From assembly GCA_029260165.1 (NCBI GenBank), contig JAJDDT010000102.1, positions 124,001 through 188,000 of the forward strand: a stretch of DNA of 64,000 bases, in the 5' to 3' direction. Below, in pieces: positions 1-64,000 of this stretch. Numbering within the stretch: the first letter of the stretch is position 1; every line of letters begins with the position of its first letter. Source of the stretch: Phycisphaerae bacterium. Its GTDB lineage: Bacteria; Planctomycetota; Phycisphaerae; UBA1845. The position numbers and the translations under genes are program-made. The notes under the pieces are model-generated. The model searched no databases, was not told the DNA's origin, and saw only the letters and a program-made list of their open reading frames with translations.

Positions 1-2137
1 CCTTCAGTTCAACAATCGTCAGGTCCAGTTGACGCCCGGGCACATCCACCCCCGCAATCGCCACCCTCGCAGACTGCCCCAGCGTGATTTTCGTTCCCGA
101 CCGCTCACCCACCACCATCCCACGCGACGCATCCACCTCCCACCAGTCGTCGCCGATATCCTCGAACCGGCACAACCCTTCGATCAGATACTCACTAATC
201 TGCACAAACACCCCGAAATTCGTCACCCCCGTCACCACCGCGTCAAACTCATCCCCCACACGATCCCCCAACAATCGCAGCAGCTTGACCATCCGCAGCT
301 CACGACCCGCGTTCTCCGCCCGCCGCTCACGCTCGCTGCAATGCTCGCCCAACGTCAACTGATCATCGTAGCCAGGCCCCTTCTCCGGAACCTCGCCTTC
401 TGTCACCTCGCCATCGACATACGCCTTGATCATTCGATGGACCGTCAAATCCGGATAGCGTCGGATCGGCGACGTGAAATGCACGTAGTCCTCGCTCGCC
501 AACGCAAAATGACCAATCAGCTCCGGCGAATAGACCGCCCGGTTCATCGTCTTCAGCACAGCCAGATTCACCGCGTATTCGATCGGCGTGCCCTTCACAC
601 TTCCCAGCAGCGACTGGATTCCGGCCCGATCACCCAAATCAGGCGGCGACAATCCCAACGCCTTCAGAAATTTCTTCAAATCCTCGTTCGTCGTCCGATC
701 CGGCGCGGGGTGAATCCGTCGAAGCGCGGGCAACCCCAAATGTCGCAGCAACCGCCCAGCCGCCTCATTGGCCTCCACCATGAACATCTCAATAATCTTG
801 TGCGAGTAACTCGTATCCGCCGCTTCCACCCCCGTGACCGCCCCCGACTCGTCCAGGACCAGCTCCACCTCCGGCAGCGACAGCTCGATCATCCCCTGTT
901 TGCGACGACGCTTCTCGATCTGTTTCGCCAGCCTTTCCATCTTTTTGAGCAGTTCAACAATATTCCCGGAAATCCCGGCTGTCTTCCCTTCCAGCGCATC
1001 CGTCGCCTGCCGATACCTCAACCGCTTGTTTGAGTGGATCACCGTCTCCGCCAACCGCTCACCCACGACCTCACCCGATCGGTTGTAGACAATGAACGCA
1101 CTCTTGCACAACCGGGGCTGACCCTCCTGCAAACTGCACAAACCGTTGCTCAAAATCTCCGGCAGCATCGGCACCACGAACCCCGGAAAATAAACACTCG
1201 TCGCGCGCTCTTTCGCCTCAGCGTCCAATTGACCCCCCTCGCGAACGAAATGACTCACATCCGCGATATGCACCCCAAGCTCGACCCGTCCACGCCCCTT
1301 CTCCTCGATCGAAATCGCATCGTCGAAATCCCGCGAATCATCCGGATCAATCGTAATCACCGTTAGTTCGCGCACGTCCTCACGCTGACGAGCCTCAAAT
1401 TCCGGGTCGTAACGATCCACGACCGCCCGCGCCTCATCCAATACCGCGCCGGGAAACTCATGCGGCAATTGAAACTGATAAATCATGCTCAGCGTATCGA
1501 CCTCAGGCTCGCCGCTTTGGCCCAGCACCTTGCTGATCACCCCCCGCGCCTGCGTCGTTTCCGACGGAAACTCGGTGATCTCCAGCACGACCTGATCACC
1601 CGCTTTTGCACGTTTCACACCCACATCATCAACGCGAATCGGGCCGTGCAGAATTTTCCCGTCCGGCAACACATACCATTGACCGTCTTCTGAAAACAAC
1701 GATCCGACGAACTGCGAATGGCCACGTTCGATGATTTTGGTCACACGACCCTCAAAAATCTGTTTCCCCTGACGCTTCCCGCGTCGAAACACCATTGACG
1801 AAACCAGATCACCCGTAATCGCGCTGCCCGCTTGTCCCTGCGGTATGTACAAATCCCCATGCGCCGTCGGAGACTCCGGAATCACAAACCCAAAACCCCG
1901 CGGATTCGAGCGATACCGACCCACCATCTCTTTGGCAGGCTCCGGCAGCAGCAACGCACTTCCCGCCCCCGCGACAATCCTCCCCGTCTTCGTCAGCGCC
2001 TTCACGGCTGCCCGAAAATCACCATACTCCGCCTCGGCGATCCCCATCGCCCGCGCCAACTGCCGTGCCTTTTGGGGCTGCTCACCATGTTTGGACAGAT
2101 ACTTCAGGATTTGCGACTCAAGAATCTTCCGCGCCAT
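1..2137 (-). CDS. rnr: Ribonuclease R (3' end of gene outside window)
   Basis: Hydrolytic 3'-5' exoribonuclease of the RNB family, acting in the cytoplasm on structured RNA. Reading the minus strand from ATG 2137 gives about 712 residues without a stop. In order I see an N-terminal winged-helix-like segment (about 1-65), cold-shock-like OB domains (about 70-220), the RNB catalytic core with the acidic cluster DPDDSRDFDDA near residue 263, the conserved HFTSPIRRYPDL block, and an S1 domain (about 620-705) with VTGVTNFGVFVQI. E. coli RNase R is 813 residues, so only the C-terminal tail is missing. The start is preceded by GGGA. It is divergent from the B12-domain gene. The family assignment is firm from motifs and domain order. 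Confidence 0.95.
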   Translation of the reverse strand, partial: MARKILESQILKYLSKHGEQPQKARQLARAMGIAEAEYGDFRAAVKALTKTGRIVAGAGSALLLPEPAKEMVGRYRSNPRGFGFVIPESPTAHGDLYIPQGQAGSAITGDLVSSMVFRRGKRQGKQIFEGRVTKIIERGHSQFVGSLFSEDGQWYVLPDGKILHGPIRVDDVGVKRAKAGDQVVLEITEFPSETTQARGVISKVLGQSGEPEVDTLSMIYQFQLPHEFPGAVLDEARAVVDRYDPEFEARQREDVRELTVITIDPDDSRDFDDAISIEEKGRGRVELGVHIADVSHFVREGGQLDAEAKERATSVYFPGFVVPMLPEILSNGLCSLQEGQPRLCKSAFIVYNRSGEVVGERLAETVIHSNKRLRYRQATDALEGKTAGISGNIVELLKKMERLAKQIEKRRRKQGMIELSLPEVELVLDESGAVTGVEAADTSYSHKIIEMFMVEANEAAGRLLRHLGLPALRRIHPAPDRTTNEDLKKFLKALGLSPPDLGDRAGIQSLLGSVKGTPIEYAVNLAVLKTMNRAVYSPELIGHFALASEDYVHFTSPIRRYPDLTVHRMIKAYVDGEVTEGEVPEKGPGYDDQLTLGEHCSERERRAENAGRELRMVKLLRLLGDRVGDEFDAVVTGVTNFGVFVQISEYLIEGLCRFEDIGDDWWEVDASRGMVVGERSGTKITLGQSARVAIAGVDVPGRQLDLTIVELK

Positions 2138-2686
2138 CCCGGTCTCCCTGTTTTCCGCCGACGAGCAAAATACCTACCACCATGACAGGGCGGACTGTCA
2201 TCGCCCGCCATCGTACGGACAGCCAACACCGCAGGCAAACATTCATTGGGATCACCGCTCGCACCACGAACACCCCTCACGACACATCGCCATCACCCCG
2301 GTACCCTCATCCGTGCAGAAACCAACCGTCAACAGACCCCATCGCGCAGGAATTACCGACAGACCTGACCTGTCGCGAACCACCCGCCACACAGGTTCCG
2401 GAAATATCGCCCCTATCAACCACGTCGAGGGCATCTCGCGTCAACGAGGATGACTCACCAAACTCGCTTCAAGAATCCGACGAACCCGCACCGATGTAAA
2501 TCCCGCCGAAGGGGTAAACCACCGCCATTCACCGGTGAACCAGCCTCGAGTACGGCACATAAAATCCACCCGGCGGAGTCCGGGACAAACACAGCACTAC
2601 AGCAAGCGGTGGACCGCTCCAGGACCGGGCAGGAGGCCCAATATCTGGAATCTCCGAGCCTGGTCCGCCGCAACAGGAGTTGGTCT
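2138..2686. other. Divergent intergenic region, no gene seen
   Basis: This 549-base gap separates the minus-strand RNase R gene from the plus-strand B12-domain gene and must hold both promoters. The open frames here are short, lack ribosome binding sites and read as shadow translations. I looked for a cobalamin riboswitch because of the downstream gene and could not recognise the B12-box core. Confidence 0.5.
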
Positions 2687-3409
2687 ATGTCCGCCCCACA
2701 GGTCGAACGATTCCTCGAGTCCCTGCTCACAGGGAACCGCGCCGAATGTCGCGAATTCATCCAGAACGAACTCGCACGAACAGGGTCAAGCCAGGGTATT
2801 TACGAAAACGTCATTTGGCCGGCCATGGAACGCATCGATAATCTCTATCGGCGCGACCAGATCAACATCGTCACGGAACACATGGCCACGCGCATCAACC
2901 GCTCCCTCGCGGACCAACTTCAGCCCGCCCTCAGAAAACAACCCGAAAACGGAAAACGCATCCTCATCATGTGCGCAGCCGGCGAACAGGAGGAACTCGG
3001 CGCTCAGATGTGCAGCGACCTTTTTGAAGCAAATGGCTGGGACTCCTACTTCCTCGGAGGCGGGGTTCCAAACGATGAGGTTGTCTCCCTCGTGGGTCAG
3101 CTTCGCCCCGAAATCCTGCTTGTTTTCGGAACCGTGCCCCACGGTGTCCCCGAGGTCCGCGCCCTGATCGATCAGATTCGCGAAATCGCCTCCAACCCAA
3201 CCATGAACATCATGATCTCCGGCGGCGTTTTCAATCGCGCAGACGGACTATGGCAGGAAATAAACGCCGACCTCTTCGCACCAACGGCAAAGGAAGCCAT
3301 TGAAGTCGCCAATGCGTCCGAACCCCGAATCCCGGAAATCCGCATCCCCGGTGCACCGAAGAAACGTCGCCGTCGCCGATCCCCGGTCCTCGCCACCGCG
3401 GAGGCATGA
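2687..3409 (+). CDS. B12-binding-domain protein with degenerate cobalamin motifs
   Basis: A 240-residue protein with the two-domain architecture of cobalamin-binding regulators and methyltransferase modules: a helical cap (about 1-85) followed by a Rossmann-like B12 domain (about 90-215). The helical part keeps an EH pair (E64-H65), but the tryptophan of the Wx9EH motif of CarH-type photoreceptors is Tyr54. The motif DxHxxG reads E100-Q-E102-E-L-G105, so the axial histidine is replaced by glutamate. Downstream LFEANGWDSYFLGGGVP matches the usual GW..xxLG.xxP stretch. The C-terminus ends in a basic KKRRRRR run. ATG 2687 was chosen over the longer open frame because AGGAG precedes it and the domain starts there. 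No DNA-binding domain is seen. Ligand binding is uncertain. Confidence 0.75.
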   Translation: MSAPQVERFLESLLTGNRAECREFIQNELARTGSSQGIYENVIWPAMERIDNLYRRDQINIVTEHMATRINRSLADQLQPALRKQPENGKRILIMCAAGEQEELGAQMCSDLFEANGWDSYFLGGGVPNDEVVSLVGQLRPEILLVFGTVPHGVPEVRALIDQIREIASNPTMNIMISGGVFNRADGLWQEINADLFAPTAKEAIEVANASEPRIPEIRIPGAPKKRRRRRSPVLATAEA

Positions 3410-3419
3410 CGGAATTCGT

Positions 3420-4466
3420 TCACGCGCAATCGTTCACCGCGTTGATCAGATTCCGCAGGCGACCCAGGCTTCGGCGATTGAAACGGAACAGCAGCCGGGG
3501 CAGGTCGGGCAATTCCCCGTCCTCTTCCGGTAGGGCGCCCGACGTCTGTTCAAATTTTCCGTCCTTGACGATGTCAACGTATTCGTCATTCAACATCGCG
3601 ATGAACGAGTCCGGTAGCGGCGAATTCAATCGCATCACATATTGATCGCGAACGAATCGCGACGAGTGGTAACGACGGTAAAACCGCAGAACCTCATCGA
3701 CGGCCTTCTCGGCATCGTCTGTCAGATAGAACAGATCCATGTCGTCCGCGCTGATCATGTTGTTGCCAAGCAGCTCAGCCTTGACGTACGTCCGCCAGTG
3801 TTGCCAATACGTTCCACCAGGCTCATCCACCAACACGACGGGCACCGGATCGCTCTTGCCGGTCTGAATCAACGTCAGCGCTTCAAATCCTTCATCCTGC
3901 GTCCCGAATCCACCGGGAAACAAAACGATGGCCTTTGCCTCCTTCAGGAACAACAACTTGCGTGTGAAGAAGTACTTGAAATTAACAAGCTTCGGATCAC
4001 CCTTGATGATATCGTTCGCATCCTGCTCAAACGGCAGGGAGATATTGACACCAAAGCTCGATTCACGGGTCGCCCCCTCATGTCCCGCACGCATGATTCC
4101 GTCGCCCGCTCCCGTAATGACCATCCAACCCTTCTCGCGGATCATTCTTGAGAATTTCACCGCCTCCTGATACTGCGGATGACTTGGCTGGGTTCTCGAC
4201 GATCCAAAAACCGTCACTTTCGGCGTCTCGGAATACGGCGCGAACATCTTGAAAGCGTAGCGCAGCTCCTTGAACGCACGATTCAAAATCTTCAGCTCTC
4301 CACGACCGCACTCGTCGGTGGCCAATCGCGTGATCGTGACCATCATCTCCGACAACAAATCGTGATCATCGCCAGGTGCAAATGTCTTCAGGAACTCCGC
4401 GGCCGCCTCCGCGCGGGCAGCCGACCGCTCCGCGCGGTCCGCAAACACTGGTGCATTGTTGCTCAT
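3420..4466 (-). CDS. LOG-family (lysine-decarboxylase-like) Rossmann protein
   Basis: A 348-residue member of the LOG/YgdH-type family, whose characterised relatives hydrolyse nucleoside 5'-monophosphates (cytokinin-type phosphoribohydrolases). The nucleotide-binding core contains VTVFGSSR, the segment VITGAGDGIMRAGHEGA, and the signature PGGFGTQDEGFEAL, equivalent to the PGGxGTxxE active-site motif. About 100 residues precede the core and about 80 follow it, longer than the minimal 190-residue plant-type LOG and closer to the long bacterial forms. It is convergent with the B12-domain gene, with only ten bases between the two stops. The true substrate is not evident. Confidence 0.88.
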   Translation of the reverse strand: MSNNAPVFADRAERSAARAEAAAEFLKTFAPGDDHDLLSEMMVTITRLATDECGRGELKILNRAFKELRYAFKMFAPYSETPKVTVFGSSRTQPSHPQYQEAVKFSRMIREKGWMVITGAGDGIMRAGHEGATRESSFGVNISLPFEQDANDIIKGDPKLVNFKYFFTRKLLFLKEAKAIVLFPGGFGTQDEGFEALTLIQTGKSDPVPVVLVDEPGGTYWQHWRTYVKAELLGNNMISADDMDLFYLTDDAEKAVDEVLRFYRRYHSSRFVRDQYVMRLNSPLPDSFIAMLNDEYVDIVKDGKFEQTSGALPEEDGELPDLPRLLFRFNRRSLGRLRNLINAVNDCA

Positions 4467-4553
4467 GTTTCACTCCAAAAAATCAAAGAGGGGTATTGTA
4501 CAGAATTCCACCCGATCGGGAAATTGGGCCAATCGGAGAAATCGGGGCATCTT

Positions 4554-6590
4554 CTATTTCAACGCGAGAACCCGAATCCCGTCCTGCTCGAACATGGTTT
4601 CAAAGAATCGATCGTCGTCGAATCGCTCCTGATGCGCCCACAATCGCGTTTCCCGCCGTCCGAGGTAGACGTGGGTGATGCCATAACGCGCGAGCGTTGC
4701 GTGCAATTGGGCTGCGGATTCGCCATTCTGAAGCGTTTTTGCAACGTCGTGACAGCATTCGAGGTAGGGTTTGCGATCCGGCGGATCGAAAACCATCACG
4801 TCTTCCTGCGGGCCGATGACGCCCAATTGCCGACGGGCAATCTGCGCCAAATCCGCCCCCTTCGCCGTGGCGGTCCCCTGCAAAACGGCATCGAGCGGCA
4901 ATTCGTGACGCAGGAAACGATACATAGTCTGTTCAGCGTTGATGGGCGGAGATTTCAGGTATCGCTTGAAAGCGCTTCCCGGTGCTTCAATTATGCTGAT
5001 CGGCAGGCCGACGATTGCCAGCACGAAAAACGCACCCGCGGCTGGCTTTGGGACCGATAATCCGAACGACCAACCCATCGGATTCCAGAATCGCCGTTTT
5101 CCAAATTCCGGTTCGACCAGTTGCGCGGTCGCCAGTGCGCCTAACAGCATGGCCAGCATGATGATGCGTTGCCCGAAGGCGTTGTAGGTCATGTTGCTGT
5201 GGAAGAGCGTGATCCCGACGACCGAGATGATCGCGGCGACCATCAACCACCGTAACCCGTTGTCCTGCCACATGTTGCGCCATTGATCGCGGGTCAGAAA
5301 AACGCAGAACGTCGCAGCGCCAAATTCAACAACCAGCCTGATCGGCAGGTCGAGCCAATTGGCGAGAATACCGGGTCCGGTCAAACGACCGAACGTGGCG
5401 AATCTGTTGGGAGGCCAATCCATGGACAAGCTGCCGCCGTGGGTTGCGCTGGCTTCGAGATAACCGGACAGGGACGGATAGGCGGCGGCGGTCATGAGGA
5501 TGGCGACGACGGCGGCTTTGGGAATCAGTTTTGGTTTGGTCAGCGTCCAGAAGGCCAGCGCGGGCAGGGCACCGATGGCGACCCAGATGCTGGAGCCGAT
5601 CAGGGCTGCGCCCCAGATGGGGCCTATGATGAACCACCCACGCCAGGGACCGCGTGCGGACAGCATGTACACGCCCAGGAGTACCACGAGCGTGCCGATG
5701 AGGTTTTGCGGTGCCCAGATCATCTGGTTCAGGAAATTGTGGAGGCGGTAATGTTGTGCAGCCCATGCGTCCTGGATGATGACGAATGCGTTCAGTTCGA
5801 TCATGTGGTTGATCAGCGGGATGATGTCGAGCCCGCCGACCAGCGATACCAGTACTGCGGCCAGGGATGCGCTGGATTCGGCGGCGGTGAATCTTTTCGT
5901 GAATGCGTAGACGACGCCGACAAAGGAGACGCCGACCAGGGCACTGCTGAGGCCGTAGGCGAGTTCGAGGTCGAGTGCGTGGGCGGTGAACAGGCGGACG
6001 GTGGCGGGGATGAGGTAGAAGAAATGATAGTAGTGGACCGGTGTTTCCGCGCCGGGTGCGTAGAAGATGTTTCCGATCGGTAGTTGTCTCATTTCCATGG
6101 AATGGAGCATGGCGTGGTGTTTGATGTGGTCGTGGATGGCGCAGGGGATGGGATAGCCAAACAACTCGGTTGGCCAATAGGGCAGGATAGTGCCCATGAC
6201 GACGAGGCCGACGATCACGGTGGCGAGGATTCTGGTGGATTTGTGTTCAAAAAACGTTGATTCGTGCTCGGTTGTGCGGTTGGGTTGAAACAGGATCAGC
6301 AGCGTGTTGATCAGGGCGACGCAGCCCAGGACAATGAACCGGTCGTGGGTGACATACCATGCGGGATTGAGCAGGAACGGCATGGTGGCGAGGGACACAG
6401 CAATACTGAGAACGATGGTTCCCGGCTGGTCCCAGTGGTGCTCGATGCCCAGATGGCGGAGGAGCAGTCGTCCGGGCAGGAAGGCGATCAGGAGGAAGCC
6501 CGCGAGGGTGGCGACTGGCCAGAATGGTATGATGGCGCAAGCGGTGAGGATGACGAGCGTGAGGATGGCGGATTTTCGCGTTGCGAGCAT
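4554..6590 (-). CDS. Large polytopic membrane protein, GT-C-like
   Basis: A 678-residue protein with roughly a dozen hydrophobic segments spread over residues 5-520 and a soluble C-terminal tail of about 130 residues. The layout (many helices, an acidic/histidine-rich first loop including AIHDHIKHHAMLHSMEM and HYYHFFYL, then a short globular domain) resembles GT-C lipid-linked-sugar glycosyltransferases and related uncharacterised membrane proteins, but I cannot identify the catalytic loop with certainty. The open frame reaches back to a TTG at 6626. ATG 6590 is preferred because AGGAT lies at a good spacing before it. It is divergent from the secreted hypothetical at 6681. Function unassigned. 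Confidence 0.7.
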   Translation of the reverse strand: MLATRKSAILTLVILTACAIIPFWPVATLAGFLLIAFLPGRLLLRHLGIEHHWDQPGTIVLSIAVSLATMPFLLNPAWYVTHDRFIVLGCVALINTLLILFQPNRTTEHESTFFEHKSTRILATVIVGLVVMGTILPYWPTELFGYPIPCAIHDHIKHHAMLHSMEMRQLPIGNIFYAPGAETPVHYYHFFYLIPATVRLFTAHALDLELAYGLSSALVGVSFVGVVYAFTKRFTAAESSASLAAVLVSLVGGLDIIPLINHMIELNAFVIIQDAWAAQHYRLHNFLNQMIWAPQNLIGTLVVLLGVYMLSARGPWRGWFIIGPIWGAALIGSSIWVAIGALPALAFWTLTKPKLIPKAAVVAILMTAAAYPSLSGYLEASATHGGSLSMDWPPNRFATFGRLTGPGILANWLDLPIRLVVEFGAATFCVFLTRDQWRNMWQDNGLRWLMVAAIISVVGITLFHSNMTYNAFGQRIIMLAMLLGALATAQLVEPEFGKRRFWNPMGWSFGLSVPKPAAGAFFVLAIVGLPISIIEAPGSAFKRYLKSPPINAEQTMYRFLRHELPLDAVLQGTATAKGADLAQIARRQLGVIGPQEDVMVFDPPDRKPYLECCHDVAKTLQNGESAAQLHATLARYGITHVYLGRRETRLWAHQERFDDDRFFETMFEQDGIRVLALK

Positions 6591-6680
6591 GTTGGTTATC
6601 CTGGACGATTTCCGCGTCCGGGCCAATCCGGCGGACGATAGATCAGATGGGTAGATCGGCGAGGAATTGGGACGTGATCG

Positions 6681-7265
6681 ATGATTTCAAGGTTGTTTGC
6701 TGGTAATTCGCAGGATTCAGAGCGGCGGTTGTTGTGGGTGGCTGTTCTTTTGATGATGGTGACAGGTTCGTCGGCGTGGGCGTCTGACAGGGTTGACGTG
6801 CGGGGCGAGGTGGACAAGTCGGGGCACAACTATCGGTGGGCGGTGACCAACAGAGATGATTCGCCGATTGTTGCGGTGGAATTCGATCACTATCGCGGTG
6901 ACACCTGTGTTCCGCCGGGGGATTGGGAACAGGAGTTTACGAACAAGCACAGCATCGACAGTGAGGCTGGTTTGTGTCGTGGGAGCACGACGAAGGCGAA
7001 CGGGATTCGCAAGGGCGAGTCGGAGGTTTTTCAGTTGCGGATCAATGCGCGGGGGGCACCGGTGGGTGAGGGCGTGGTTCGGATTTCGTTTGCCGACGGG
7101 AGCCAGGTTTCGGTCGTTTCAGTCATGCCGGTCAAGCCGTCGTCGATTGTTGAACGGTACGGGACGTTGGTTGGGATGGGCGGTTTGGTTGGGGTGTTCG
7201 TGTTGTTCAGGTTTTTGAAATCGGTGATTTCGCGGAACAAGCGCGAAGGGATTGATTCGGACTGA
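6681..7265 (+). CDS. Hypothetical secreted/membrane-anchored protein
   Basis: A 194-residue protein with an N-terminal hydrophobic segment ending in SSAWA (likely signal peptide, cleavage near residue 34), a beta-rich extracytoplasmic region with three cysteines, and a C-terminal transmembrane helix (about 160-182, GTLVGMGGLVGVFVLFRFL) followed by a basic tail. The topology suggests a domain outside the cytoplasmic membrane held by the C-terminal helix. I recognise no family. It stands alone, divergent from the GT-C-like gene. Confidence 0.7.
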   Translation: MISRLFAGNSQDSERRLLWVAVLLMMVTGSSAWASDRVDVRGEVDKSGHNYRWAVTNRDDSPIVAVEFDHYRGDTCVPPGDWEQEFTNKHSIDSEAGLCRGSTTKANGIRKGESEVFQLRINARGAPVGEGVVRISFADGSQVSVVSVMPVKPSSIVERYGTLVGMGGLVGVFVLFRFLKSVISRNKREGIDSD

Positions 7266-7461
7266 GGAACGTGGTGCGTGACGGAATCGGCTGATACGAC
7301 CGTGGTGTTTCGCAGGTGTCTGTCTTGCAGAGTCGCTCGCGGTGGGCGGTGCGATTGCAGGCGAACGTTGTTTTGTGTTCCCGTCACCCACCAGGGGTGA
7401 CGCTACAGCGGTCAATTGCGTCCCGCCGGAACTGTCATGCACCCTGAGGAACGTGGTGCGT
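7262..7461 (+). repeat. 18-bp direct repeat flanking a palindromic element
   Basis: CTGAGGAACGTGGTGCGT occurs at 7262-7279 (covering the stop codon of the upstream gene) and again exactly at 7444-7461. The segment between contains one copy of palindromic repeat A. It may be a remnant of a small duplication. Confidence 0.7.
7380..7406 (+). repeat. Palindromic repeat family A, copy 1
   Basis: Inverted arms CGTCACCC and GGGTGACG around a short ACCAG loop, followed by CTAC. It matches copies at 8056, 18554 and 32783 apart from a single loop base. Confidence 0.85.
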
Positions 7462-7500
7462 CTGGTCGTGGGGTCAGATTGCGGTTATTAAGGTGGCGTT

Positions 7501-7989
7501 ATGAAATCGATTCCTATCACGGATGCCGACCGCGAGGAGGTCGCGAGCTTCATCGGGAAGCACTGGGGCAGCACGAAGGTGATGTCGTGTGGGAATGCGT
7601 ATTATCCGCATGAACTGGAAGGGTTGGTTCAGCGTGCGGATGGGCGGATTGTCGGGCTTTTGACGATGCGTGAGGATGGGGACGGGCTTGAGGTGTTGAC
7701 GCTGAACAGCACGCTGGAGGGTCGTCGGATCGGTTCGTCGATGATGCTGTCGGCGATTGAGGTGGCGCGGGGGCGGGATTTGAAACGAATCTGGCTGACA
7801 ACGACGAACGACAATCTGCGGGCGATCGGGTTTTATCAGCGGTTGGGGTTTCGGATGACGGAGATTCACCCTGGGGCGGTGGATGAGGCGAGGAGGATCA
7901 AGCCTGAGATTCCGGAGGTTGGTCGTGAGGGGATTCCGGTGCATGATGAGATTGTGCTGGAGTTGGCAATTCAGCCTTATGAGAACTGA
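7501..7989 (+). CDS. GNAT-family N-acetyltransferase
   Basis: A 162-residue acetyl-CoA-dependent acyltransferase of the GNAT fold. The central strand/loop LTLNSTLEGRRIGSSMM corresponds to motif A (normally R/QxxGxG/A, here RRIGSS), which binds the pyrophosphate of acetyl-CoA. Downstream TTNDNLRAIGFYQRLGF is the classic motif B with N..A..FYxxxGF. The N-terminus (DREEVASFIGKHWGS) resembles GNAT proteins acting on small molecules or peptides, but the substrate cannot be deduced. Single gene between two repeat-A copies. The ATG directly follows a weak ribosome binding site (AAGGTGG). Confidence 0.9.
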   Translation: MKSIPITDADREEVASFIGKHWGSTKVMSCGNAYYPHELEGLVQRADGRIVGLLTMREDGDGLEVLTLNSTLEGRRIGSSMMLSAIEVARGRDLKRIWLTTTNDNLRAIGFYQRLGFRMTEIHPGAVDEARRIKPEIPEVGREGIPVHDEIVLELAIQPYEN

Positions 7990-8055
7990 CTGACTTGAAG
8001 ATCGGATTCATTTGCCTGATCGGATTTATGGGACAGGAATATCATAATGCCTTCT

Positions 8056-8080
8056 CGTCACCCACAAGGGGTGACGCTAC
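8056..8080 (+). repeat. Palindromic repeat family A, copy 2
   Basis: Exact family-A sequence: arms CGTCACCC and GGGTGACG around ACAAG, then CTAC. It lies in the gap before ribH. Confidence 0.88.
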
Positions 8081-8107
8081 ATTTGGGAAATACATCAGAG
8101 AAATTGT

Positions 8108-8572
8108 ATGAAGGAATTTATTGGAAAACTGGTTGTTGATCATCAGCGGTTCGGCATTGTTGTTGCGCGGTTTAATGAGTTTATTACGTCGAAACTGTTG
8201 GGGGGTGCGGTGGACACGTTGGTGCGCCATGGTTGTGAGAAAGATTCGATGACTGTGGTGCGTGTGCCGGGGACGTTTGAAATACCGGTGGCTGCGATGA
8301 AGCTGGCGAAGACGGGCCAATATGATGCGGTGATCTGTCTGGGGTGTTTGTTGCGGGGTGAGACGCCGCATTTTGATTATATCTGTTCGGAAGTGACGCG
8401 TGGTGTGGGTCGGGTGGGGATGGAGACGGGTGTTCCCGCGACGTTCGGGGTGATTACGGCGGAGTCGCTGGAGCAGGCGGTGCATCGTGCGGGTGCCAAG
8501 GCGGGCAACAAGGGTGCGGAGGCGGCGGTTGCGGCGATTGAGATGGTCAACGTTTTGCCGCAGATTTCCTGA
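8108..8572 (+). CDS. ribH: 6,7-dimethyl-8-ribityllumazine synthase
   Basis: Penultimate enzyme of riboflavin synthesis, condensing 5-amino-6-ribitylaminouracil with dihydroxybutanone phosphate. The 154 residues match the family length. The N-terminal ARFNEFITSKLLGGAVDTL, the substrate loop VRVPGTFEIPVAAMKLA, the conserved CLGCLLRGETPHFDYIC (usual form GxVIRGxTxHFDYV) and VPATFGVITAESLEQA are all present. The catalytic histidine is the H of TPHFDY. It is followed 22 bases later by nusB, a ribH-nusB linkage common in bacteria. Confidence 0.97.
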   Translation: MKEFIGKLVVDHQRFGIVVARFNEFITSKLLGGAVDTLVRHGCEKDSMTVVRVPGTFEIPVAAMKLAKTGQYDAVICLGCLLRGETPHFDYICSEVTRGVGRVGMETGVPATFGVITAESLEQAVHRAGAKAGNKGAEAAVAAIEMVNVLPQIS

Positions 8573-8594
8573 TTTTTTTTGAGATGTTTGTGCG

Positions 8595-9002
8595 ATGAGT
8601 GTTGATCGACGACAGGCACGGGTGTTGGCGATGCAGACGTTGTGTCATCATGACGTTCAGCCTGGTGGTGGGTTGGGTGTTCTGGAGGCGGTGGCGTCGA
8701 ATTCGGAGGCGAAGTCGGGGACGATTCGGTATGCGACAGATATTTGTTCACACTATTTCAAATCTTCCAGATTCACCAATAAACAGATTTCCGAGGCGCT
8801 GACGGAATGGACGCTGGAGCGGTTGAATCCGGTGGACCGGAATGTGTTGCGTGTGGCGACGATCGAGCTGGAGCAGCGGAAGATTCCGGTCAATGTTGTG
8901 TTTGATGAGGCGATTGAGATTGCGCGCGAGTATGGCTCGCCGGAGTCGGCGCGATTTGTTCACGGTGTGCTGGATGCGATCAGGGAATCACTACTGGAAT
9001 AG
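8595..9002 (+). CDS. nusB: Transcription antitermination factor NusB
   Basis: All-helical NusB (135 residues), which with NusE/S10 binds boxA RNA in ribosomal RNA antitermination. Recognised from RRQARVLAMQTLC at the N-terminus, the central WTLERLNPVDRNVLRVATIEL and the C-terminal block VFDEAIEIAREYGSPESARFVHGVLDAI, which are the family hallmarks. Length is typical. It lies between ribH and ftsY on the same strand, probably one transcript. Confidence 0.95.
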   Translation: MSVDRRQARVLAMQTLCHHDVQPGGGLGVLEAVASNSEAKSGTIRYATDICSHYFKSSRFTNKQISEALTEWTLERLNPVDRNVLRVATIELEQRKIPVNVVFDEAIEIAREYGSPESARFVHGVLDAIRESLLE

Positions 9003-9026
9003 GCAACGCAGGAGAAGTCGCTAGCA

Positions 9027-9953
9027 ATGGGATTGTTTGATCGCATCAAAAAGGGTTTGACGCGGACGCGGGAGAAGGTGGCAGCTGGGTTTCGCGCGGT
9101 GTTGCCCTTTGGTCGCAAGATTGATGAGGAGATGATCGAGCAGCTCGAGACGACCATGTTGACGGCGGATATGGGGCCTGCAATGGTGAACAAGCTGATT
9201 GATTCTGTGCGCAGGGAGTGGAAACGGGGGAAGCTGGCGGAGTCGCAGGACATTATTGAGCATTTGAAATGTAAGGTGATCGAGTTGTGGCCTGAGGGTG
9301 ACCGAACGATTCGTTTTGCCGAGAGTGGTCCGACGGTGGTGTTGGTGACGGGGATCAACGGGTCGGGGAAGACGACGAGTGTTGCGAAGTTGGCTCGCTA
9401 TTTCAAGGATGAGGGTAAGACGGTGATCCTTGCGGCGTGTGATACGTTTCGTGCGGCGGCTGTTCAGCAGTTGACGGAGTGGTCGGAACGGATCGGGGTG
9501 CAGATTGTCAAGCATCAGCAGGACGCGGATCCGGGGGCGGTTGCGTATGATGCCTGTGAGGCTGCGATTGCGCGGAATGCGGATGTGTTGTTGATTGATA
9601 CGGCGGGTCGGTTGCATACGCAGGACAATCTGATGCGGGAGTTGGGGAAGATTCACAAGGTTGTGCAGCGGAAGATTCCCGGGGCGCCGCATGAGGTGTT
9701 GATCGTTCTGGACGCGACGATCGGTCAGAACGCGATCAATCAGGCGAAGGTGTTTGGTGAGCATGTGGAAGTGACGGGGATTTTTCTGGCGAAGCTGGAT
9801 GGCAGCGCGAAGGGCGGCGTGGTGATTGGAATTCGCGAGCAACTGGATGTGCCGGTGAAGTTTGTGGGGCTGGGGGAGACGCCTGCGGATGTTGAGGCGT
9901 TTGATCCTGCGGTGTTTGCGCCTGCGTTGTTTGAGGTTGGCGAGGAGTCGTAG
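9027..9953 (+). CDS. ftsY: Signal recognition particle receptor FtsY
   Basis: SRP-type GTPase that docks ribosome-SRP complexes at the membrane. The 308-residue protein has the NG domain only: helical N domain (about 1-90) and G domain with P-loop GINGSGKTTS (about 109), the insertion box with DTFRAAAVQQL, DTAGRLHTQ, and LAKLDGSAKGG near the C-terminus. The long acidic A domain of E. coli FtsY is absent, as in many bacteria. It follows nusB by 24 bases and its stop is three bases before the next gene's GTG. Confidence 0.97.
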   Translation: MGLFDRIKKGLTRTREKVAAGFRAVLPFGRKIDEEMIEQLETTMLTADMGPAMVNKLIDSVRREWKRGKLAESQDIIEHLKCKVIELWPEGDRTIRFAESGPTVVLVTGINGSGKTTSVAKLARYFKDEGKTVILAACDTFRAAAVQQLTEWSERIGVQIVKHQQDADPGAVAYDACEAAIARNADVLLIDTAGRLHTQDNLMRELGKIHKVVQRKIPGAPHEVLIVLDATIGQNAINQAKVFGEHVEVTGIFLAKLDGSAKGGVVIGIREQLDVPVKFVGLGETPADVEAFDPAVFAPALFEVGEES

Positions 9954-9956
9954 TGC

Positions 9957-10367
9957 GTGGGTGATGGGCGGTACCAGCGCGATGAAGTGGCGGATATGGA
10001 GCGGACGCTTTCGTATTCGGTCTATTGTGGGGGGTGTGGGTTTAATCTTCGGTATCAGACGTATGTTGGGCGGTGTCCGGAGTGCAACGGGGAGTACAAC
10101 GCACGGCCTACGTCGATGCGTGGGATATTGAATCCGGCGGAATTGAAGTTGCCGTTGGTGGATGGTCTATTGGCGGTGATTTGTCTGGTGTTTGGGGGAT
10201 CGTGGTTGGGTGCGAATTTGAATCCGGTGAATGACTGGGTTGTTGTGTTGGCGAGTCTGGTTTTGTTGTTGGGTTTGGGATTGGGGAGGCGTGTCTGGGT
10301 GGAAACGGGACGGTATCTTCGATTGCGGCATGTGTTCCATCGGGCGGGTAGTGACGAGGACGCGTAA
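9957..10367 (+). CDS. Small zinc-ribbon membrane protein
   Basis: A 136-residue protein with an N-terminal zinc ribbon (CGGCGFNLRYQ... and RCPECNGEY, four cysteines at about 24-45) and two hydrophobic segments (about 60-80 and 90-108), ending in an arginine-rich tail. GTG 9957 was chosen because GAGGAG lies nine bases upstream, inside the ftsY end; an ATG at 9996 is the alternative. It belongs to the zinc-ribbon group seen at four other places in this window. Function unknown; translational coupling to ftsY looks likely. Confidence 0.75.
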   Translation: MGDGRYQRDEVADMERTLSYSVYCGGCGFNLRYQTYVGRCPECNGEYNARPTSMRGILNPAELKLPLVDGLLAVICLVFGGSWLGANLNPVNDWVVVLASLVLLLGLGLGRRVWVETGRYLRLRHVFHRAGSDEDA

Positions 10368-10435
10368 GCCTGGGGAAACCGGCTTTCTGTTGTGGTGTCC
10401 CGGGGATGTGACAGGGCACAGAGACGCCGTCAATT

Positions 10436-11164
10436 CTATAGTTGTGGGATTTCCGCGTCTTCGGCGATTTTTAGTCTCGGGTTTTCCAGGAAGTGTTTTG
10501 GGATAAGCCAGTTGGACCAGTTTTCGACTTCGCGTTGCTTGATGGCGCGGGCGGGGACGCCGACGACGGTGGTGAGGGGGTTGACGTCGTTGATGACGAC
10601 GGCGCCTGCACCGATGACCGATTCGTAGCCTATGCGGATGGACTGCACGACGGTGGCACCGATGCCGACGAAGGCACCTGCTTCGGCGGTGACGCGTCCT
10701 GCGAGACGTGCGCCGGGGCAGATGTGGACAGCGGTTCCGATCATGGATTCGTGGTCGACGATGCTGCCGGTGTTGAGGATGACGGAGTCGCCGATCTGGC
10801 AATGGGCGCAAACGAGTGCACCGGCGGCGATGACGACGTTTCTGCCCAGGGTGGTTTGATGGGCGATGTTTGCGGAGGGGTGGATGGCGTTGACGAGCTG
10901 AAGGCCGGATCGTTCGCAGGCGTCTGCGAAAGCGCGGCGGATGCCGTTTTCTCCGATGGCGATGATGGCGGCTTCGATGTTGTGCTCGTGGCGGAGGCGT
11001 TCGATCTGGTTGATGTCGCCGAGGACGGGCACGCCGTCAATGCGCCGGCCATGGGAGTCGGGATTCGAGTCGAGAAACCCGACGACGTCGTGTTGGCCGG
11101 CGGCGGTGAGAATATCGAGAACGACCCTGCCGTGTCCTCCGCAACCGACGATGACGCAATTCAT
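10436..11164 (-). CDS. PglD/NeuD-like sugar O/N-acyltransferase
   Basis: A 242-residue protein with a small Rossmann-like N-terminal domain (CVIVGCGGHGRVVLDIL, then VVGFLDSN) that binds the sugar nucleotide in PglD, followed from about residue 95 by left-handed beta-helix hexapeptide repeats (NVVIAAGALVCAHCQIGDSV and so on). The His of HESMIG sits where the catalytic histidine of PglD (VDHD/HE motif) lies. Relatives acetylate UDP-amino sugars or sialic acids with acetyl-CoA. ATG 11164 was chosen over the much longer open frame because GGAG precedes it and the Rossmann strand begins immediately. Divergent from epsI, suggesting a surface-polysaccharide role. Confidence 0.88.
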   Translation of the reverse strand: MNCVIVGCGGHGRVVLDILTAAGQHDVVGFLDSNPDSHGRRIDGVPVLGDINQIERLRHEHNIEAAIIAIGENGIRRAFADACERSGLQLVNAIHPSANIAHQTTLGRNVVIAAGALVCAHCQIGDSVILNTGSIVDHESMIGTAVHICPGARLAGRVTAEAGAFVGIGATVVQSIRIGYESVIGAGAVVINDVNPLTTVVGVPARAIKQREVENWSNWLIPKHFLENPRLKIAEDAEIPQL

Positions 11165-11395
11165 GCCGTATCTCCGCAAGTGATGGCTGGCTAGAGGGTT
11201 ATCGGACAGGACCGAATCGGTCTGAACCGAAATCGGTCGGGGGACGTCGTATCCGGGCAGGCTGGTTCGGGCAGAAAGAGGTAGATTGGGTCGGGGGCGT
11301 GGGTCGATTGACCTGTTATGTGGGGAGTTGTATGCTCGCGACGACGGGGTTGGCGGGTCGTGTTGGAGTTGTAACATGCTGGCAAACAGGGATTT

Positions 11396-12187
11396 ATGGT
11401 GATGGCAGGGAAAGGCGGACGTGGCGGGATTTGGTCGACGCCCTTTGTGATCTCGGCGGTTCTGCTTCTGGGAACGGCGATTTCGTTGCAGGTTGTTGTG
11501 GCCAAGATGCGTATTTCGCTGACGAAGGAGGCTGTGCCGTTGCAGAATCCGCTGACGCGTCTGGATCGGTCGAAGATGTGGCCTTATGAATTCAGACACG
11601 CCGGTGATCTTGATGAGAGCGTGATCAACGAGCTTGGTACGCGGGAGTATATCGCCTGGGATTTCGTGGACACGCGGCGAAAGTCGAAGTCTGATCCGGA
11701 GCGACGGGTGCATTTTTTTGTGACGTACTACACGGGTGATCCGGACTCGGTGCCTCACACACCTGATGTTTGTTTGTTGGGCAGCGGGTATACCACGACG
11801 AAGAAAGAGAACATCGAGTTTGAAATGGATACGCGTCTCGGGCCTATGACGGTTCCGTTGCGTGTGTTGGATTCTGAGAAATCCGGTATTCATAACAAAG
11901 AGAAATTCACGGTTGCCTATTTGTTTGGTACGAACGGAAAACTGACGGCGCGGCGACAGGGTGTTCGTTTCGCTATCAATGACCCCAGAGACAGGCACGC
12001 CTATTATAGCAAGGTGGAGATCAGGTTTGGTCCGCCATTTCCACCGCGTGAGCAGATGATTGAGGCGACGAAGCGATTTTTGAAAGTGGCGTTGCCGGTG
12101 TTGATTGAGGATCACTGGCCTGACTGGGATGCGGTCAAGGCTGCTGAGTCTGAGGGGGTTGTTGCGGTGTCGGGGAAATCGGAATAG
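11396..12187 (+). CDS. EpsI-like exosortase-associated protein (DUF3485)
   Basis: A 263-residue protein with one N-terminal transmembrane helix (about 13-33) and a periplasmic domain. The block PHTPDVCLLGSGY corresponds to the conserved hxPxxCxxxxGW motif of the EpsI domain, and FFVTYYTGDPD precedes it in the usual place. EpsI proteins accompany exosortase and polysaccharide export genes in PEP-CTERM systems. No exosortase gene lies in this window, so its partner must be elsewhere or outside the window. An ATG at 11402 is an equally possible start. It is 42 bases upstream of the TPR gene and probably cotranscribed with it. Confidence 0.82.
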   Translation: MVMAGKGGRGGIWSTPFVISAVLLLGTAISLQVVVAKMRISLTKEAVPLQNPLTRLDRSKMWPYEFRHAGDLDESVINELGTREYIAWDFVDTRRKSKSDPERRVHFFVTYYTGDPDSVPHTPDVCLLGSGYTTTKKENIEFEMDTRLGPMTVPLRVLDSEKSGIHNKEKFTVAYLFGTNGKLTARRQGVRFAINDPRDRHAYYSKVEIRFGPPFPPREQMIEATKRFLKVALPVLIEDHWPDWDAVKAAESEGVVAVSGKSE

Positions 12188-12229
12188 AGGGTTTTTGTGC
12201 GGGTGTTCGTTACGGAGTTGAACTGAGAG

Positions 12230-15200
12230 ATGGCGAAGAAACTAAACAAGTCGGTCGTTGGTTTGCTGACGGCTTTCACGTTCGTGCTTGTGACCACCGT
12301 CGGTGTCATCGCGATGTACTCGTTGAAGCAGGATGATCCGCAATTGTTTGTGGAACGTGCGGAGCAGGCTCTTGCCAATGACGATTATGAGCAGGCGCTC
12401 AATTATTACAGACGGGCGTACGGTGTTAGTGAAGATCCCGCCTATCTGGTGCCTGTCGGGGATATGTCGTATGCGTTGGGCAACGAACAGGACGCGAGCA
12501 ATGCATGGCGTCATGCGATTACGCTCAAACCTGTGTTGGTTGACGGACATGAGCGATTATTGAAACTGCGTTTGGAAATATCGAATCTCTATAGTATTAC
12601 GGTGGCCTGGCTTCGGGTGAAGGAGAGGGCGGAAGCGCTTCTTGCGATTGATGGTCAGGAAGAGAACGCGATGGCGTTGTACGGGCTTGGGTCTTCTCTG
12701 ATCCATCTTTCGGAGCGTGATGGCGGCGACCGGTCGGAGGGCATTCGTTTGGTTCGTCGCGGGGCTGCACTTGCGCCGGACGAGGTTGAGTATGGATTGT
12801 CACTGGTTTGGTTGTTGAAGGAGGATGATCAGACTGACGAAGCGGAGGCTGTCCTGAAGCAACTGGTGGCTGGGCATCAGGAGCCTGGAGAGAATGCATC
12901 AAAAGTTCGTTATTCGTATGGCCGCTTTCTTGCCATTCAGAAGCGGTTTGAGGAGGCAGAGGAGCAGTATGCATCAGCCATGGATTTGGCTGGCGGGGGC
13001 ATTGAGGAGCTTGCGACGGCGAAATCACAGTTTTCCAATTACTGGATTGGTCGTTGGTTTCAGATTCGCGGCGCAAAGGACAACGCTGATACTCAGAAGT
13101 ATTACGGCAATGCAAAGCGACTTCTCGAAGAGAGCATTGCAATCAACGAGAATGGATTTTTGCAATACATGTTATTGTCGGAGTTGAGTGCGAATGCCGG
13201 CAGGCATGATGTGGCTGTCGAGATATGTCGAACGCGCATCGAGAAAGAAATTATTCGCAAGGGCCTGAAGCGCCATCAGCAGAAACAAGCCTTGTATATG
13301 TTGGAATTAAAGGCGTCGGAGGAGTCATTGGCCCATGCTCAGTCGTTTGATACGAATTCGCCGGAGTACATGGCACAGGTGAAAGAGGCGGAGCGTTATG
13401 CGGAGATGGCGCAGGCGGAAATTCCGGATCGTGGACCTGCGTTGCATGTGATTGGGAAGATTCGATTCGGTCAGGGCCTGGAGCTGGAAGCGATCGAGTA
13501 TCTTCAGCGGGCGCGCGAGGCGTTTGGAAAGGCTGACTGGAAGAACAACAAGCTTCTCGCGCAGATGCTGCTTCGCAATAATCAGCCTGGGGCGGCGAAA
13601 GAGGTGATTATGGGTGCGGTCGAGGTCCCGGGCGCTGATCTCAGTTGTTGGCTGACGCTCGGTGAGGTGTTGTTGGCGACAAAGGAATACACGGCGGCGG
13701 TTCGTGCGGCGGATGATGTTTTGCGTCGGGCCCCCGGAACGGTGGAGGCTGATCGCATTCGAATGGTTGCCTATCGCGAGTCGGGTCAGAATGAGTTGGC
13801 GGACCTGATTGAATCGCGTCTGTTTGCCAATTCTCCGGAGGCAATTCTCAAGAAAGCTGAGCGTCTATTCGAATCGAAGCGTTACGAGGATGCTATGGGT
13901 TTGTTGCGACGGGTCCTGGAGACAAATCCTGGAAATGTGTCATTTGTTCGGGCGGCGGTGATGGTTCTGAAGGAAATGGGTAATGACCGTGAGTTGAAGT
14001 CTTTGCTTGCTCGTGCCATTGAGACGAACCCTGACGCTCTGGAACTAAAGATGATCGCCATTGAAGTTGACGGGGCGCTGGACGAGGTGGAAAAACAGGC
14101 GAAGCGATTGGAAGTGATAAAGGAGATTGACGAACCGTTTCAGCGTCATTATCGGCTGGCGTTGACGTATCAGTCCGGTGCGGATTTTGGTAAGGCGAAT
14201 GAGCACCTTGCGCTTGCGCTGGATGCGTTGAGCAAGCCTGATTGCGGACTCGATGTTCTTACGAAGCGGCGTTTTGAGCGTGATGTTGTGGAACGGCAGT
14301 TCACGTTGGCGGTTGCGGGAAAAGCGTTTGAGGACGTCGACAGCATTGTGGAAATGGCTGTCATGCGTAATCTCGACGGCGCGGACGGTTTGATTTTTCG
14401 CGGTCGATCTTACATGGCCCGAAAAGATGCGGAGCAGGCACTCGATTCATTCAAGCTTGCGATGGAAAAACAGCCTACCAATGCCAATTTGTTAACGCTT
14501 CTGGGCCAGGCCCATATGATGATTGACCCGCCGCGCACCCACGAAGCGGAAACATATTTCCAGCAGGCGATTGATTCAAATCCGAATATTGGCAGTGCGC
14601 ACAAGGGTGTGGCTGTTGTTGCGTTGCAGCGTGGTGACCGGGATCGGTACAAGACGGCGATCAGGAAGTGTGCGGAATTGATTCCGAATGATCCCTGGGT
14701 CCAAAAGCGGATGCTTTCGCTGCAGGAGGAGTCTACACCACTTGAGGCCATCGAGCGGCGTGAGAAAATTCGTGCTCAGGAGCCGACCAATAATGAGAAC
14801 CTGCTTGATCTTGCAAAATTGTATACTCAAACGGACCAGCCTGAAAAGGCGGGTGAGTGTTACGATACACTGTTGGCAAACGGCAATGCGTCCGGGCGAA
14901 CGACGCTGATCGCGGCGATGTTTTTCCGTGAGCAAGGCCTGGAAGGACGGGCGAAGGAAATTCTACAGGCGTACATCGACAGACAGGAGAGCAATTGCGA
15001 CAAAGCCAATGCAATGTTGCTGTTGGCGGAGCATCATTTCGTATTGGGGCACGTTGTGGAAGCGGAGAAAACGCTCGGGAGTGCTTCCGATCTTTGTGTG
15101 ACGACGGATGTTGGTGCTGCGTTTGCGGTATTTTTCAAGCGAACCAAGCAGTTTGAGGATGCGGTGCGTTGGTATGATCGGGCGATTGTGTCGGCTGACG

Positions 15201-16723
15201 AGGAGGGGTCCGAGCGTGCTGAGACGTTGAGGCGTGAGCGAATTGAGGTGCATTTTCGAGGGTCGGACAATGAGGCGGCCCAATCGGCGATCGACGAATA
15301 TATTACCAGGTTTCCGGATGATCCGAACGGTCTGCTTCTGCAATGCAATTTGAACACAGTGCTTGGTGATATTGACAAGGCGATCACGTTTCTTGATCGG
15401 TTTCTTGAGAAATTCCCGTTGAATCTCAATGCGAAGCTACAGCGTGCACGTTTGTATGGTGCGCAGGGACGTTGGCCTCGGGCGATTCAGGATCTGGAGC
15501 AGATACGCAGCAATGATCCCAATCATCGAAACTATGCGTCGCGTATTTTGCTGGCTGACGCGTATTCGCTGGTTAACGAACTGACCAGTGCATATTCCGA
15601 GCTTGAATCGATTCTGCGAGACGATCCGTCAGCCAAACAGGTCGCTTCGCACCTGATCGAGTTATATTATGAACATGAGCGATACAATGATGCGATTCGC
15701 GTGTGTACAGGATCCGCCAATCGTTTTCCGGACGATCCTGTCTGGTTGAAAAGTCGTGCGGATGTGCGCGATAAGGTGGGTGATATTCAGGCTGCGATCA
15801 ATGACTACCAACGTGCTGTTGCGTTAAGTGGTTACAATGGGCGGTATGCGAGCGTGTTGCTGGGTGTGTATTCCAAACATGATCGCGTGGATGAGGGAAT
15901 TTCGTATTACGAGCAGAAAATTCCAACCGACAGTCGCGGCCCCTTTGCGCGGATGCGGTATGGTGAGTTGTTGGCGAAAAGCGGTCGGTACAACGAGGCT
16001 GTTGTGGAGATGCTGGCGGCGTTTGACGGGGCGGAGTTCCGTGAGGCTGCGTTGATCAACGCGATGGTCAATGCGATTGTGGATTCGTTTGGCATCGATC
16101 GTGCGATTGGGTTGTTTCAAGAGGCTGACCCGCCGAAATCGGGACGGGCTGCCCGGCATGTGTCGGCGTTGTTGTTGACCCGAAATGAACAATATTCCGA
16201 ATCGATCGCAACAATGCAGTCGTTGCTGCAAACATCGACGTCGGATTCGGAGAGAATGTCTCTTTTGTCGGCGATTGGTAATGTTCATGAGCAGCGGGAG
16301 GATTGGGCAAGTGCACAACACGCCTACGAACAGTTGCTGGAGATTGACGATCGTCATGTGATTGGACTAAACAATCTTGCGTATCTGCTGTCGGACAAGC
16401 TGAGCAAACCTCGTGAGGCTGTTCCCTATGCACGCCGGGCTGCGTTGTTGTACGGGGTTGCAACGGTGCGGGACACGTTGGGCTGGACATTGGTGCAGTT
16501 GGGCGAGTTTCGTGAGGCGATCGCGATCCTGACGAGCGTTCTGGAGACGAATCCGCGTTTTATTCCTGCCACCTACCACCTTGCCGAGGCGTATCGACGT
16601 GATGGAGACAGTCGCAAGGCCTATGATCTTCTGGAAGGCGCTATGAATCTGATCAACGATGGTGCGGATGACCAATACAAGGACAAGATCAGGAAGCGTC
16701 TTGACGAGTTGGCGAAGGAATAG
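12230..16723 (+). CDS. Giant tetratricopeptide-repeat protein, membrane-anchored
   Basis: A 1497-residue protein with a short basic N-terminus, one transmembrane helix (about 9-30) and then almost continuous TPR-type helical pairs to the end. Clear units include FVERAEQALANDDYEQALNY near the start and LGWTLVQLGEFREAIAILTS near the end. Large TPR proteins of this layout are found beside exosortase/EpsI and polysaccharide-export genes (PrsT-like), where they are thought to scaffold secretion. The position directly after epsI supports that role by context only. No enzymatic domain is visible. Confidence 0.88.
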   Translation: MAKKLNKSVVGLLTAFTFVLVTTVGVIAMYSLKQDDPQLFVERAEQALANDDYEQALNYYRRAYGVSEDPAYLVPVGDMSYALGNEQDASNAWRHAITLKPVLVDGHERLLKLRLEISNLYSITVAWLRVKERAEALLAIDGQEENAMALYGLGSSLIHLSERDGGDRSEGIRLVRRGAALAPDEVEYGLSLVWLLKEDDQTDEAEAVLKQLVAGHQEPGENASKVRYSYGRFLAIQKRFEEAEEQYASAMDLAGGGIEELATAKSQFSNYWIGRWFQIRGAKDNADTQKYYGNAKRLLEESIAINENGFLQYMLLSELSANAGRHDVAVEICRTRIEKEIIRKGLKRHQQKQALYMLELKASEESLAHAQSFDTNSPEYMAQVKEAERYAEMAQAEIPDRGPALHVIGKIRFGQGLELEAIEYLQRAREAFGKADWKNNKLLAQMLLRNNQPGAAKEVIMGAVEVPGADLSCWLTLGEVLLATKEYTAAVRAADDVLRRAPGTVEADRIRMVAYRESGQNELADLIESRLFANSPEAILKKAERLFESKRYEDAMGLLRRVLETNPGNVSFVRAAVMVLKEMGNDRELKSLLARAIETNPDALELKMIAIEVDGALDEVEKQAKRLEVIKEIDEPFQRHYRLALTYQSGADFGKANEHLALALDALSKPDCGLDVLTKRRFERDVVERQFTLAVAGKAFEDVDSIVEMAVMRNLDGADGLIFRGRSYMARKDAEQALDSFKLAMEKQPTNANLLTLLGQAHMMIDPPRTHEAETYFQQAIDSNPNIGSAHKGVAVVALQRGDRDRYKTAIRKCAELIPNDPWVQKRMLSLQEESTPLEAIERREKIRAQEPTNNENLLDLAKLYTQTDQPEKAGECYDTLLANGNASGRTTLIAAMFFREQGLEGRAKEILQAYIDRQESNCDKANAMLLLAEHHFVLGHVVEAEKTLGSASDLCVTTDVGAAFAVFFKRTKQFEDAVRWYDRAIVSADEEGSERAETLRRERIEVHFRGSDNEAAQSAIDEYITRFPDDPNGLLLQCNLNTVLGDIDKAITFLDRFLEKFPLNLNAKLQRARLYGAQGRWPRAIQDLEQIRSNDPNHRNYASRILLADAYSLVNELTSAYSELESILRDDPSAKQVASHLIELYYEHERYNDAIRVCTGSANRFPDDPVWLKSRADVRDKVGDIQAAINDYQRAVALSGYNGRYASVLLGVYSKHDRVDEGISYYEQKIPTDSRGPFARMRYGELLAKSGRYNEAVVEMLAAFDGAEFREAALINAMVNAIVDSFGIDRAIGLFQEADPPKSGRAARHVSALLLTRNEQYSESIATMQSLLQTSTSDSERMSLLSAIGNVHEQREDWASAQHAYEQLLEIDDRHVIGLNNLAYLLSDKLSKPREAVPYARRAALLYGVATVRDTLGWTLVQLGEFREAIAILTSVLETNPRFIPATYHLAEAYRRDGDSRKAYDLLEGAMNLINDGADDQYKDKIRKRLDELAKE

Positions 16724-16968
16724 GGCGGACGTTTTCGGGGATTTCGCACGACCTGCCTCGCTGTTGTCCCGCAATTGAGTGATTTGTTGACCTGATTCGA
16801 CAGGTTCCGGTTGAAAATTGCCCTGCAGTTCGCAAGAATGAACTGTGGGATCGTGAGCCGTGCCGTTTGGGCATGTATGTCCCGCCTTTGTTATCGGACT
16901 AATCGATTATTCAGAGAGTAGCCCGATCTGCCCCACGTCCCTGGAGTCGGTCGGCTGGAGTCGGATTC

Positions 16969-18498
16969 ATGAGGATTCACACGATTTGGACAGTTCTGAC
17001 GTTGGGAATCTGCGTCATGATCGGCGCGTCTTCCGGTGCGTCAGCCCAACCCTGCTCGGGCGAGGAGACGCTGCTCGTCGACGATTGTGTGCCGGGATGT
17101 GATGTCAGCATCTGCTCGTGTTTTCTGGCGGGCGAGATCGCGGCGGTGCAGCTTGAGGCGCCTGCGGACTGGTATCCGCTGGAGATACTGCGGGTGCAGG
17201 TTTTCTGGCAGTCGCTGCTGGGTGGTGCACAGCCGGTGCTTGGGGAGAACATTCTGGTCTGGGATGGGGACAGTTTTCCGAATCCGGGGGTTCTTATCGG
17301 ACAGGGGGAGGGGCCGCAGCTCATCGATGGCGGGTTGAATGAATTCGATCTGGAACCGCTGCCTGGGCAGATTATCGTCAACAGCGGCAAATTCAGCGTT
17401 GGGTTGGAATTTGGTGAGGACAATCTGAACGACTTTTTTGTTGGTACCCTGGGTTCGGACGAAAGCTCGTGTCAGTTTGGTAAGAACATGGTTTTTGTGT
17501 TGCCGGGTGGCGAGGTGGCTCCGGGATGGCATGATGCATGTTCGCTGGGGGTTGCGGGCGACTGGATCATTCGCGCTGTCGTGCGATGTGCGGAGGATGA
17601 TACGCTTCGAACGCTGACGGTGACGTCGACGCCGGGTGGCGCGTTGATCGATGCGGGCACGGGTTTTTTCCCGGCGCCGTTTGATATTACAGTGAATGAA
17701 GGGGATGAGATTTCTCTGGACGCGTTTGGCTTTGCACCGAGTGGTGATCCGTTCGTGCATTGGGAGGTTGACGATCAATTCTTTTCGGATGCGAATCCGG
17801 TGTTGGTGCCGATGAATTCCGGGTTGGATCGGGTTGCCCGGGCGGTTTACGGTGTGGCTGGTCTGCCGCCGGAAATTGTTCATGGGCTGGGGATGGTGGG
17901 TGAGACGAGGCCACACAGTGGATACATCGATCCGCGGCATGAGACAATTGACGGGGTGGCGGTGACCGAATCGATTGACGAGGTAACGATTGTTTTTACC
18001 GAACCGGTGCGCAACGTGGGCGGCGCATCGTTGAGCGCGGATGCGTTCCAGGTGACGTCTATTCCCGGCCAATCGCCCCATGTTTCGGGGATTGACGCGA
18101 CGGATAATCCGACGGTTCGCATCATGTTTGACACACCGTTTCCGACAATGAGTTGGACGACGATTCAGGCTGTTGTCGAGGACATGGATGGGAATCCGAT
18201 CACGAACAAGGGTAATCTCGGGCCGGCGGATGAGCTGGATCGGGTTGATATCGGGTTTCTTCCCGGTGATGTCGATCAGAACGGCGAAATTGGTCCCATT
18301 GATTTGTTTGTGTTCCGTCAGATTACCAACGGTGTTTTCGATCCCACACAAGGTCTGCCCACCGACTACGCGGATACGAATCGTGACAGTGCGATCACAC
18401 CGATCGATCTGTTTCGATATCGCCAGTTGATCAACGGTGTCACGAGCACGGTCGAGTGGGGTCTGGTCGGAAACGCGTTGAATGGTAGCCGGCCGTAG
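16969..18498 (+). CDS. Secreted protein with dockerin-like C-terminus
   Basis: A 509-residue exported protein. The N-terminus MRIHTIWTVLTLGICVMIG followed by SSGASA is a signal peptide (cleavage near residue 27). The middle is beta-rich with Cys pairs near the start and a region around 300-400 resembling Ig-like or FN3-like extracellular modules. The C-terminal 80 residues carry two calcium-loop repeats, DVDQNGEIGPIDL and DTNRDSAITPIDL, each followed by a similar helix (FRQITNGV, YRQLINGV), the dockerin type I pattern. In planctomycetes such tails are frequent without classical cellulosomes. No catalytic domain recognised. Confidence 0.82.
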   Translation: MRIHTIWTVLTLGICVMIGASSGASAQPCSGEETLLVDDCVPGCDVSICSCFLAGEIAAVQLEAPADWYPLEILRVQVFWQSLLGGAQPVLGENILVWDGDSFPNPGVLIGQGEGPQLIDGGLNEFDLEPLPGQIIVNSGKFSVGLEFGEDNLNDFFVGTLGSDESSCQFGKNMVFVLPGGEVAPGWHDACSLGVAGDWIIRAVVRCAEDDTLRTLTVTSTPGGALIDAGTGFFPAPFDITVNEGDEISLDAFGFAPSGDPFVHWEVDDQFFSDANPVLVPMNSGLDRVARAVYGVAGLPPEIVHGLGMVGETRPHSGYIDPRHETIDGVAVTESIDEVTIVFTEPVRNVGGASLSADAFQVTSIPGQSPHVSGIDATDNPTVRIMFDTPFPTMSWTTIQAVVEDMDGNPITNKGNLGPADELDRVDIGFLPGDVDQNGEIGPIDLFVFRQITNGVFDPTQGLPTDYADTNRDSAITPIDLFRYRQLINGVTSTVEWGLVGNALNGSRP

Positions 18499-18553
18499 AG
18501 CGGTTCCATTGCAAGTGTAGCGGCCAAGGCAAACCCGCATGGTTTGGTTTTCC

Positions 18554-18578
18554 CGTCACCCACAAGGGGTGACGCTAC
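18554..18578 (+). repeat. Palindromic repeat family A, copy 3
   Basis: Identical in arms, loop and CTAC tail to the copy at 8056. It lies between the convergent dockerin-protein and exchanger genes. Confidence 0.88.
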
Positions 18579-18611
18579 ATCGGATTGGGAACGCTCCGGG
18601 TGACCGGCGCG

Positions 18612-19679
18612 CTATGTGGCGAGCAACAGGATCATCCCGATGATGTAGATGGCGGCGATAAGTCCCGAATCGACGCCCACGCGCCGCAGCAGTGTTCTGC
18701 TCGTGCGGTAGCTCAAGCCCCCTACAACGACCGCCGTCAGGAGAATCGGGAGTATTCCGGCGAACAGGTTTTGTGACACGTCGAAATCGCCACCGTTCAT
18801 GAGGAGTTCCTGCCCGCCGGCCAGCGATGTGATTTTCAGCATTGGAACGACGAACATGTTGAACATGTTGCTGCCAAAAATGTTTCCCAACGCCATGTCG
18901 AGATTGCCAAGCCTGACGGCAGTCAATCCGGTGACGATTTCCGGGAGTGATGTCGCAATCGCCAGAAACAGTGACCCGACGAACGTCGCGCCAAGCGGGC
19001 CGCCGATCAGTTCGATCGGGTGGTCGGCCAGCACGTCACCGGTCTGCGCCATCCACCATGCGGCGGCGACAAGAATGATCGAATAGATCGCGATTTTGGG
19101 GATGAGTCGTTCGGAGGAACCGGTTGGCGATGGTGTTTGGATTTCGGTGATTAGTTCCTTTTCGGTTTTGAAGACCATGCGCATGCAGAGCGGATAGATG
19201 ATGAGGATCGCCAGGGCGAAGATGATCTCCACGGCGGCTGCGATGTTGGGGCGGTCGCTGAATTTATCGACGAGGAGAATGGCGATGAGTGTGGTCGTGA
19301 TCAGGACGATGCCGAACGAACTACTGAGGGCGTGGTTTCGACCCTTTCCGTGTAGAATCGATCCGCCGCCGACGAACGCGTTGAACAGGACGATGAGGAC
19401 GATGTTAAAACTGCAACTGCCGTAAATCGCGGCGAAGGCCATGTTGGGTTCGCCGATTGCGACGGAGGTGCATCCGGTGACGACCTCGGGTAATGACGTG
19501 ACGGTGGCGAGCAGCAAGGCACCGACCCACGCACCGCCCCACCCGTATTTTGCAGCAACCTTGTCTGCCAGGATGCTGAGTTTGGAACCCGAGCCGACGA
19601 CGACCAGGCCCGCGAGCAGAATCTCGACGAGGATCGCCCAGGTTTCAAGACCGTCCATGTAGACCCATTTCGAGATCAA
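18612..19679 (-). CDS. Sodium/calcium exchanger (CaCA family, YrbG-like)
   Basis: A 355-residue inner-membrane cation antiporter with about ten hydrophobic segments. The two inverted alpha repeats carry the signature ATVTSLPEVVTG in the first half and AIATSLPEIVTG in the second; the glutamates of these SLPE motifs coordinate the exchanged Ca2+/Na+. Each half also has the companion GS.xFN block (GSCSFNIVLIVL and GSNMFNMFVVPML). Length fits bacterial YrbG-type exchangers. Convergent with the upstream dockerin gene. Confidence 0.93.
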   Translation of the reverse strand: MISKWVYMDGLETWAILVEILLAGLVVVGSGSKLSILADKVAAKYGWGGAWVGALLLATVTSLPEVVTGCTSVAIGEPNMAFAAIYGSCSFNIVLIVLFNAFVGGGSILHGKGRNHALSSSFGIVLITTTLIAILLVDKFSDRPNIAAAVEIIFALAILIIYPLCMRMVFKTEKELITEIQTPSPTGSSERLIPKIAIYSIILVAAAWWMAQTGDVLADHPIELIGGPLGATFVGSLFLAIATSLPEIVTGLTAVRLGNLDMALGNIFGSNMFNMFVVPMLKITSLAGGQELLMNGGDFDVSQNLFAGILPILLTAVVVGGLSYRTSRTLLRRVGVDSGLIAAIYIIGMILLLAT

Positions 19680-19738
19680 CGCTTCGCCTCCGTTCGTTTG
19701 CGTGTCGGGCGGGGATTATAACCGCGTTGGCGAATGTG

Positions 19739-22441
19739 TCAGGTCGATTTGGGTTGCATCGCGCGGCGTTGGTATTGCAACGATGCGAAGAGCAGGAGCA
19801 CGCCGAGCACGAGGCAGGACAGGATTCGGTAAATGGTGGCGAAGTGCCAGATGTCAAATCGGAACACCTTGGCGACTGTCAGGCCAAACATCGCAATCCC
19901 GATGTATCGAAGGGCGGTGAGGTGACGGTTGATGCCGATGACAACGAGGACGGCGGCGTTGAACGACCAGTAGATCGAGATGGCTACCTGCATCGCGAGG
20001 GATGGGTTGGTGAATCGTTCGCGGATGGGTTCGAATCGGAACGCGCGGGCGATTTCGTACGTTGGAATCCAGGCGATCAGCAAAGCAACAGCCACGAGCA
20101 TGCCGGTTGCGTTGGCGGATCGGAAGATCGATGAGCCGGTGGTTTTCGCATGGCGACATAGTTTCGCATACGCGAATGAAGTTACGGCAATCAGGATCAG
20201 GCCGGTCGCAAAAACGCGGTTTGTGCACAGACCGTGAAGCTCGCGCCATTGCCCGCCGAGTGCGTCACCCAACGTGTCGAAAAGGACGTATTTGATTGCG
20301 GCTACGAGGATGAGCACGAATGCGTAGCGGGCGACGTTGGGGCGATTGTCGCGAACCGTGGCCCATAGGATGGCAGCGTTGACAGTCCAGAAAATCGTGA
20401 CGGCCAAACTGATAACGGTGCGGGGATCGATGTTCCAGTTCAATGGTTCGTTGTTGAGAACGCGTACGACCTCAAAGGTGCCGGTCCAGGTGATGGTGAC
20501 CAGGGCAAGGGTCGTTGCGATCGGGGCGAATAGAGTCTTGCCATTCGTACCTGCGAATTTGAATCTCGCGAACGGTCCGGAGAGGTCCAGCTCTGCGTGA
20601 CGGATCCAGAACAGGGCGCCTGCGACCAGGAGACCGGTGAGAATCGCGCGGTTCAGTAAGACACCGGAAAGCTGTAACCAATGGTCGTCAACCGCGGCGG
20701 CGCAGGTATCGAAGATCATGAATTTGATCAGCGTCGCCAACGCGATGGTGATACCAATGACAGACACCCTGGGTTGTCTGGTCGAAATGATGTGCCAGAT
20801 GGAGGCCAACCCCAACCATGTCCAGCCTGCGAGGTAACGATCGAGCTGCCAGGCGCAGACGCCCATGATGAGCAGCGTGCCGATTGGGACGAGTGCTCGG
20901 GCGAGATCGTGGTCCACCCTGGAGGGTGATCGTCGGACCATCAGATTCGCCGCCCCCGCGTACGCGGCGATTCCGATTACAACACCTAGGCCGATGATCC
21001 ATGAAAACGTTGCGAACCCGAATTGCGCAACCTCTTTCGTTAGCGCGCCATCGTGGACATCGAAAAGAAAGAAATGGAACAAAGCCGCGACAAAGACGCC
21101 GATACCCTTGAGTCGCAGCCAGCCGCGGGGCGATCGACGGCAGAAGTAAAACGTGATGGCTGATTGAATCGCCCATGCGATGCTGACGAGGTAACGATCG
21201 AACTGGATCGGGGCAGCCAACGCGATCATGCCGGCTCCGCCCTGCCAGAGGGCCTGATTCGGTGTTGCGTTGAGGCCGTCTTTGGGACAGACGCGCCAAG
21301 CCAGGAACCATTGCGTTGCCCCGGCGATAACGGCGAACAGACCCAGCCAACCGGGGATTGTCTCGCGTAGCAGAAGATAGGTTCCGGCGAAGAAGGCGGC
21401 GTTGTCGAGTTGGATGAACAAGCCGGCGGCATGATGGTTGGTGATCGCACCGCGACGCAGTCCGGCGATGATCGACAAATGGAATTGGATGTAGAAAGCG
21501 AACAGGAATGCAACGGTTGTCCATGCTGCGCTGGAATGATAGTGGGTTGTGAACCAGCCGACGAACAGCATTGCGGTGCCGATCCATGCGAGTCCCCGGA
21601 CGGTGTCCCATCGTCGAGCATGCGCGCTGACGAGCAGACCGGCGTTGAGAACGAACATGTACGTCATCAGTGCGACCTGCTGGTTGGTGTTCGTGCTCAG
21701 TGCGATGGGCGTGGCGAATCCGCCGATAACAGCGAGCACTGCGACCGGTTGCATTCGTGCGTGCATCGAGACCGCGATCGAGATGGCCGTCACGATCGTA
21801 TACAGGATGAACGCCGTGTTCGTACTGACCAATCCGTAGAAACTGTGGGCACCAAAGGCAGAAACGTACAGAACGCCGATCCCGCAACCGAGCAGTCCAC
21901 CGGCAAACGTCCGCAGTGATTTTCTCAGATAGATTTCGCCGGTCACGATCATCGCGACACCAGCCAACGCGCCGATCATGACGCGCGCGGCGGGGCTGAG
22001 CCATCCCTGGTCGAACGCGTATTTCACGAAGAAAAACGCGCACAAAAGGAGCACCAACGCGCCGATTCGGTTGAGCCAGTTCTGACCAATGAGCTGCTCG
22101 AAACTGACCGCCGGCTCACGGTCCGACTCGGCGACAGATGGCGCGATCCGATGTTCAATGGTCGGTACGCGACGGCGTGGTGGTACCACGGGTGGTGTAT
22201 CGATGGGGATCGCGGGCAGGATGCCGTCATCGACGGGGTTGGTTGGTGTGGCGGAATCTGTTTCGGTAGCTGTGAATCGTTCAACAGCATCGGTCGGGTC
22301 GGAGCCCGGCTCGACCGACGCTGTCTCGCGAAGCGATTCGAGATGCTCGATCCGTTCCAGAAGATGTTGAAATTCGCGCCCAAGCTCGGTGCTTCGCGCC
22401 TTGAGAGACTCCAGTTCTTCTCGGATGGGGTCTAGCGGCAT
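19739..22441 (-). CDS. DUF2339 multi-spanning membrane protein
   Basis: A 900-residue protein: an N-terminal coiled-coil stretch (about 1-45, EELESLKARSTELGREF), a proline-rich linker with PPVVPPRRR, then some 25 hydrophobic segments. The opening of the membrane part, SFEQLIGQNWLNRIGALVLL, with FFVKYAFDQGWLSP soon after, is the diagnostic start of DUF2339. The biochemical role of this family is unknown; membership in the envelope is clear. AGGGA precedes the ATG. It lies 59 bases upstream of the exchanger on the same strand, possibly cotranscribed. Confidence 0.9.
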   Translation of the reverse strand: MPLDPIREELESLKARSTELGREFQHLLERIEHLESLRETASVEPGSDPTDAVERFTATETDSATPTNPVDDGILPAIPIDTPPVVPPRRRVPTIEHRIAPSVAESDREPAVSFEQLIGQNWLNRIGALVLLLCAFFFVKYAFDQGWLSPAARVMIGALAGVAMIVTGEIYLRKSLRTFAGGLLGCGIGVLYVSAFGAHSFYGLVSTNTAFILYTIVTAISIAVSMHARMQPVAVLAVIGGFATPIALSTNTNQQVALMTYMFVLNAGLLVSAHARRWDTVRGLAWIGTAMLFVGWFTTHYHSSAAWTTVAFLFAFYIQFHLSIIAGLRRGAITNHHAAGLFIQLDNAAFFAGTYLLLRETIPGWLGLFAVIAGATQWFLAWRVCPKDGLNATPNQALWQGGAGMIALAAPIQFDRYLVSIAWAIQSAITFYFCRRSPRGWLRLKGIGVFVAALFHFFLFDVHDGALTKEVAQFGFATFSWIIGLGVVIGIAAYAGAANLMVRRSPSRVDHDLARALVPIGTLLIMGVCAWQLDRYLAGWTWLGLASIWHIISTRQPRVSVIGITIALATLIKFMIFDTCAAAVDDHWLQLSGVLLNRAILTGLLVAGALFWIRHAELDLSGPFARFKFAGTNGKTLFAPIATTLALVTITWTGTFEVVRVLNNEPLNWNIDPRTVISLAVTIFWTVNAAILWATVRDNRPNVARYAFVLILVAAIKYVLFDTLGDALGGQWRELHGLCTNRVFATGLILIAVTSFAYAKLCRHAKTTGSSIFRSANATGMLVAVALLIAWIPTYEIARAFRFEPIRERFTNPSLAMQVAISIYWSFNAAVLVVIGINRHLTALRYIGIAMFGLTVAKVFRFDIWHFATIYRILSCLVLGVLLLFASLQYQRRAMQPKST

Positions 22442-22868
22442 CGGCGATCCCTGCGGTAGCCCAGGTTGGCGGCGGGGTCGAATGCCCCCCCCTGACGGTG
22501 AGTATAGGGGTTACGACAGTGCACACAACGGGAATCAACCCGCGGTTTTGAAGTAACAATGTAATTTCGGGTCAGGTGAGGTCGGGACAGGGATACTGGA
22601 ACGGATTTTCCCGTTCTTTCCGATTGACTTTGGAAGTCGCAATCCGTTACCCTGAGGCTTCGCGTTTGTGCGGAGGTTTCGCGCAGGCGTGGGGAAGAGA
22701 CTTTTTGAGAGAGAGGTTCACCGTTTTGCGCGGTGGGGCTCTCTTTTTTTATGCCCGCGGGCCGACGTGGAGTTGCGGGACTGTGTTTGAGGAGTATTCC
22801 GGCGTTTTGTTGGCAGTGAACGGCCAATCGGACGTGGGTCAGGGATGCCGATTATTCGGAGGAGAACT
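22442..22868. other. Divergent intergenic region with an internal terminator
   Basis: This 427-base gap between the DUF2339 gene and the PEP-CTERM gene holds no credible reading frame. It contains a possible promoter (TTGACT at 22624 with TACCCT 18 bases further) and an intrinsic-terminator hairpin at 22711-22750, so a short transcript of roughly 90 nt may be made ahead of the PEP-CTERM gene. Confidence 0.5.
22711..22750 (+). terminator. Intrinsic terminator upstream of a PEP-CTERM gene
   Basis: GAGAG (22711-22715) pairs with CTCTC (22739-22743) and CACCG (22719-22723) pairs with CGGTG (22731-22735), followed by seven T residues. It lies about 120 bases before the PEP-CTERM start, so it ends a small RNA or acts as an attenuator. 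Confidence 0.65.
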
Positions 22869-23618
22869 ATGGTGAGAAAGTTGGTAGGTGTTCTTGCGGC
22901 TGCGGTTTTTGCCACGACGGCGGTGGCTGGTCCGCCCGCAAGTTTGATACTCAACGAGGGAGATTTCAATACGGCAGTCAACAATGCCGGCAGTGTCTTC
23001 GAGGGACTCGAGGATTTTGAGAGTGGTGTGGGGACTCAGCCACCGGGGGCTCCCGGGCCGATCGCCGGACCGCTGGCTGATCCATTGCAGCCTGGCGTTG
23101 CCAACCTCGATGCGACCGGTTTTGGATTTGCCAATGGTCTGTCGATTCCAGGTCTGCAGGTTTCGTCGAATGTGTTTGGTGCGGATCCATTCGACGCCGC
23201 ACCAGGACAGGGTTTGATTCTTCTCGGTCCGAATTTCCTGCCCGGCCAGACGTCGAACATTGTTGGTGCCGTCGCCTTTGCTGACAGCACCGATTTGATT
23301 TTCACCAACGGTGACAACACCGCCGTATCGCTGGACATCTTCACCAACACGACTCCGACTGGAAACGTGCAGGTCACTGTGTTCGACGTTGACGGCAATC
23401 AGATTCTTCAGGACGTTGCATCCGGCGTCAGTACGACCGGTTCTTTTGCCGGCGTCGTTTCGGATGTCGCCATTGGCCGCATCAATATCGCCGACCCTGC
23501 AGCCCCACCAGGTGGTGGTGAGTTGGTCGACAATGTCGCGCTGTACGCCGTTCCCGAGCCAGCCACGTTGTGTCTGTTGGCGATGGGCGGAATGGTTCTC
23601 GTCCGTCGTCGTCGCTGA
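22869..23618 (+). CDS. PEP-CTERM sorting-domain protein
   Basis: A 249-residue secreted protein. It begins with a signal peptide (MVRKLVGVLAAAVFATTAVA, cleavage near 20) and ends with VPEPATLCLLAMGGMVL and an RRRR tail, the PEP-CTERM tripartite signal recognised by exosortase (PEP motif, hydrophobic helix, basic end). The body is beta-rich and acidic with no cysteine, resembling choice-of-anchor type surface proteins. ATG 22869 was chosen because GGAGGAG is directly upstream. A strong terminator follows. Expected to be processed at the cell surface. Confidence 0.92.
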   Translation: MVRKLVGVLAAAVFATTAVAGPPASLILNEGDFNTAVNNAGSVFEGLEDFESGVGTQPPGAPGPIAGPLADPLQPGVANLDATGFGFANGLSIPGLQVSSNVFGADPFDAAPGQGLILLGPNFLPGQTSNIVGAVAFADSTDLIFTNGDNTAVSLDIFTNTTPTGNVQVTVFDVDGNQILQDVASGVSTTGSFAGVVSDVAIGRINIADPAAPPGGGELVDNVALYAVPEPATLCLLAMGGMVLVRRRR

Positions 23619-23654
23619 GCGACCCGACACCGCGTGCGTTCGAATTGATTTTCG

Positions 23655-23693
23655 ACCGGGCTTCTCGTTCACAAACGGGAAGTCCGGTTTTTT
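23655..23693 (+). terminator. Rho-independent terminator after the PEP-CTERM gene
   Basis: Near-perfect hairpin: ACCGGGCTTCTCGTT pairs with AACGGGAAGTCCGGT around a CACA loop, followed by a T run interrupted by one C. Located 37 bases after the stop codon. Confidence 0.9.
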
Positions 23694-23777
23694 CTTTGCA
23701 TTTCTCGTGTTGGCCACCAATTGAGAGATTGACCGATCCGTCGGCGGGGCGACGGCGTACGATTGGCAGGTGGTCAC

Positions 23778-24623
23778 ATGTATTGCAGGGACTGTGAATA
23801 CGATCTACGAGGACAGGTCGAACCCCGCTGCCCGGAATGTGGGCGCGCGTACGATCCACACGTTGAAGATACATTTCTGCATCGACCACGAATTCTCCCT
23901 GTCTCGATGATTCGATTTCTTTCTGGAGTGAGGTCAGTTGTGGCTGTGTGCACCATCACGCTCGCGCTGATGGCTCATTTTATGGTGCCATCACTCACGG
24001 ACTGCGCGGGCCCCGTTGGAGCGATGTATCCCAACCTGAATCTGCGAAGAATGATCAGCATGTGGCATATCCTCTCGCGGGACGATCCCCCGCCGCACAA
24101 CGTTGACGTCGGTCGCCTCGCCAAGGTCATGACGCCTTCATATGGTCCGTGGGAGCATGCGGACGGTTTGCGTTGGATGGCGTGGTCGAGAAAAGTTCAT
24201 CGTAGCTGGTACTATGCCATCGTATTTGATGGTGCCGTCTCGCTGCTGTTGCTTCTCATGTATGCAAACACCCCAGGATTGATGCGGAGAGGCAGCGCAT
24301 GTGTGTTGGCAGGGGTGATTGGTATATTGGTCTTCTTCAGTGTGATGGACCATCGGCACAGTATTCGCGCTGGATGCGACTTTTCATACTTCTCCGATTA
24401 TGTTTTTGTCAACGGCCTGGCCTGGTCGGTCGATCGACGGGACAAGGACGAAATCATCGTTGCATTTTCGCGCAAGCCATCGCCGCTTCGTGGAAATCGA
24501 ATGGTTGGGTTCATGTCGGGAAGCGTCCACGCAGTCTCAGAGAAGGGATTTCAAGAACTACTGGTGTCGCACGGTTTGGATGTGATGACCCGCAGTGAAG
24601 CAAATGGCTTTACCACGCGCTGA
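23778..24623 (+). CDS. Zinc-ribbon membrane protein, hypothetical
   Basis: A 281-residue protein opening with MYCRDCEYDLRG and RCPECGRAYDP, a four-cysteine zinc ribbon at residues 3-24, followed by hydrophobic segments (about 45-65, 145-170, 180-198) and a C-terminal extracytoplasmic or cytoplasmic domain. ATG 23778 was chosen because AGGTGG precedes it and the ribbon starts there; the longer frame begins at a TTG. The 3' end overlaps the convergent gene at 24610 by 14 bases. Function unknown. Confidence 0.75.
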   Translation: MYCRDCEYDLRGQVEPRCPECGRAYDPHVEDTFLHRPRILPVSMIRFLSGVRSVVAVCTITLALMAHFMVPSLTDCAGPVGAMYPNLNLRRMISMWHILSRDDPPPHNVDVGRLAKVMTPSYGPWEHADGLRWMAWSRKVHRSWYYAIVFDGAVSLLLLLMYANTPGLMRRGSACVLAGVIGILVFFSVMDHRHSIRAGCDFSYFSDYVFVNGLAWSVDRRDKDEIIVAFSRKPSPLRGNRMVGFMSGSVHAVSEKGFQELLVSHGLDVMTRSEANGFTTR

Positions 24624-24870
24624 AGAATCTTTCGTCCGTTCCACCGCTGCCGATGGCGAGGCGGATTTTCCGGGCACATTGCGGGCAGAAACCGACGTAG
24701 GCGGTGGCGGACTTGTTTCGCCAGACGCGGGCGTACACGTTGCAGCACTCGAAATGAATACCGAGCCACGGTCGCCGCGAGCGCGATGCGTCACCGTCCG
24801 GCGCGCCCTCGCCCACCCGTACGTCAAGATGTTCCGGACTCTCGCTCATCTGTTCCAATATCGGAAACAA
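24610..24870 (-). CDS. Small conserved-looking hypothetical protein with Cys motifs
   Basis: An 86-residue protein with the core LGIHFECCNVYARVWRNK, then GFCPQCARKIRL and GSGGTDERFFSA. The CC pair and the CPxC pair could bind a metal. The glycine-rich GGTDERFF ending is familiar to me from short planctomycete proteins of unknown function, which I cannot verify here. Start ATG 24870, without an obvious ribosome binding site; MSESPEH (ATG 24849) is an alternative. It sits 22 bases downstream of the cyclodeaminase-like gene on the same strand and overlaps the convergent zinc-ribbon gene. Confidence 0.65.
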   Translation of the reverse strand: MFPILEQMSESPEHLDVRVGEGAPDGDASRSRRPWLGIHFECCNVYARVWRNKSATAYVGFCPQCARKIRLAIGSGGTDERFFSAW

Positions 24871-24892
24871 CGGTCATTCCACTGAAGATGCG

Positions 24893-25495
24893 TTAAAGGC
24901 GGGACGAAAGGGCGGTCTGAATATCAACCAACCTCGCAGCCGATTTGGTCAGCAGATCGTCCAGGGCTTGCTCGGTTTGACGACGGACGTCTTCGTTGGG
25001 CATGATGATGGTGTTGGCACGAACCATGTAACCGGCTGCCCTTGCGGAAGCCTCTGCCAGCACAGCCGCGACGCCAAGATCGGTCAGCATGTATTTCTTC
25101 GCCGCAGGGACCAGCTTGGTCATGATGTCGAGCGATCGGCACGCCACCGTCGCGATCTCCATTGGCACGGTCGCGGCAATATTGACGGCTAGTTCGTACT
25201 CGCCCTTTGTCGACGCGTCAGCCTTGAGTTTTCTCGTCGCATCGGTCAACGCCCGATAGGCGACGGCGTCTTCGTCAGCCAGTCGTCGGAGAAGGTGGTC
25301 GACCCGTTCGAGCTGATCCGCAAGGGCAGCCACATCCGCGTCGGCAGAATCGCCGATCGAATACACCGCGACCATCCGCGCCATCGAACAGGCCAATGCA
25401 CCCGCACCAGCCGATACCGCACCGCCGCCGGGCGTGGGTGTTTTCGCAGCTACTGCGTCGAGAAACGGGGCGAGTTGTGACGCCAACATGCTCAT
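24893..25495 (-). CDS. Cyclodeaminase/cyclohydrolase-family protein (FTCD C-terminal type)
   Basis: A 200-residue all-helical protein matching the C-terminal domain of formiminotransferase-cyclodeaminase and bacterial FchA, which convert formimino- or methenyl-tetrahydrofolate. Hallmarks are TPTPGGGAVSAGAGALACSMARMVA near the N-terminus, shown here as the glycine-rich PGGGAVSA loop plus helix, and the helix with DEDAVAYRAL that includes the catalytic aspartate. Length matches stand-alone family members. Its ATG overlaps the stop of the upstream gene by four bases (ATGA), so the two are translationally coupled. Confidence 0.88.
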   Translation of the reverse strand: MSMLASQLAPFLDAVAAKTPTPGGGAVSAGAGALACSMARMVAVYSIGDSADADVAALADQLERVDHLLRRLADEDAVAYRALTDATRKLKADASTKGEYELAVNIAATVPMEIATVACRSLDIMTKLVPAAKKYMLTDLGVAAVLAEASARAAGYMVRANTIIMPNEDVRRQTEQALDDLLTKSAARLVDIQTALSSRL

Positions 25496-26190
25496 GACAT
25501 CGCCCTGGCTTTTTTGGGAATTGGCGTGTGTTCGATGACATCCTGGAGCACGCGGCGAAGCTCGAAGTCGTCGCGATGGTCAGCCTTGACGATGTCCGCG
25601 ACCGCACGCCCCACGTCCTCAGGCCTGTCGATGTCGTACCACTCGGGCAGGGTATCAAACTTGAATTTGCATTGCTTCGCCTGAGCCTGGGTCTGCTCGA
25701 ACACCCTGTCGCTGCTCCAGTCGATGTTGGTGAACAACCGCTTGTCGAATTTCCGGAGACCTATGCAGTAATAACCACCGTCCTCGGTAGGCCCCACGAC
25801 GACATCCGACTTCCCCAGTTTTTTCATGACGAGTTTCGGCGTATCGAAGGGCATGGTCGGGCTGTCCGTGCCGATGATGAGAAGCGTCTTTTCGCCCGCG
25901 TCGAATTGTGCTTTGCAAACGCGTGACAACCGTTCGCCCAGATCGCCCTCGCCCTGCGTCGCAATCGGGATGTAAGGCCCGACGAATTCACGCGTCTCGT
26001 CTTCAGCATCGTCGGGCGAAATGACAAGCGTGGGCCGCACAGGCCAACCGCGGAAGGATCGCTCGCAAAGCATGCGGATGCACGCTCGCTGTATCCTGGC
26101 AGCGTCGTCATGCGACAACGGCGGACAAAGCCTCGTCATGACCTTGCCCGGTGTCGGATGCTTGGCAAAAATGAGCAGCTTGATGTTCAC
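25492..26190 (-). CDS. DUF2064 glycosyltransferase-like protein (TIGR04282 type)
   Basis: A 232-residue GT-A-like nucleotidyl/glycosyl transferase. The N-terminal LLIFAKHPTPGKVMTRL is the conserved FxKxPxPGxVKTRL nucleotide-binding loop, IIGTDSPTMP contains the metal-binding GxDxP motif, and VVGPTEDGGYYCIGL matches the GPxxDGGYxLIG block. Members are linked to arsenosugar or selenium-associated pathways in some genomes, which is a family-level association only. Interesting beside the likely selenoprotein elsewhere in this window, although the two are 34 kb apart. Cotranscribed with the cyclodeaminase-like gene. Confidence 0.9.
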   Translation of the reverse strand: MNIKLLIFAKHPTPGKVMTRLCPPLSHDDAARIQRACIRMLCERSFRGWPVRPTLVISPDDAEDETREFVGPYIPIATQGEGDLGERLSRVCKAQFDAGEKTLLIIGTDSPTMPFDTPKLVMKKLGKSDVVVGPTEDGGYYCIGLRKFDKRLFTNIDWSSDRVFEQTQAQAKQCKFKFDTLPEWYDIDRPEDVGRAVADIVKADHRDDFELRRVLQDVIEHTPIPKKARAMS

Positions 26191-26593
26191 GCCGACAGCC
26201 TAGTGCGAGCGTTTCCGCGGTCAAGATGACGTGGCAAAAACGCGTCGACAGGCTCGGGGATTTCATGGAAACCAACCCATCTGCCCGGACATGCGCGCGA
26301 TGAACCCCACATGGCTGGTGCAAAAGACCGTTTTCCCGATGTTTTGGAATGTGACCCTGGTCCGTCTTGGCTGGTTCGTGCGGATGTTGGCTTGGGCGGG
26401 GAGGTCGGATAATGGGGTAATTCCCTGCCATCGTGGTTTTCCTGCCTGATTGGTGTTGAATCAGCCACTTACGGCTGGCCCTGGCCCGCTCTGCGCCACC
26501 ATTTCGGCGCTTTTGATTCCTGCGTCCGTTCTTCTTACTGTTCGGGATGAAACAGCAGATGGGGTTGACCGCGGGATTGCCGGGCGTTAATAT
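26191..26593. other. Intergenic region, nothing recognised
   Basis: About 400 bases between the divergent DUF2064 and ArsR genes. The open frames are short and lack ribosome binding sites. An AT-rich stretch just before 26594 is the likely promoter of the ArsR gene. Confidence 0.45.
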
Positions 26594-26609
26594 ATAACCA
26601 TATGGTTAT
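26594..26609. promoter_or_regulatory. Palindromic operator overlapping the ArsR start codon
   Basis: ATAACCATATGGTTAT is a perfect 16-bp palindrome whose second half contains the ATG at 26602. Dyads of this form are typical ArsR-family operators, so autoregulation by occlusion of the translation and transcription start is likely. Confidence 0.75.
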
Positions 26610-26949
26610 CAATCGTGCCGCACAACTTGATCTTGTCTTCGGGGCCCTCTCGGACCCGACGCGTCGCGGGATGCTTGAGACGTTGTCGGGTGGGGCTGTG
26701 AATATTCGCACGCTGGCTGCTCCGTTCAAGATGTCGCAGCCTGCGATTTCCAGGCATTTGCGCGTGCTTGAGGAGGCGGGGCTTGTTCGTCGACAGAAGC
26801 GCGGGCGTGAGCACCACATTTCGGTCAATTCGCAGGCGGCCGAGCAGGCACGCGACTGGATCGCACATTATACCAGATTCTGGAAGCAACAGTTCGACGC
26901 AGTCGAGGAATATCTTAACAAACAGGAGCAGAAGAATCATGTCGAGTGA
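26602..26949 (+). CDS. ArsR-family transcriptional repressor
   Basis: A 115-residue winged-helix regulator. Recognised from LDLVFGALSDPTRRGMLETL at the N-terminus and the helix-turn-helix FKMSQPAISRHLRVLEEAGL, followed by the wing VRRQKRGREHHISV. There are no cysteines, so it is not a classical metal sensor; it belongs to the subgroup paired with SRPBCC (AHSA1) genes. It overlaps that gene by eleven bases, and a palindromic operator covers its start. Leaderless or near-leaderless translation is possible because no ribosome binding site precedes the ATG. Confidence 0.93.
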   Translation: MVINRAAQLDLVFGALSDPTRRGMLETLSGGAVNIRTLAAPFKMSQPAISRHLRVLEEAGLVRRQKRGREHHISVNSQAAEQARDWIAHYTRFWKQQFDAVEEYLNKQEQKNHVE

Positions 26950-27394
26950 CGCACATTTTGAGAACGGCACATTGACCGTTACCCGGACGTACAACGCACC
27001 GTGTGCGGCTGTGTTCGAGGCATGGGTGGAGACCAGCAAGGTTCAGCAATGGTGGGGTTGTGCCCAGACGACGGCGGTCAGGTCTGAGATTGAGCGGAAG
27101 GTTGGCGGAAAATACTGCCATCAGATGACGATCGACGGAGCGGGCGAGTATCCGATGGTCTGTCGCATTACGGCGTACGATTCGCCCAGGTTGCTCGCTT
27201 ATGAAGATGTGTCGGGCGAACCGAACCCGATGCGTGTAACGGTGACGTTTGTCGAGCGTGGAAGCCAAACGGAGGTTCGCCTGGTGCACGAGAATCTGCC
27301 GACCGAGCTTGGCGATATCATCCGTGGTGGCTGGACGGCGGCGTTTGGCAAGTTACATGATTTTTTGGAACGGGAGGTGGCTGAGGCGAATTAG
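26939..27394 (+). CDS. SRPBCC (AHSA1-like) domain protein
   Basis: A 151-residue START/Bet-v1-fold protein of the AHSA1 group. Typical features are TVTRTYNAPCAAVFEAWVE with the ligand-cavity helix, QQWWGC, GGKYCHQM and the C-terminal amphipathic helix GGWTAAFGKLHDFLERE. AGGAG precedes ATG 26939, which lies within the end of the ArsR gene. These proteins bind small hydrophobic ligands, but the ligand is not known. Regulation by the overlapping ArsR repressor is expected. Confidence 0.9.
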   Translation: MSSDAHFENGTLTVTRTYNAPCAAVFEAWVETSKVQQWWGCAQTTAVRSEIERKVGGKYCHQMTIDGAGEYPMVCRITAYDSPRLLAYEDVSGEPNPMRVTVTFVERGSQTEVRLVHENLPTELGDIIRGGWTAAFGKLHDFLEREVAEAN

Positions 27395-27463
27395 ATCGGC
27401 CTTCACGATCCACGGCAGGTCTCGACCCGCCTTAACACCCAGGCCGTTGAATTCCGCGGATTC

Positions 27464-27652
27464 CTACGAGCGCGGTGGTTGTTCGATGATGTTTTCCAGA
27501 GTCATCGTGAATTGATCTGAGTCGACCAACGGTTGCTCGGCGTCTTGCGATTTTTCAGACGTCATCGCCGCCTGGTGGAGGTGTTTCAGGATGCCGGAGA
27601 GCAGGACGGCGGTGATGGCGAGGGTGATGACGATGGTGAGTAGTGGTAGGTC
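27464..27652 (-). pseudogene. Possible truncated membrane-protein remnant
   Basis: The minus strand reads about 60 codons to a TAG at 27464: a hydrophobic stretch LTIVITLAITAVLLSGIL, then an acidic tail ending NIIEQPPRS. No ATG or GTG start is available before the frame runs into repeat B and hits a stop there. It looks like the tail of a single-helix protein whose front was lost at the repeat. It could also be chance. Confidence 0.3.
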
Positions 27653-27766
27653 AGGTTAAGCGAAGCGAACCTGACGACATGCTCAAACCGCCCATATGAC
27701 ACCAAACACGCCTGCACATGTATCCAGACATCCGAATTGTCAGGTCCGCTTCGCTTAACCTGACCT
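27646..27766. repeat. Inverted pair of palindromic repeat family B (pair 1)
   Basis: Left arm 27646-27677 (plus) and right arm 27739-27766 (minus) carry the same repeat: GGTCAGGTT, then AAGCGAAGCG, then (A/G)ACCTGAC. They face each other over a 61-base spacer. Both arms have the GCGAAGCG variant. Confidence 0.88.
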
Positions 27767-27805
27767 CGTCTGCCGCGCCCTCATCGGCGTCCAAAAAGAA
27801 AAACG

Positions 27806-28618
27806 CTACGAAAGCGATGTCTTCACATGCCTATGTCGCCAGAGAATGCCGATACTGCAGCAAACGAGCAGCAACACAGACAGCACGAGCGTAATTCGTA
27901 CTGAATACGCATCGAGCAGTGGATAATCTGGAAACGTTATTCGGCGGGGCTCCTCATCGTACTCGATCGGATTCTGCCGTATGTACTCAATGGGGATTTC
28001 TGTGCGCGTTTGTGTGACAGTCTCCCAAACGCAATCCCACCATGCCTCCGATTCGAAGGCCGCCGGTTTACCAATGGCATCAACGACCCATTCGCGAAGT
28101 TTCTCGCGCCCAAGTGAGTGATACGTTCTCGATTCGTCAAACAACTGGGACCATCCCTGCGCGGGGAAAACGAAGCTTAAGTCAAGTTGGCTAACCAAAT
28201 CCGTGTTGCGAAGATAAATCGTGGCGTTGCTGAATTCCTGAAGCCGCGCGCCGAGATACTTGAGACGTGTCTCCCGACCGGACGCACTTATTTCCAGGTG
28301 TGTGAACGGCACTGATTCAGGAGGCTTCACAACAACCCGTTGAGTAATGCAGACCGTGACGGGAAGGCTGAGCGAAATGACAAGCACTGCAAGGCCGGTT
28401 AACAGACCCAACACCAGCGCATTAGCAGCCAGTCGCCGAGCCATCCCCCACCAGTCCGTCGTCGCAAGCAGAACCACACTCGCCGCCCCCCGCAAGTCCG
28501 TTCCACACTCCGGACAAATCGCCGACGGCAATCCCCGGACGCTGTACCCACACTTGGCACACCGCGCATCCCGATCCAACATGTCCAAATGTTCATTCAA
28601 ATCACCAACCGCACGCAT
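27806..28618 (-). CDS. Zinc-ribbon membrane protein, hypothetical
   Basis: A 270-residue protein with an N-terminal zinc ribbon (RCAKCGYSVRGLPSAICPECG, cysteines at about 20-40), a transmembrane helix near 65-88, a domain of about 150 residues with several tryptophans, and a second helix near the C-terminus (VRITLVLSVLLLVCCSIGIL) ending in a basic tail. Same ribbon class as the genes at 9957, 23778, 32833 and 57648. It lies three bases downstream of nothing coding; the M28 peptidase gene ends at 28622 on the same strand, immediately upstream, so the two are probably cotranscribed. Confidence 0.72.
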   Translation of the reverse strand: MRAVGDLNEHLDMLDRDARCAKCGYSVRGLPSAICPECGTDLRGAASVVLLATTDWWGMARRLAANALVLGLLTGLAVLVISLSLPVTVCITQRVVVKPPESVPFTHLEISASGRETRLKYLGARLQEFSNATIYLRNTDLVSQLDLSFVFPAQGWSQLFDESRTYHSLGREKLREWVVDAIGKPAAFESEAWWDCVWETVTQTRTEIPIEYIRQNPIEYDEEPRRITFPDYPLLDAYSVRITLVLSVLLLVCCSIGILWRHRHVKTSLS

Positions 28619-28621
28619 CCC

Positions 28622-30838
28622 CTACCGAGGCTCCGCCGTCTCAACCGTACGCCCCGCGTCCAAACACGTCTCAATCGCCCTCAACGATTCCATCAAATAC
28701 CCAAACGTCCGGCGATAGACCAGCTTCGCGCGATAGACCGTCCCCTCCTGCTTCCGCTCGATCCCATACCGAAGCGCCGGCAACATCCAGGGTGCATACC
28801 CCGAATCCTCATCCGGCGCGGCAAACATACTCTTAAACCAGGGCCTGCCCGGCAATCCCGACGTGACAATCCACTTCCGCTCCATCTCAATCAAATGCCG
28901 ATTCACGCACGCCAACTGCTCACCCGACAACTCCCCCGCCTCAACAGCCGACATCAACCGCCCATAAACCCGCGTCGCCGTCGCATCCAGCTCCTTCAAC
29001 GCTTTCAACAGATTCCTGGGCTGAACATCCACCCCCAACCCTTCCGCATACTTGATCAGATCATCAAACAGCTCCTCAAAATCCGGTGCATACCGCGTCG
29101 GGTCCAACGGCAGCACCGACCCATTGGCCAGTCGCGACAACACCACATTCAAAACCCGCGTTACCATCAAGGCCGATCCATAATCATCACCCACCACCTT
29201 GCGATACCAGTTCAAATTGTCATACGCAGAATGATAAGACGTCCCCGCCGCTCCACCACCACCCACACTAGCCGACGGAATCGCCAAATGACAATAAAAC
29301 CCCACATGATCCGACCCGCCCCCCAGATGCCCAAACCGCGGATGACCTGCCAACATCGGATCACCGTTCCGCTCGACCCACGCCTCATGAACCGTCTTCG
29401 CCTCTTCCGTCGGACCACCCACCGGCGCCACCACCCGCGTCGCATCCGCAATCACTGATTTCAGGAGCGGTGCGGAACTCGATCCAAAATTCGGACCCAT
29501 GGCAGCCATGTCCAGATTGATGTACGCCACCGCATTTTTCGACAAATCCTCCGCATGGGCTTCGATCCACTCCACCGACCCCATGATCCCGTATTCCTCC
29601 GCCGCCCAATTCGCGAACACGATCGACCGCTTCGGTCGCCGACCCTGCTTCGCCAGCGTCGCAAAACTCCTGGCAGCTTCGAAAAGCACCATCGTTCCCG
29701 CCAACGGATCACCCGCGCCGAATTCCCACGCATCGTGATGACAACCGACGATTACCTTCTCATCCGGAAAATCAGTCCCGCGCAACGTCCCCACCACGTT
29801 GTACGTTTTGGTCAATTCCCGCTTCTGTTTGACCATCAACCGAACCGTCAAATCCTCTCCACCCGCCAACCGATAGGTAAACGGCAGCCCACCCTGCCAA
29901 CCACGAGGCACCGCCTGACCCGACATCTTCGACAATATCTTCTCAGCCGCTCCCCAACCGATTGGCTGAACCGGAATCGTCGGCAACCGCACATCCTTCG
30001 GGTTCATCCGCTTCGCATCCTTCGTCGCAGCCACCCCGGGCGTCAACGGATCACCCGAATAGGGCAACGTCACAATCGACCCCCGCTGAATCGACGTCTC
30101 GTTGGCATACCCACCCTCCGGATACATCAACCCCCGCACATACCCGCTGTCTGCCGGATCGGTGTAAATGACCAATCCGATCGCCCCCGCTGCTTCAGCA
30201 AATTTGGCTTTGTATCCCCGAAAATTCCCGCCATACCGGGCGATCACAACCTTCCCCTTCACCTCGACCCCAAGCGTCGCCAAATGCTCGAAATCCCCCT
30301 TCGTCCCATAATTCGCATAAACCACCCGCCCGGTCACATCCCCGCTACCACTAAACGCATTCCACCCAAACGAGACCCCCGCGTGTCCCGAATACCGATC
30401 CTCCGACAGAATCCGCTCCCTGATCCGCAACCGCTCCCGCTCCCGCGCCGGCGTCACAATCTCGAGCGCTGCCTCCACGGGCGTCGCCAGATACAACCAC
30501 AACTCCTGCTTCTCAACCTCCAACCCCAGCTTCTCAAACTCGACCACCAACCGATCCGCCGCCCTCAAATCCCCCGCCGAACCCGCTCGATGAGGCTCCT
30601 GCGCAAGCATCTCGTGATACCCGCGCACGCTTTCCGCCGTCGGCACCGCATTCAAACCCACCTCAAACGCCTGCTGCGATTCCCTTTCTGACGGCGGCCA
30701 GAACCGATACGCCTCCGTCACCAGTGATTCCGCCTTTGCGGTATCCTCGCCTCCCAAAACCGGCGTTTCCTCGCCCACACCCGTCACAACCGCCAACATC
30801 ACCATCAAAAGGTAAATCACCGCTTCCCGTCCTTTCAC
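28622..30838 (-). CDS. M28 peptidase, glutamate carboxypeptidase II-like
   Basis: A 738-residue exported zinc carboxypeptidase with the full GCPII/PSMA architecture: signal peptide (about 1-22), protease domain interrupted by a PA domain (about 165-330), and a C-terminal transferrin-receptor-like dimerisation domain. Zinc ligands are visible in order: H and D of CHHDAWEFGAGDP (near 365), the E-E pair of WAAEEYG (near 411, catalytic base plus ligand), D of AYINLD (near 438) and H of YHSAYDN (near 533). It should trim C-terminal acidic residues from peptides outside the cytoplasmic membrane. The start is GTG 30838 with a weak ribosome binding site. Confidence 0.93.
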   Translation of the reverse strand: MKGREAVIYLLMVMLAVVTGVGEETPVLGGEDTAKAESLVTEAYRFWPPSERESQQAFEVGLNAVPTAESVRGYHEMLAQEPHRAGSAGDLRAADRLVVEFEKLGLEVEKQELWLYLATPVEAALEIVTPARERERLRIRERILSEDRYSGHAGVSFGWNAFSGSGDVTGRVVYANYGTKGDFEHLATLGVEVKGKVVIARYGGNFRGYKAKFAEAAGAIGLVIYTDPADSGYVRGLMYPEGGYANETSIQRGSIVTLPYSGDPLTPGVAATKDAKRMNPKDVRLPTIPVQPIGWGAAEKILSKMSGQAVPRGWQGGLPFTYRLAGGEDLTVRLMVKQKRELTKTYNVVGTLRGTDFPDEKVIVGCHHDAWEFGAGDPLAGTMVLFEAARSFATLAKQGRRPKRSIVFANWAAEEYGIMGSVEWIEAHAEDLSKNAVAYINLDMAAMGPNFGSSSAPLLKSVIADATRVVAPVGGPTEEAKTVHEAWVERNGDPMLAGHPRFGHLGGGSDHVGFYCHLAIPSASVGGGGAAGTSYHSAYDNLNWYRKVVGDDYGSALMVTRVLNVVLSRLANGSVLPLDPTRYAPDFEELFDDLIKYAEGLGVDVQPRNLLKALKELDATATRVYGRLMSAVEAGELSGEQLACVNRHLIEMERKWIVTSGLPGRPWFKSMFAAPDEDSGYAPWMLPALRYGIERKQEGTVYRAKLVYRRTFGYLMESLRAIETCLDAGRTVETAEPR

Positions 30839-31004
30839 AACGTCAAATGTCAGTCACGCTGGATTTCCCAACACCCATCAACCCAAAATAACCTCAATCG
30901 CCCCACTTTCACAATCCAACCAAATCTCAGCAAAACCATTGAACCAACCCTGCCGAACAACAATAATGAACCAGGGTCAGCCACAACAGGACAGAATCAC
31001 GACC

Positions 31005-32153
31005 ATGAACCATCGGACAACGCCCATCGCCATCCTCGTCGCCACCACCATAAGCCTCACAAGCTGTGGCCCCGACCCGTTCTATCTGCCATCCCTCGCG
31101 GCAGGACAACTCGACGTCATTCTCAAATCCACCCCCATCACCTCCGCCATCGAAAGCAGCACGCTCAACGAGGACCAAATCCGCAAACTCGAACTCATCC
31201 TCGACGTCCGCCAATACGCCATCAAGAACATGAACCTCGAAGCCCGCGACAGCTTCACGCATTTTGTCGACGTCTCGGAAACCGCCCGACTCTTCAACGT
31301 CTCAGCCTCACACGCCGACCAACTCCGCGCGCTCACCTGGTCCTTTCCGGTCGTCGGCGTCGTCCCCTACCTCGGCTTCTTCGATGAAACCCTCGCCACA
31401 CAACAGGAAACCAACCTCATCGATCAGGGCTTCGACACATTCACCTACGAAGTCGACGCCTACAGCACCCTCAGCTTTTTGCCCAACCCCGTCCGCTCTA
31501 CACTCCTCAACCGCGACGACGTCTCCATCGTCGATACCGTCATCCACGAACTGCTTCACAACACCGTTTACAGACCCAACGACACCGACTTCAACGAATC
31601 TCTGGCCACCTTCGTCGGACGCACCGGTGCCGTCGAATACATCCGCGACCGATTCCCCGAAAACACAGCCGCCATCGACTACGCCATCACCCGAAACGAG
31701 GACAACGACCGCTACGTCAACTTCATCCTGAATTTCCAGAACGATCTGATCGAATACTACGCCACGAATACCCCATCCGAAGACAGGATCGCCAACCGCG
31801 AATCCATGTTCCAATCCGCCCGCGACGACTTCGCTACCGACGTCCAACCCCTCATGCACCACCCCGAAGATTACAACTGGGTCAAAAACCTCCCCACCAA
31901 CAACGCCTGGATCCTCGTCAACTTCCGCTACAATCTCGACCTCGACCTCTTCGCCGACGTCTACAACACAACCGGCAACGATTGGTCCACCGCCATCACC
32001 CTCTACCAGTCCGCCGCCCGGACAACCGACCCCAAATCATTTCTCCGAAACCACATCAACAATCCGGAAACCACCCCCATCACCCGAAGCCTCCCCCACG
32101 CCCTCGAAACCAGAGCGCGATGCTGCAAACCGCTGAGAACAACCCAACCCTGA
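31005..32153 (+). CDS. Lipoprotein aminopeptidase-like protein (PF10023 type)
   Basis: A 382-residue protein with a lipoprotein signal (MNHRTTPIAILVATTISLTSC, lipobox LTSC, lipidated Cys at 21). The body resembles the predicted aminopeptidase family COG4324: the zinc motif HELLHNT (HExxH-type, third ligand probably E in FNESLATFVG) is present. The start at 31005 was chosen because it gives a proper lipoprotein signal; upstream ATGs at 30939 and 30966 extend a poorly plausible N-terminus. Wobble positions are strongly C-biased, unlike aroB or ftsY. Role likely peptide turnover outside the inner membrane. Confidence 0.8.
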   Translation: MNHRTTPIAILVATTISLTSCGPDPFYLPSLAAGQLDVILKSTPITSAIESSTLNEDQIRKLELILDVRQYAIKNMNLEARDSFTHFVDVSETARLFNVSASHADQLRALTWSFPVVGVVPYLGFFDETLATQQETNLIDQGFDTFTYEVDAYSTLSFLPNPVRSTLLNRDDVSIVDTVIHELLHNTVYRPNDTDFNESLATFVGRTGAVEYIRDRFPENTAAIDYAITRNEDNDRYVNFILNFQNDLIEYYATNTPSEDRIANRESMFQSARDDFATDVQPLMHHPEDYNWVKNLPTNNAWILVNFRYNLDLDLFADVYNTTGNDWSTAITLYQSAARTTDPKSFLRNHINNPETTPITRSLPHALETRARCCKPLRTTQP

Positions 32154-32170
32154 CCATTCGCGACAGCCCG

Positions 32171-32202
32171 GTAGGTCAGGTCAAGCGCAGCGGACCTGAC
32201 GA
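32171..32202 (+). repeat. Palindromic repeat family B, single copy
   Basis: GTAGGTCAGG followed by TCAAGCGCAGCG and GACCTGACGA. Lies 17 bases after the lipoprotein gene stop, with no facing partner nearby. Confidence 0.85.
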
Positions 32203-32412
32203 TTCCAACTCTTCCACACCAGCGCAGCGTTGCCCTGCCGGGGGGCGGGAAATCCAAACGGTGCTCGCACGCCCCAGGAAAATATCCGCCCATACACCTC
32301 TCAGGAACGAAGAGTCACCCTGCCAAATTCAATCTGATACAGAATAGACAATTTTTGCCAGGTTTCTATGATGACGGTGAGGGTGATTCGCAACGATCGA
32401 GAGGCCCGGTTC

Positions 32413-32698
32413 ATGCCCACGCAGAACGTCAATCTCGCCGACCACCACGCTAACTTCATTCGCTCCAGCGTCGATTCCGGGCGGTACAGGAATGCAAGCG
32501 AAGTCGTACGCGCGGGCTTGCGACTTCTCGAAGATCATGAAGCCGAAACCAACTTCGCTCGAAGCACTCAAACGCGTAACCCAGGAGGCCTTTGATGCAC
32601 TCGATCGAGGTGAATACTCAGAAGTCACGACGGATGACGTCAACGAGCTATTCAGGAACATCCACCAATCCGTCCGCCAAAGGCAAAACGGCGCATGA
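32413..32698 (+). pseudogene. parD: ParD-like antitoxin disrupted by a frameshift
   Basis: The first frame gives a ParD N-terminus (MPTQNVNLADHHANFIRSS, then RYRNASEVVRAGLRLLEDHEAE), the ribbon-helix-helix DNA-binding part. Near 32550-32565 the homology jumps to the next frame, which continues with LEALKRVTQEAFDALDRG and ends at TGA 32696. Removing one C in GAAACCAAC restores a single frame of typical ParD length (about 95 residues). It overlaps the toxin remnant by ATGA. Either a real pseudogene or a sequencing error. Confidence 0.8.
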
Positions 32699-32781
32699 AT
32701 TGGACGCTTCGCCTCGCCGACCAGGCCAAACGCGACATCGAGAGCGTTCTCAATCAGATGCTGGAACATGTTCAATTTTGA
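32695..32781 (+). pseudogene. parE: Truncated ParE-like toxin remnant
   Basis: Only the first 28 codons remain: MNWTLRLADQAKRDIESVLN is the usual N-terminus of a RelE/ParE-fold toxin, which should be about 95 residues. The frame ends in TGA at 32779-32781, one base before palindromic repeat A begins. The active part of the toxin is gone. It starts inside the ParD stop codon, the standard arrangement. Confidence 0.8.
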
Positions 32782-32782
32782 T

Positions 32783-32807
32783 GTAGCGTCACCCCTTGTG
32801 GGTGGCG
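32783..32807 (-). repeat. Palindromic repeat family A, copy 4
   Basis: Family-A element in opposite orientation with one mismatch in one arm (GGTGGCG for GGTGACG). It abuts the truncated ParE remnant. Confidence 0.85.
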
Positions 32808-32832
32808 AGACGGCTGGGGTGTGATTAGGAAC

Positions 32833-33303
32833 ATGATGCGATGGATAGCCATGATCGTTTTCTTGATCCTTGCGATCGCCTCGTTCGGAATGCACCATCA
32901 GAAGACTTCGTTTGCTGCGACGTTCTGTCACTACGATTCCGGTTTTGCCGTGTTCATCTACAAGGGAAGCGTCTATGTTTGTAAAAAAGGACCGTTCTTC
33001 GGGTTATCTGAAATGGCGGAGTTCCGCATTGGCAACTCGGGCTTCGGACTGGAGCCATCGGAATACCGCGGTCGTATTGATTGGCGGGCAATTCGTCTGC
33101 GATTGTCCTTCTTCCCAATAGGCTTCGGTGCATTGGCTTCCATCGTCGCACTCATGTACGCCAAACGCCTGAAACTCGCAGAGCGAGATAGAAAGGGATT
33201 GTGTCTCAAATGCGGATATGACCTGAGGGCCGGACACGAGCGTTGCCCGGAGTGTGGCACAGAAAACGCGGCGTACTCAAGAACTGCCGAGGAACCGACC
33301 TGA
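32833..33303 (+). CDS. Membrane protein with C-terminal zinc ribbon, hypothetical
   Basis: About 156 residues: an N-terminal transmembrane helix (MRWIAMIVFLILAIASFGM), an outer loop of about 75 residues, a second helix (LSFFPIGFGALASIVALMY), and a C-terminal zinc ribbon CLKCGYDLRAGHERCPECG. The same ribbon appears N-terminally in related window genes, here it is C-terminal and cytoplasmic by topology. Start is uncertain among GTG 32821, ATG 32833 and ATG 32836, AGGA lying just upstream. Function unknown. Confidence 0.7.
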   Translation: MMRWIAMIVFLILAIASFGMHHQKTSFAATFCHYDSGFAVFIYKGSVYVCKKGPFFGLSEMAEFRIGNSGFGLEPSEYRGRIDWRAIRLRLSFFPIGFGALASIVALMYAKRLKLAERDRKGLCLKCGYDLRAGHERCPECGTENAAYSRTAEEPT

Positions 33304-33311
33304 ACAGCCTG

Positions 33312-33342
33312 GTAGGTCAGGTTCGCATTGTTCAACCTGACC
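33312..33342 (+). repeat. Palindromic repeat family B, divergent copy
   Basis: GGTCAGGTT and AACCTGACC form a perfect 9-bp inverted repeat, but the centre (CGCATTGTTC) differs from other copies. It lies eight bases after the zinc-ribbon gene stop. Confidence 0.75.
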
Positions 33343-33505
33343 GACAGCAACACTGTGCCATGATTCGCAAGGTCCGAGAAAATCAGGGATTGTTTGAACA
33401 CGCGAGGGCAGAAGCGGCGACATGGGCAGCTTGCGAAGCATGCGCCATGGTCTTGTTGCTGGTAATGCCTGCTCAACGTAAACTCCTGGAATGTGGTATC
33501 GTTGT

Positions 33506-33889
33506 ATGACACCAGATGATGACGGATTACCGAAAGTCGCCCGAACAGCTCGATCACTCGGCGTTCGCATTCCGCAGGACGTACAACCAGATGCCGAAGG
33601 AAACGTCTCGCCCGGCATGGGGGGGATGTCAGTGGCCCCCAACTCAATGTGGAACCTGCCGCATCACCGCCGCCCGCGCGGAATGTCCAACGAATCTACC
33701 GGGCCGAAAAATGACCATGTATTCGCGGTGTATTCGGACGCTATCGGCGAAGCAAGCCTTACGGTGCGGGCTGACCCGAAGTGGCCAGCCAAGCACGCAC
33801 TCGTCGAACCGGAATCCTGCGTTTCCATCGCAACCTACGAAAACGCTATTCAAAGTACAAGACCCTCCTGGAAAAGGGCTTGGCCATGA
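33506..33889 (+). CDS. Unknown protein, first of a three-gene overlapping operon
   Basis: A 127-residue protein I cannot assign. It is rich in Pro, Arg and His with the recognisable blocks GLPKVARTARSLGVRIPQD, GMGGMSVAP, NLPHHRRPRGM and KHALVEPESC, ending TRPSWKRAWP. The spacing of these blocks looks like a real compact domain and the sequence has no signal peptide. The GGMSV stretch is faintly like Tse2-type toxins, but I could not align the rest. Start ATG 33506 is preferred over 33491, neither having a strong ribosome binding site. Its stop overlaps the next ATG (ATGA). Confidence 0.6.
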   Translation: MTPDDDGLPKVARTARSLGVRIPQDVQPDAEGNVSPGMGGMSVAPNSMWNLPHHRRPRGMSNESTGPKNDHVFAVYSDAIGEASLTVRADPKWPAKHALVEPESCVSIATYENAIQSTRPSWKRAWP

Positions 33890-34185
33890 ATGTCCGCCTC
33901 AATGCATATCTGGCGCTGGAACGGGTGATGTTATTGCTGGACGAGTCGGGAGATGAAGTCGCCGACGCGATTCGGGACCAAATGGACGTTCTATGGTACG
34001 CGCTAACAGTGGAGGATCACGCATTCCTCGACACCCGCACAATTTGCGTGGAAGATTCTAAACCACTCCGAATTCCGCTTCCTCAACCGCCGACGTGGGC
34101 CTCCAGCACTCCGCCCACCACTACATTAATTCGTAACCGAGACGTAGGACTTCTGGTTCCTGTTCCTTCGGAGTATGCGGCGTGA
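33886..34185 (+). CDS. Unknown small protein, second of the overlapping operon
   Basis: A 99-residue protein: a helical N-terminal half (LNAYLALERVMLLLDESGDEV, then DAIRDQMDVLWYALTVEDHAFLD) and a proline/threonine-rich, probably unstructured C-terminal half. ATG 33886 was chosen because GGAAAAGGG lies upstream and the start overlaps the previous stop as ATGA. The helical half could be a partner-binding domain, for example an immunity or adaptor protein, but that rests on context only. Confidence 0.65.
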   Translation: MNVRLNAYLALERVMLLLDESGDEVADAIRDQMDVLWYALTVEDHAFLDTRTICVEDSKPLRIPLPQPPTWASSTPPTTTLIRNRDVGLLVPVPSEYAA

Positions 34186-34592
34186 CAACTACTGCGATAG
34201 TCGGCACCAACCGTTTGGTTGACTGCCCAACACTGATAGGATGGGGTGAACACCCCTTGTTGAGTGTGGCGACCAAGCCACTGAGAGTGACACTAACGAC
34301 TCCGCCCAACGGCTCCGGAGGTCCGTGCGTTCGCGTCAAGGACAACCAGAATTCAGGCGAATCCGAAAATGGGCTTCAAGTCATCGCTGAGCCAAATTCG
34401 GTTTCTATCTTCCTCAACCAGGAGCCGCTGGTTGTCGCAACACTTTTGGATCCTGACACAATTCACATTAAGCTTGACCTTCGACCCTTAGGCTTGGTTT
34501 TGTACGAGGACAGCAGGGGGCTTCTTATAGGGACGAACGTGCTTGCACACAACGAAATAAGAAATTGCAATATCGCGATTGGCATTGGGTAA
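34182..34592 (+). CDS. Unknown beta-rich protein, third of the overlapping operon
   Basis: A 136-residue protein starting at GTG 34182 inside the stop of the previous gene (GTGA). It is predicted to be mostly beta strands, with blocks GLQVIAEPNSVSIFLNQEPL and DTIHIKLDLRPLGLVLYED. No signal peptide or membrane helix. Base composition is lower in GC than its neighbours. I recognise no family. The stop-start overlaps across all three genes argue that they act together. Confidence 0.55.
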   Translation: MTTTAIVGTNRLVDCPTLIGWGEHPLLSVATKPLRVTLTTPPNGSGGPCVRVKDNQNSGESENGLQVIAEPNSVSIFLNQEPLVVATLLDPDTIHIKLDLRPLGLVLYEDSRGLLIGTNVLAHNEIRNCNIAIGIG

Positions 34593-34605
34593 GCCAGCAA
34601 GCCAG

Positions 34606-34631
34606 GTAGGTCAGGTTAAGCGAACCTGACG
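34606..34631 (+). repeat. Palindromic repeat family B, short copy
   Basis: GGTCAGGTT, a shortened AAGCG centre, then AACCTGACG. It lies 14 bases after the last gene of the unknown operon. Confidence 0.82.
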
Positions 34632-34642
34632 TTTCGGCCCCG

Positions 34643-35227
34643 CTACCCCCGCACCCCAACCACACACTCGATATGATCCCGCAGCTTCGCAAAAAACTGC
34701 AACGCTACCACCTGCTCGCTCTTGATCGCATCGTCCGCGCCAAGACGAATCGCCTCCATCCCGCGCGAGGCATACTGCGTCCGACAAATGATGTACAAAT
34801 CAGGATTCAGCCGCCTCGCCATCTCAACCGCTCTTAACGCCACCGATTCATTCGGAATCGTCACAGCCAACACATCCGCCGACATGATCCCCGCCTCACG
34901 AAGCACCGCCTCGTTACTCCCGCATCCCTCCACAATCGCCCGCCCCAACGACGACTGACTCCGCACCGTCTCGGAATTCCGCTCGATCACCACACAATCA
35001 ATCTCAGCCTGATCGCAAAACTCCGCCACACACCGACCCGGCAAACCATAACCAGCCACGATCACCTTTGAAATACCCGCCGGCACAGCCCCGACCGCCC
35101 CACGCGACAGCGACACACGCACCCGCGCACCCTCAGGCCAATCCACAGGATCAACCAGCTCCACAAACCCGTTGCGATAAACACCCAAAATGTCGGAGGA
35201 ATCACCCACGCTGCACGTCGTCCACAT
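34643..35227 (-). CDS. RCK_N (TrkA-N) domain protein with short N-terminal extension
   Basis: A 194-residue cytoplasmic protein. Residues about 50-180 form an NAD-binding RCK_N domain of potassium channels and transporters: KVIVAGYGLPGRCVAEFC (glycine loop, here GxGxxG as GYGLPG), then VVIERNSETV with the acidic end of beta-2, and the helix/strand IMSADVLAVTIPNESVAL. The first 45 residues (VYRNGFVELVDPVDWPEGARV) resemble the short DUF104/AF2212-type domain. No membrane segment and no TrkH/Ktr subunit is adjacent. ATG 35227 is preferred over a TTG at 35293. Confidence 0.8.
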   Translation of the reverse strand: MWTTCSVGDSSDILGVYRNGFVELVDPVDWPEGARVRVSLSRGAVGAVPAGISKVIVAGYGLPGRCVAEFCDQAEIDCVVIERNSETVRSQSSLGRAIVEGCGSNEAVLREAGIMSADVLAVTIPNESVALRAVEMARRLNPDLYIICRTQYASRGMEAIRLGADDAIKSEQVVALQFFAKLRDHIECVVGVRG

Positions 35228-35382
35228 ACCCCAATGCGGATCAACCGTGGGCAACAAACATGAGTCAAAGCGACGCAGGCAGCACCAAATCAATGCGCCG
35301 CCGCCCCTCGTGGACGGCGTGAAACACTCAGGGACGCCTCAAATCGAGAACGTCCCCAATCATCACACATGACTTAATACTG

Positions 35383-36801
35383 TCAGGCAGTGGCAGCCGC
35401 CAGGGCAGCCTTTTTGGAAGCAATCAACCGCTTCGCACGGGCCACCAGTTGAAACGACCCCGTGATACAAATCAGGTCGTCCCGCCCAACCGCTCGATCC
35501 GCAATGGACAACGCATCGTCCAAATCCTCGGACACCTGAAACATCTTGTGCGACAGGTCCGAAAACGTGCTCGCCAGATCGTCCGCGTCAGCCGACCGCG
35601 GCGCGCCGGTACCAACAAAAATGATCTTGTCCGCCCCAAGACGAATGTGCTTCAGCATCCCCGGAATGTCCTTGTCCTTCTGACATCCGAAAATAATCAC
35701 CATCGAGTCGTATGGGACGTTCTGACCGATCGCCCGCATCAACGCGTCAACACTGGCTGCGTTGTGCGCCCCATCAACCATGATCCGGGGATCATCGCTG
35801 ATCATCTCCATACGACCCTGCATCTTCGTCTTCGACAATCCCTCGATCGCCCTGGTTTCGTCAATCTCAACCCCACGAGATTTCAGAACCGCGATCATCC
35901 CCAGCGCAACGGCACAGTTCAACGACTGATGGTCACCACACAGCGGCGAATGGACATGCTCAAAATGACCATCGGGCGACGTCAGACAAATCCGCGTGTG
36001 AGGCCCCAACGCCCGCGACGATTCAAACCGGCAACTAAACCCGATCTCCTGACCCACAAACTGAATCGGCGCCCCGACCTCAGCCGCACAGGCACGCAAC
36101 GTTTTCGTCACCCCCTCTGTCTGAGGCGATGCCACCACCGTCACGCCGGCCTTGAAAATCCCCGCCTTCTCGCCTGCGATCTCCTCAAGCGTCTCACCAA
36201 GAACCCCCGTATGGTCATAGTTAATGCTCGTCAGACCAACGACATCGGGCTTGACGATGTTCGTCGCGTCCAGCCGACCCCCCATACCGGTCTCCACCAC
36301 CGCAATATCCACACCCTCGCGCTCAAAGTGCAGAAAGGCAGCCGCCGTCAAAAGCTCGAAATAGGTCGGCTTGCCCACCCGAGGCATGGACGCCGCCTCC
36401 GATACGTCGTTCACCAACCGCGCAAAAGCAGCCTCGGAAATCTCACGACCGTCGATCGCAATACGCTCACGAACATGCATCACATGAGGTGACGTATACG
36501 TCCCCACTTTAAGACCGCACGCCCTCAGCATCTCGCTGACCATCGCGACCGTGCTGCCCTTGCCCTTCGTGCCAGCCACATGGGCAACCCTGTAGGCAGA
36601 TTGGGGATTACCCAAGGCGGCCGCCAGCCGTTTCATCCGACCGAGGTTGATCTGCGAGGCGATTTCACGCGTCAGAGGCGTCCGCTCATAATTAACGGTA
36701 GAGTTTAAAAAATTAACCGCTGCTCGGTATGTGCGGATCGTATCGTTCGCACGGCCCTTGCGCGTCGTAGGTTTCGTTTTGATTGTAGTGCTCCGTGACA
36801 T
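35383..36801 (-). CDS. folC: Folylpolyglutamate/dihydrofolate synthase
   Basis: ATP-dependent Mur-ligase-like enzyme that adds glutamate to dihydropteroate and folates in the cytoplasm. The P-loop VAGTKGKGSTVAM, the omega region YTSPHVMHVRERI, VETGMGGRLDATN and the C-terminal DGAHNAASVDAL block are all present. About 472 residues, slightly longer than E. coli FolC because of a basic N-terminal extension. ATG 36801 is used; a GTG at 36828 is the upstream alternative and neither has a clear ribosome binding site. Divergent from aroB. Confidence 0.95.
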   Translation of the reverse strand: MSRSTTIKTKPTTRKGRANDTIRTYRAAVNFLNSTVNYERTPLTREIASQINLGRMKRLAAALGNPQSAYRVAHVAGTKGKGSTVAMVSEMLRACGLKVGTYTSPHVMHVRERIAIDGREISEAAFARLVNDVSEAASMPRVGKPTYFELLTAAAFLHFEREGVDIAVVETGMGGRLDATNIVKPDVVGLTSINYDHTGVLGETLEEIAGEKAGIFKAGVTVVASPQTEGVTKTLRACAAEVGAPIQFVGQEIGFSCRFESSRALGPHTRICLTSPDGHFEHVHSPLCGDHQSLNCAVALGMIAVLKSRGVEIDETRAIEGLSKTKMQGRMEMISDDPRIMVDGAHNAASVDALMRAIGQNVPYDSMVIIFGCQKDKDIPGMLKHIRLGADKIIFVGTGAPRSADADDLASTFSDLSHKMFQVSEDLDDALSIADRAVGRDDLICITGSFQLVARAKRLIASKKAALAAATA

Positions 36802-37318
36802 AGTCCGAAGATTGTACAGTTTAGTCACAATGTCGTCAACGCGCCGACGACCTTTCGTGACAAATAGTTACATGCCGGAAACAGATGTAAATGATTGTCA
36901 ACACTGAGTTTACTCACAGAAAACTCACAAGCCGACGCCCGGTTTCAGCAAGGATTCCACACCCCGGATCACCCGTAAATCGCGCCGATCGGCCATGGCT
37001 TTGCAAATCGACATCCAGCCTGCACAACCTATTATTAGACATAACATTATGGGAAGTGAAGGGCCATTCAGACGGAGCAAGACTGACCGGAAAATAACCA
37101 GCGACACATTATCGCCGCCACAACAAATAAAGCGTGAGTTAATGCCGCGATGTCAGCCCGGGATGGCGGCCGAACCCGGATATCACAGGCGTGGCCCGAA
37201 TTCACTGGAAAAATTTTTCTCGAATCAAGCCCCGAACCGTAGGCGATCGGCCCAAATCACGCGACGATGGGCCAATCGGACGTTGACGGTTGACGTCCGA
37301 TAAAGGAGTTCCCTGGGC
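36802..37318. other. Divergent intergenic region between folC and aroB
   Basis: About 517 bases containing the promoters for both genes. Open frames here are under 105 codons with no coding-like ribosome binding sites. The only clear signal is the AAAGGAG at 37302-37308 serving aroB. Confidence 0.5.
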
Positions 37319-38413
37319 ATGGTCGACGAGAAGCAATTTCGGTTTGGTCAATCGACGACAGCCGTCCGCGTTGGCGCGGGTGCATTGGCGGAGGTTGGGC
37401 GTTGCGCCACCCTTTGTGGAGGTGGGAAGGCGTTGGTTGTTTCTGATGAAACGGTGGCGTCACTTTACGCCGATCGGGTGTTGGCCAATCTCGATGAGGC
37501 GGGCGTTTCGAGCGAACTCGTCACTGTTTCGCCCGGGGACGGGTCGAAGACGCTGGCCAATGCGGAGCGGTTGTTTGAGGCGTTGGCGGCGATGCACATG
37601 GGGCGTGATGGATTGGTCATCGGTTTGGGGGGCGGGGTGGTGACGGATCTTGCGGGGTTCGTGGCTGGGACCTGGATGCGGGGAATTGCGTCGATATTGT
37701 GCCCGACGACGCTTGAGGCTGACATCGATGCCGCCATCGGGGGGAAGACAGCCGTCAACCTGTCGGCGGGGAAGAATCTGGTCGGGGTGTTTCATCATCC
37801 GTCTGTGGTGATTGTGGATACGGACTGTTTGGCGACGCTGCCGATGCGGGATTTGTCAGCCGGCCTGGGGGAGGCGGTCAAGCACGGGTTGATTGATGGT
37901 GAGTCGTTGCTGACGTGGCATGAAGACAATGCCGTGGCGATCATGAATCGTGAGCCTGGGGTGTTGGCGGAGTTGATTGAGCGGAACATCGGGGTGAAGG
38001 CGGGGATTGTGTCGGAGGATGAGCGGGAGACGACGGGTCAGCGGGCGTTGTTGAATTTTGGCCATACGATTGGCCATGGTATTGAGGCGGCGGCGGTGTA
38101 TTCGCTGCGTCATGGTGAATGTGTTGGTTTGGGGATGTTGGCGGCGATTCATATTTCAGAGGCGATGGGGCTGGCTGACGGGTCGTTGCGTGGGCGGGTT
38201 GAGGCGTTGTTGAAGGCGTTTGACTTGCCGACGACGTTGCCGACGGGGACAGGGGCTGACGAAATCGTCGGTTTTCTGTCGCAGGACAAAAAGGCTCGCG
38301 CCGGGGTGGTTCGGTTTGTCCTGATTGAAAAGCCCGGGGTGATGGTGATTCGCGATGATGTTGGAGAAACAACGATTGTTGGCGTGATACGGAAACTGCG
38401 ATCCTGCTCATGA
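37319..38413 (+). CDS. aroB: 3-dehydroquinate synthase
   Basis: Second enzyme of the shikimate pathway, converting DAHP to 3-dehydroquinate with NAD+ and a divalent metal. The 364 residues are of normal length. Visible motifs: GDGSKTLANAE, the NAD loop GLGGGVVTDLAGFVAGTWMRG written in part here as GGGVVTDLAGF, TLEADIDAAIGGKTAVN, and the metal ligand block NFGHTIGHGIEA with the following RHGECVGLGM. AAAGGAG precedes the ATG by ten bases. Wobble positions are rich in G and T, in contrast to the C-ending codons of nearby genes. Confidence 0.97.
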   Translation: MVDEKQFRFGQSTTAVRVGAGALAEVGRCATLCGGGKALVVSDETVASLYADRVLANLDEAGVSSELVTVSPGDGSKTLANAERLFEALAAMHMGRDGLVIGLGGGVVTDLAGFVAGTWMRGIASILCPTTLEADIDAAIGGKTAVNLSAGKNLVGVFHHPSVVIVDTDCLATLPMRDLSAGLGEAVKHGLIDGESLLTWHEDNAVAIMNREPGVLAELIERNIGVKAGIVSEDERETTGQRALLNFGHTIGHGIEAAAVYSLRHGECVGLGMLAAIHISEAMGLADGSLRGRVEALLKAFDLPTTLPTGTGADEIVGFLSQDKKARAGVVRFVLIEKPGVMVIRDDVGETTIVGVIRKLRSCS

Positions 38414-38482
38414 GGGTTGCGGCAGGACTTCAGTTCCAGCGCGGCAGGTGGTTCTGATATTGCTCAAGCTGTGCGCGGCGTT

Positions 38483-40906
38483 TCACATGGTCAGACTCAG
38501 CCTGTCATTCAGACCGCCGGCCGATCGTTGGCTCTGCGATGCAAACCCTTCACCCACAAACCGGATCATCTGACGCATCCTCGCCGTGTACGAATAATGC
38601 TCCAGTATCATCTTCCGGGTCGCGGACACCTGCTCATGACGCGCGTGCGGATCAGCCAGGAATCGCTCCGCCTTCGTCACAAAATCCGTTGCACCCGTGA
38701 AGGACATCTCATCAAACCGCGGAACAACTTCCATCGCATCCGGTATGGAGCAGGCACTTCGCCAACCTGCCAATGACTCCGGATTGAGCACACGACCGTC
38801 GCTGCCCATAAACGACAATAGTCTGTCAATCTCGTCACGAGCCTGTTTCGACAATCGCGCGAGGTCCTCCGACGACGCAACGTCGTGCTCATCAAGCATC
38901 CTCATGAGCCTCCTCAAATTTGTCCCCGAACAGTCCGCACTCGCGCGACGAGCCATAAAAAACCCGGTTGCCATCAGTCCGTCCAACGCCCGCTGATGCA
39001 AAAACCCATATCCCATCAACTGCAGATTGATCGTCGACGCCTGATAAACCTTCTTCAGCTCGTCCCCGTTTTCCGTCGGACCTTTCGCATGACACGACAA
39101 CGTTGGATGTTTCTCCCAACCGTTGCCCCACAGATAGAATTGTCGGTTCGTCTTCTGCGACCATTCAGATATCCATTTCAATGCAACATGTCGAAACGCA
39201 CGGTCACCCACACGCCCCAACGCAATCAATACCTTCGAAATATCTGCATAAACAAGAGATAAACCCAACTGTTCAATAGAATCATACGTTCGCAAAATCA
39301 AATCACCCGGAAACGGACCACCCGATTCCCAATCCGGCAGCATCGTCGCCAGGGTGTGTCGAAACACCGTCCGCAACTGCCCTTCGGGAAGCCACTGCTC
39401 GGCATGGTTCGCTTCGTCGACCGGGGTGGCTGACGCGTGACTCACATACGACACGTCGCAGCGATACGGTGCCAACTCATCATCGGACAGTTGCCGGTCA
39501 TCATAGGTGCTCGCGCCACCCGCCATCGGACAGGGCATCAAACGCTCGGCAGGCCAACCGAATCGCTGCTGCACGGTGGCTGCGGAAAATCCCATCAGAA
39601 AATCATTCCACGCCAGCGTCGGATTCCGACTCTCATCGAACACCGACGGCAACGCATCCTGATCCCACGAAACACTCGGAACAGATTCATGGACCAACGC
39701 AGTCATTTCGTACCGCATTCGACTCAAAATGAGCACGATATCAGGCTCAAAATCCGCCTGCGCCTGCAACGCCACCGACGGATGCAACACCAGATGATCG
39801 TCCGATTCCATCACCAGCTTCGTCTCATAACCGAGCGATTCCAACGCTTCCAGACAATCGCGCATGCTGTATTTGAGGAATGTCGTGTGCCTCGACGTGA
39901 GCCCCAGAATCCGAAGCGGTCGACCAACCGCCTTACCATTTTCGTCCGCAGCGTCGGCCAAACGACCCGCCCACCAGGATGCGTCGCGATCGGCGTACAC
40001 CGTGGAAATTCGCTCGCGAAGCTGATCGATCCGAACGGCCCGCGCATTGGCAATGTCATTCATCGTCTCAAACGCCTGCCCCGCAACCTTGTCAGCCATC
40101 CACTGCGAATGACAGACCCGATCGGTCACAGGCCACTCCGCGCTCGACTCAAGTAATGCGCGGAATTGAGATATACAATCAACCCCGACAAAAAAGCGAG
40201 CGCGTGCATCACTTAACACATTGCGAAAGTCATGAATGTGAAACATAATGGCGACGGCTTCGGGATTCGGCTCGACCACATACAAAGCAGCCGACGAGTC
40301 GAGAAACACGCGGTGCGTCTTTTTGTAACCATCGAAAATTTCCCAACCCAAACCGACACCGTCGAACAACTGGGCCGGTGGACTGATACCTCGAAACTGC
40401 GTGTTCAGTCGCGTCTCAGCCACCGCCCTGTGATCGTCCAATCCCCCCAACCAACGCGGTGGCCACGGGTCACCCGCCATCCGAACCTCGGCGTTGCCGT
40501 CCGCGCACAAATGCAGCTCGTATCGGTCGCTCAACCCCTCCGCCGATCGCCGCACCATGTCCGCCGCTTCCGGAAACCGATCAGCCAGCGCATCGACATT
40601 GGCTTTGAAACGACGACGACGTGCGGACCAGTCAGCCATGCCCGTCGTTTTGTTCTCCGCGACTACCTGCAATTCCGCCACAACCGATGCAACATCGGGC
40701 GACACGGTCATACGGCTCAACAATTGCCTGGCGGCTCCGCACAACCCAAGCTCGATCAACGACCGCACATACCCGAGAATCCATTCCGCTGAATTCGGCG
40801 CGGAAGGAGCCAGTATCGACAGGACACGGCAGTAAAGATAATGGTCACCCTGTTGCTGCGCGCAACGGGCAAGACGGGCCACCAAAGGCAGATCGATCGA
40901 CGACAT
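38483..40906 (-). CDS. CgeB-like glycosyltransferase with helical N-terminus
   Basis: An 807-residue cytoplasmic protein. The first 120 residues are helical and TPR-like (CRVLSILAPSAPNSAEW...). The C-terminal half has the GT-B features of CgeB/spore maturation glycosyltransferases (PF13524): ILGLTSRHTTFLKYSMRD, SVSWDQDALPSVFDE, the central YLWGNGWEKHP, and the closing helix FLADPHARHEQVSATRKMI with EHYSYTARM. Members add sugars to surface or spore components; the acceptor is unknown. Stands alone between aroB and the dipeptidase gene. Confidence 0.8.
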   Translation of the reverse strand: MSSIDLPLVARLARCAQQQGDHYLYCRVLSILAPSAPNSAEWILGYVRSLIELGLCGAARQLLSRMTVSPDVASVVAELQVVAENKTTGMADWSARRRRFKANVDALADRFPEAADMVRRSAEGLSDRYELHLCADGNAEVRMAGDPWPPRWLGGLDDHRAVAETRLNTQFRGISPPAQLFDGVGLGWEIFDGYKKTHRVFLDSSAALYVVEPNPEAVAIMFHIHDFRNVLSDARARFFVGVDCISQFRALLESSAEWPVTDRVCHSQWMADKVAGQAFETMNDIANARAVRIDQLRERISTVYADRDASWWAGRLADAADENGKAVGRPLRILGLTSRHTTFLKYSMRDCLEALESLGYETKLVMESDDHLVLHPSVALQAQADFEPDIVLILSRMRYEMTALVHESVPSVSWDQDALPSVFDESRNPTLAWNDFLMGFSAATVQQRFGWPAERLMPCPMAGGASTYDDRQLSDDELAPYRCDVSYVSHASATPVDEANHAEQWLPEGQLRTVFRHTLATMLPDWESGGPFPGDLILRTYDSIEQLGLSLVYADISKVLIALGRVGDRAFRHVALKWISEWSQKTNRQFYLWGNGWEKHPTLSCHAKGPTENGDELKKVYQASTINLQLMGYGFLHQRALDGLMATGFFMARRASADCSGTNLRRLMRMLDEHDVASSEDLARLSKQARDEIDRLLSFMGSDGRVLNPESLAGWRSACSIPDAMEVVPRFDEMSFTGATDFVTKAERFLADPHARHEQVSATRKMILEHYSYTARMRQMIRFVGEGFASQSQRSAGGLNDRLSLTM

Positions 40907-40962
40907 GCCTGTTCATCGGCAGCATGCCGCGACGGAATCCCGCCCGATTCACCCGACAGCAC

Positions 40963-42333
40963 CTATTTTCCAACGAGATTCTGCATGAAGTTGGCCGAAA
41001 ACCGAACACCACCCCACAAATCCGACTTGTGGAAAAACTCGTTGGGACCATGCGCGTTGCAGTTAGGCCAGCAAAGCCCGACCATGATCGTCTCGGCGTC
41101 CAGAATCTGCTTGAACATCGGCAGAATCGGCAGCGACCCGCCCTCGCGAATCAGCACCGGTTCCTTCCCAAACGCGGACGCGACAGCCCCCTTCGCCGCA
41201 GTCATCGCAGGCAGGTCGATCGGACACATGTAGGCGGCGCAATTGGCGTGATCCTTAATCTCCAGACGAATTCCCGGTGGGACCGCAGCCCTGACGAATT
41301 CGTCGAACGCCTTCGAAATCCTGTCAGGATCCTGATTCGGAACCAGCCGCATCGACACCTTCCCGCCCATCTTCGCGGGGATAATCGTCGATGACCCGGG
41401 TTTCATGAAACCGCCGAAAAGCCCATTCACGTCGAGCGTTGGTCTCGCCCAGCGTCGCTCCAGCGTCGAGTAACCCGCCTCACCATCCAGGGCGGACATA
41501 CCCAGCATCTCCGCATATTTGCCTTCATCGAACGGCAGGTCCTTCATCATCCCCAGTTCCTGATCGGTCACGCCGACAACGTCATCGTAGAACCCCGGAA
41601 TCGTGACGCGGTTCCCGGAATCCTTCATCGACGCAATAATCTGACACAATGCGTTCCCGGGGTTCGCGACGGTCCCGCCAAACGAACCGCTGTGCAGATC
41701 ATTCACCGGACCGCTCAGCAGAATCTCCTTGTACAACATCCCCTTGGTACCGTAGGTAATCGCGGGTGTATCGCCATCGAGCTTGCAGGTGTCCGACAGC
41801 GTGATGTAGTCGCAGGACAATCGGTCGCGGTATTTCTCGATAAACGGTGCCAGATTCGGTGAGCCGACCTCCTCCTCGCCTTCGATCAGGAATTTGAACC
41901 GCACCGGCAACTTGCCAGCCACCTTCATCCACGCCTCGGCTGCCAACAGGTGCGCCAACACCTGTCCCTTGTCGTCGGCGGACCCCCGCGCGATGATTTT
42001 CCCGTCGACCTCGGTCGGCTCGAACGGATCGGCATTCCACAATCCACGCTCACCGACGGGCTGCACGTCGTAGTGGCCGTAAAGCAGCACTGTAGGCGAA
42101 TCACCGTCCACAGGCCCGGAATCCCCCACGACACACGGATGCCCCTCCGTTTCAACCATTTCCGCCTTGATTCCGCAGCCATTCAGCAGGTCCGCCACCC
42201 ATTGGCCTGCCTTGCGAATATCGCCATCGTGCGCCGATTCGGTGGAAATGCTCGGAATGCGGAGGAAATCCTTCAGCCTGTCAACGTATTGCGACTGGTT
42301 CTCCTCGATGTACTTCAATACCTGATCAATCAC
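40963..42333 (-). CDS. M20-family dipeptidase
   Basis: A metallopeptidase of the M20/CNDP-like group (about 456 residues) that cleaves dipeptides in the cytoplasm. Metal-site motifs are in order: LLYGHYDVQPV (first His and catalytic Asp), ARGSADDKGQV (bridging Asp), IEGEEEVGS (catalytic Glu and ligand Glu), and ITLSDT (ligand Asp), with the lid domain containing LHSGSFGG between. The C-terminal His lies in NAHGPNE. GTG 42333 is used because GAGAGG precedes it and homologues begin at this helix; an ATG at 42393 is also in frame. Confidence 0.92.
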   Translation of the reverse strand: MIDQVLKYIEENQSQYVDRLKDFLRIPSISTESAHDGDIRKAGQWVADLLNGCGIKAEMVETEGHPCVVGDSGPVDGDSPTVLLYGHYDVQPVGERGLWNADPFEPTEVDGKIIARGSADDKGQVLAHLLAAEAWMKVAGKLPVRFKFLIEGEEEVGSPNLAPFIEKYRDRLSCDYITLSDTCKLDGDTPAITYGTKGMLYKEILLSGPVNDLHSGSFGGTVANPGNALCQIIASMKDSGNRVTIPGFYDDVVGVTDQELGMMKDLPFDEGKYAEMLGMSALDGEAGYSTLERRWARPTLDVNGLFGGFMKPGSSTIIPAKMGGKVSMRLVPNQDPDRISKAFDEFVRAAVPPGIRLEIKDHANCAAYMCPIDLPAMTAAKGAVASAFGKEPVLIREGGSLPILPMFKQILDAETIMVGLCWPNCNAHGPNEFFHKSDLWGGVRFSANFMQNLVGK

Positions 42334-42466
42334 GGTGAATCCGGTCCTCTCGCATGGTTGCGCCAATTCAAGTGCTGCTCCGCCGGGCAGCATGGTAAGG
42401 GCCAAAAGCCGGATTTGTCCAACCACGCCCGTTGGGTCGGCAGCTCACAGACCGTAGAATTCGCGC

Positions 42467-43012
42467 ATGGCTTCCATCCGCCCACCGAAACGCGCGATTC
42501 TGTTTTGCGGAATGTTGTATCAGGATCCCGACCTTGCCACCCTCGCCAAGCGCAGACTAGGCCAACACCTGGGTGAAATCGCGTCGGAGACCGACGTGCA
42601 TCCGTTCGATCACACGGATTATTACGAAACGGAGACAGGCCCGAACATCCAGCGTCAGTTCATCTTTTTCACCGAACCAGTCTCCATCGAACGGTTGGCT
42701 GAAATCAAACGTTTGACGAATGATATCGAGCACGGCATCTGCGACGACGTCGCCCGCCCGCACGATTTGCGGCCCGTCAACCTCGACCCGGGTTATTTGA
42801 CGCTGTCGAAAATCGTCCTTGCCACCACCAAGGACGCATCGCATCGCATCTACCTCGAACAAGGCATCCACGCGGAGGTGACGTTGCGATTCCACAGCGG
42901 ACAATGGAGCCCGCTGCCATGGACCTACCCCGACTACGCCGCCGACACCTTCCACCCCGATTTCATCCGCGCAAGAGAGACGCTCAAGTCATGGCTGAGC
43001 GAGGGATTGTGA
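42467..43012 (+). CDS. DUF4416 protein
   Basis: A 181-residue protein matching the uncharacterised DUF4416 family: N-terminal KRAILFCGMLYQDPDL, then HTDYYETETGPNIQRQFIFF, the stretch VNLDPGYLTLSKIVLATTKD and the ending WTYPDYAADTFHPDFIRARE. The family is widespread in planctomycetes and deltaproteobacteria-like groups and has no known activity. Divergent from the dipeptidase gene, 100 bases before ald. Confidence 0.88.
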   Translation: MASIRPPKRAILFCGMLYQDPDLATLAKRRLGQHLGEIASETDVHPFDHTDYYETETGPNIQRQFIFFTEPVSIERLAEIKRLTNDIEHGICDDVARPHDLRPVNLDPGYLTLSKIVLATTKDASHRIYLEQGIHAEVTLRFHSGQWSPLPWTYPDYAADTFHPDFIRARETLKSWLSEGL

Positions 43013-43111
43013 CGCTGGATTGCCACTCCCACGGGGTCGGGATATAGTCCCGGATTCGCGAGAATGACGGATAAAGTGGGCCTTTAGCCCCGAATCTTTG
43101 GAAGAGCAACC

Positions 43112-44221
43112 ATGATCATTGGTGTCCCGACCGAAATCAAAACGCACGAATACCGCGTCGCCCTTCTTCCGGTGGGGGCGGAGGAACTGAAACGAGCAGG
43201 CCATCAGGTGATTGTCGAAAAAAGTGCGGGCGTGGGGTCTGGTTTTTTGGACGAGGAGTACGAAGCGGTCGGTGCGCGGATCGTCACCTCTCGTGAGGAG
43301 GTTTTCGAAAAGGCGGACATGATCATCAAGGTCAAGGAACCCCAGCCTGACGAATGGCCTATGATGCGCGACGGGCAGGTGATGTTTACCTATTTTCACT
43401 TCGCCGCCTCGCAGGAATTGACAGCAGGCGTCCTCGCGACGAACTCGGTGGCTATCGCGTACGAGACTATCACCGACAGGAGGGGACGTCTTCCGCTGCT
43501 GACACCGATGAGCGAGGTGGCGGGGAAAATGAGCATTCAGGAGGGTGCGAAATTTCTGGAACGCCCGATGAAGGGCCGCGGGATTCTGCTGGGCGGGGTT
43601 CCCGGCGTCGAGCCTGCGACGGTGTTGATTCTTGGTGGGGGAATTGTCGGCTCGAACGCGGCGAAGGTGGCGGCTGGTTTGGGCGCCCGGGTCATTATCA
43701 TGGATATCAACGCGGATCAGCTTCGTTATCTCGACGACGTGATGCCGGCCAACGTGGACACGATTTTCAGTGAACGACACGCAATCCGTCGCTATCTGGG
43801 AATGGCGGACCTGGTCGTTGGTGCGGTGTTGATCCCGGGGGCGCGTTGTCCGATGTTGGTATCGCGAGATGACCTGAAACTCATGAAACAACACGCCGTC
43901 ATCGTCGATGTCGGTGTCGATCAGGGCGGGTGCTGCGAGACGATTCACCCGACGACGCACGACGATCCCGTTTATATTGTCGATGACGTGGTCCATTACG
44001 CGGTTGCGAACATGCCGGGTGCGGTCGGGCGAACGTCCACGTTCGCGCTGACCAACGCCACGCTCCCGTACGCCCTGGAGTTGGCCAACAAGGGTTATGT
44101 GCAAGCATCCAAAGACGACCCCGGTCTGGCGATGGGGATCAACCTGGAGCGTGGGAAGGTGACCAATCAGGCTGTTGCGAAATGTTTCGACCTGAAATAC
44201 GAACCCCATTCGGCGGGCTGA
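43112..44221 (+). CDS. ald: Alanine dehydrogenase
   Basis: NAD-dependent reversible deamination of L-alanine to pyruvate and ammonia. The 369 residues match the family: N-terminal GVPTEIKTHEYRVALLP, catalytic Lys in IKVKEPQPDEW and catalytic His in FTYFHFAAS, and the Rossmann region VLILGGGIVGSNAAKVA followed by the acidic MDINADQLRYLD. C-terminal NMPGAVGRTSTFAL is also conserved. A hairpin at 44222-44258 immediately after the stop probably ends the transcript. Confidence 0.96.
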   Translation: MIIGVPTEIKTHEYRVALLPVGAEELKRAGHQVIVEKSAGVGSGFLDEEYEAVGARIVTSREEVFEKADMIIKVKEPQPDEWPMMRDGQVMFTYFHFAASQELTAGVLATNSVAIAYETITDRRGRLPLLTPMSEVAGKMSIQEGAKFLERPMKGRGILLGGVPGVEPATVLILGGGIVGSNAAKVAAGLGARVIIMDINADQLRYLDDVMPANVDTIFSERHAIRRYLGMADLVVGAVLIPGARCPMLVSRDDLKLMKQHAVIVDVGVDQGGCCETIHPTTHDDPVYIVDDVVHYAVANMPGAVGRTSTFALTNATLPYALELANKGYVQASKDDPGLAMGINLERGKVTNQAVAKCFDLKYEPHSAG

Positions 44222-44258
44222 GTTTGACGCGATTTGTCGTGTCACGATTTCGTCAAAC
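44222..44258 (+). terminator. Hairpin after ald, possible terminator
   Basis: GTTTGACG and CGTCAAAC are perfect inverted arms, with TCGTG and CACGA inside. There is no T run, so it may be Rho-assisted or only an RNA-stabilising structure. Confidence 0.45.
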
Positions 44259-44356
44259 GTTGTAAGATCATGCAATAACGGGTTGTGCGGCGTGCGGGTT
44301 CGCGTGAATGATGACGCGTGTGTTGGCGTGCGTTCAAGGGTCGGCGGAGCATTTGT

Positions 44357-45706
44357 ATGAAAATCATCATCACGGTTCTTCTTGTCAGCGTCTGCGTTCT
44401 CGGGTTTTTTCTGGTGCGCAACGAGGTCCGGTTGAACTTCTCAACCATGCAGGGCAAGACGGTGAAGATCAGCCGGGGTGATCTGACGATTCCGATCAAC
44501 GCGACGGGTGAGATTGGGGCGGCTTCACGTCACGAGATCAAGTCCGAAGCCAGCGGTGAGGTTATTGAGATATCGTCCTCGCCTGGTGAGATGGTCGGGA
44601 AAGGTCAGTTGCTCATTCGCCTCAAGAAGGACGAGGAGCAACGATCCGTCGATCGGGCGAAGGCGGACGTCATGCGAACCCAGGCGGGTCTGGAGCAGGC
44701 GAAGGTCAGGCTCGAGCGATTGAAGACGGTCGGTATCGTGCGTGCGGAGCAGCGCATCGAGCAGATCAAGGCGCAATTGGCGGTCGCAGAGTTCCAGAAG
44801 GACAAGACCGAGGATTTGCCCGAGGGGATGGCGTCGGCTGACTCGTTGTTGCAAACGCGATCGCGTGTGATCGAAATCGAGGCGAATCTCAAGATCGCAA
44901 GGGCGGATCTTTCGGACGCACACATCCAGGTGGATCTGTCCGGAAATGACGTTGTCCTGGCTGAGGCTGCCCATGACCAGGCACAAACCATGCTGGGTGA
45001 TGCCAACGAACGATTGGCGGAGACGGACATCTACTCGCCCGTTGACGGTATGCTGGTTCAGTTGAACACGCAGATCGGTGAGGTCATCCAATCGGGTGTG
45101 ACGACTTTTACGGCGGGCACTGTTTTGGCGGTTATCGCTGACGTGTCGAGGATGTATGTTCGCACCGATGTGGACGAAGCCGACATCGGCGCGGTGCGCG
45201 ATCTTTCGCCGGAATGGGCCAAACCGGGAACGACCAGGCCGGACCCCGACGAGATACCGATCGAGTCTGGTACACCGGTAGAGGTGACGGTGGAGTCGTT
45301 TCGCGACGAGAAGTTCACCGGGGTGATCGAGCGTATTCACCCCGAACCCAATAGTCGCGCGAGCAGTGTCGTGACGTATCAGGTTGATATTCTGCTGACG
45401 AGCGACAACGCCCAAAAACTGCTGGTCGGGATGCAGGCGGACGTTGAGTTCACAGCCGAGTCGGTTTATGACACGTTGCTCGTTCCGCACGATGGAATTC
45501 GCCAGAACGATTTCGGCGATCTTGGGGTCTACGTTCCGGTGAAATCGGAGGGTGACAGCGACAAGGAGGACCGGAAGTTCATCAAATGCCGTTTCGGGCT
45601 GGACAACGGGATTTACGCACAGGTCATCGAGGGGGAACTGTCGGAGGGGCAGGAGGTCTACACGGTCCTTCCCGCTCGTTCCGACGACAAATCCGATGAT
45701 AGCTGA
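44357..45706 (+). CDS. Periplasmic adaptor (MacA/HlyD-like) of an ABC exporter
   Basis: Membrane-fusion subunit of a tripartite exporter: a transmembrane helix (about 4-22), a lipoyl-like half (EIGAASRHEIKSEASGEVIE), a long alpha-hairpin (about 95-215, coiled coil), the second lipoyl half (ETDIYSPVDGMLVQLN) and a beta-barrel/membrane-proximal domain with DVDEADIGAV and GMQADVEF. 449 residues. ATG 44357 was chosen because GGAG precedes it and the open frame upstream is shadow. It is followed by the ATPase and permease genes, giving a complete MacA-MacB-type set apart from an outer-membrane channel. Confidence 0.9.
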   Translation: MKIIITVLLVSVCVLGFFLVRNEVRLNFSTMQGKTVKISRGDLTIPINATGEIGAASRHEIKSEASGEVIEISSSPGEMVGKGQLLIRLKKDEEQRSVDRAKADVMRTQAGLEQAKVRLERLKTVGIVRAEQRIEQIKAQLAVAEFQKDKTEDLPEGMASADSLLQTRSRVIEIEANLKIARADLSDAHIQVDLSGNDVVLAEAAHDQAQTMLGDANERLAETDIYSPVDGMLVQLNTQIGEVIQSGVTTFTAGTVLAVIADVSRMYVRTDVDEADIGAVRDLSPEWAKPGTTRPDPDEIPIESGTPVEVTVESFRDEKFTGVIERIHPEPNSRASSVVTYQVDILLTSDNAQKLLVGMQADVEFTAESVYDTLLVPHDGIRQNDFGDLGVYVPVKSEGDSDKEDRKFIKCRFGLDNGIYAQVIEGELSEGQEVYTVLPARSDDKSDDS

Positions 45707-45787
45707 CCGTAATGCGACGTTGCCGGCATCTCGTTTCCCTTACCTCGATCCGTTGGTGGAGCTGCCCCGGCAGCCACTTCCAAACCC

Positions 45788-46555
45788 ATGTTAATTTCCG
45801 TTCGACAACTTGCGCGTGTTTATCAGATGGGCGAACACGTCGTCCGCGCGTTGGCGGGTGTCGATCTTGATATTCAAGCGGGAGAGTTCATCAGCATCGT
45901 CGGTGCGTCCGGGAGCGGCAAGAGCACGCTCATGCATCTTCTGGGCTGTCTCGATCGGGCGACGTCCGGGACGTATGAGCTGGACGGCAGGCCTGTCATG
46001 GCGATGTCCGATCGCGAACTCGCCCTTGTTCGCAACAAGCACATCGGATTTGTCTTTCAGACATTTAATTTGATCAATCGAACCTCGGCGCTCGACAACG
46101 TGGGGATCCCGCTTTTCTACGGACGGCAGGCCAGGGTACGCGAGAAGGCGATGGCGTCCCTGGAGCGGGTCGGGTTGGCAAACCGTTACAAGCACAAGCC
46201 GAGCGAGATGTCCGGTGGTGAGCGACAGCGCGTTGCGATCGCGCGAGCCATCGTGAATAATCCAACGGTTATCTTCGCCGACGAACCGACAGGAAATCTC
46301 GATACGCGAACCGGTGAGCAGATACTGGAAATCTTCCACGACCTGCATCAGTCGGGCGTCACGATCGTCATGGTCACACATGAGATGAGCGTGGCTGCCC
46401 AGGCCCGGCGACTGGTGCACATGACCGACGGACTGATCGACGCGGATCGCGAGGTTACGACCGAACTGCGTCGCGAACTGGTTCAGGCTGGTGTGCTGGG
46501 GGCAACGCGGGTTCAAAACGAACAACACCTGGAAACAGAAGGGACGCCTTCCTAG
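45788..46555 (+). CDS. ABC transporter ATPase, LolD/MacB-type
   Basis: A 255-residue ATP-binding subunit. Walker [11 protein letters not shown], the Q-loop FVFQTFNLI, signature [14 protein letters not shown], Walker [14 protein letters not shown] and the H-loop MVTHEMS are intact. The sequence is of the LolD/MacB/FtsE class that pairs with FtsX-like permeases. It lies 81 bases after the adaptor and three bases before the permease, so the three genes form one transcription unit. The C-terminal 30 residues are a variable extension. Confidence 0.95.
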
Positions 46556-46558
46556 ATC

Positions 46559-47767
46559 ATGTTTGCTTTTCGACTGATACTGGCTTCGTTGCGCGGGTTG
46601 CAGACAAACCTGATGCGCTCGCTGCTGGCGACGCTGGGTGTGATCATCGGGGTCTGCGCGGTGGTGTCTGCGATGTCGATCCTTGCGGGTGCGGAGAGGG
46701 AAATCGGCAAGCGTTTCGAGTCGATGGGGGCGGATCAGATCATGATCGTGTCGGGTTCCAGTGGACGCGGTCATCGACAGGCGCGGGTCAACGCACTGAC
46801 ACCTGAAGACGCGGACACCATTCGCGATCAGTGCCCGTTGATCAGGAACACGGCGGCGGAGTTTACATCCGCTGCGCAGATCAAGTATTTGCAGAGAAAC
46901 ACCAATGCAGCCGTGCTTGCAACGACCGACGCCTACAAAAAGATCAACGACTACGACGTCGCATTCGGGAGGTTCATCAGTCGGGAGGACAACCGCGCCG
47001 CCCGGAAGGTCTGCGTTCTGGGTCACAAGATTGCCAACAAGTTGTTCGGTGAGGTCACGCCCATCGGTTTTCGCGTGAAAATCAAGGGACAGGGATTCAC
47101 GGTGATCGGCGTTATGGAAAAGAAGGGGTTTCTCGGATTTCGCGAGGTGGATTCGCAGGTGATGGTGCCGCTTGAAACGGGCATGAAGCGGCTGTTCGGT
47201 GTGCGGTTTGTCACGATGATCACCGCGCAGGCGACGGGGCAGGAAAAACTTGAGGCAGCCATCCAACAGGTCAAGCGAACACTGCGCGGCGAGCACAAGA
47301 TTCGCGCGGGGACCGATGACGATTTTTCCATCTTCACGCAGGAGCAAGCCAAGGAGCGGGTGGCCGATGTCACGAAGATTTTCGAGGTCGTTTTGTACAG
47401 TATCGCCGGAATTTCGCTGCTCGTCGGTGGGATCGGGATCATGAACATCATGCTGGTGTCGGTGACCGAGCGGACGCGCGAGATTGGTGTTCGCATCGCG
47501 GTCGGGGCGCGTCGAATCGATATCGCCGCACAATTCCTGATCGAGGCAGCCGTCATCAGCATGATTGGCGGGGTGCTTGGTGTGGTGGTGGGCGTCGCAT
47601 TTGCAGATTTGCTGGAAAAAATAACGCGTGTTTTGAAAACCTTCACACCACCGTCCGCCATCGTTTACGCGCTGGTCATGGCTGGCTGCGTCGGCATCGT
47701 CAGCGGATTGTATCCCGCGCTGAGGGCGTCACGTCTCAACCCTGTTGAAGCGTTGCGGTACGAGTAG
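46559..47767 (+). CDS. MacB-like ABC transporter permease
   Basis: A 402-residue FtsX-type permease: one N-terminal helix (LLATLGVIIGVCAVVSAMSI), a large periplasmic MacB_PCD domain (about 50-270), and three C-terminal helices including ISLLVGGIGIMNIMLVSVTERTREIGVR, quoted in part as GGIGIMNIMLVSVTERTREI, the family signature. The final helix ends SGLYPALRASRLNPVEALRYE, also diagnostic. Together with the adaptor and ATPase it probably extrudes a peptide, antibiotic or lipid from the periplasm. Confidence 0.94.
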   Translation: MFAFRLILASLRGLQTNLMRSLLATLGVIIGVCAVVSAMSILAGAEREIGKRFESMGADQIMIVSGSSGRGHRQARVNALTPEDADTIRDQCPLIRNTAAEFTSAAQIKYLQRNTNAAVLATTDAYKKINDYDVAFGRFISREDNRAARKVCVLGHKIANKLFGEVTPIGFRVKIKGQGFTVIGVMEKKGFLGFREVDSQVMVPLETGMKRLFGVRFVTMITAQATGQEKLEAAIQQVKRTLRGEHKIRAGTDDDFSIFTQEQAKERVADVTKIFEVVLYSIAGISLLVGGIGIMNIMLVSVTERTREIGVRIAVGARRIDIAAQFLIEAAVISMIGGVLGVVVGVAFADLLEKITRVLKTFTPPSAIVYALVMAGCVGIVSGLYPALRASRLNPVEALRYE

Positions 47768-47950
47768 CAGCGAAAACGGACCCCCATTGTCGATGGTGAT
47801 TCCCGTCTTTTCCATCTAAAACGGACATCATACAACGGTTGTCCGGGGTTATCCGGACCTTTTGGGACGTGAGAATGACCCGGTGATCTGCGGTTCCGGC
47901 TTGAATGGTCGGAAATATATCCATATACTTATGGTCGTATCGTGAATTAC

Positions 47951-48009
47951 GGGTCCGTGAGCCGCGTGCTGGTTGCGCGCATCCCGATGCGAGACCCTTT
48001 CACGGATCC
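47951..48009 (+). promoter_or_regulatory. Structured leader before the cytochrome gene
   Basis: GGGTCCGTGA (47951-47960) and TCACGGATCC (48000-48009) are inverted arms with one wobble/mismatch, enclosing a smaller GCAT-CCCG-ATGC hairpin. The closing arm ends five bases before the GGAGGG ribosome binding site of the cytochrome gene. May be a leader switch; no known riboswitch class recognised. Confidence 0.4.
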
Positions 48010-48028
48010 ATTTTGGAGGGATCAAGCC

Positions 48029-51000
48029 ATGACCGTGCAACGGAATGGACACCTGTCGCCACTATTCACAACCGTGCTCGCCGGGGCGTTCCTGGTTTTT
48101 TTCAGTCCTTGCGCAATGGTGATCGCCGATTCCGAGGTGACACTGAACCAGCATCACGCCACCACGCCGGGCTCTGCGATGTCCGAGGAGGTGCGGCAGA
48201 TTATTGAAGCCAACACGGGTCGCGTGGAAGGATGTCTCAAATGCCACGGGGACATTGAAAGCGCGACACAGAACATGGGTTTCGATTTGAGTTGTGTTTT
48301 CTGCCACGGTGGCGACCCTGACGGGGTGACGAAGGAGACAGCCCACGTTCAGCCAACGCTTCCGGTCATCATGGACAACACGGTGGCTCCGCTTGACTAC
48401 GATCTGCCCTATCAGCGATTCGTTAATCCGTCGAATCTGCGCGTGGTTCACCAATCGTGCGGTATTTGTCATCCGACCCAGGTTGAAACCGTCATCAAAT
48501 CCATGATGTCCACCGCAGCGGGACACTACGCCGGCGGACTGTATCAGAATGGTACGGTGGACACACAGACCCCGATCTATGGGACATTTGCCGTCACCGA
48601 CGAGGACCTTGTCGTACCGACGGAAGACGGGGCGGTCGCGTCGTTGCTCGATCTGATCACCTACGATCCGAATGCCGACCAATCGCTGGCGTCCACGCAC
48701 TTCGCGGCTGTTCCCGGTCAGGCGTGCGCTCGATGTCATCTCTGGTCTCGCGGCAAGGGTTACCGCGGCGCGGTCGACAAGGACGGCACCTACCGAGCGG
48801 ACGGTTGCGCTGCCTGCCACCTGTTGTATTCCAACGATGGCAGGTCCCAAAGCGCGGACATGTCGATCAACCACAAGGAGCAAGGCCATCCGATTCACCA
48901 CGTTGTCACAAAAGCGATCCCGAAGGATCAGTGCCTGCACTGTCATCATCGTGGAGCCAGAATTGGTCTCAGCTTTACAGGCAGAGCGCAGATGCCCCCG
49001 GGGTTGCCGTCCGGAGGCGACGTCCCGGGTACGACGACCGAGCGCTTCAACGGCAATTTTCACTACGCCGACTCGCAGACGAATCCGCAGGACATTCACG
49101 GTGAGGCGGGCATGCACTGCATCGACTGTCACACGAAGGCCGGTGTCATGGGCGACGGGAACATCTGGGGGCACATGGACCAGGCCACGAAAATCGAGTG
49201 TCAAACCTGTCACGGAACGCCTGACGCGCTCGCCACGCTGATTGACAACGATGGTGCCCCGATGACGAACGTGGAGCATGTCGACGCTGACACAACCGTT
49301 CTGACGTCCAAGGTGACTGGCAAAAAACACAATGTTGCGCGCGTGGTTGATTTTGTGGACCCGTTGTCGGCTGCTTTCAATCCACGGGCTGCCTGCTCAA
49401 TGAACGGCAATCACCTCAGCCCGGACGGCGGGCTTGAGTGTTATGCCTGCCACGCCTACTGGGTTCCCAATTGCTTTGGATGTCACTTCGAGCGCGACGA
49501 GCGATTCACGGGTGTTAATCTCGTCACGAGGCAGGAGGAAGTGGGTCGCGTGCGCACGAACAACAAGGTGTTTGAAGCGTTCCGCCACTTCGTCCTTGGT
49601 CCGAATCGCAGCGGTAAGATTGCGCCATACATCGTTAGCTGCCACCCGATCGCCGACGTCACCGCCCCGGACGGGTCGAAGATTCTTGACATGGTCATGC
49701 CCCAAACCGCCAACGAGCGGTCCGGCCTGGGACACAATCCGGTCAATCCGCACACGACCCGTGGTCGAAACCAGGTTCGCACCTGCGCCGAGTGCCACCG
49801 ATCACCGACAACGCTTGGTCTTGGCTCGGGGAATTACGCGCTTGCACGAGACTACGCGTACACCGCGACAAACGATGGTGTTCGTGTGTTCGACCGCAGG
49901 ACCGACCCGACAAATCCAACATTGGTCGGAACGCTGCCCGCAGATTCGCCCCGGGGAATTGCATCCTGGCCTGACATTGTGGAGGGGACCTCCGATTATC
50001 TTTACGTCGCCTCTGAAAACGAAGGCTTGCTTGTTTTCGATATGTGCGGGGATTTCCCGGTAACGCCATACAGCATGGTCAAGGGAATCAACGCGATCGA
50101 CGTGCATCGGGCGGCTGACTTCGTTTACGTCGTCGTTGAAGGCGTCGGCGTCAATATTTATAACGAGGACCCGGATTCGCTCGCTCTGGTTTCGAGCATT
50201 CCCATCCCGAACGCACGACGGGCGGTTCCCTGGGGAATTCACCTGTTTGTCCCCGCAGGGGAGTCGGGGCTTTATGTGGTCAACATCTCCGATCACGAGC
50301 ACCCCCTGGTCGTCGGAATTCTGGAGAACATCAACGCGCACGATGTGCAACTGTACGCACACTATCGCATGGACCGACAATTCGCCGTTCGGGCCTATGT
50401 GGCTGACCCCGGGTTCGGCGTCCATTTTGTGGACCTCCTTCCCGAATTGTCCGATCCGGTCCGTATTGGCGGCGTCGCGCTGGCTGGTGCGTCGTCGATC
50501 GACACCTACACACGCTATGTCATCGCCGACGATTCAACCCCTTCGCGGGAACATGATTACCTTTATGTGGCGGCTGGTTCCAGCGGTTTTCACGTTTTCG
50601 ACATGACCGATCCCGACCATGTGTTCGAGGTGAGTTCCATCCCGGAGCTGGGTGGAAATGCGTTACACGTCGACGTCGCCAGCGAGATGACGCCGCCGGG
50701 CGTGCATGACTACGCGCTGATCGCCAACGAAACATTGGGGCTTCAGGTCGTGGACGTGACGGATCCCCTGAACCCGCAGCTTCTCACCGACGCTGACGCT
50801 CCCGGGGCTGCCCGTGTGTTCGTCGAGGTTCAGCAGATGGATCGATTCATCGATGAGCAGGGACAACAGCTCAAGGAGAATTCGCATCCGGGTGTCAGGG
50901 TGATGACGCGAGCAGAGATTGTCCGGTTGCTCTCGGTCGACATCGTCGCAGACTGTCTGACCGACGGTGATTTCGACGGCGACTGGTACGTTGATACGAT

Positions 51001-51160
51001 CGATTTTGTCCACTTTGACGCGTGCCAAACAGGTCCGGAGGGTAGCACATCGATCGGCTGTCGCATCGCGGACGCCGATCAGGACAACGACGTTGACTTC
51101 GCGGACTTTGCCGCGTTTCAACGTGCGTTCACCGGCGGCGCGGAGGACATCGGAGGTTGA
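48029..51160 (+). CDS. 11-heme cytochrome c with LVIVD propeller and dockerin-like tail
   Basis: A 1043-residue exported protein. After a signal peptide (about 1-35) come eleven CxxCH heme-binding motifs between residues 69 and 590 (CLKCH, CVFCH, CGICH, CARCH, CAACH, CLHCH, CIDCH, CQTCH, CYACH, CFGCH, CAECH). Residues about 600-960 are LVIVD-type repeats (VRVFDRRTDPTNPTLVGTL, LQVVDVTDPLNPQLLTDA), expected to fold as a beta-propeller. From about 979 two calcium-loop repeats follow (DGDFDGDWYVDTIDF and DADQDNDVDFADF), dockerin-like. ATG 48029 is preceded by GGAGGG. It likely moves electrons at the cell surface or periplasm; the partner is unknown. Confidence 0.88.
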   Translation: MTVQRNGHLSPLFTTVLAGAFLVFFSPCAMVIADSEVTLNQHHATTPGSAMSEEVRQIIEANTGRVEGCLKCHGDIESATQNMGFDLSCVFCHGGDPDGVTKETAHVQPTLPVIMDNTVAPLDYDLPYQRFVNPSNLRVVHQSCGICHPTQVETVIKSMMSTAAGHYAGGLYQNGTVDTQTPIYGTFAVTDEDLVVPTEDGAVASLLDLITYDPNADQSLASTHFAAVPGQACARCHLWSRGKGYRGAVDKDGTYRADGCAACHLLYSNDGRSQSADMSINHKEQGHPIHHVVTKAIPKDQCLHCHHRGARIGLSFTGRAQMPPGLPSGGDVPGTTTERFNGNFHYADSQTNPQDIHGEAGMHCIDCHTKAGVMGDGNIWGHMDQATKIECQTCHGTPDALATLIDNDGAPMTNVEHVDADTTVLTSKVTGKKHNVARVVDFVDPLSAAFNPRAACSMNGNHLSPDGGLECYACHAYWVPNCFGCHFERDERFTGVNLVTRQEEVGRVRTNNKVFEAFRHFVLGPNRSGKIAPYIVSCHPIADVTAPDGSKILDMVMPQTANERSGLGHNPVNPHTTRGRNQVRTCAECHRSPTTLGLGSGNYALARDYAYTATNDGVRVFDRRTDPTNPTLVGTLPADSPRGIASWPDIVEGTSDYLYVASENEGLLVFDMCGDFPVTPYSMVKGINAIDVHRAADFVYVVVEGVGVNIYNEDPDSLALVSSIPIPNARRAVPWGIHLFVPAGESGLYVVNISDHEHPLVVGILENINAHDVQLYAHYRMDRQFAVRAYVADPGFGVHFVDLLPELSDPVRIGGVALAGASSIDTYTRYVIADDSTPSREHDYLYVAAGSSGFHVFDMTDPDHVFEVSSIPELGGNALHVDVASEMTPPGVHDYALIANETLGLQVVDVTDPLNPQLLTDADAPGAARVFVEVQQMDRFIDEQGQQLKENSHPGVRVMTRAEIVRLLSVDIVADCLTDGDFDGDWYVDTIDFVHFDACQTGPEGSTSIGCRIADADQDNDVDFADFAAFQRAFTGGAEDIGG

Positions 51161-51299
51161 CATTCGTGCGTCGATAACGAGGCTGACCCGCCTGAATCAA
51201 CGAACAGATGAACACATGGAAACGTGGGCCTGATCGTCTCTCCAGCGCGAGTCGGTGGAAAGCTGCCGTGAATCGCCCCCCCAAAAGTCCGCCGGACTG

Positions 51300-52187
51300 T
51301 CAGCCTGTTGAATCAGCCGACGGGGGTTTCAGGATGGTTCGCCAGTGCCCGAACAATACCGCAGCCATCCCCAACGCCACATAATTCACCGGCAATGCCC
51401 TCAAATACCCGCTGCTGGGAATCGGCACCGGTTGTCCCGCCCCGCCAACTCCACCCGAGACCCATGCAATCAGCAAAGCCGTCAACGCGACGATCGGCAC
51501 CGACCCCGCCGTCCATCTGGCCGAGCGCACGGGAAATTTTGTCTGAGCGATCACCGCGGCAAGGTAGAATCCCGCACCGACGGCAAAACACGCCTGCCCG
51601 TGTCGAACGACGCGAGCATCACCACCAATGGAAAACAATCGAATCAGCACCAGCGAAGCCAATACGACAGCCCCCATGTGCAACAGGACGTTTTTGCGCT
51701 CCTCCCGCGACTCAGGCAACGCGTCTTCGCACTCCGCCCCTGTTCCAAGCCACGCAACCACCAGCCGCGACACGCCGCAGCACGCGATCATCAACACGCT
51801 CCAGAACATCGCCTCCGCGATAAGCCCCGGACACAGGCTCGCGCTACCGCCGTACTCGATCAGCAGTTGCCCCATGTTGCCACCACGCCACGATGCCACC
51901 GTCAATCCAACACCCACCGCAAACGCCCCGATGTCCCGGTGAACCCCACCCGCCAGCGCACCCGCAACAGCCGACATCACCAGCGAAAGCAACCCGACCT
52001 GAACCATCATCGTGATCGGTTGCCCCTGCGTCATGAGCGCGACCGCCGCCTGAGGTTCCCAGGGTTTCAACGCCGTCCAGCCAACCGTGACAAACACCGC
52101 CGTCGTGATACCCCACGCAGCGTGAAACAGCAGCCGATGCGCCGGCCTCGACGACTGCGGAGGTGTGGCTACCCTGGCTACGGTCAT
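51300..52187 (-). CDS. Hypothetical multi-spanning membrane protein
   Basis: A 295-residue protein with about eight hydrophobic helices and little else that can be named. Noticeable features are the short cytoplasmic loop SREERKNVLLH in the middle and a last helix PVNYVALGMAAVLFGHW. ATG 52187 is preferred because GTGGAG lies upstream; the longer frame begins at GTG 52199. Located 34 bases downstream of dapA's stop side, but reads in the same direction and starts upstream of it only by position, so cotranscription is uncertain. No family recognised. Confidence 0.6.
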   Translation of the reverse strand: MTVARVATPPQSSRPAHRLLFHAAWGITTAVFVTVGWTALKPWEPQAAVALMTQGQPITMMVQVGLLSLVMSAVAGALAGGVHRDIGAFAVGVGLTVASWRGGNMGQLLIEYGGSASLCPGLIAEAMFWSVLMIACCGVSRLVVAWLGTGAECEDALPESREERKNVLLHMGAVVLASLVLIRLFSIGGDARVVRHGQACFAVGAGFYLAAVIAQTKFPVRSARWTAGSVPIVALTALLIAWVSGGVGGAGQPVPIPSSGYLRALPVNYVALGMAAVLFGHWRTILKPPSADSTG

Positions 52188-52221
52188 GGTTTTCTCCACT
52201 CGATCTGTCGAAAACGAAACA

Positions 52222-53115
52222 TCACGATAACTCGAATCGGCTCAGAATCTGCCCCACCCGTGCCCTGGCATCCGTCGCCAACGGACACATCGGCAGGCGA
52301 AACTCTTCCTGAAGCCATCCCAACTCCGCCATCGCACTCTTGACCGGTAACGGATTGGGGCCCAATTGACCCAGCTCATCCGCCAACGCACACGCCCGCA
52401 AATGGACCGCCCGCGCCTGATCAAACCGACCCGCCAATCCCGCGTCGACCAACTCCTTCATCCACGCAGGCACCAGATTGGCAATAACACTGATAACCCC
52501 CTTCGCCCCCAGACTGATCATCGGCAGCGTCATCGAATCATCCCCGCTCAACACCGTCACGTTGCTCCGCGCGATCAGGTCCGCCGTCCGCGTCGCATCC
52601 AGACTTGCGTCCTTGTGCGCAACAATGTTCGCATGCTCACCGCACAATCGAACAACCGTGTCATTGCGAATATCCACACCACAACGCGATGGCACGTTGT
52701 ACAACACGATCGGCAAATCAACAGCCTCTGCGATCGCACTGTAATGCGCGAACAATCCGTCCTGCGTCGGCTTGTTGTAATAGGGCGTGACAATCAAGGC
52801 TGCGTCCGCACCCAGGTCCGCCGCTTCCTGCGTCTTTCGAATCGCACCAGCCGTATCATTGCCACCGGTGCCAGCCACAACACAACATTTACCGCCAACC
52901 AGCTTAACGGTCTCCCTGACCGACTGAGCCCACTCCTCGTGCGTCAGTGTCGGGGACTCACCCGTCGTCCCACACGCGACAATCCCCTCGACACCAGCAG
53001 CCAGTTGCTTCTCGATCAGCGATGCAAACGCATCCCAATCGACCAGACCGTTGCGAAAAGGAGTCACGATCGCGGTGTAGGTCCCCTGAAATGTCACACG
53101 ACCTGCGTTGCTCAT
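52222..53115 (-). CDS. dapA: 4-hydroxy-tetrahydrodipicolinate synthase
   Basis: Class I aldolase-type enzyme of lysine and diaminopimelate synthesis, joining pyruvate and aspartate semialdehyde. 297 residues, normal length. Seen: GTYTAIVTPFRNGLVDWD, GTTGESPTLTHEEW, the catalytic tyrosine in VLYNVPSRCGVD, and the Schiff-base lysine in IVAHKDASLD (usual form xxKEASG/D). SGDDSMTLPMISLGAKGVISV is the later conserved loop. ATG 53115 follows GGAG. It is the downstream gene of pdxJ and the SGNH-like gene on this strand. Confidence 0.95.
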   Translation of the reverse strand: MSNAGRVTFQGTYTAIVTPFRNGLVDWDAFASLIEKQLAAGVEGIVACGTTGESPTLTHEEWAQSVRETVKLVGGKCCVVAGTGGNDTAGAIRKTQEAADLGADAALIVTPYYNKPTQDGLFAHYSAIAEAVDLPIVLYNVPSRCGVDIRNDTVVRLCGEHANIVAHKDASLDATRTADLIARSNVTVLSGDDSMTLPMISLGAKGVISVIANLVPAWMKELVDAGLAGRFDQARAVHLRACALADELGQLGPNPLPVKSAMAELGWLQEEFRLPMCPLATDARARVGQILSRFELS

Positions 53116-53127
53116 CACTTGCTCCGC

Positions 53128-54369
53128 TTAGTTGCTTCCCGGCAACAACGACAATTCAAGAATCAGGTCCAGCGTCCGACCCGTCCGCGCGATGACCTTC
53201 ACCAAACCCTCATGATACTGCGTCTGACTGAGAAAATACGTCTCGTACGATTGTCGAAGCTCAGGCTCTGGAGGTTTCTCCTTCATGTTCCGATCGACCC
53301 AGCGCACCGTCTCGGAATAACGAAAATTCTTGGACTGCACCAGATCGGTGAATTCCTTGAACCCCGAGCTGGCTGACAGCGGACTTCGCGATGCCAGATT
53401 GAGACCGGACTTCAACCGGTCAGCCCGCACCTTCACAGGCCGACTCCTCGAACCAGGCTCCACCATCGCCACCACCCCATCAGGCAGATTGTCAACCTTC
53501 AACATCAATCGGCAATACCCCGCACACGCCATCGCATCGCTAAACGTCTGATCCCGACGTCCAGTGAACAACGGCATCGGAAAATCCTGCAACGCCACAT
53601 GCACCACACGGTCCGAGACCGCCGTCACGTTGACCCGCCCGGCGTTCGTTCTGCCTGTCCTCGCCGCCCAGTCGATCCGCACCGTCACGTCCATCCGCTC
53701 TATCTTCCACGCGTCGAGAATCAGCTTCCCGACAATCGACTTGGAAATCGCCGTCGGCAACAACCCATCCTTGTCCACCAGCGACACGTCAGGCTTGTTC
53801 GCTTTCATCTGCCGCGTCGCGCTGTTCCAGTCGATCACCACCGCCCCGGTCGCACCCGCAGCCGACGCCATCGCGGACGAAATCTGCTGAACCGATTCGC
53901 CATACCGATTCACCCTTAGAATCGTCTTTTTCGCAATATCGGGCGATGGCGGCGTCACAACAAACACCTTCGCCCCGAGAGCCTGACACTTCTCAATCAG
54001 CTTCCCGTAGTCAGCTTTAACCCCGGACGCCCGCTCATCATTGGGCGGCTTCATTTCGCCCTCACCAAGACCCCAGCTCAGCACGACAACCGTTGGTTTG
54101 ATCGGGGCAACAAGCTCTTCAAACATCTCACCGGCTTTGGTCAGTCGATCGTAACCACGCGAACCAACGTGCCAGAAACGAGCCCTGGACTCGGGATACT
54201 TCACGCGAACAAAATTCTCGACAAACACACCAAAACCCGGATACGACACCGTCTTGTCACCGAAGAAAACCACGCGATCACCGTTACCCACGCCAACGGG
54301 GTCGCCATGAACCCAACCCGACGTCGCCAACAGGACAAACGCAACCATCAAACCTCGAAACCTGTTCAT
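53128..54369 (-). CDS. SGNH-hydrolase-like protein lacking catalytic residues
   Basis: A 413-residue exported protein with a signal peptide ([22 protein letters not shown]). The N-terminal 220 residues follow the SGNH/GDSL layout, but each block is altered: block I GDSIT reads GDKTV, so the nucleophilic Ser is Lys; block III GMND reads GLGE; block V DGxHP reads DGLLP, so the catalytic His is gone. The remaining 190 residues are beta-rich and unassigned. ATG 54369 was chosen because GGGAGAG is upstream and it overlaps the pdxJ stop as ATGA. Probably a binding or scaffold protein rather than an esterase. Confidence 0.72.
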
Positions 54370-55106
54370 GAAACGCTCTCCCGCGGACCATGCCGCACCA
54401 GCAATGCCTTCATCTCGCGAACCGCCTCGCGCATACCGACGAACACCGACCGCGAGACGATCGAATGACCAATATTGAATTCCGAAAACCCGTGCAAACA
54501 AGCCACGCGCGACACATTGCGATAGGTCAACCCATGACCGCCGTGCACCTCCAACCCCCGAGCGTGTCCCGCCTTGATACCCATCGTCAACCTCATCAAC
54601 GCCGCCTCGGTCTCAGACTCACCCTTCGCGTGCGCGTACCCACCCGTCCACAACTCGATCGCGTCGAATCCGACATCCGCCGACGCCTCAATCTGCTCCG
54701 GCAACGGCTCGATAAACGCGCTCACCACAATCCCCGCCTCCTTCAGCCGGGCAACAGCCACTTCCACACGATCCTTCAGCCCGACAACGTCCAGTCCACC
54801 CTCAGTCGTCAACTCCTCGCGTCGTTCGGGAACCAGTGTCGCCTGCGTGGGCTTCAGATCCACCGCAATATCGACGACCTCCTTCGCGATGGCCATCTCC
54901 ATATTCAACTTGACGGACGTCGTTTCCTTCAAAACGCGGGCATCACGATCGTTCACATGCCGACGATCTTCACGCAGGTGAAACGTGATGCACTCCGCCC
55001 CCCCAAGCTCAGCCTCAGCCGCCGCCCACACCGGGTCAGGCTCATCCGTCCGCCTCGCCTGACGCACGGTGGCTACATGATCAATGTTGACACCCAGATG
55101 GGCCAT
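54366..55106 (-). CDS. pdxJ: Pyridoxine 5'-phosphate synthase
   Basis: TIM-barrel enzyme that forms pyridoxine 5'-phosphate from deoxyxylulose phosphate and 3-amino-2-oxopropyl phosphate in the DXP-dependent vitamin B6 pathway. The 246 residues contain [17 protein letters not shown], the glutamate/histidine block [31 protein letters not shown] in the form [16 protein letters not shown], and GHGLTYRNV near the C-terminus. ATG 55106 follows GGGAG. Its stop overlaps the next gene's start by four bases. Confidence 0.96.
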
Positions 55107-55180
55107 CAAAAACTCCCGTCAGAAACCGGAAAACCATTATAGGTGGGTGTTATTTGTTGTAAATCGAGGCGGGAAACGAA

Positions 55181-55525
55181 CTACGCGTCAGGCTCGATCG
55201 ATACGCTCAATTTGTACGTCGCAAACTGCTCGGCGTACAACTCCGCACGCTCACGGTGCGTGACCAACAGCAATGCCACACCCGTCTCATGCGCTTCCAG
55301 CATTTTCTCGATCGCGTCCTGAAATTCCAGCACCGTCAATTCCAGAATCTTCTCAACGACGTACCCCATGTCGTTCACATCGTCATCGTGCAGCAAGACG
55401 CGATAGGGCGGGAGCAGTCCCGGAACAGGGAGCGTCCTCGCAGGCAACGTCGCAGCCGCCCCCTTTTCACTCATCTCGATGTCTGCAAACTCAGATGACA
55501 TAGCCCATTCCTTCCCAGCCGTCAT
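55181..55525 (-). CDS. clpS: ATP-dependent Clp protease adaptor ClpS
   Basis: Adaptor delivering N-end-rule substrates to ClpAP. A 114-residue form with an unstructured N-terminus and the ClpS core YRVLLHDDDVNDMGYVVEKIL, followed by helices and VTHRERAELYAEQF, where HxERAE is the family motif. The DDD-N-x-M face that binds N-degrons is intact (DDDVNDM). The 55525 start has GAGG before it, while ATG 55501 gives a more usual 106-residue length. No clpA gene lies in this window. Confidence 0.93.
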   Translation of the reverse strand: MTAGKEWAMSSEFADIEMSEKGAAATLPARTLPVPGLLPPYRVLLHDDDVNDMGYVVEKILELTVLEFQDAIEKMLEAHETGVALLLVTHRERAELYAEQFATYKLSVSIEPDA

Positions 55526-55561
55526 TCTAACCTCATCAGCCCCACAAAACCAGCGTCTTTC

Positions 55562-56200
55562 CTATTCATCGGGGCTGATACGGGCAATCTTGATCGCTCT
55601 CCGCGCTGAAAACGTCCTGCCCGTCGCAAATTCCACAAACGTCACATGAACATCGATTTCATGCCCGGGCACCAGTCGCGCACCCGGCGCAAACGGCACC
55701 GTCAGCTTGAAATAGTCCGTCCAGAATTTGCCATACCACGCCCGCCGAACCTGTTCCGGATCGTTCACCACCACCTGACTGATCAGCTTTGGCTGACCGA
55801 TTCCGGAATTGTCCAGCAGCTTGATCCGAATCTCCCCCGCCCGTTTCAGCGTGTCCCCGTCCTGATCCACAGGCCTGACATAGATCACCACACCGTCGTC
55901 CCCAGGCTCTCCGTCAATATCAACACCGCTTGTGATATCCAGCAACTGCACCTCTGTGATCTCAAAAACGGGCTTTCCACCCGCCTCACCACGTCCAACC
56001 ACGTTTTGAAGCTGCCCTGTCAACACATGAATCCTCGCATCCCGCGACATCAACCGGTCGTTAAGCTCGATGATCTCCACCGTCTTGGCGTTGACCTGCT
56101 TCTCCAACTCAATCTCGCGAGGCGTGGGACCACAACCCACCACCTGCATCACGACCGCCAACACCACGCTCCGCGCTATCCAGTCATCCTTCAGTCCCAT
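55562..56200 (-). CDS. Hypothetical lipoprotein
   Basis: A 212-residue lipoprotein: MGLKDDWIARSVVLAVVMQ with the lipobox VVGC (lipidated Cys near 23), a short coiled coil (REIELEKQVNAKTVEIIELN), and a C-terminal beta-sandwich-like domain of about 150 residues with VVIYVRPVDQDGD and HVTFVEFATGRTF. Recognition of the family is lacking. The start at 56200 was chosen for the lipoprotein signal; the frame extends to 56236. Confidence 0.72.
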   Translation of the reverse strand: MGLKDDWIARSVVLAVVMQVVGCGPTPREIELEKQVNAKTVEIIELNDRLMSRDARIHVLTGQLQNVVGRGEAGGKPVFEITEVQLLDITSGVDIDGEPGDDGVVIYVRPVDQDGDTLKRAGEIRIKLLDNSGIGQPKLISQVVVNDPEQVRRAWYGKFWTDYFKLTVPFAPGARLVPGHEIDVHVTFVEFATGRTFSARRAIKIARISPDE

Positions 56201-56420
56201 GGCCGACGAAATACCCCCGACCGACCACAAACGCAAGGATCATCCCACACAAAAAGCACCCCCAACCGAATAACCTCCAGCCCACCCGAAAGGCACCCCG
56301 CACAATATTGCTCATGACACCCGGGTTTGTCGTCGATATCCCCGTTCAGCGGAGATTTCTCCGCAGCAGCAGGAATAAGCCAATCCTGAAAACCGGACGA
56401 CCGGGAGAGAGAACAGGAAA

Positions 56421-57194
56421 ATGCGAATTCGTACACCCCTCGTACTCCTTGCATTCAATGCACTGTCGATCAGCATAGCTCAGTCCACCTTCGCCGAACC
56501 CATATTGCACATCCACGACGGCAGCAACAGACTCGCCACCATCGACATCGGCTCGGGGGAGATAAACCAGATCGGGCAGATGGGAAATGACACGATCACA
56601 GACATCGCCTTCGATCCGGACGGAAACCTCTTTGGCCTGTCCTTTACACAGCTCTACGAGATCGACGTCCTCGATGCACATGCCACACCGATCGGACCCC
56701 ACGGTATCCCGTTCGGAAACGCACTCGTCTTCAATTCTGATGGAACCCTGTATGCAGCAGGAGCCACCAGCACACTGCTCTACACGATCGACACCGCCAC
56801 CGGCGAAAGCAACGAACAGGGGGAAATCGGTTTCACATCAGCCGGTGACCTCGCCTTTAACGACGGCCACCTGTTTCTCAGCTCGAATTCAAACGAGCTG
56901 ATACAAATCGACCTGACAGATACAACCGGTTCCGCCATCGGTTTCCTGGGATTCGTCGGTGTATTCGGATTGGCCACAGACGACACGGGCGTCCTCTTCG
57001 GTGTTAGCGGCACGCAGATTTTTGAAGTGGATACCACCACCGGAGCGGGGAGTCTCGTGCTCGACTACTCAGGCAATGGTCTCGGACCCGCATTCGGGAC
57101 CAGCTTCGTCGCAGAAGCAATTCCGGAACCAGCAACACTCGTGCTCCTGCTCGCAGCCCTGCTCGCAACAAAGACCCGCAGAACAATTCCGTAG
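56421..57194 (+). CDS. PEP-CTERM sorting-domain protein with propeller-like repeats
   Basis: A 257-residue exported protein. Signal peptide (MRIRTPLVLLAFNALSISIA, cleavage near 25), a body of repeated beta strands of the form LATIDIGSG, LYEIDVLDA, LYTIDTATG, IDLTDTTG, suggesting a small propeller, and the PEP-CTERM end IPEPATLVLLLAALLATKTR. AGGA precedes the ATG. Substrate of exosortase at the surface. The last hundred bases of this gene are duplicated just downstream (57454-57556). Confidence 0.92.
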   Translation: MRIRTPLVLLAFNALSISIAQSTFAEPILHIHDGSNRLATIDIGSGEINQIGQMGNDTITDIAFDPDGNLFGLSFTQLYEIDVLDAHATPIGPHGIPFGNALVFNSDGTLYAAGATSTLLYTIDTATGESNEQGEIGFTSAGDLAFNDGHLFLSSNSNELIQIDLTDTTGSAIGFLGFVGVFGLATDDTGVLFGVSGTQIFEVDTTTGAGSLVLDYSGNGLGPAFGTSFVAEAIPEPATLVLLLAALLATKTRRTIP

Positions 57195-57223
57195 GACAAA
57201 TTCAAACGCCCGCCCTGAATTTT

Positions 57224-57252
57224 GTAGGGCAGGTGCTTGCACCTGCCGTCAC
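57224..57252 (+). repeat. Palindromic repeat family C, copy 1
   Basis: GGCAGGTGC and GCACCTGCC arms around TT, preceded by TGTAG and followed by GTCA. Confidence 0.85.
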
Positions 57253-57327
57253 CATGACCGTTCTCAAGAGTACGCCCTCACTCAGAAAACGAACCGCCGA
57301 AAACATAATCAAACAGCCATCAAGAAC

Positions 57328-57450
57328 GTAGGTCAGGTTAAGCGTAGCGAACCTGACGAATTCCCCCCGTCGCGCAGCTCCATCAATTCAATGTCAATAC
57401 GCATTCTCCCCATCCCAAATGTCAGGTCCGCTACGCTTAACCTGACCTAC
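57328..57450. repeat. Inverted pair of palindromic repeat family B (pair 2)
   Basis: Left arm 57328-57359 (plus) and right arm 57421-57450 (minus) face each other across about 61 bases. Both arms carry the GCGTAGCG variant, whereas pair 1 at 27646 carries GCGAAGCG in both. Confidence 0.88.
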
Positions 57451-57453
57451 CCG

Positions 57454-57556
57454 GCTCGGATCCGCATTCGGAACCAGCTTCGTCGCAGAAGCAATTCCGG
57501 AACCAACAACACTCGTGCTCCTGCTCGCAACAAAACCCCACAGAACAATTCTGTAG
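57454..57556 (+). pseudogene. Duplicated tail of the upstream PEP-CTERM gene
   Basis: About 100 bases closely match 57082-57194, covering GTSFVAEAIPEP, the hydrophobic region and the stop, with several substitutions and a 12-base deletion inside the membrane helix. There is no start codon or body, so it is a fragment. Confidence 0.85.
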
Positions 57557-57580
57557 GGCAGGTGCTCGCACCTGCCGTCA
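57553..57580 (+). repeat. Palindromic repeat family C, copy 2
   Basis: Arms GGCAGGTGC and GCACCTGCC around TC... the element begins with the TAG that ends the duplicated gene tail. Confidence 0.85.
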
Positions 57581-57647
57581 TACTCAAACGTCAAACCATC
57601 TTGGATCGCTGTCCCTTGCAACCACCAACACCAGGAACTGCCAACGG

Positions 57648-58436
57648 TCATTCCGCAATTTTCCATATGGTTCCACATTCAGGGCACCTTGTTGAATGTA
57701 GATCTTGGAGCGAATAGCCACAACAGACGCACATCCCATGACGTTTTCGGTGCACGGCGACACGAATCGGCCAAGCGACCTGAGTCGCAAGAAAAACAAC
57801 GGCGAGCGCAGCGAGTACCCATATGGGAAAAGAAACCTCGTGTAACGAGAAGAGTGACGTCTGCAATCGCCACGACTCTTCGCTGTATTCCTCTTGCGCT
57901 GCAGCCCATGTCATCGGATCATGCGACAAATGAAGCGGTGCCAGTATTCTATACTGATGGTAGTTGAATGAGGAATCACTCTTCTTGCGATAGCGCGATC
58001 CGTACCTTCCGACAGCTTCCCGGTGCTCCTCCATCCCGGGAAACTCCTCGATGATTCGGTGCTGCGAGAGAATAATCGTCCCATCAATGACGCGAATCAT
58101 GCCGTAAACGTCGCTTGTGACTTGAACAATGCCCGTCCAGCCGGAAAAATGTCGAGTGTCGCTCGAAATCGACCAATGATACCGGGCCAACCACACTCCC
58201 GAGCTGCGACCGCGGTGCCTTGCAACCAGTCTATTTGCATCAAAAGGCGGAAACAAGTCAGCAGGTGGCAGAGAGTGATCACCCCCAAGGTCCGCTGGCT
58301 CGGCACGGAAGTCACCAAAGTCAATTGGATCGGCAGGCGTGAAGCTAATCATCCATAAGGCCACGACCCCCGCCGCGAAGACAAGTCCAAAGCCCAACCT
58401 AATGAATATCCGCTTCTTGGTGATGGTGGCCAACAT
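57648..58436 (-). CDS. Membrane protein with C-terminal zinc ribbon
   Basis: A 262-residue protein with an N-terminal transmembrane helix (IRLGFGLVFAAGVVALWMI), an outer domain of about 160 residues, a second helix (FPIWVLAALAVVFLATQVAW) and a C-terminal zinc ribbon MCVCCGYSLQDLHSTRCPECG. Same topology as the gene at 32833. No ribosome binding site is obvious before ATG 58436. Function unknown. Confidence 0.72.
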   Translation of the reverse strand: MLATITKKRIFIRLGFGLVFAAGVVALWMISFTPADPIDFGDFRAEPADLGGDHSLPPADLFPPFDANRLVARHRGRSSGVWLARYHWSISSDTRHFSGWTGIVQVTSDVYGMIRVIDGTIILSQHRIIEEFPGMEEHREAVGRYGSRYRKKSDSSFNYHQYRILAPLHLSHDPMTWAAAQEEYSEESWRLQTSLFSLHEVSFPIWVLAALAVVFLATQVAWPIRVAVHRKRHGMCVCCGYSLQDLHSTRCPECGTIWKIAE

Positions 58437-58501
58437 CGGCGATGAATACCTCGCTTAAGTGCATCTCTCTTGTATGCCCCCCGCCCTCTTGCATGAGTCT
58501 C

Positions 58502-58530
58502 GTACGGCAGGTGCTCGCACCTGCCGCAAC
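58502..58530 (+). repeat. Palindromic repeat family C, copy 3
   Basis: Arms GGCAGGTGC and GCACCTGCC around TC, preceded by GTAC rather than GTAG. Confidence 0.8.
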
Positions 58531-58607
58531 ATGCAAACCGACATCAACACACCCATACCAACGTGCACGCCTCCGCAAATGCTAACCGATCCAAACCACA
58601 ACCCAAA

Positions 58608-58640
58608 CAAAAAAACGCAACCGCTGTCAAACGGTTGCGC
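58608..58640 (-). terminator. Rho-independent terminator for the 58697 gene
   Basis: On the minus strand CGCAACCG and CGGTTGCG form a perfect 8-bp stem around an eight-base loop, followed by seven T residues. It lies 57 bases after the stop. Confidence 0.88.
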
Positions 58641-58696
58641 TCTATCAATAACAACAACGGACCACGTCCGCCCGAACTCAATATCGTCGCGACGAC

Positions 58697-59326
58697 CTAA
58701 CGACCCCCGCGCATCCCGTGACCACCGCCCGGTCCACCGCGTCCGCCCATCTCAATACCGCGCGACTGAGCACGAGCACGCATCGCACCAAAATACGTCA
58801 TCCGCTTGGCCATCGCATCCGGACTCCGCCCCTCTGATCGATTCTGCCGCTGTGCTCGCGTCTGAGAACCACGACGACCGAAAGGCCCGCGTCCCTCGTC
58901 GGCCTTCTCACCATCCTCACCCTTTTCCGCCCGGGCAGCCTCACGCTCCGCACGACGCTTCTCCCACCCTTTGCGCATCTCCTGAAACTCATCAATCTGC
59001 CGATCCAGAATGGCGTTCTTCGCCGCCTCATCCGTGGCCGCGAAATACTCGTCCATGCGCTTGTCCCTCTCACCCATCATCACCGTACGCATGTTCCGAC
59101 CTACCTGCCGACGCTGATCCTCGGACAGATTCTCATCCCGACGAGCCTCACGCATCCGATCGAAAACCTTCGTCGGCTCCTCCGCGACCTGCTTTTTGAT
59201 GGCTTCAACGGTCAGGTCCTCCGGCACAACCGGTCCTGTCGGCTCATCCGAACCACCGGAAAACGCCCAGACGCCACCACCCACAATCACCAGTCCCACA
59301 ATCGTCGCAACAATCTTTGGCTGCAT
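58697..59326 (-). CDS. Hypothetical membrane-anchored, charged and glycine-rich protein
   Basis: A 209-residue protein with one N-terminal transmembrane helix (IVATIVGLVIVGGGVWAF) and a highly charged helical region (about 40-150, many E, R and K, likely coiled coil), ending in a glycine/arginine-rich tail (GGRGGPGGGHGMRGGR). AGGAG precedes ATG 59326. It follows the pseudopilin gene by 11 bases and is probably cotranscribed, so it may belong to the same surface apparatus. No family recognised. Confidence 0.68.
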   Translation of the reverse strand: MQPKIVATIVGLVIVGGGVWAFSGGSDEPTGPVVPEDLTVEAIKKQVAEEPTKVFDRMREARRDENLSEDQRRQVGRNMRTVMMGERDKRMDEYFAATDEAAKNAILDRQIDEFQEMRKGWEKRRAEREAARAEKGEDGEKADEGRGPFGRRGSQTRAQRQNRSEGRSPDAMAKRMTYFGAMRARAQSRGIEMGGRGGPGGGHGMRGGR

Positions 59327-59337
59327 CACACAAACTC

Positions 59338-60027
59338 CTATGACTCGAAACCTCCGACGTGCCCGTCGGCGTACAAATAATTCCGATACCCGCCTACCCG
59401 CTGTTCGGACCCGCCCTCCTGCTCCTGCGTATTCGTCCGCGAGGAACGCGAGCCACCCTTGTCATGAAAATTCTGATAACCGCGCATAACCCAGACCGTG
59501 TTTGTCGGCACCGGGCTGTCGTTGCCAAAGAAATCCCGACGAATCTGACGAATCCGGTTGGCCATCTGAATAATCGTCCGCCCACGAAGCGAACCGTGCT
59601 CATAACCATATTGGTAGCTCGACCGCTCCGTCTCGAAATAGCTCCGCCCCGCCCGAACCCCGTCGCGACTGAACCTGCCCCCGCGATCATCCGGACATTC
59701 AAACGCCTTCGTGTCATTGCTCGTGTAAGGCCCCAACACATCGGTGAGGTAAATCGGATCGCTCGTGGAAAGCGGCGAAGGACCATACGACGGCATCTGC
59801 GACACATGGGGGTAGATATCATTGAAATCGGTCAGATAACCCTGCATGGCAATCCCGATCCCTTTCAGGTTCGCCCCACAGGTCACCCGCTTCGCCTGCG
59901 ACCGCGCATTGCGCAACGACGGCAGCAGGATCCCGATCAGGAGCGCCAATATCGAAACCACCACCAGCAGCTCAATCAGCGTAAACCCGCCAACCCGCCG
60001 CAATCTGAATTTCCCCAACATCATCAT
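59338..60027 (-). CDS. Prepilin-type (type II pseudopilin-like) protein
   Basis: A 229-residue protein with the class III signal RRVGGFTLIELLVVVSILAL, in which a prepilin peptidase cuts after the glycine before FTLIE, and a hydrophobic helix follows (SILALLIGILLPSLRNAR). The remainder has the planctomycete DUF1559-like style of xcpT/PulG-like proteins, ending KNYLYADGHVGGF-type (here YRNYLYADGHVGGFES). ATG 60027 is used; ATGs at 60024 and 60021 are alternatives. Upstream of the charged membrane protein. Confidence 0.88.
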   Translation of the reverse strand: MMMLGKFRLRRVGGFTLIELLVVVSILALLIGILLPSLRNARSQAKRVTCGANLKGIGIAMQGYLTDFNDIYPHVSQMPSYGPSPLSTSDPIYLTDVLGPYTSNDTKAFECPDDRGGRFSRDGVRAGRSYFETERSSYQYGYEHGSLRGRTIIQMANRIRQIRRDFFGNDSPVPTNTVWVMRGYQNFHDKGGSRSSRTNTQEQEGGSEQRVGGYRNYLYADGHVGGFES

Positions 60028-60123
60028 GACCCCAGGAATCGCTTTCCGCGCACAACACCTCGCCACAAACCCAAACGCATCAGCCCGCTTGATATTGCGA
60101 GCAAAACCTGAAATATCGCGGGA

Positions 60124-60474
60124 TTAAGTCAACGCCGCGCCATACGCAGTCTCACTGAACCCGACGATCAACGTCGTCCCAACCCGAATCGTCGGTGCCC
60201 GCAGCTTCCCGCCGGGGCCTAAAAGGCCCTTGAGCAATACCTCCCGACCTGGGCGATCTGTTATCATATCGTACGATACCACCTTTTTTCCCCTGGCGAT
60301 GACAATTTTCGACATCTCACCCGCCAGTTTCAGCGCCTCCGCCCCCTCGTAAGACACCTTCCTCGCGTCGATCTGGTTTTTCACGTTCACACCATTTTCC
60401 GCAAGGAACCCTTGCGATTTTCTGCAGGATGTTCACCCCGCCCGGTGATAGTACCACGCAATTTCCCTGACCAT
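60124..60474 (-). CDS. ArsC/Spx-like thioredoxin-fold protein, likely selenoprotein (UxxC)
   Basis: Reading through one in-frame TGA (60433-60435, codon 14) gives a 116-residue protein: MVREIAWYYHRAG, then U14-T-S-C17, RKSQGFLAENGVNVKNQID, and the C-terminal KLRAPTIRVGTTLIVGFSE. This is the layout of short ArsC/Spx-like proteins whose redox motif is CxxC; here the first position is TGA. Start ATG 60474 has GAGGTG seven bases before it. Downstream of the TGA a hairpin meets the bacterial SECIS rules (see separate entry). The conventional reading, starting at GTG 60390, would drop the active site. It could also be a pseudogene with a stop. No sel genes lie in this window. Confidence 0.75.
60400..60435 (-). 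promoter_or_regulatory. Candidate bacterial SECIS element after the in-frame TGA
   Basis: On the minus strand, 16 nt after the TGA, CGCAAG and CTTGCG form a perfect stem with loop GGTTC (or a 7-bp stem with loop GTT). The loop starts 22-23 nt after TGA and has G in its first positions, which fits the published bacterial pattern (loop 16-37 nt from UGA, 3-14 nt, G among the first two). Confidence 0.7.
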
Positions 60475-60605
60475 CCGAAACACCTCAGTTCAGCAAAACG
60501 GTCATTCTCAGCACCCACCGCATTGTAATTGGCCCACCGTAACGGGCCAACCGGCTTTGAAGAATTTGCGGCGTCGCTTATATTCGGATCGGAGGAAATC
60601 GACCC

Positions 60606-61178
60606 ATGCCGGACACCCCCGACGACGCCCTTTTGTTCTCGGCCACCTACGACGAAATCGGGACGCGCATCGTCGATCTGGTCAATCAGGTGGGTTTTTT
60701 GTACCGGTACCCGGATTTGGCGGGGGTGACGCTGGCGTGCATCAGCCAACACCTTCAACCGCTTCAGAAGCTACTGGCCAACTGCGCCAAGCTGCGCGAG
60801 GCGTTCAGCCTGCTTGACTACAAGGACGGATCGACCTTCGGCGACTACACCGGTTCTGATCCGTTACAGGCGGCGTTTGATTATGGCCTGGCTGGTTTCG
60901 ACATCGTCCTTCAATCCCTTCGTCAGGAGCTTGAGGCTGAACCTTCCGATGACGGCGTCGGGGAATTGCGGACGGTCCTGAGTTCGGGAGATCGCCCAAA
61001 CCCGAAAAAACTGTTGGCGGTCACGGATGCGATCGATCGTTTGGGGCCCCGGGTGCTCGAGCGTGCGTCAGCTTCATTCACACCGCTTCCCGAGGTTGAA
61101 TGGCAAAAACTGCGGCTGGTTCTGGTCTATTTCCTGCTCGATTTGCAACATGCCCCTCAGAATGGCGGGAAAGCGTGA
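60606..61178 (+). CDS. Hypothetical protein upstream of the neu genes
   Basis: A 190-residue cytoplasmic protein, mostly helical by pattern, with an acidic character and the segments GTRIVDLVNQVGFLYRYPD, HLQPLQKLLANCAKLREAF and LRLVLVYFLLDLQH. I recognise no family. Divergent from the putative selenoprotein; neuA follows on the same strand after 33 bases, so it may share a transcript with that operon. Confidence 0.65.
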   Translation: MPDTPDDALLFSATYDEIGTRIVDLVNQVGFLYRYPDLAGVTLACISQHLQPLQKLLANCAKLREAFSLLDYKDGSTFGDYTGSDPLQAAFDYGLAGFDIVLQSLRQELEAEPSDDGVGELRTVLSSGDRPNPKKLLAVTDAIDRLGPRVLERASASFTPLPEVEWQKLRLVLVYFLLDLQHAPQNGGKA

Positions 61179-61211
61179 AGTCGCCGCGATTTCAGGACCG
61201 ATAAATCACAA

Positions 61212-61943
61212 ATGAAGGTTTTGGGCGTCATCCTGGCCCGCGCGGGCAGCAGGGGTCTGCGCGAAAAGTGCATGCGCGATCTTCTTGGGCGACCGTTGAT
61301 TGACTACACGTTCGACCACGCGCTGTCGTCGGAAACATTATCGGACGTCGTCTTCACCACCGACTGCGAGGCGGCGGCGGACTTGGCTGCGTCGCGCGGG
61401 ATTGACGTCGTCGATCGCCCCGCGGAGTTGGCGACCGACACTGCGACGGTGGATTCGGCGGCTCGTCATGCGGTGCGCGACGTGGAGGATCGACTTGGCG
61501 AGGTTTTCGACGCGGTCGTGTTGCTGTACGGGAACATTCCGGTGCGCGGTGCGGATATCATCGATCGGGCTGTTCGCCATTTGGCGGAGACGGGTGCGGA
61601 CTCGGTGCGGAGTGTTGCACCGGTGACGAAGCTGCACCCGGACTGGCTTCACCGGCTCGAGGGTGACAGGATGGTTGCGTATCGTCCGAACAGTATTTAC
61701 CGACGTCAGGACCTCGAGCCGTTGTACTTTCACGATGGCGCGGTCATCGCCGTCACGCGTGAATCGCTCTTCATGGCGGAGGACGCGCCAACCGATTGTC
61801 ACGCGTTTTTCGGATGGGACCGTCGCGCCGTTGTGCAGGATGCGCACGAGACGGTGGACGTGGATGGGTTGATCGACCTTCGCGTCGCGGAGGCGATATT
61901 GGCAGCCGGCGAGCAACCCGTTTTTTCGCAGCACTCATCATGA
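61212..61943 (+). CDS. neuA: Acylneuraminate cytidylyltransferase (NeuA-like)
   Basis: Activates a sialic-acid-type sugar with CTP to give the CMP-sugar. The 243 residues show VILARAGSRGLREKCMRDL, the CTP loop of this family (usual GSKGxPxKN, here RAGSRGLREK), FTTDCEAAADLA, RPAELATDTATVDSAA and the later Gly/Asp blocks LLYGNIPVRGADIID. It is similar to both CMP-NeuAc and CMP-pseudaminic/legionaminic enzymes, so the exact sugar cannot be told. The stop overlaps neuB's ATG (ATGA). Confidence 0.92.
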   Translation: MKVLGVILARAGSRGLREKCMRDLLGRPLIDYTFDHALSSETLSDVVFTTDCEAAADLAASRGIDVVDRPAELATDTATVDSAARHAVRDVEDRLGEVFDAVVLLYGNIPVRGADIIDRAVRHLAETGADSVRSVAPVTKLHPDWLHRLEGDRMVAYRPNSIYRRQDLEPLYFHDGAVIAVTRESLFMAEDAPTDCHAFFGWDRRAVVQDAHETVDVDGLIDLRVAEAILAAGEQPVFSQHSS

Positions 61944-63019
61944 ACGACGATCAGGCCCATTCCCGCTCGCGCAGGACGATACGAATCGGTGACCGAGAGG
62001 TTGGGTCCGGGAACCCGGTGTTCATCATCGCGGAGGCTGGTGTCAACCACAACGGTGATGAATCCACCGCGATGAAAATGATCGACGGGGCGGTCGCAGC
62101 CGGTGCGGACGCCGTCAAGTTTCAGCTTTTTGATGCGGAATCGCTGACCACCGCGGATGCACCGACGGTGACCTATCAGTCCGAATCCACGGGCAACCGA
62201 TCACAGCGGACGATGCTGCGCGAGTTGGAGCTTTCGCTTGACACGTTCGGGCGTCTTGGAGAGGCCTGTCGGACGCGTGGGATCGAGTTCATCCTGACAC
62301 CGTTCACCTCGAAGGCGGTGACGAGTGCGTTGTCGCTGAATGTGTCAGCCATCAAGGTTGCGTCCACGGATATCGTCGATCACCGGCTGCTGGAAAGCGC
62401 GGCGGGGACGCTTCTGCCCGTCATTGTCTCGACGGGTGCAGCGCACGAACACGAGATAACCGACGCGGTGGATTTGCTTGCCGGGTCGGGGGCGAAGGGT
62501 CGCATGATCCTGCTTCATTGCATCAGTGCGTACCCGGCGGGGGTGGCGCAAGCGAACCTCGGCGCGATCGCGCGGATGGCGAGGCGATTCGGTTGCGTGA
62601 CGGGGTTTAGCGACCATACGGAATCGACGGTTTCGGCGGCAATGGCGGTCTGCGCCGGGGCGGAGGTGTTGGAGAAGCACTTCACGCTGGATCGCACCGC
62701 GCGGGGTCCGGACCATGCGATGTCTCTGGAGATTGATGGGTTGGCGGACTATGTACGCATGGCGCGCATGGCGGGTGAGGCGATGGGTAGTGGTGCGTTC
62801 GGGATGCAGCCTGCTGAGACAGAGGTGCGCAACGCAGCGCGAAAACGCGTGGTGGCTGCCCGTGCCATCAGGGCGGGTGACACGCTCACGCTGGAGATGC
62901 TTTCGGTGAAACGGGCGTCCTCGGGTCTTGAGGCGAACCATCTGATGTCGCTGGTCGGGCGACGGGTGTTGCAGAATATGCACAGTGACGAGCCTGTCCT
63001 GCTGGAGAGCGTGTTGTGA
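61940..63019 (+). CDS. neuB: N-acetylneuraminate synthase family protein (NeuB-like)
   Basis: PEP-dependent condensing enzyme making nine-carbon sialic-acid-type sugars. 359 residues: TIM barrel beginning FIIAEAGVNHNGDESTAMKM, VKFQLFDAESLTT, VIVSTGAAHEHEI, GFSDHT and LEKHFTLDRTARGPDHAMS, then a C-terminal SAF (antifreeze-like) domain with RAIRAGDTLTLEML. Metal ligands of the family (two His, in LLHCISAYP and LEKHFT) are kept. ATG 61940 overlaps the neuA stop. Could be a legionaminate or pseudaminate synthase. Confidence 0.94.
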   Translation: MNDDQAHSRSRRTIRIGDREVGSGNPVFIIAEAGVNHNGDESTAMKMIDGAVAAGADAVKFQLFDAESLTTADAPTVTYQSESTGNRSQRTMLRELELSLDTFGRLGEACRTRGIEFILTPFTSKAVTSALSLNVSAIKVASTDIVDHRLLESAAGTLLPVIVSTGAAHEHEITDAVDLLAGSGAKGRMILLHCISAYPAGVAQANLGAIARMARRFGCVTGFSDHTESTVSAAMAVCAGAEVLEKHFTLDRTARGPDHAMSLEIDGLADYVRMARMAGEAMGSGAFGMQPAETEVRNAARKRVVAARAIRAGDTLTLEMLSVKRASSGLEANHLMSLVGRRVLQNMHSDEPVLLESVL

Positions 63020-64000
63020 GCCGGGGTGGTCGGGTACGACGGCGACGGGTGGCGGTGGTCACGGGCACACGGGCGGAATATGGGCTGCTGCGATCGACGT
63101 TATCCGCTATTGATGAACATCCCAGACTTGAATTGCAGTTGGTCGTTACGGGGATGCACCTGCTGCGGCGGTTCGGGATGACCGTTCGGGACGTTGAGGC
63201 GGACGGCTGGTCGATCGACGCGCGGGTACGGATGCAACGGGGGAACGACGATCCGCTGGATCAGGCTGACGGGTTGGGGCGTGGTGTTCGGGGGATTGCG
63301 GAGTTTCTGGTCGAAGGGAAAAGCGACGTCGTCGTGGTGCTCGGTGATCGTATTGAGGCGTTGGCGGGTGCGCTGGCTGCGACGACGACGGGGACGTTTT
63401 TGGCGCACATTCACGGCGGGGATGTGGCGGCAGGCGATGCGGACAATTTGCAGCGCGACAGTATCACGAAGATGGCGCACATTCATTTGGCAGCGTCGCG
63501 CAGGTCGGCGGAACGGATCAGGCGGATGGGCGAAACGCGCGAACGGATTCACGTCGTTGGGGCACCGGGGCTTGACGAGTTGTTGGCGTACTCCGATGTG
63601 GCTTGTTCGTCGTCCAACGGTGTGACGCTTGTGGTTCAGCATCCGTGTGGACGGGACGGTGACACTGAAAAGCTTGTGATGGGGAGGATTCTGCGATCGA
63701 TTCGCGATGTGGCGGGTGAAACAATCGTGGTGCATCCGAACAGTGATCGCGGGCATGGTGGGGTGTTGGCAGCCATTGACGATGTGTTGCGGACGCGAAA
63801 CGGTGCGGGTGGAATTCGTGTGGTGAAGTCGATTCCGCGGTCATCGTATCTGGAGACGTTGGCGGGGGCGCGGATGATCGTGGGGAATTCGTCGAGCGGG
63901 ATTATTGAAGCGCCTGCACTGGGCGTGCCCAGCGTCAATGTGGGAGATCGACAGGCGGGTCGCGAGCGTGGTGGTCGAACGGTTGTCGACTCGACGGAAG
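63016..64000 (+). CDS. neuC: UDP-N-acetylglucosamine 2-epimerase, hydrolysing (NeuC-like), 3' partial
   Basis: Starts at GTG 63016 inside the neuB stop (GTGA) and stays open to the window end, about 328 residues. Motifs of the hydrolysing epimerase family are VAVVTGTRAEYGLLRS, VVLGDRIEALAGALAA, AHIHGGDVAAGDADN and the ending GNSSSGIIEAPALGVPSVNVGDRQ. It supplies the N-acetylmannosamine-type precursor for neuB. Together the three genes form a sialic-acid-family cassette with start/stop coupling, feeding a surface glycan. Confidence 0.92.
   Translation, partial: MSRGGRVRRRRVAVVTGTRAEYGLLRSTLSAIDEHPRLELQLVVTGMHLLRRFGMTVRDVEADGWSIDARVRMQRGNDDPLDQADGLGRGVRGIAEFLVEGKSDVVVVLGDRIEALAGALAATTTGTFLAHIHGGDVAAGDADNLQRDSITKMAHIHLAASRRSAERIRRMGETRERIHVVGAPGLDELLAYSDVACSSSNGVTLVVQHPCGRDGDTEKLVMGRILRSIRDVAGETIVVHPNSDRGHGGVLAAIDDVLRTRNGAGGIRVVKSIPRSSYLETLAGARMIVGNSSSGIIEAPALGVPSVNVGDRQAGRERGGRTVVDSTE

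Follow-up and report, generated by a model that had tools for sequence, protein, structure and literature searches.

Does the single in-frame TGA of a gene encoding 116 residues on the minus strand of a planctomycete draft contig mark an error, a decayed gene or a selenocysteine (Sec), and to which protein family would the product then belong? The locus lies within a 64,000-nucleotide stretch of DNA from a Phycisphaerae bacterium (the window, in whose coordinates the gene is described) and runs from an ATG at 60474-60472 to a TAA at 60126-60124, with the TGA of codon 14 as the sole in-frame stop between the two. The GAGGTG upstream is separated from the ATG by 6 nt. The product reads MVREIAWYYHRAGUTSCRKSQGFLAENG...RAPTIRVGTTLIVGFSETAYGAALT, in which Sec is embedded in the motif WYYHRAG-U-TSC and UTSC corresponds to residues 14-17. 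The coordinates, the ATG, the TGA at codon 14 and the upstream GAGGTG had all been given in an earlier note on this DNA and proved exact, as did its expectation that a standard gene caller would report only the C-terminal 88 residues: translation with table 11 yields just the GTG ORF 60390-60124. The features of the gene are as follows.

60124..60474, minus strand: selenoprotein gene, assigned to the NF041106 family (ArsC_rel_Se_1); 116 aa with TGA read as Sec, then a TAA stop
60433..60435, minus strand: in-frame TGA, codon 14, predicted Sec of U-T-S-C, from the codons of homologues
60424..60426, minus strand: Cys17 (TGC), UxxC partner of Sec14; 114 of the 115 homologues have Cys here and L029 has Ser
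60481..60486, minus strand: GAGGTG, probable ribosome-binding site, by sequence inspection
60124..60390, minus strand: truncated 88-aa GTG ORF lacking the active site, from table 11 translation

The in-frame TGA is real and is rightly read as Sec, in a family that is already known. A search with the read-through protein covered 100 genomes, the window's own and 99 relatives, and identified 46 carriers, nearly all with one internal TGA. A congener protein, at 68% identity, has the TGA at the identical codon; identities of the rest are 39-67%. Among 115 distinct homologous proteins, drawn from the relatives, from loci of named genomes and from loci of the phylum, codon 14 is TGA in 103 and TGC or TGT in 12, with no other codon; taken together with position 17, the motif is TGA-Cys in 102, TGA-Ser in one and TGC/TGT-Cys in 12. 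The named loci are mostly from Planctomycetota, other labels being Acidobacteriota, Myxococcota, Zixibacteria, Rokuibacteria, Tectomicrobia, Actinomycetota and Alphaproteobacteria. The TGA of the congener and the exclusive occurrence of TGA or Cys at this position in the 115 homologues rule out a chance origin of the TGA. An in-frame TGA aligned with a Cys of homologues, as looked for in bacterial selenoproteins, is therefore at hand, which bears out the earlier proposal, to be checked by a Cys at position 14 in homologues, that the TGA replaces the first Cys of a CxxC. In an alignment of 29 sequences, residues W7, H10, R11, Q21 and L24, which flank Sec14, do not vary. On a tree of the 115 homologues, which was built from few columns and contains many open forks, the Sec and Cys labels change at least eight times, as expected for interchangeable redox residues. 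One homologue, L029:1373-1717, retains the TGA while its Cys17 is replaced by Ser, giving U-T-S-S.

Since the window belongs to a draft assembly of 119 contigs, and TGA and TGC are one base apart, the TGA could have arisen as a sequencing error, or else as the stop of a pseudogene derived from a former CxxC protein; a misread TGC or TGT had also been named as an alternative in the earlier note. The homologues refute this explanation, to which we give next to no probability: 102 further distinct homologues, encoded in separate genomes, carry the same TGA, the remainder of the gene is open and conserved, and a hairpin downstream of the codon is kept only alongside the TGA. It is also hardly credible that the functional protein begins at GTG 60390 and has only 88 residues, with the upstream part left untranslated. 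Although this is the ORF that table 11 yields, the ribosome site and the ATG lie upstream of it, the 13 codons ahead of the TGA encode the near-invariant WYYHR motif, and, judging from the structural model, translation from the GTG would leave out the first strand and helix 1 along with the active site. The conservation of WYYHR, the TGA of the homologues and the hairpin led us to reject it.

The hairpin is located just 3' of the TGA, in the position of a bacterial SECIS, and is regarded as the candidate element for Sec insertion.

60399..60417, minus strand: predicted SECIS hairpin, from the centroid fold and covariation in Sec homologues (5' arm 60417-60410, loop GUU 60409-60407, 3' arm 60406-60399)

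It consists of an 8-bp stem, UCGCAAGG-GUU-CCUUGCGG, with 15 nt from the TGA to the first stem base. Folded as a single sequence, the region has an unexceptional energy (z -0.43). Its conservation was evaluated in 102 Sec genes and 12 Cys genes against a null model in which the protein sequence was kept fixed and synonymous codons were redrawn. All seven pairs of a fixed stem were present in 62 of the 102 Sec genes, where the shuffles gave 0.5 on average and never more than 3 in 300 draws, and in 0/12 Cys genes; in a free register, stems with 6 or more base pairs were formed by 94 of the 102 Sec genes (shuffle mean 16, maximum 23) and by two of the 12 Cys genes, the latter being chance level, and these counts are not independent events, the homologues being related by descent. 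The shuffles and the Cys homologues point the same way, to a hairpin that appears to be tied to Sec. An alternative register, shifted by one base and with the loop AGUU, is adopted by 16 homologues. Pairs are exchanged in a compensatory manner: pair 21-35 is G-C in 69, C-G in 15, T-A in seven and A-T in one, and pair 26-30 is G-C in 45 and A-T in 33. The same covariation is visible at the level of codons, where Gly GGG pairs with TTC and many Glu GAG with TTT, and where GCG...GCG changes to GCT...GAG and GCC...GGC. Six Sec homologues (L122, L144, L145, L146, L149 and L150) do not form the usual hairpin, and may use a different form of SECIS; these six are of the RADDF/RADAF type after UTSC. 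The Sec call of the earlier note thus stands, and to it is added a SECIS hairpin that the note had left unnamed, present downstream of the TGA as in bacterial selenoproteins and covarying.

The machinery for Sec insertion, the search for which had been recommended in the earlier note, is encoded in the same genome, where selA, selB, selD and tRNA-Sec are all present, as in bacteria that make selenoproteins. The tRNA-Sec scores 68.1 bits, above the gathering cut-off, and has the anticodon TCA (UCA). The genes for SelB (315.4 bits, C5:17760) and SelA (541.6 bits, C5:19682) adjoin about 105 kb ahead of the window start, on the same contig. SelD (367.8 bits; L044 1408-2529) contains one in-frame TGA and is itself a selenoprotein, with Sec in CAGUAGK (...YASCAGUAGKLP...); as a second gene with such use of TGA, it provides an internal control. 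Across the 100 relatives, SelB is above the cut-off in 43 of the 46 carriers, the other three being incomplete assemblies (63-83%). The co-occurrence with SelB is moderate (p = 0.015) and that with tRNA-Sec is not significant across the relatives, since most of them make selenoproteins anyway. In nine carrier genomes no tRNA-Sec was found; the four hits of a laxer search that were examined are tRNA-Ser, so that the tRNA-Sec of these carriers is either absent from the drafts or too divergent. Planctomycetes that use Sec are already on record (PMC4807772). Conservation and covariation are strong comparative evidence for Sec insertion, in which SelB, directed by the hairpin right after the UGA, would place selenocysteine at position 14.

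By sequence comparison, the protein is almost certainly a Sec-containing member of the NCBI family NF041106, 'ArsC family (seleno)protein'. It matches this profile with 127.9 bits (cut-off 85, E 2.1e-37) over residues 5-111 and profile positions 1-107 of 107, and its UTSC, close to the N-terminus, agrees with the UxxC/CxxC motif looked for in this family; all 29 aligned members match the same profile. The motif and the exchange of Sec and Cys are the same in NF041106, from which the window protein shows no substantive difference. In a 2026 review (PMC13188914), NF041106 appears under the name 'Arsenate reductase-like protein' with the motif UxxC, and credit for it is given to a 2008 study of the ocean metagenome (GOS; PMC2398784), the table of which contains an 'Arsenate reductase 2' (cd03032, UxxC). 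Because of this credit, GOS Arsenate reductase 2 and NF041106 are probably one family; the former, likened here by its description, shares the motif and an ArsC/Spx-type domain with the window protein. A literature search for alternative names of the NF041106 family found none. The selenoprotein family has been on record since 2008, and NCBI's protein library already includes it; what is new is its member in a planctomycete draft genome.

The earlier label 'ArsC/Spx-like' described the fold and the superfamily correctly; the protein, however, is part of a separate named subfamily, NF041106, and fails the models of both ArsC and Spx. The AlphaFold model (pLDDT 93.6) displays a complete ArsC-type thioredoxin fold, in which Sec14 immediately precedes helix 1 (residues 15-26) and Cys17 lies in the first turn of that helix. 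In both structure comparisons the closest folds are those of Spx, YffB and ArsC-related proteins, with Z up to 8.8 and modest Foldseek E-values (1e-3). From the motif and the fold, we predict a stand-alone thiol/selenol oxidoreductase with a thioredoxin fold, an assignment that we consider likely. The selenolate of Sec14, where the first helix begins, would most likely attack a disulfide or another oxidized substrate, Cys17 would resolve the intermediate to give an Se-S bond, and this bond would be reduced by thioredoxin or a thiol system; both this UxxC chemistry and the reductant are predictions based on motif and fold.

A true arsenate reductase, with Sec attacking arsenate, appears improbable. 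The ArsC superfamily model PF03960 is matched by 27 of the 29 members, and ArsC structures are among the fold matches; on the other hand, TIGR00014 (ArsC) is matched by only three of the 29 (best E 0.0092), and the window protein gives no match to it at E up to 1. The superfamily fold is common to both, but the published tables (PMC13188914; PMC2398784) list Sec-containing ArsC proper separately, with the motif UxxS, whereas the window protein has UxxC. Moreover, A93, which precedes the presumed cis-Pro and is invariant in the 29 aligned sequences, takes the place of the Arg found before Pro in the LRRP/KRP stretch of Spx and SACOL0876.

The same Ala bears on the relationship to Spx/MgsR (TIGR01617, NF002459), which share with the window protein the ArsC-type thioredoxin fold and a CxxC near the N-terminus. 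Spx structures provide its top matches in sequence and in fold, including the best PDB matches, as would suit an Spx-like redox-switch regulator, with predicted binding to RNA polymerase and the Sec-Cys pair as the switch. This reading is nevertheless unlikely: the window protein is far under the cut-offs (18.2 bits for TIGR01617, against 75.05), has Sec as the first residue of the motif, carries Ala instead of Arg ahead of the presumed cis-Pro, and, ending at 116 aa, is short of the C-terminal tail present in the 131-residue Spx chains. In this genome, TIGR01617 has no match at E up to 0.001. It is very doubtful that the NF041106 family senses redox state in the manner of Spx, the Sec-Cys pair acting as a faster transcription switch in bacteria without ordinary Spx.

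For the predicted oxidoreductase, the locus offers a clean case in which ordinary annotation keeps the last 88 residues and loses the active site. With its Sec/Cys replacements and covarying SECIS, NF041106 is well suited to testing how SECIS elements are predicted in Planctomycetota.

The gene directly downstream of the selenoprotein gene is of the prepilin type.

59338-60066, minus strand: prepilin-type gene (N_methyl, DUF1559)

Clustering of the flanking ORFs of 80 loci and the window found no widely shared partner gene besides one loose cluster of 25 loci with a prepilin-like look. Within the available flanks, the prepilin motif lies beside the selenoprotein gene in only three of the 115 loci, and the neighbourhood is for this reason given no functional reading. 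Elsewhere in the window, at 61212-63019, genes for a cytidylyltransferase (PF02348) and NeuB (PF03102) adjoin, two genes that a nonulosonic acid pathway would be expected to include.
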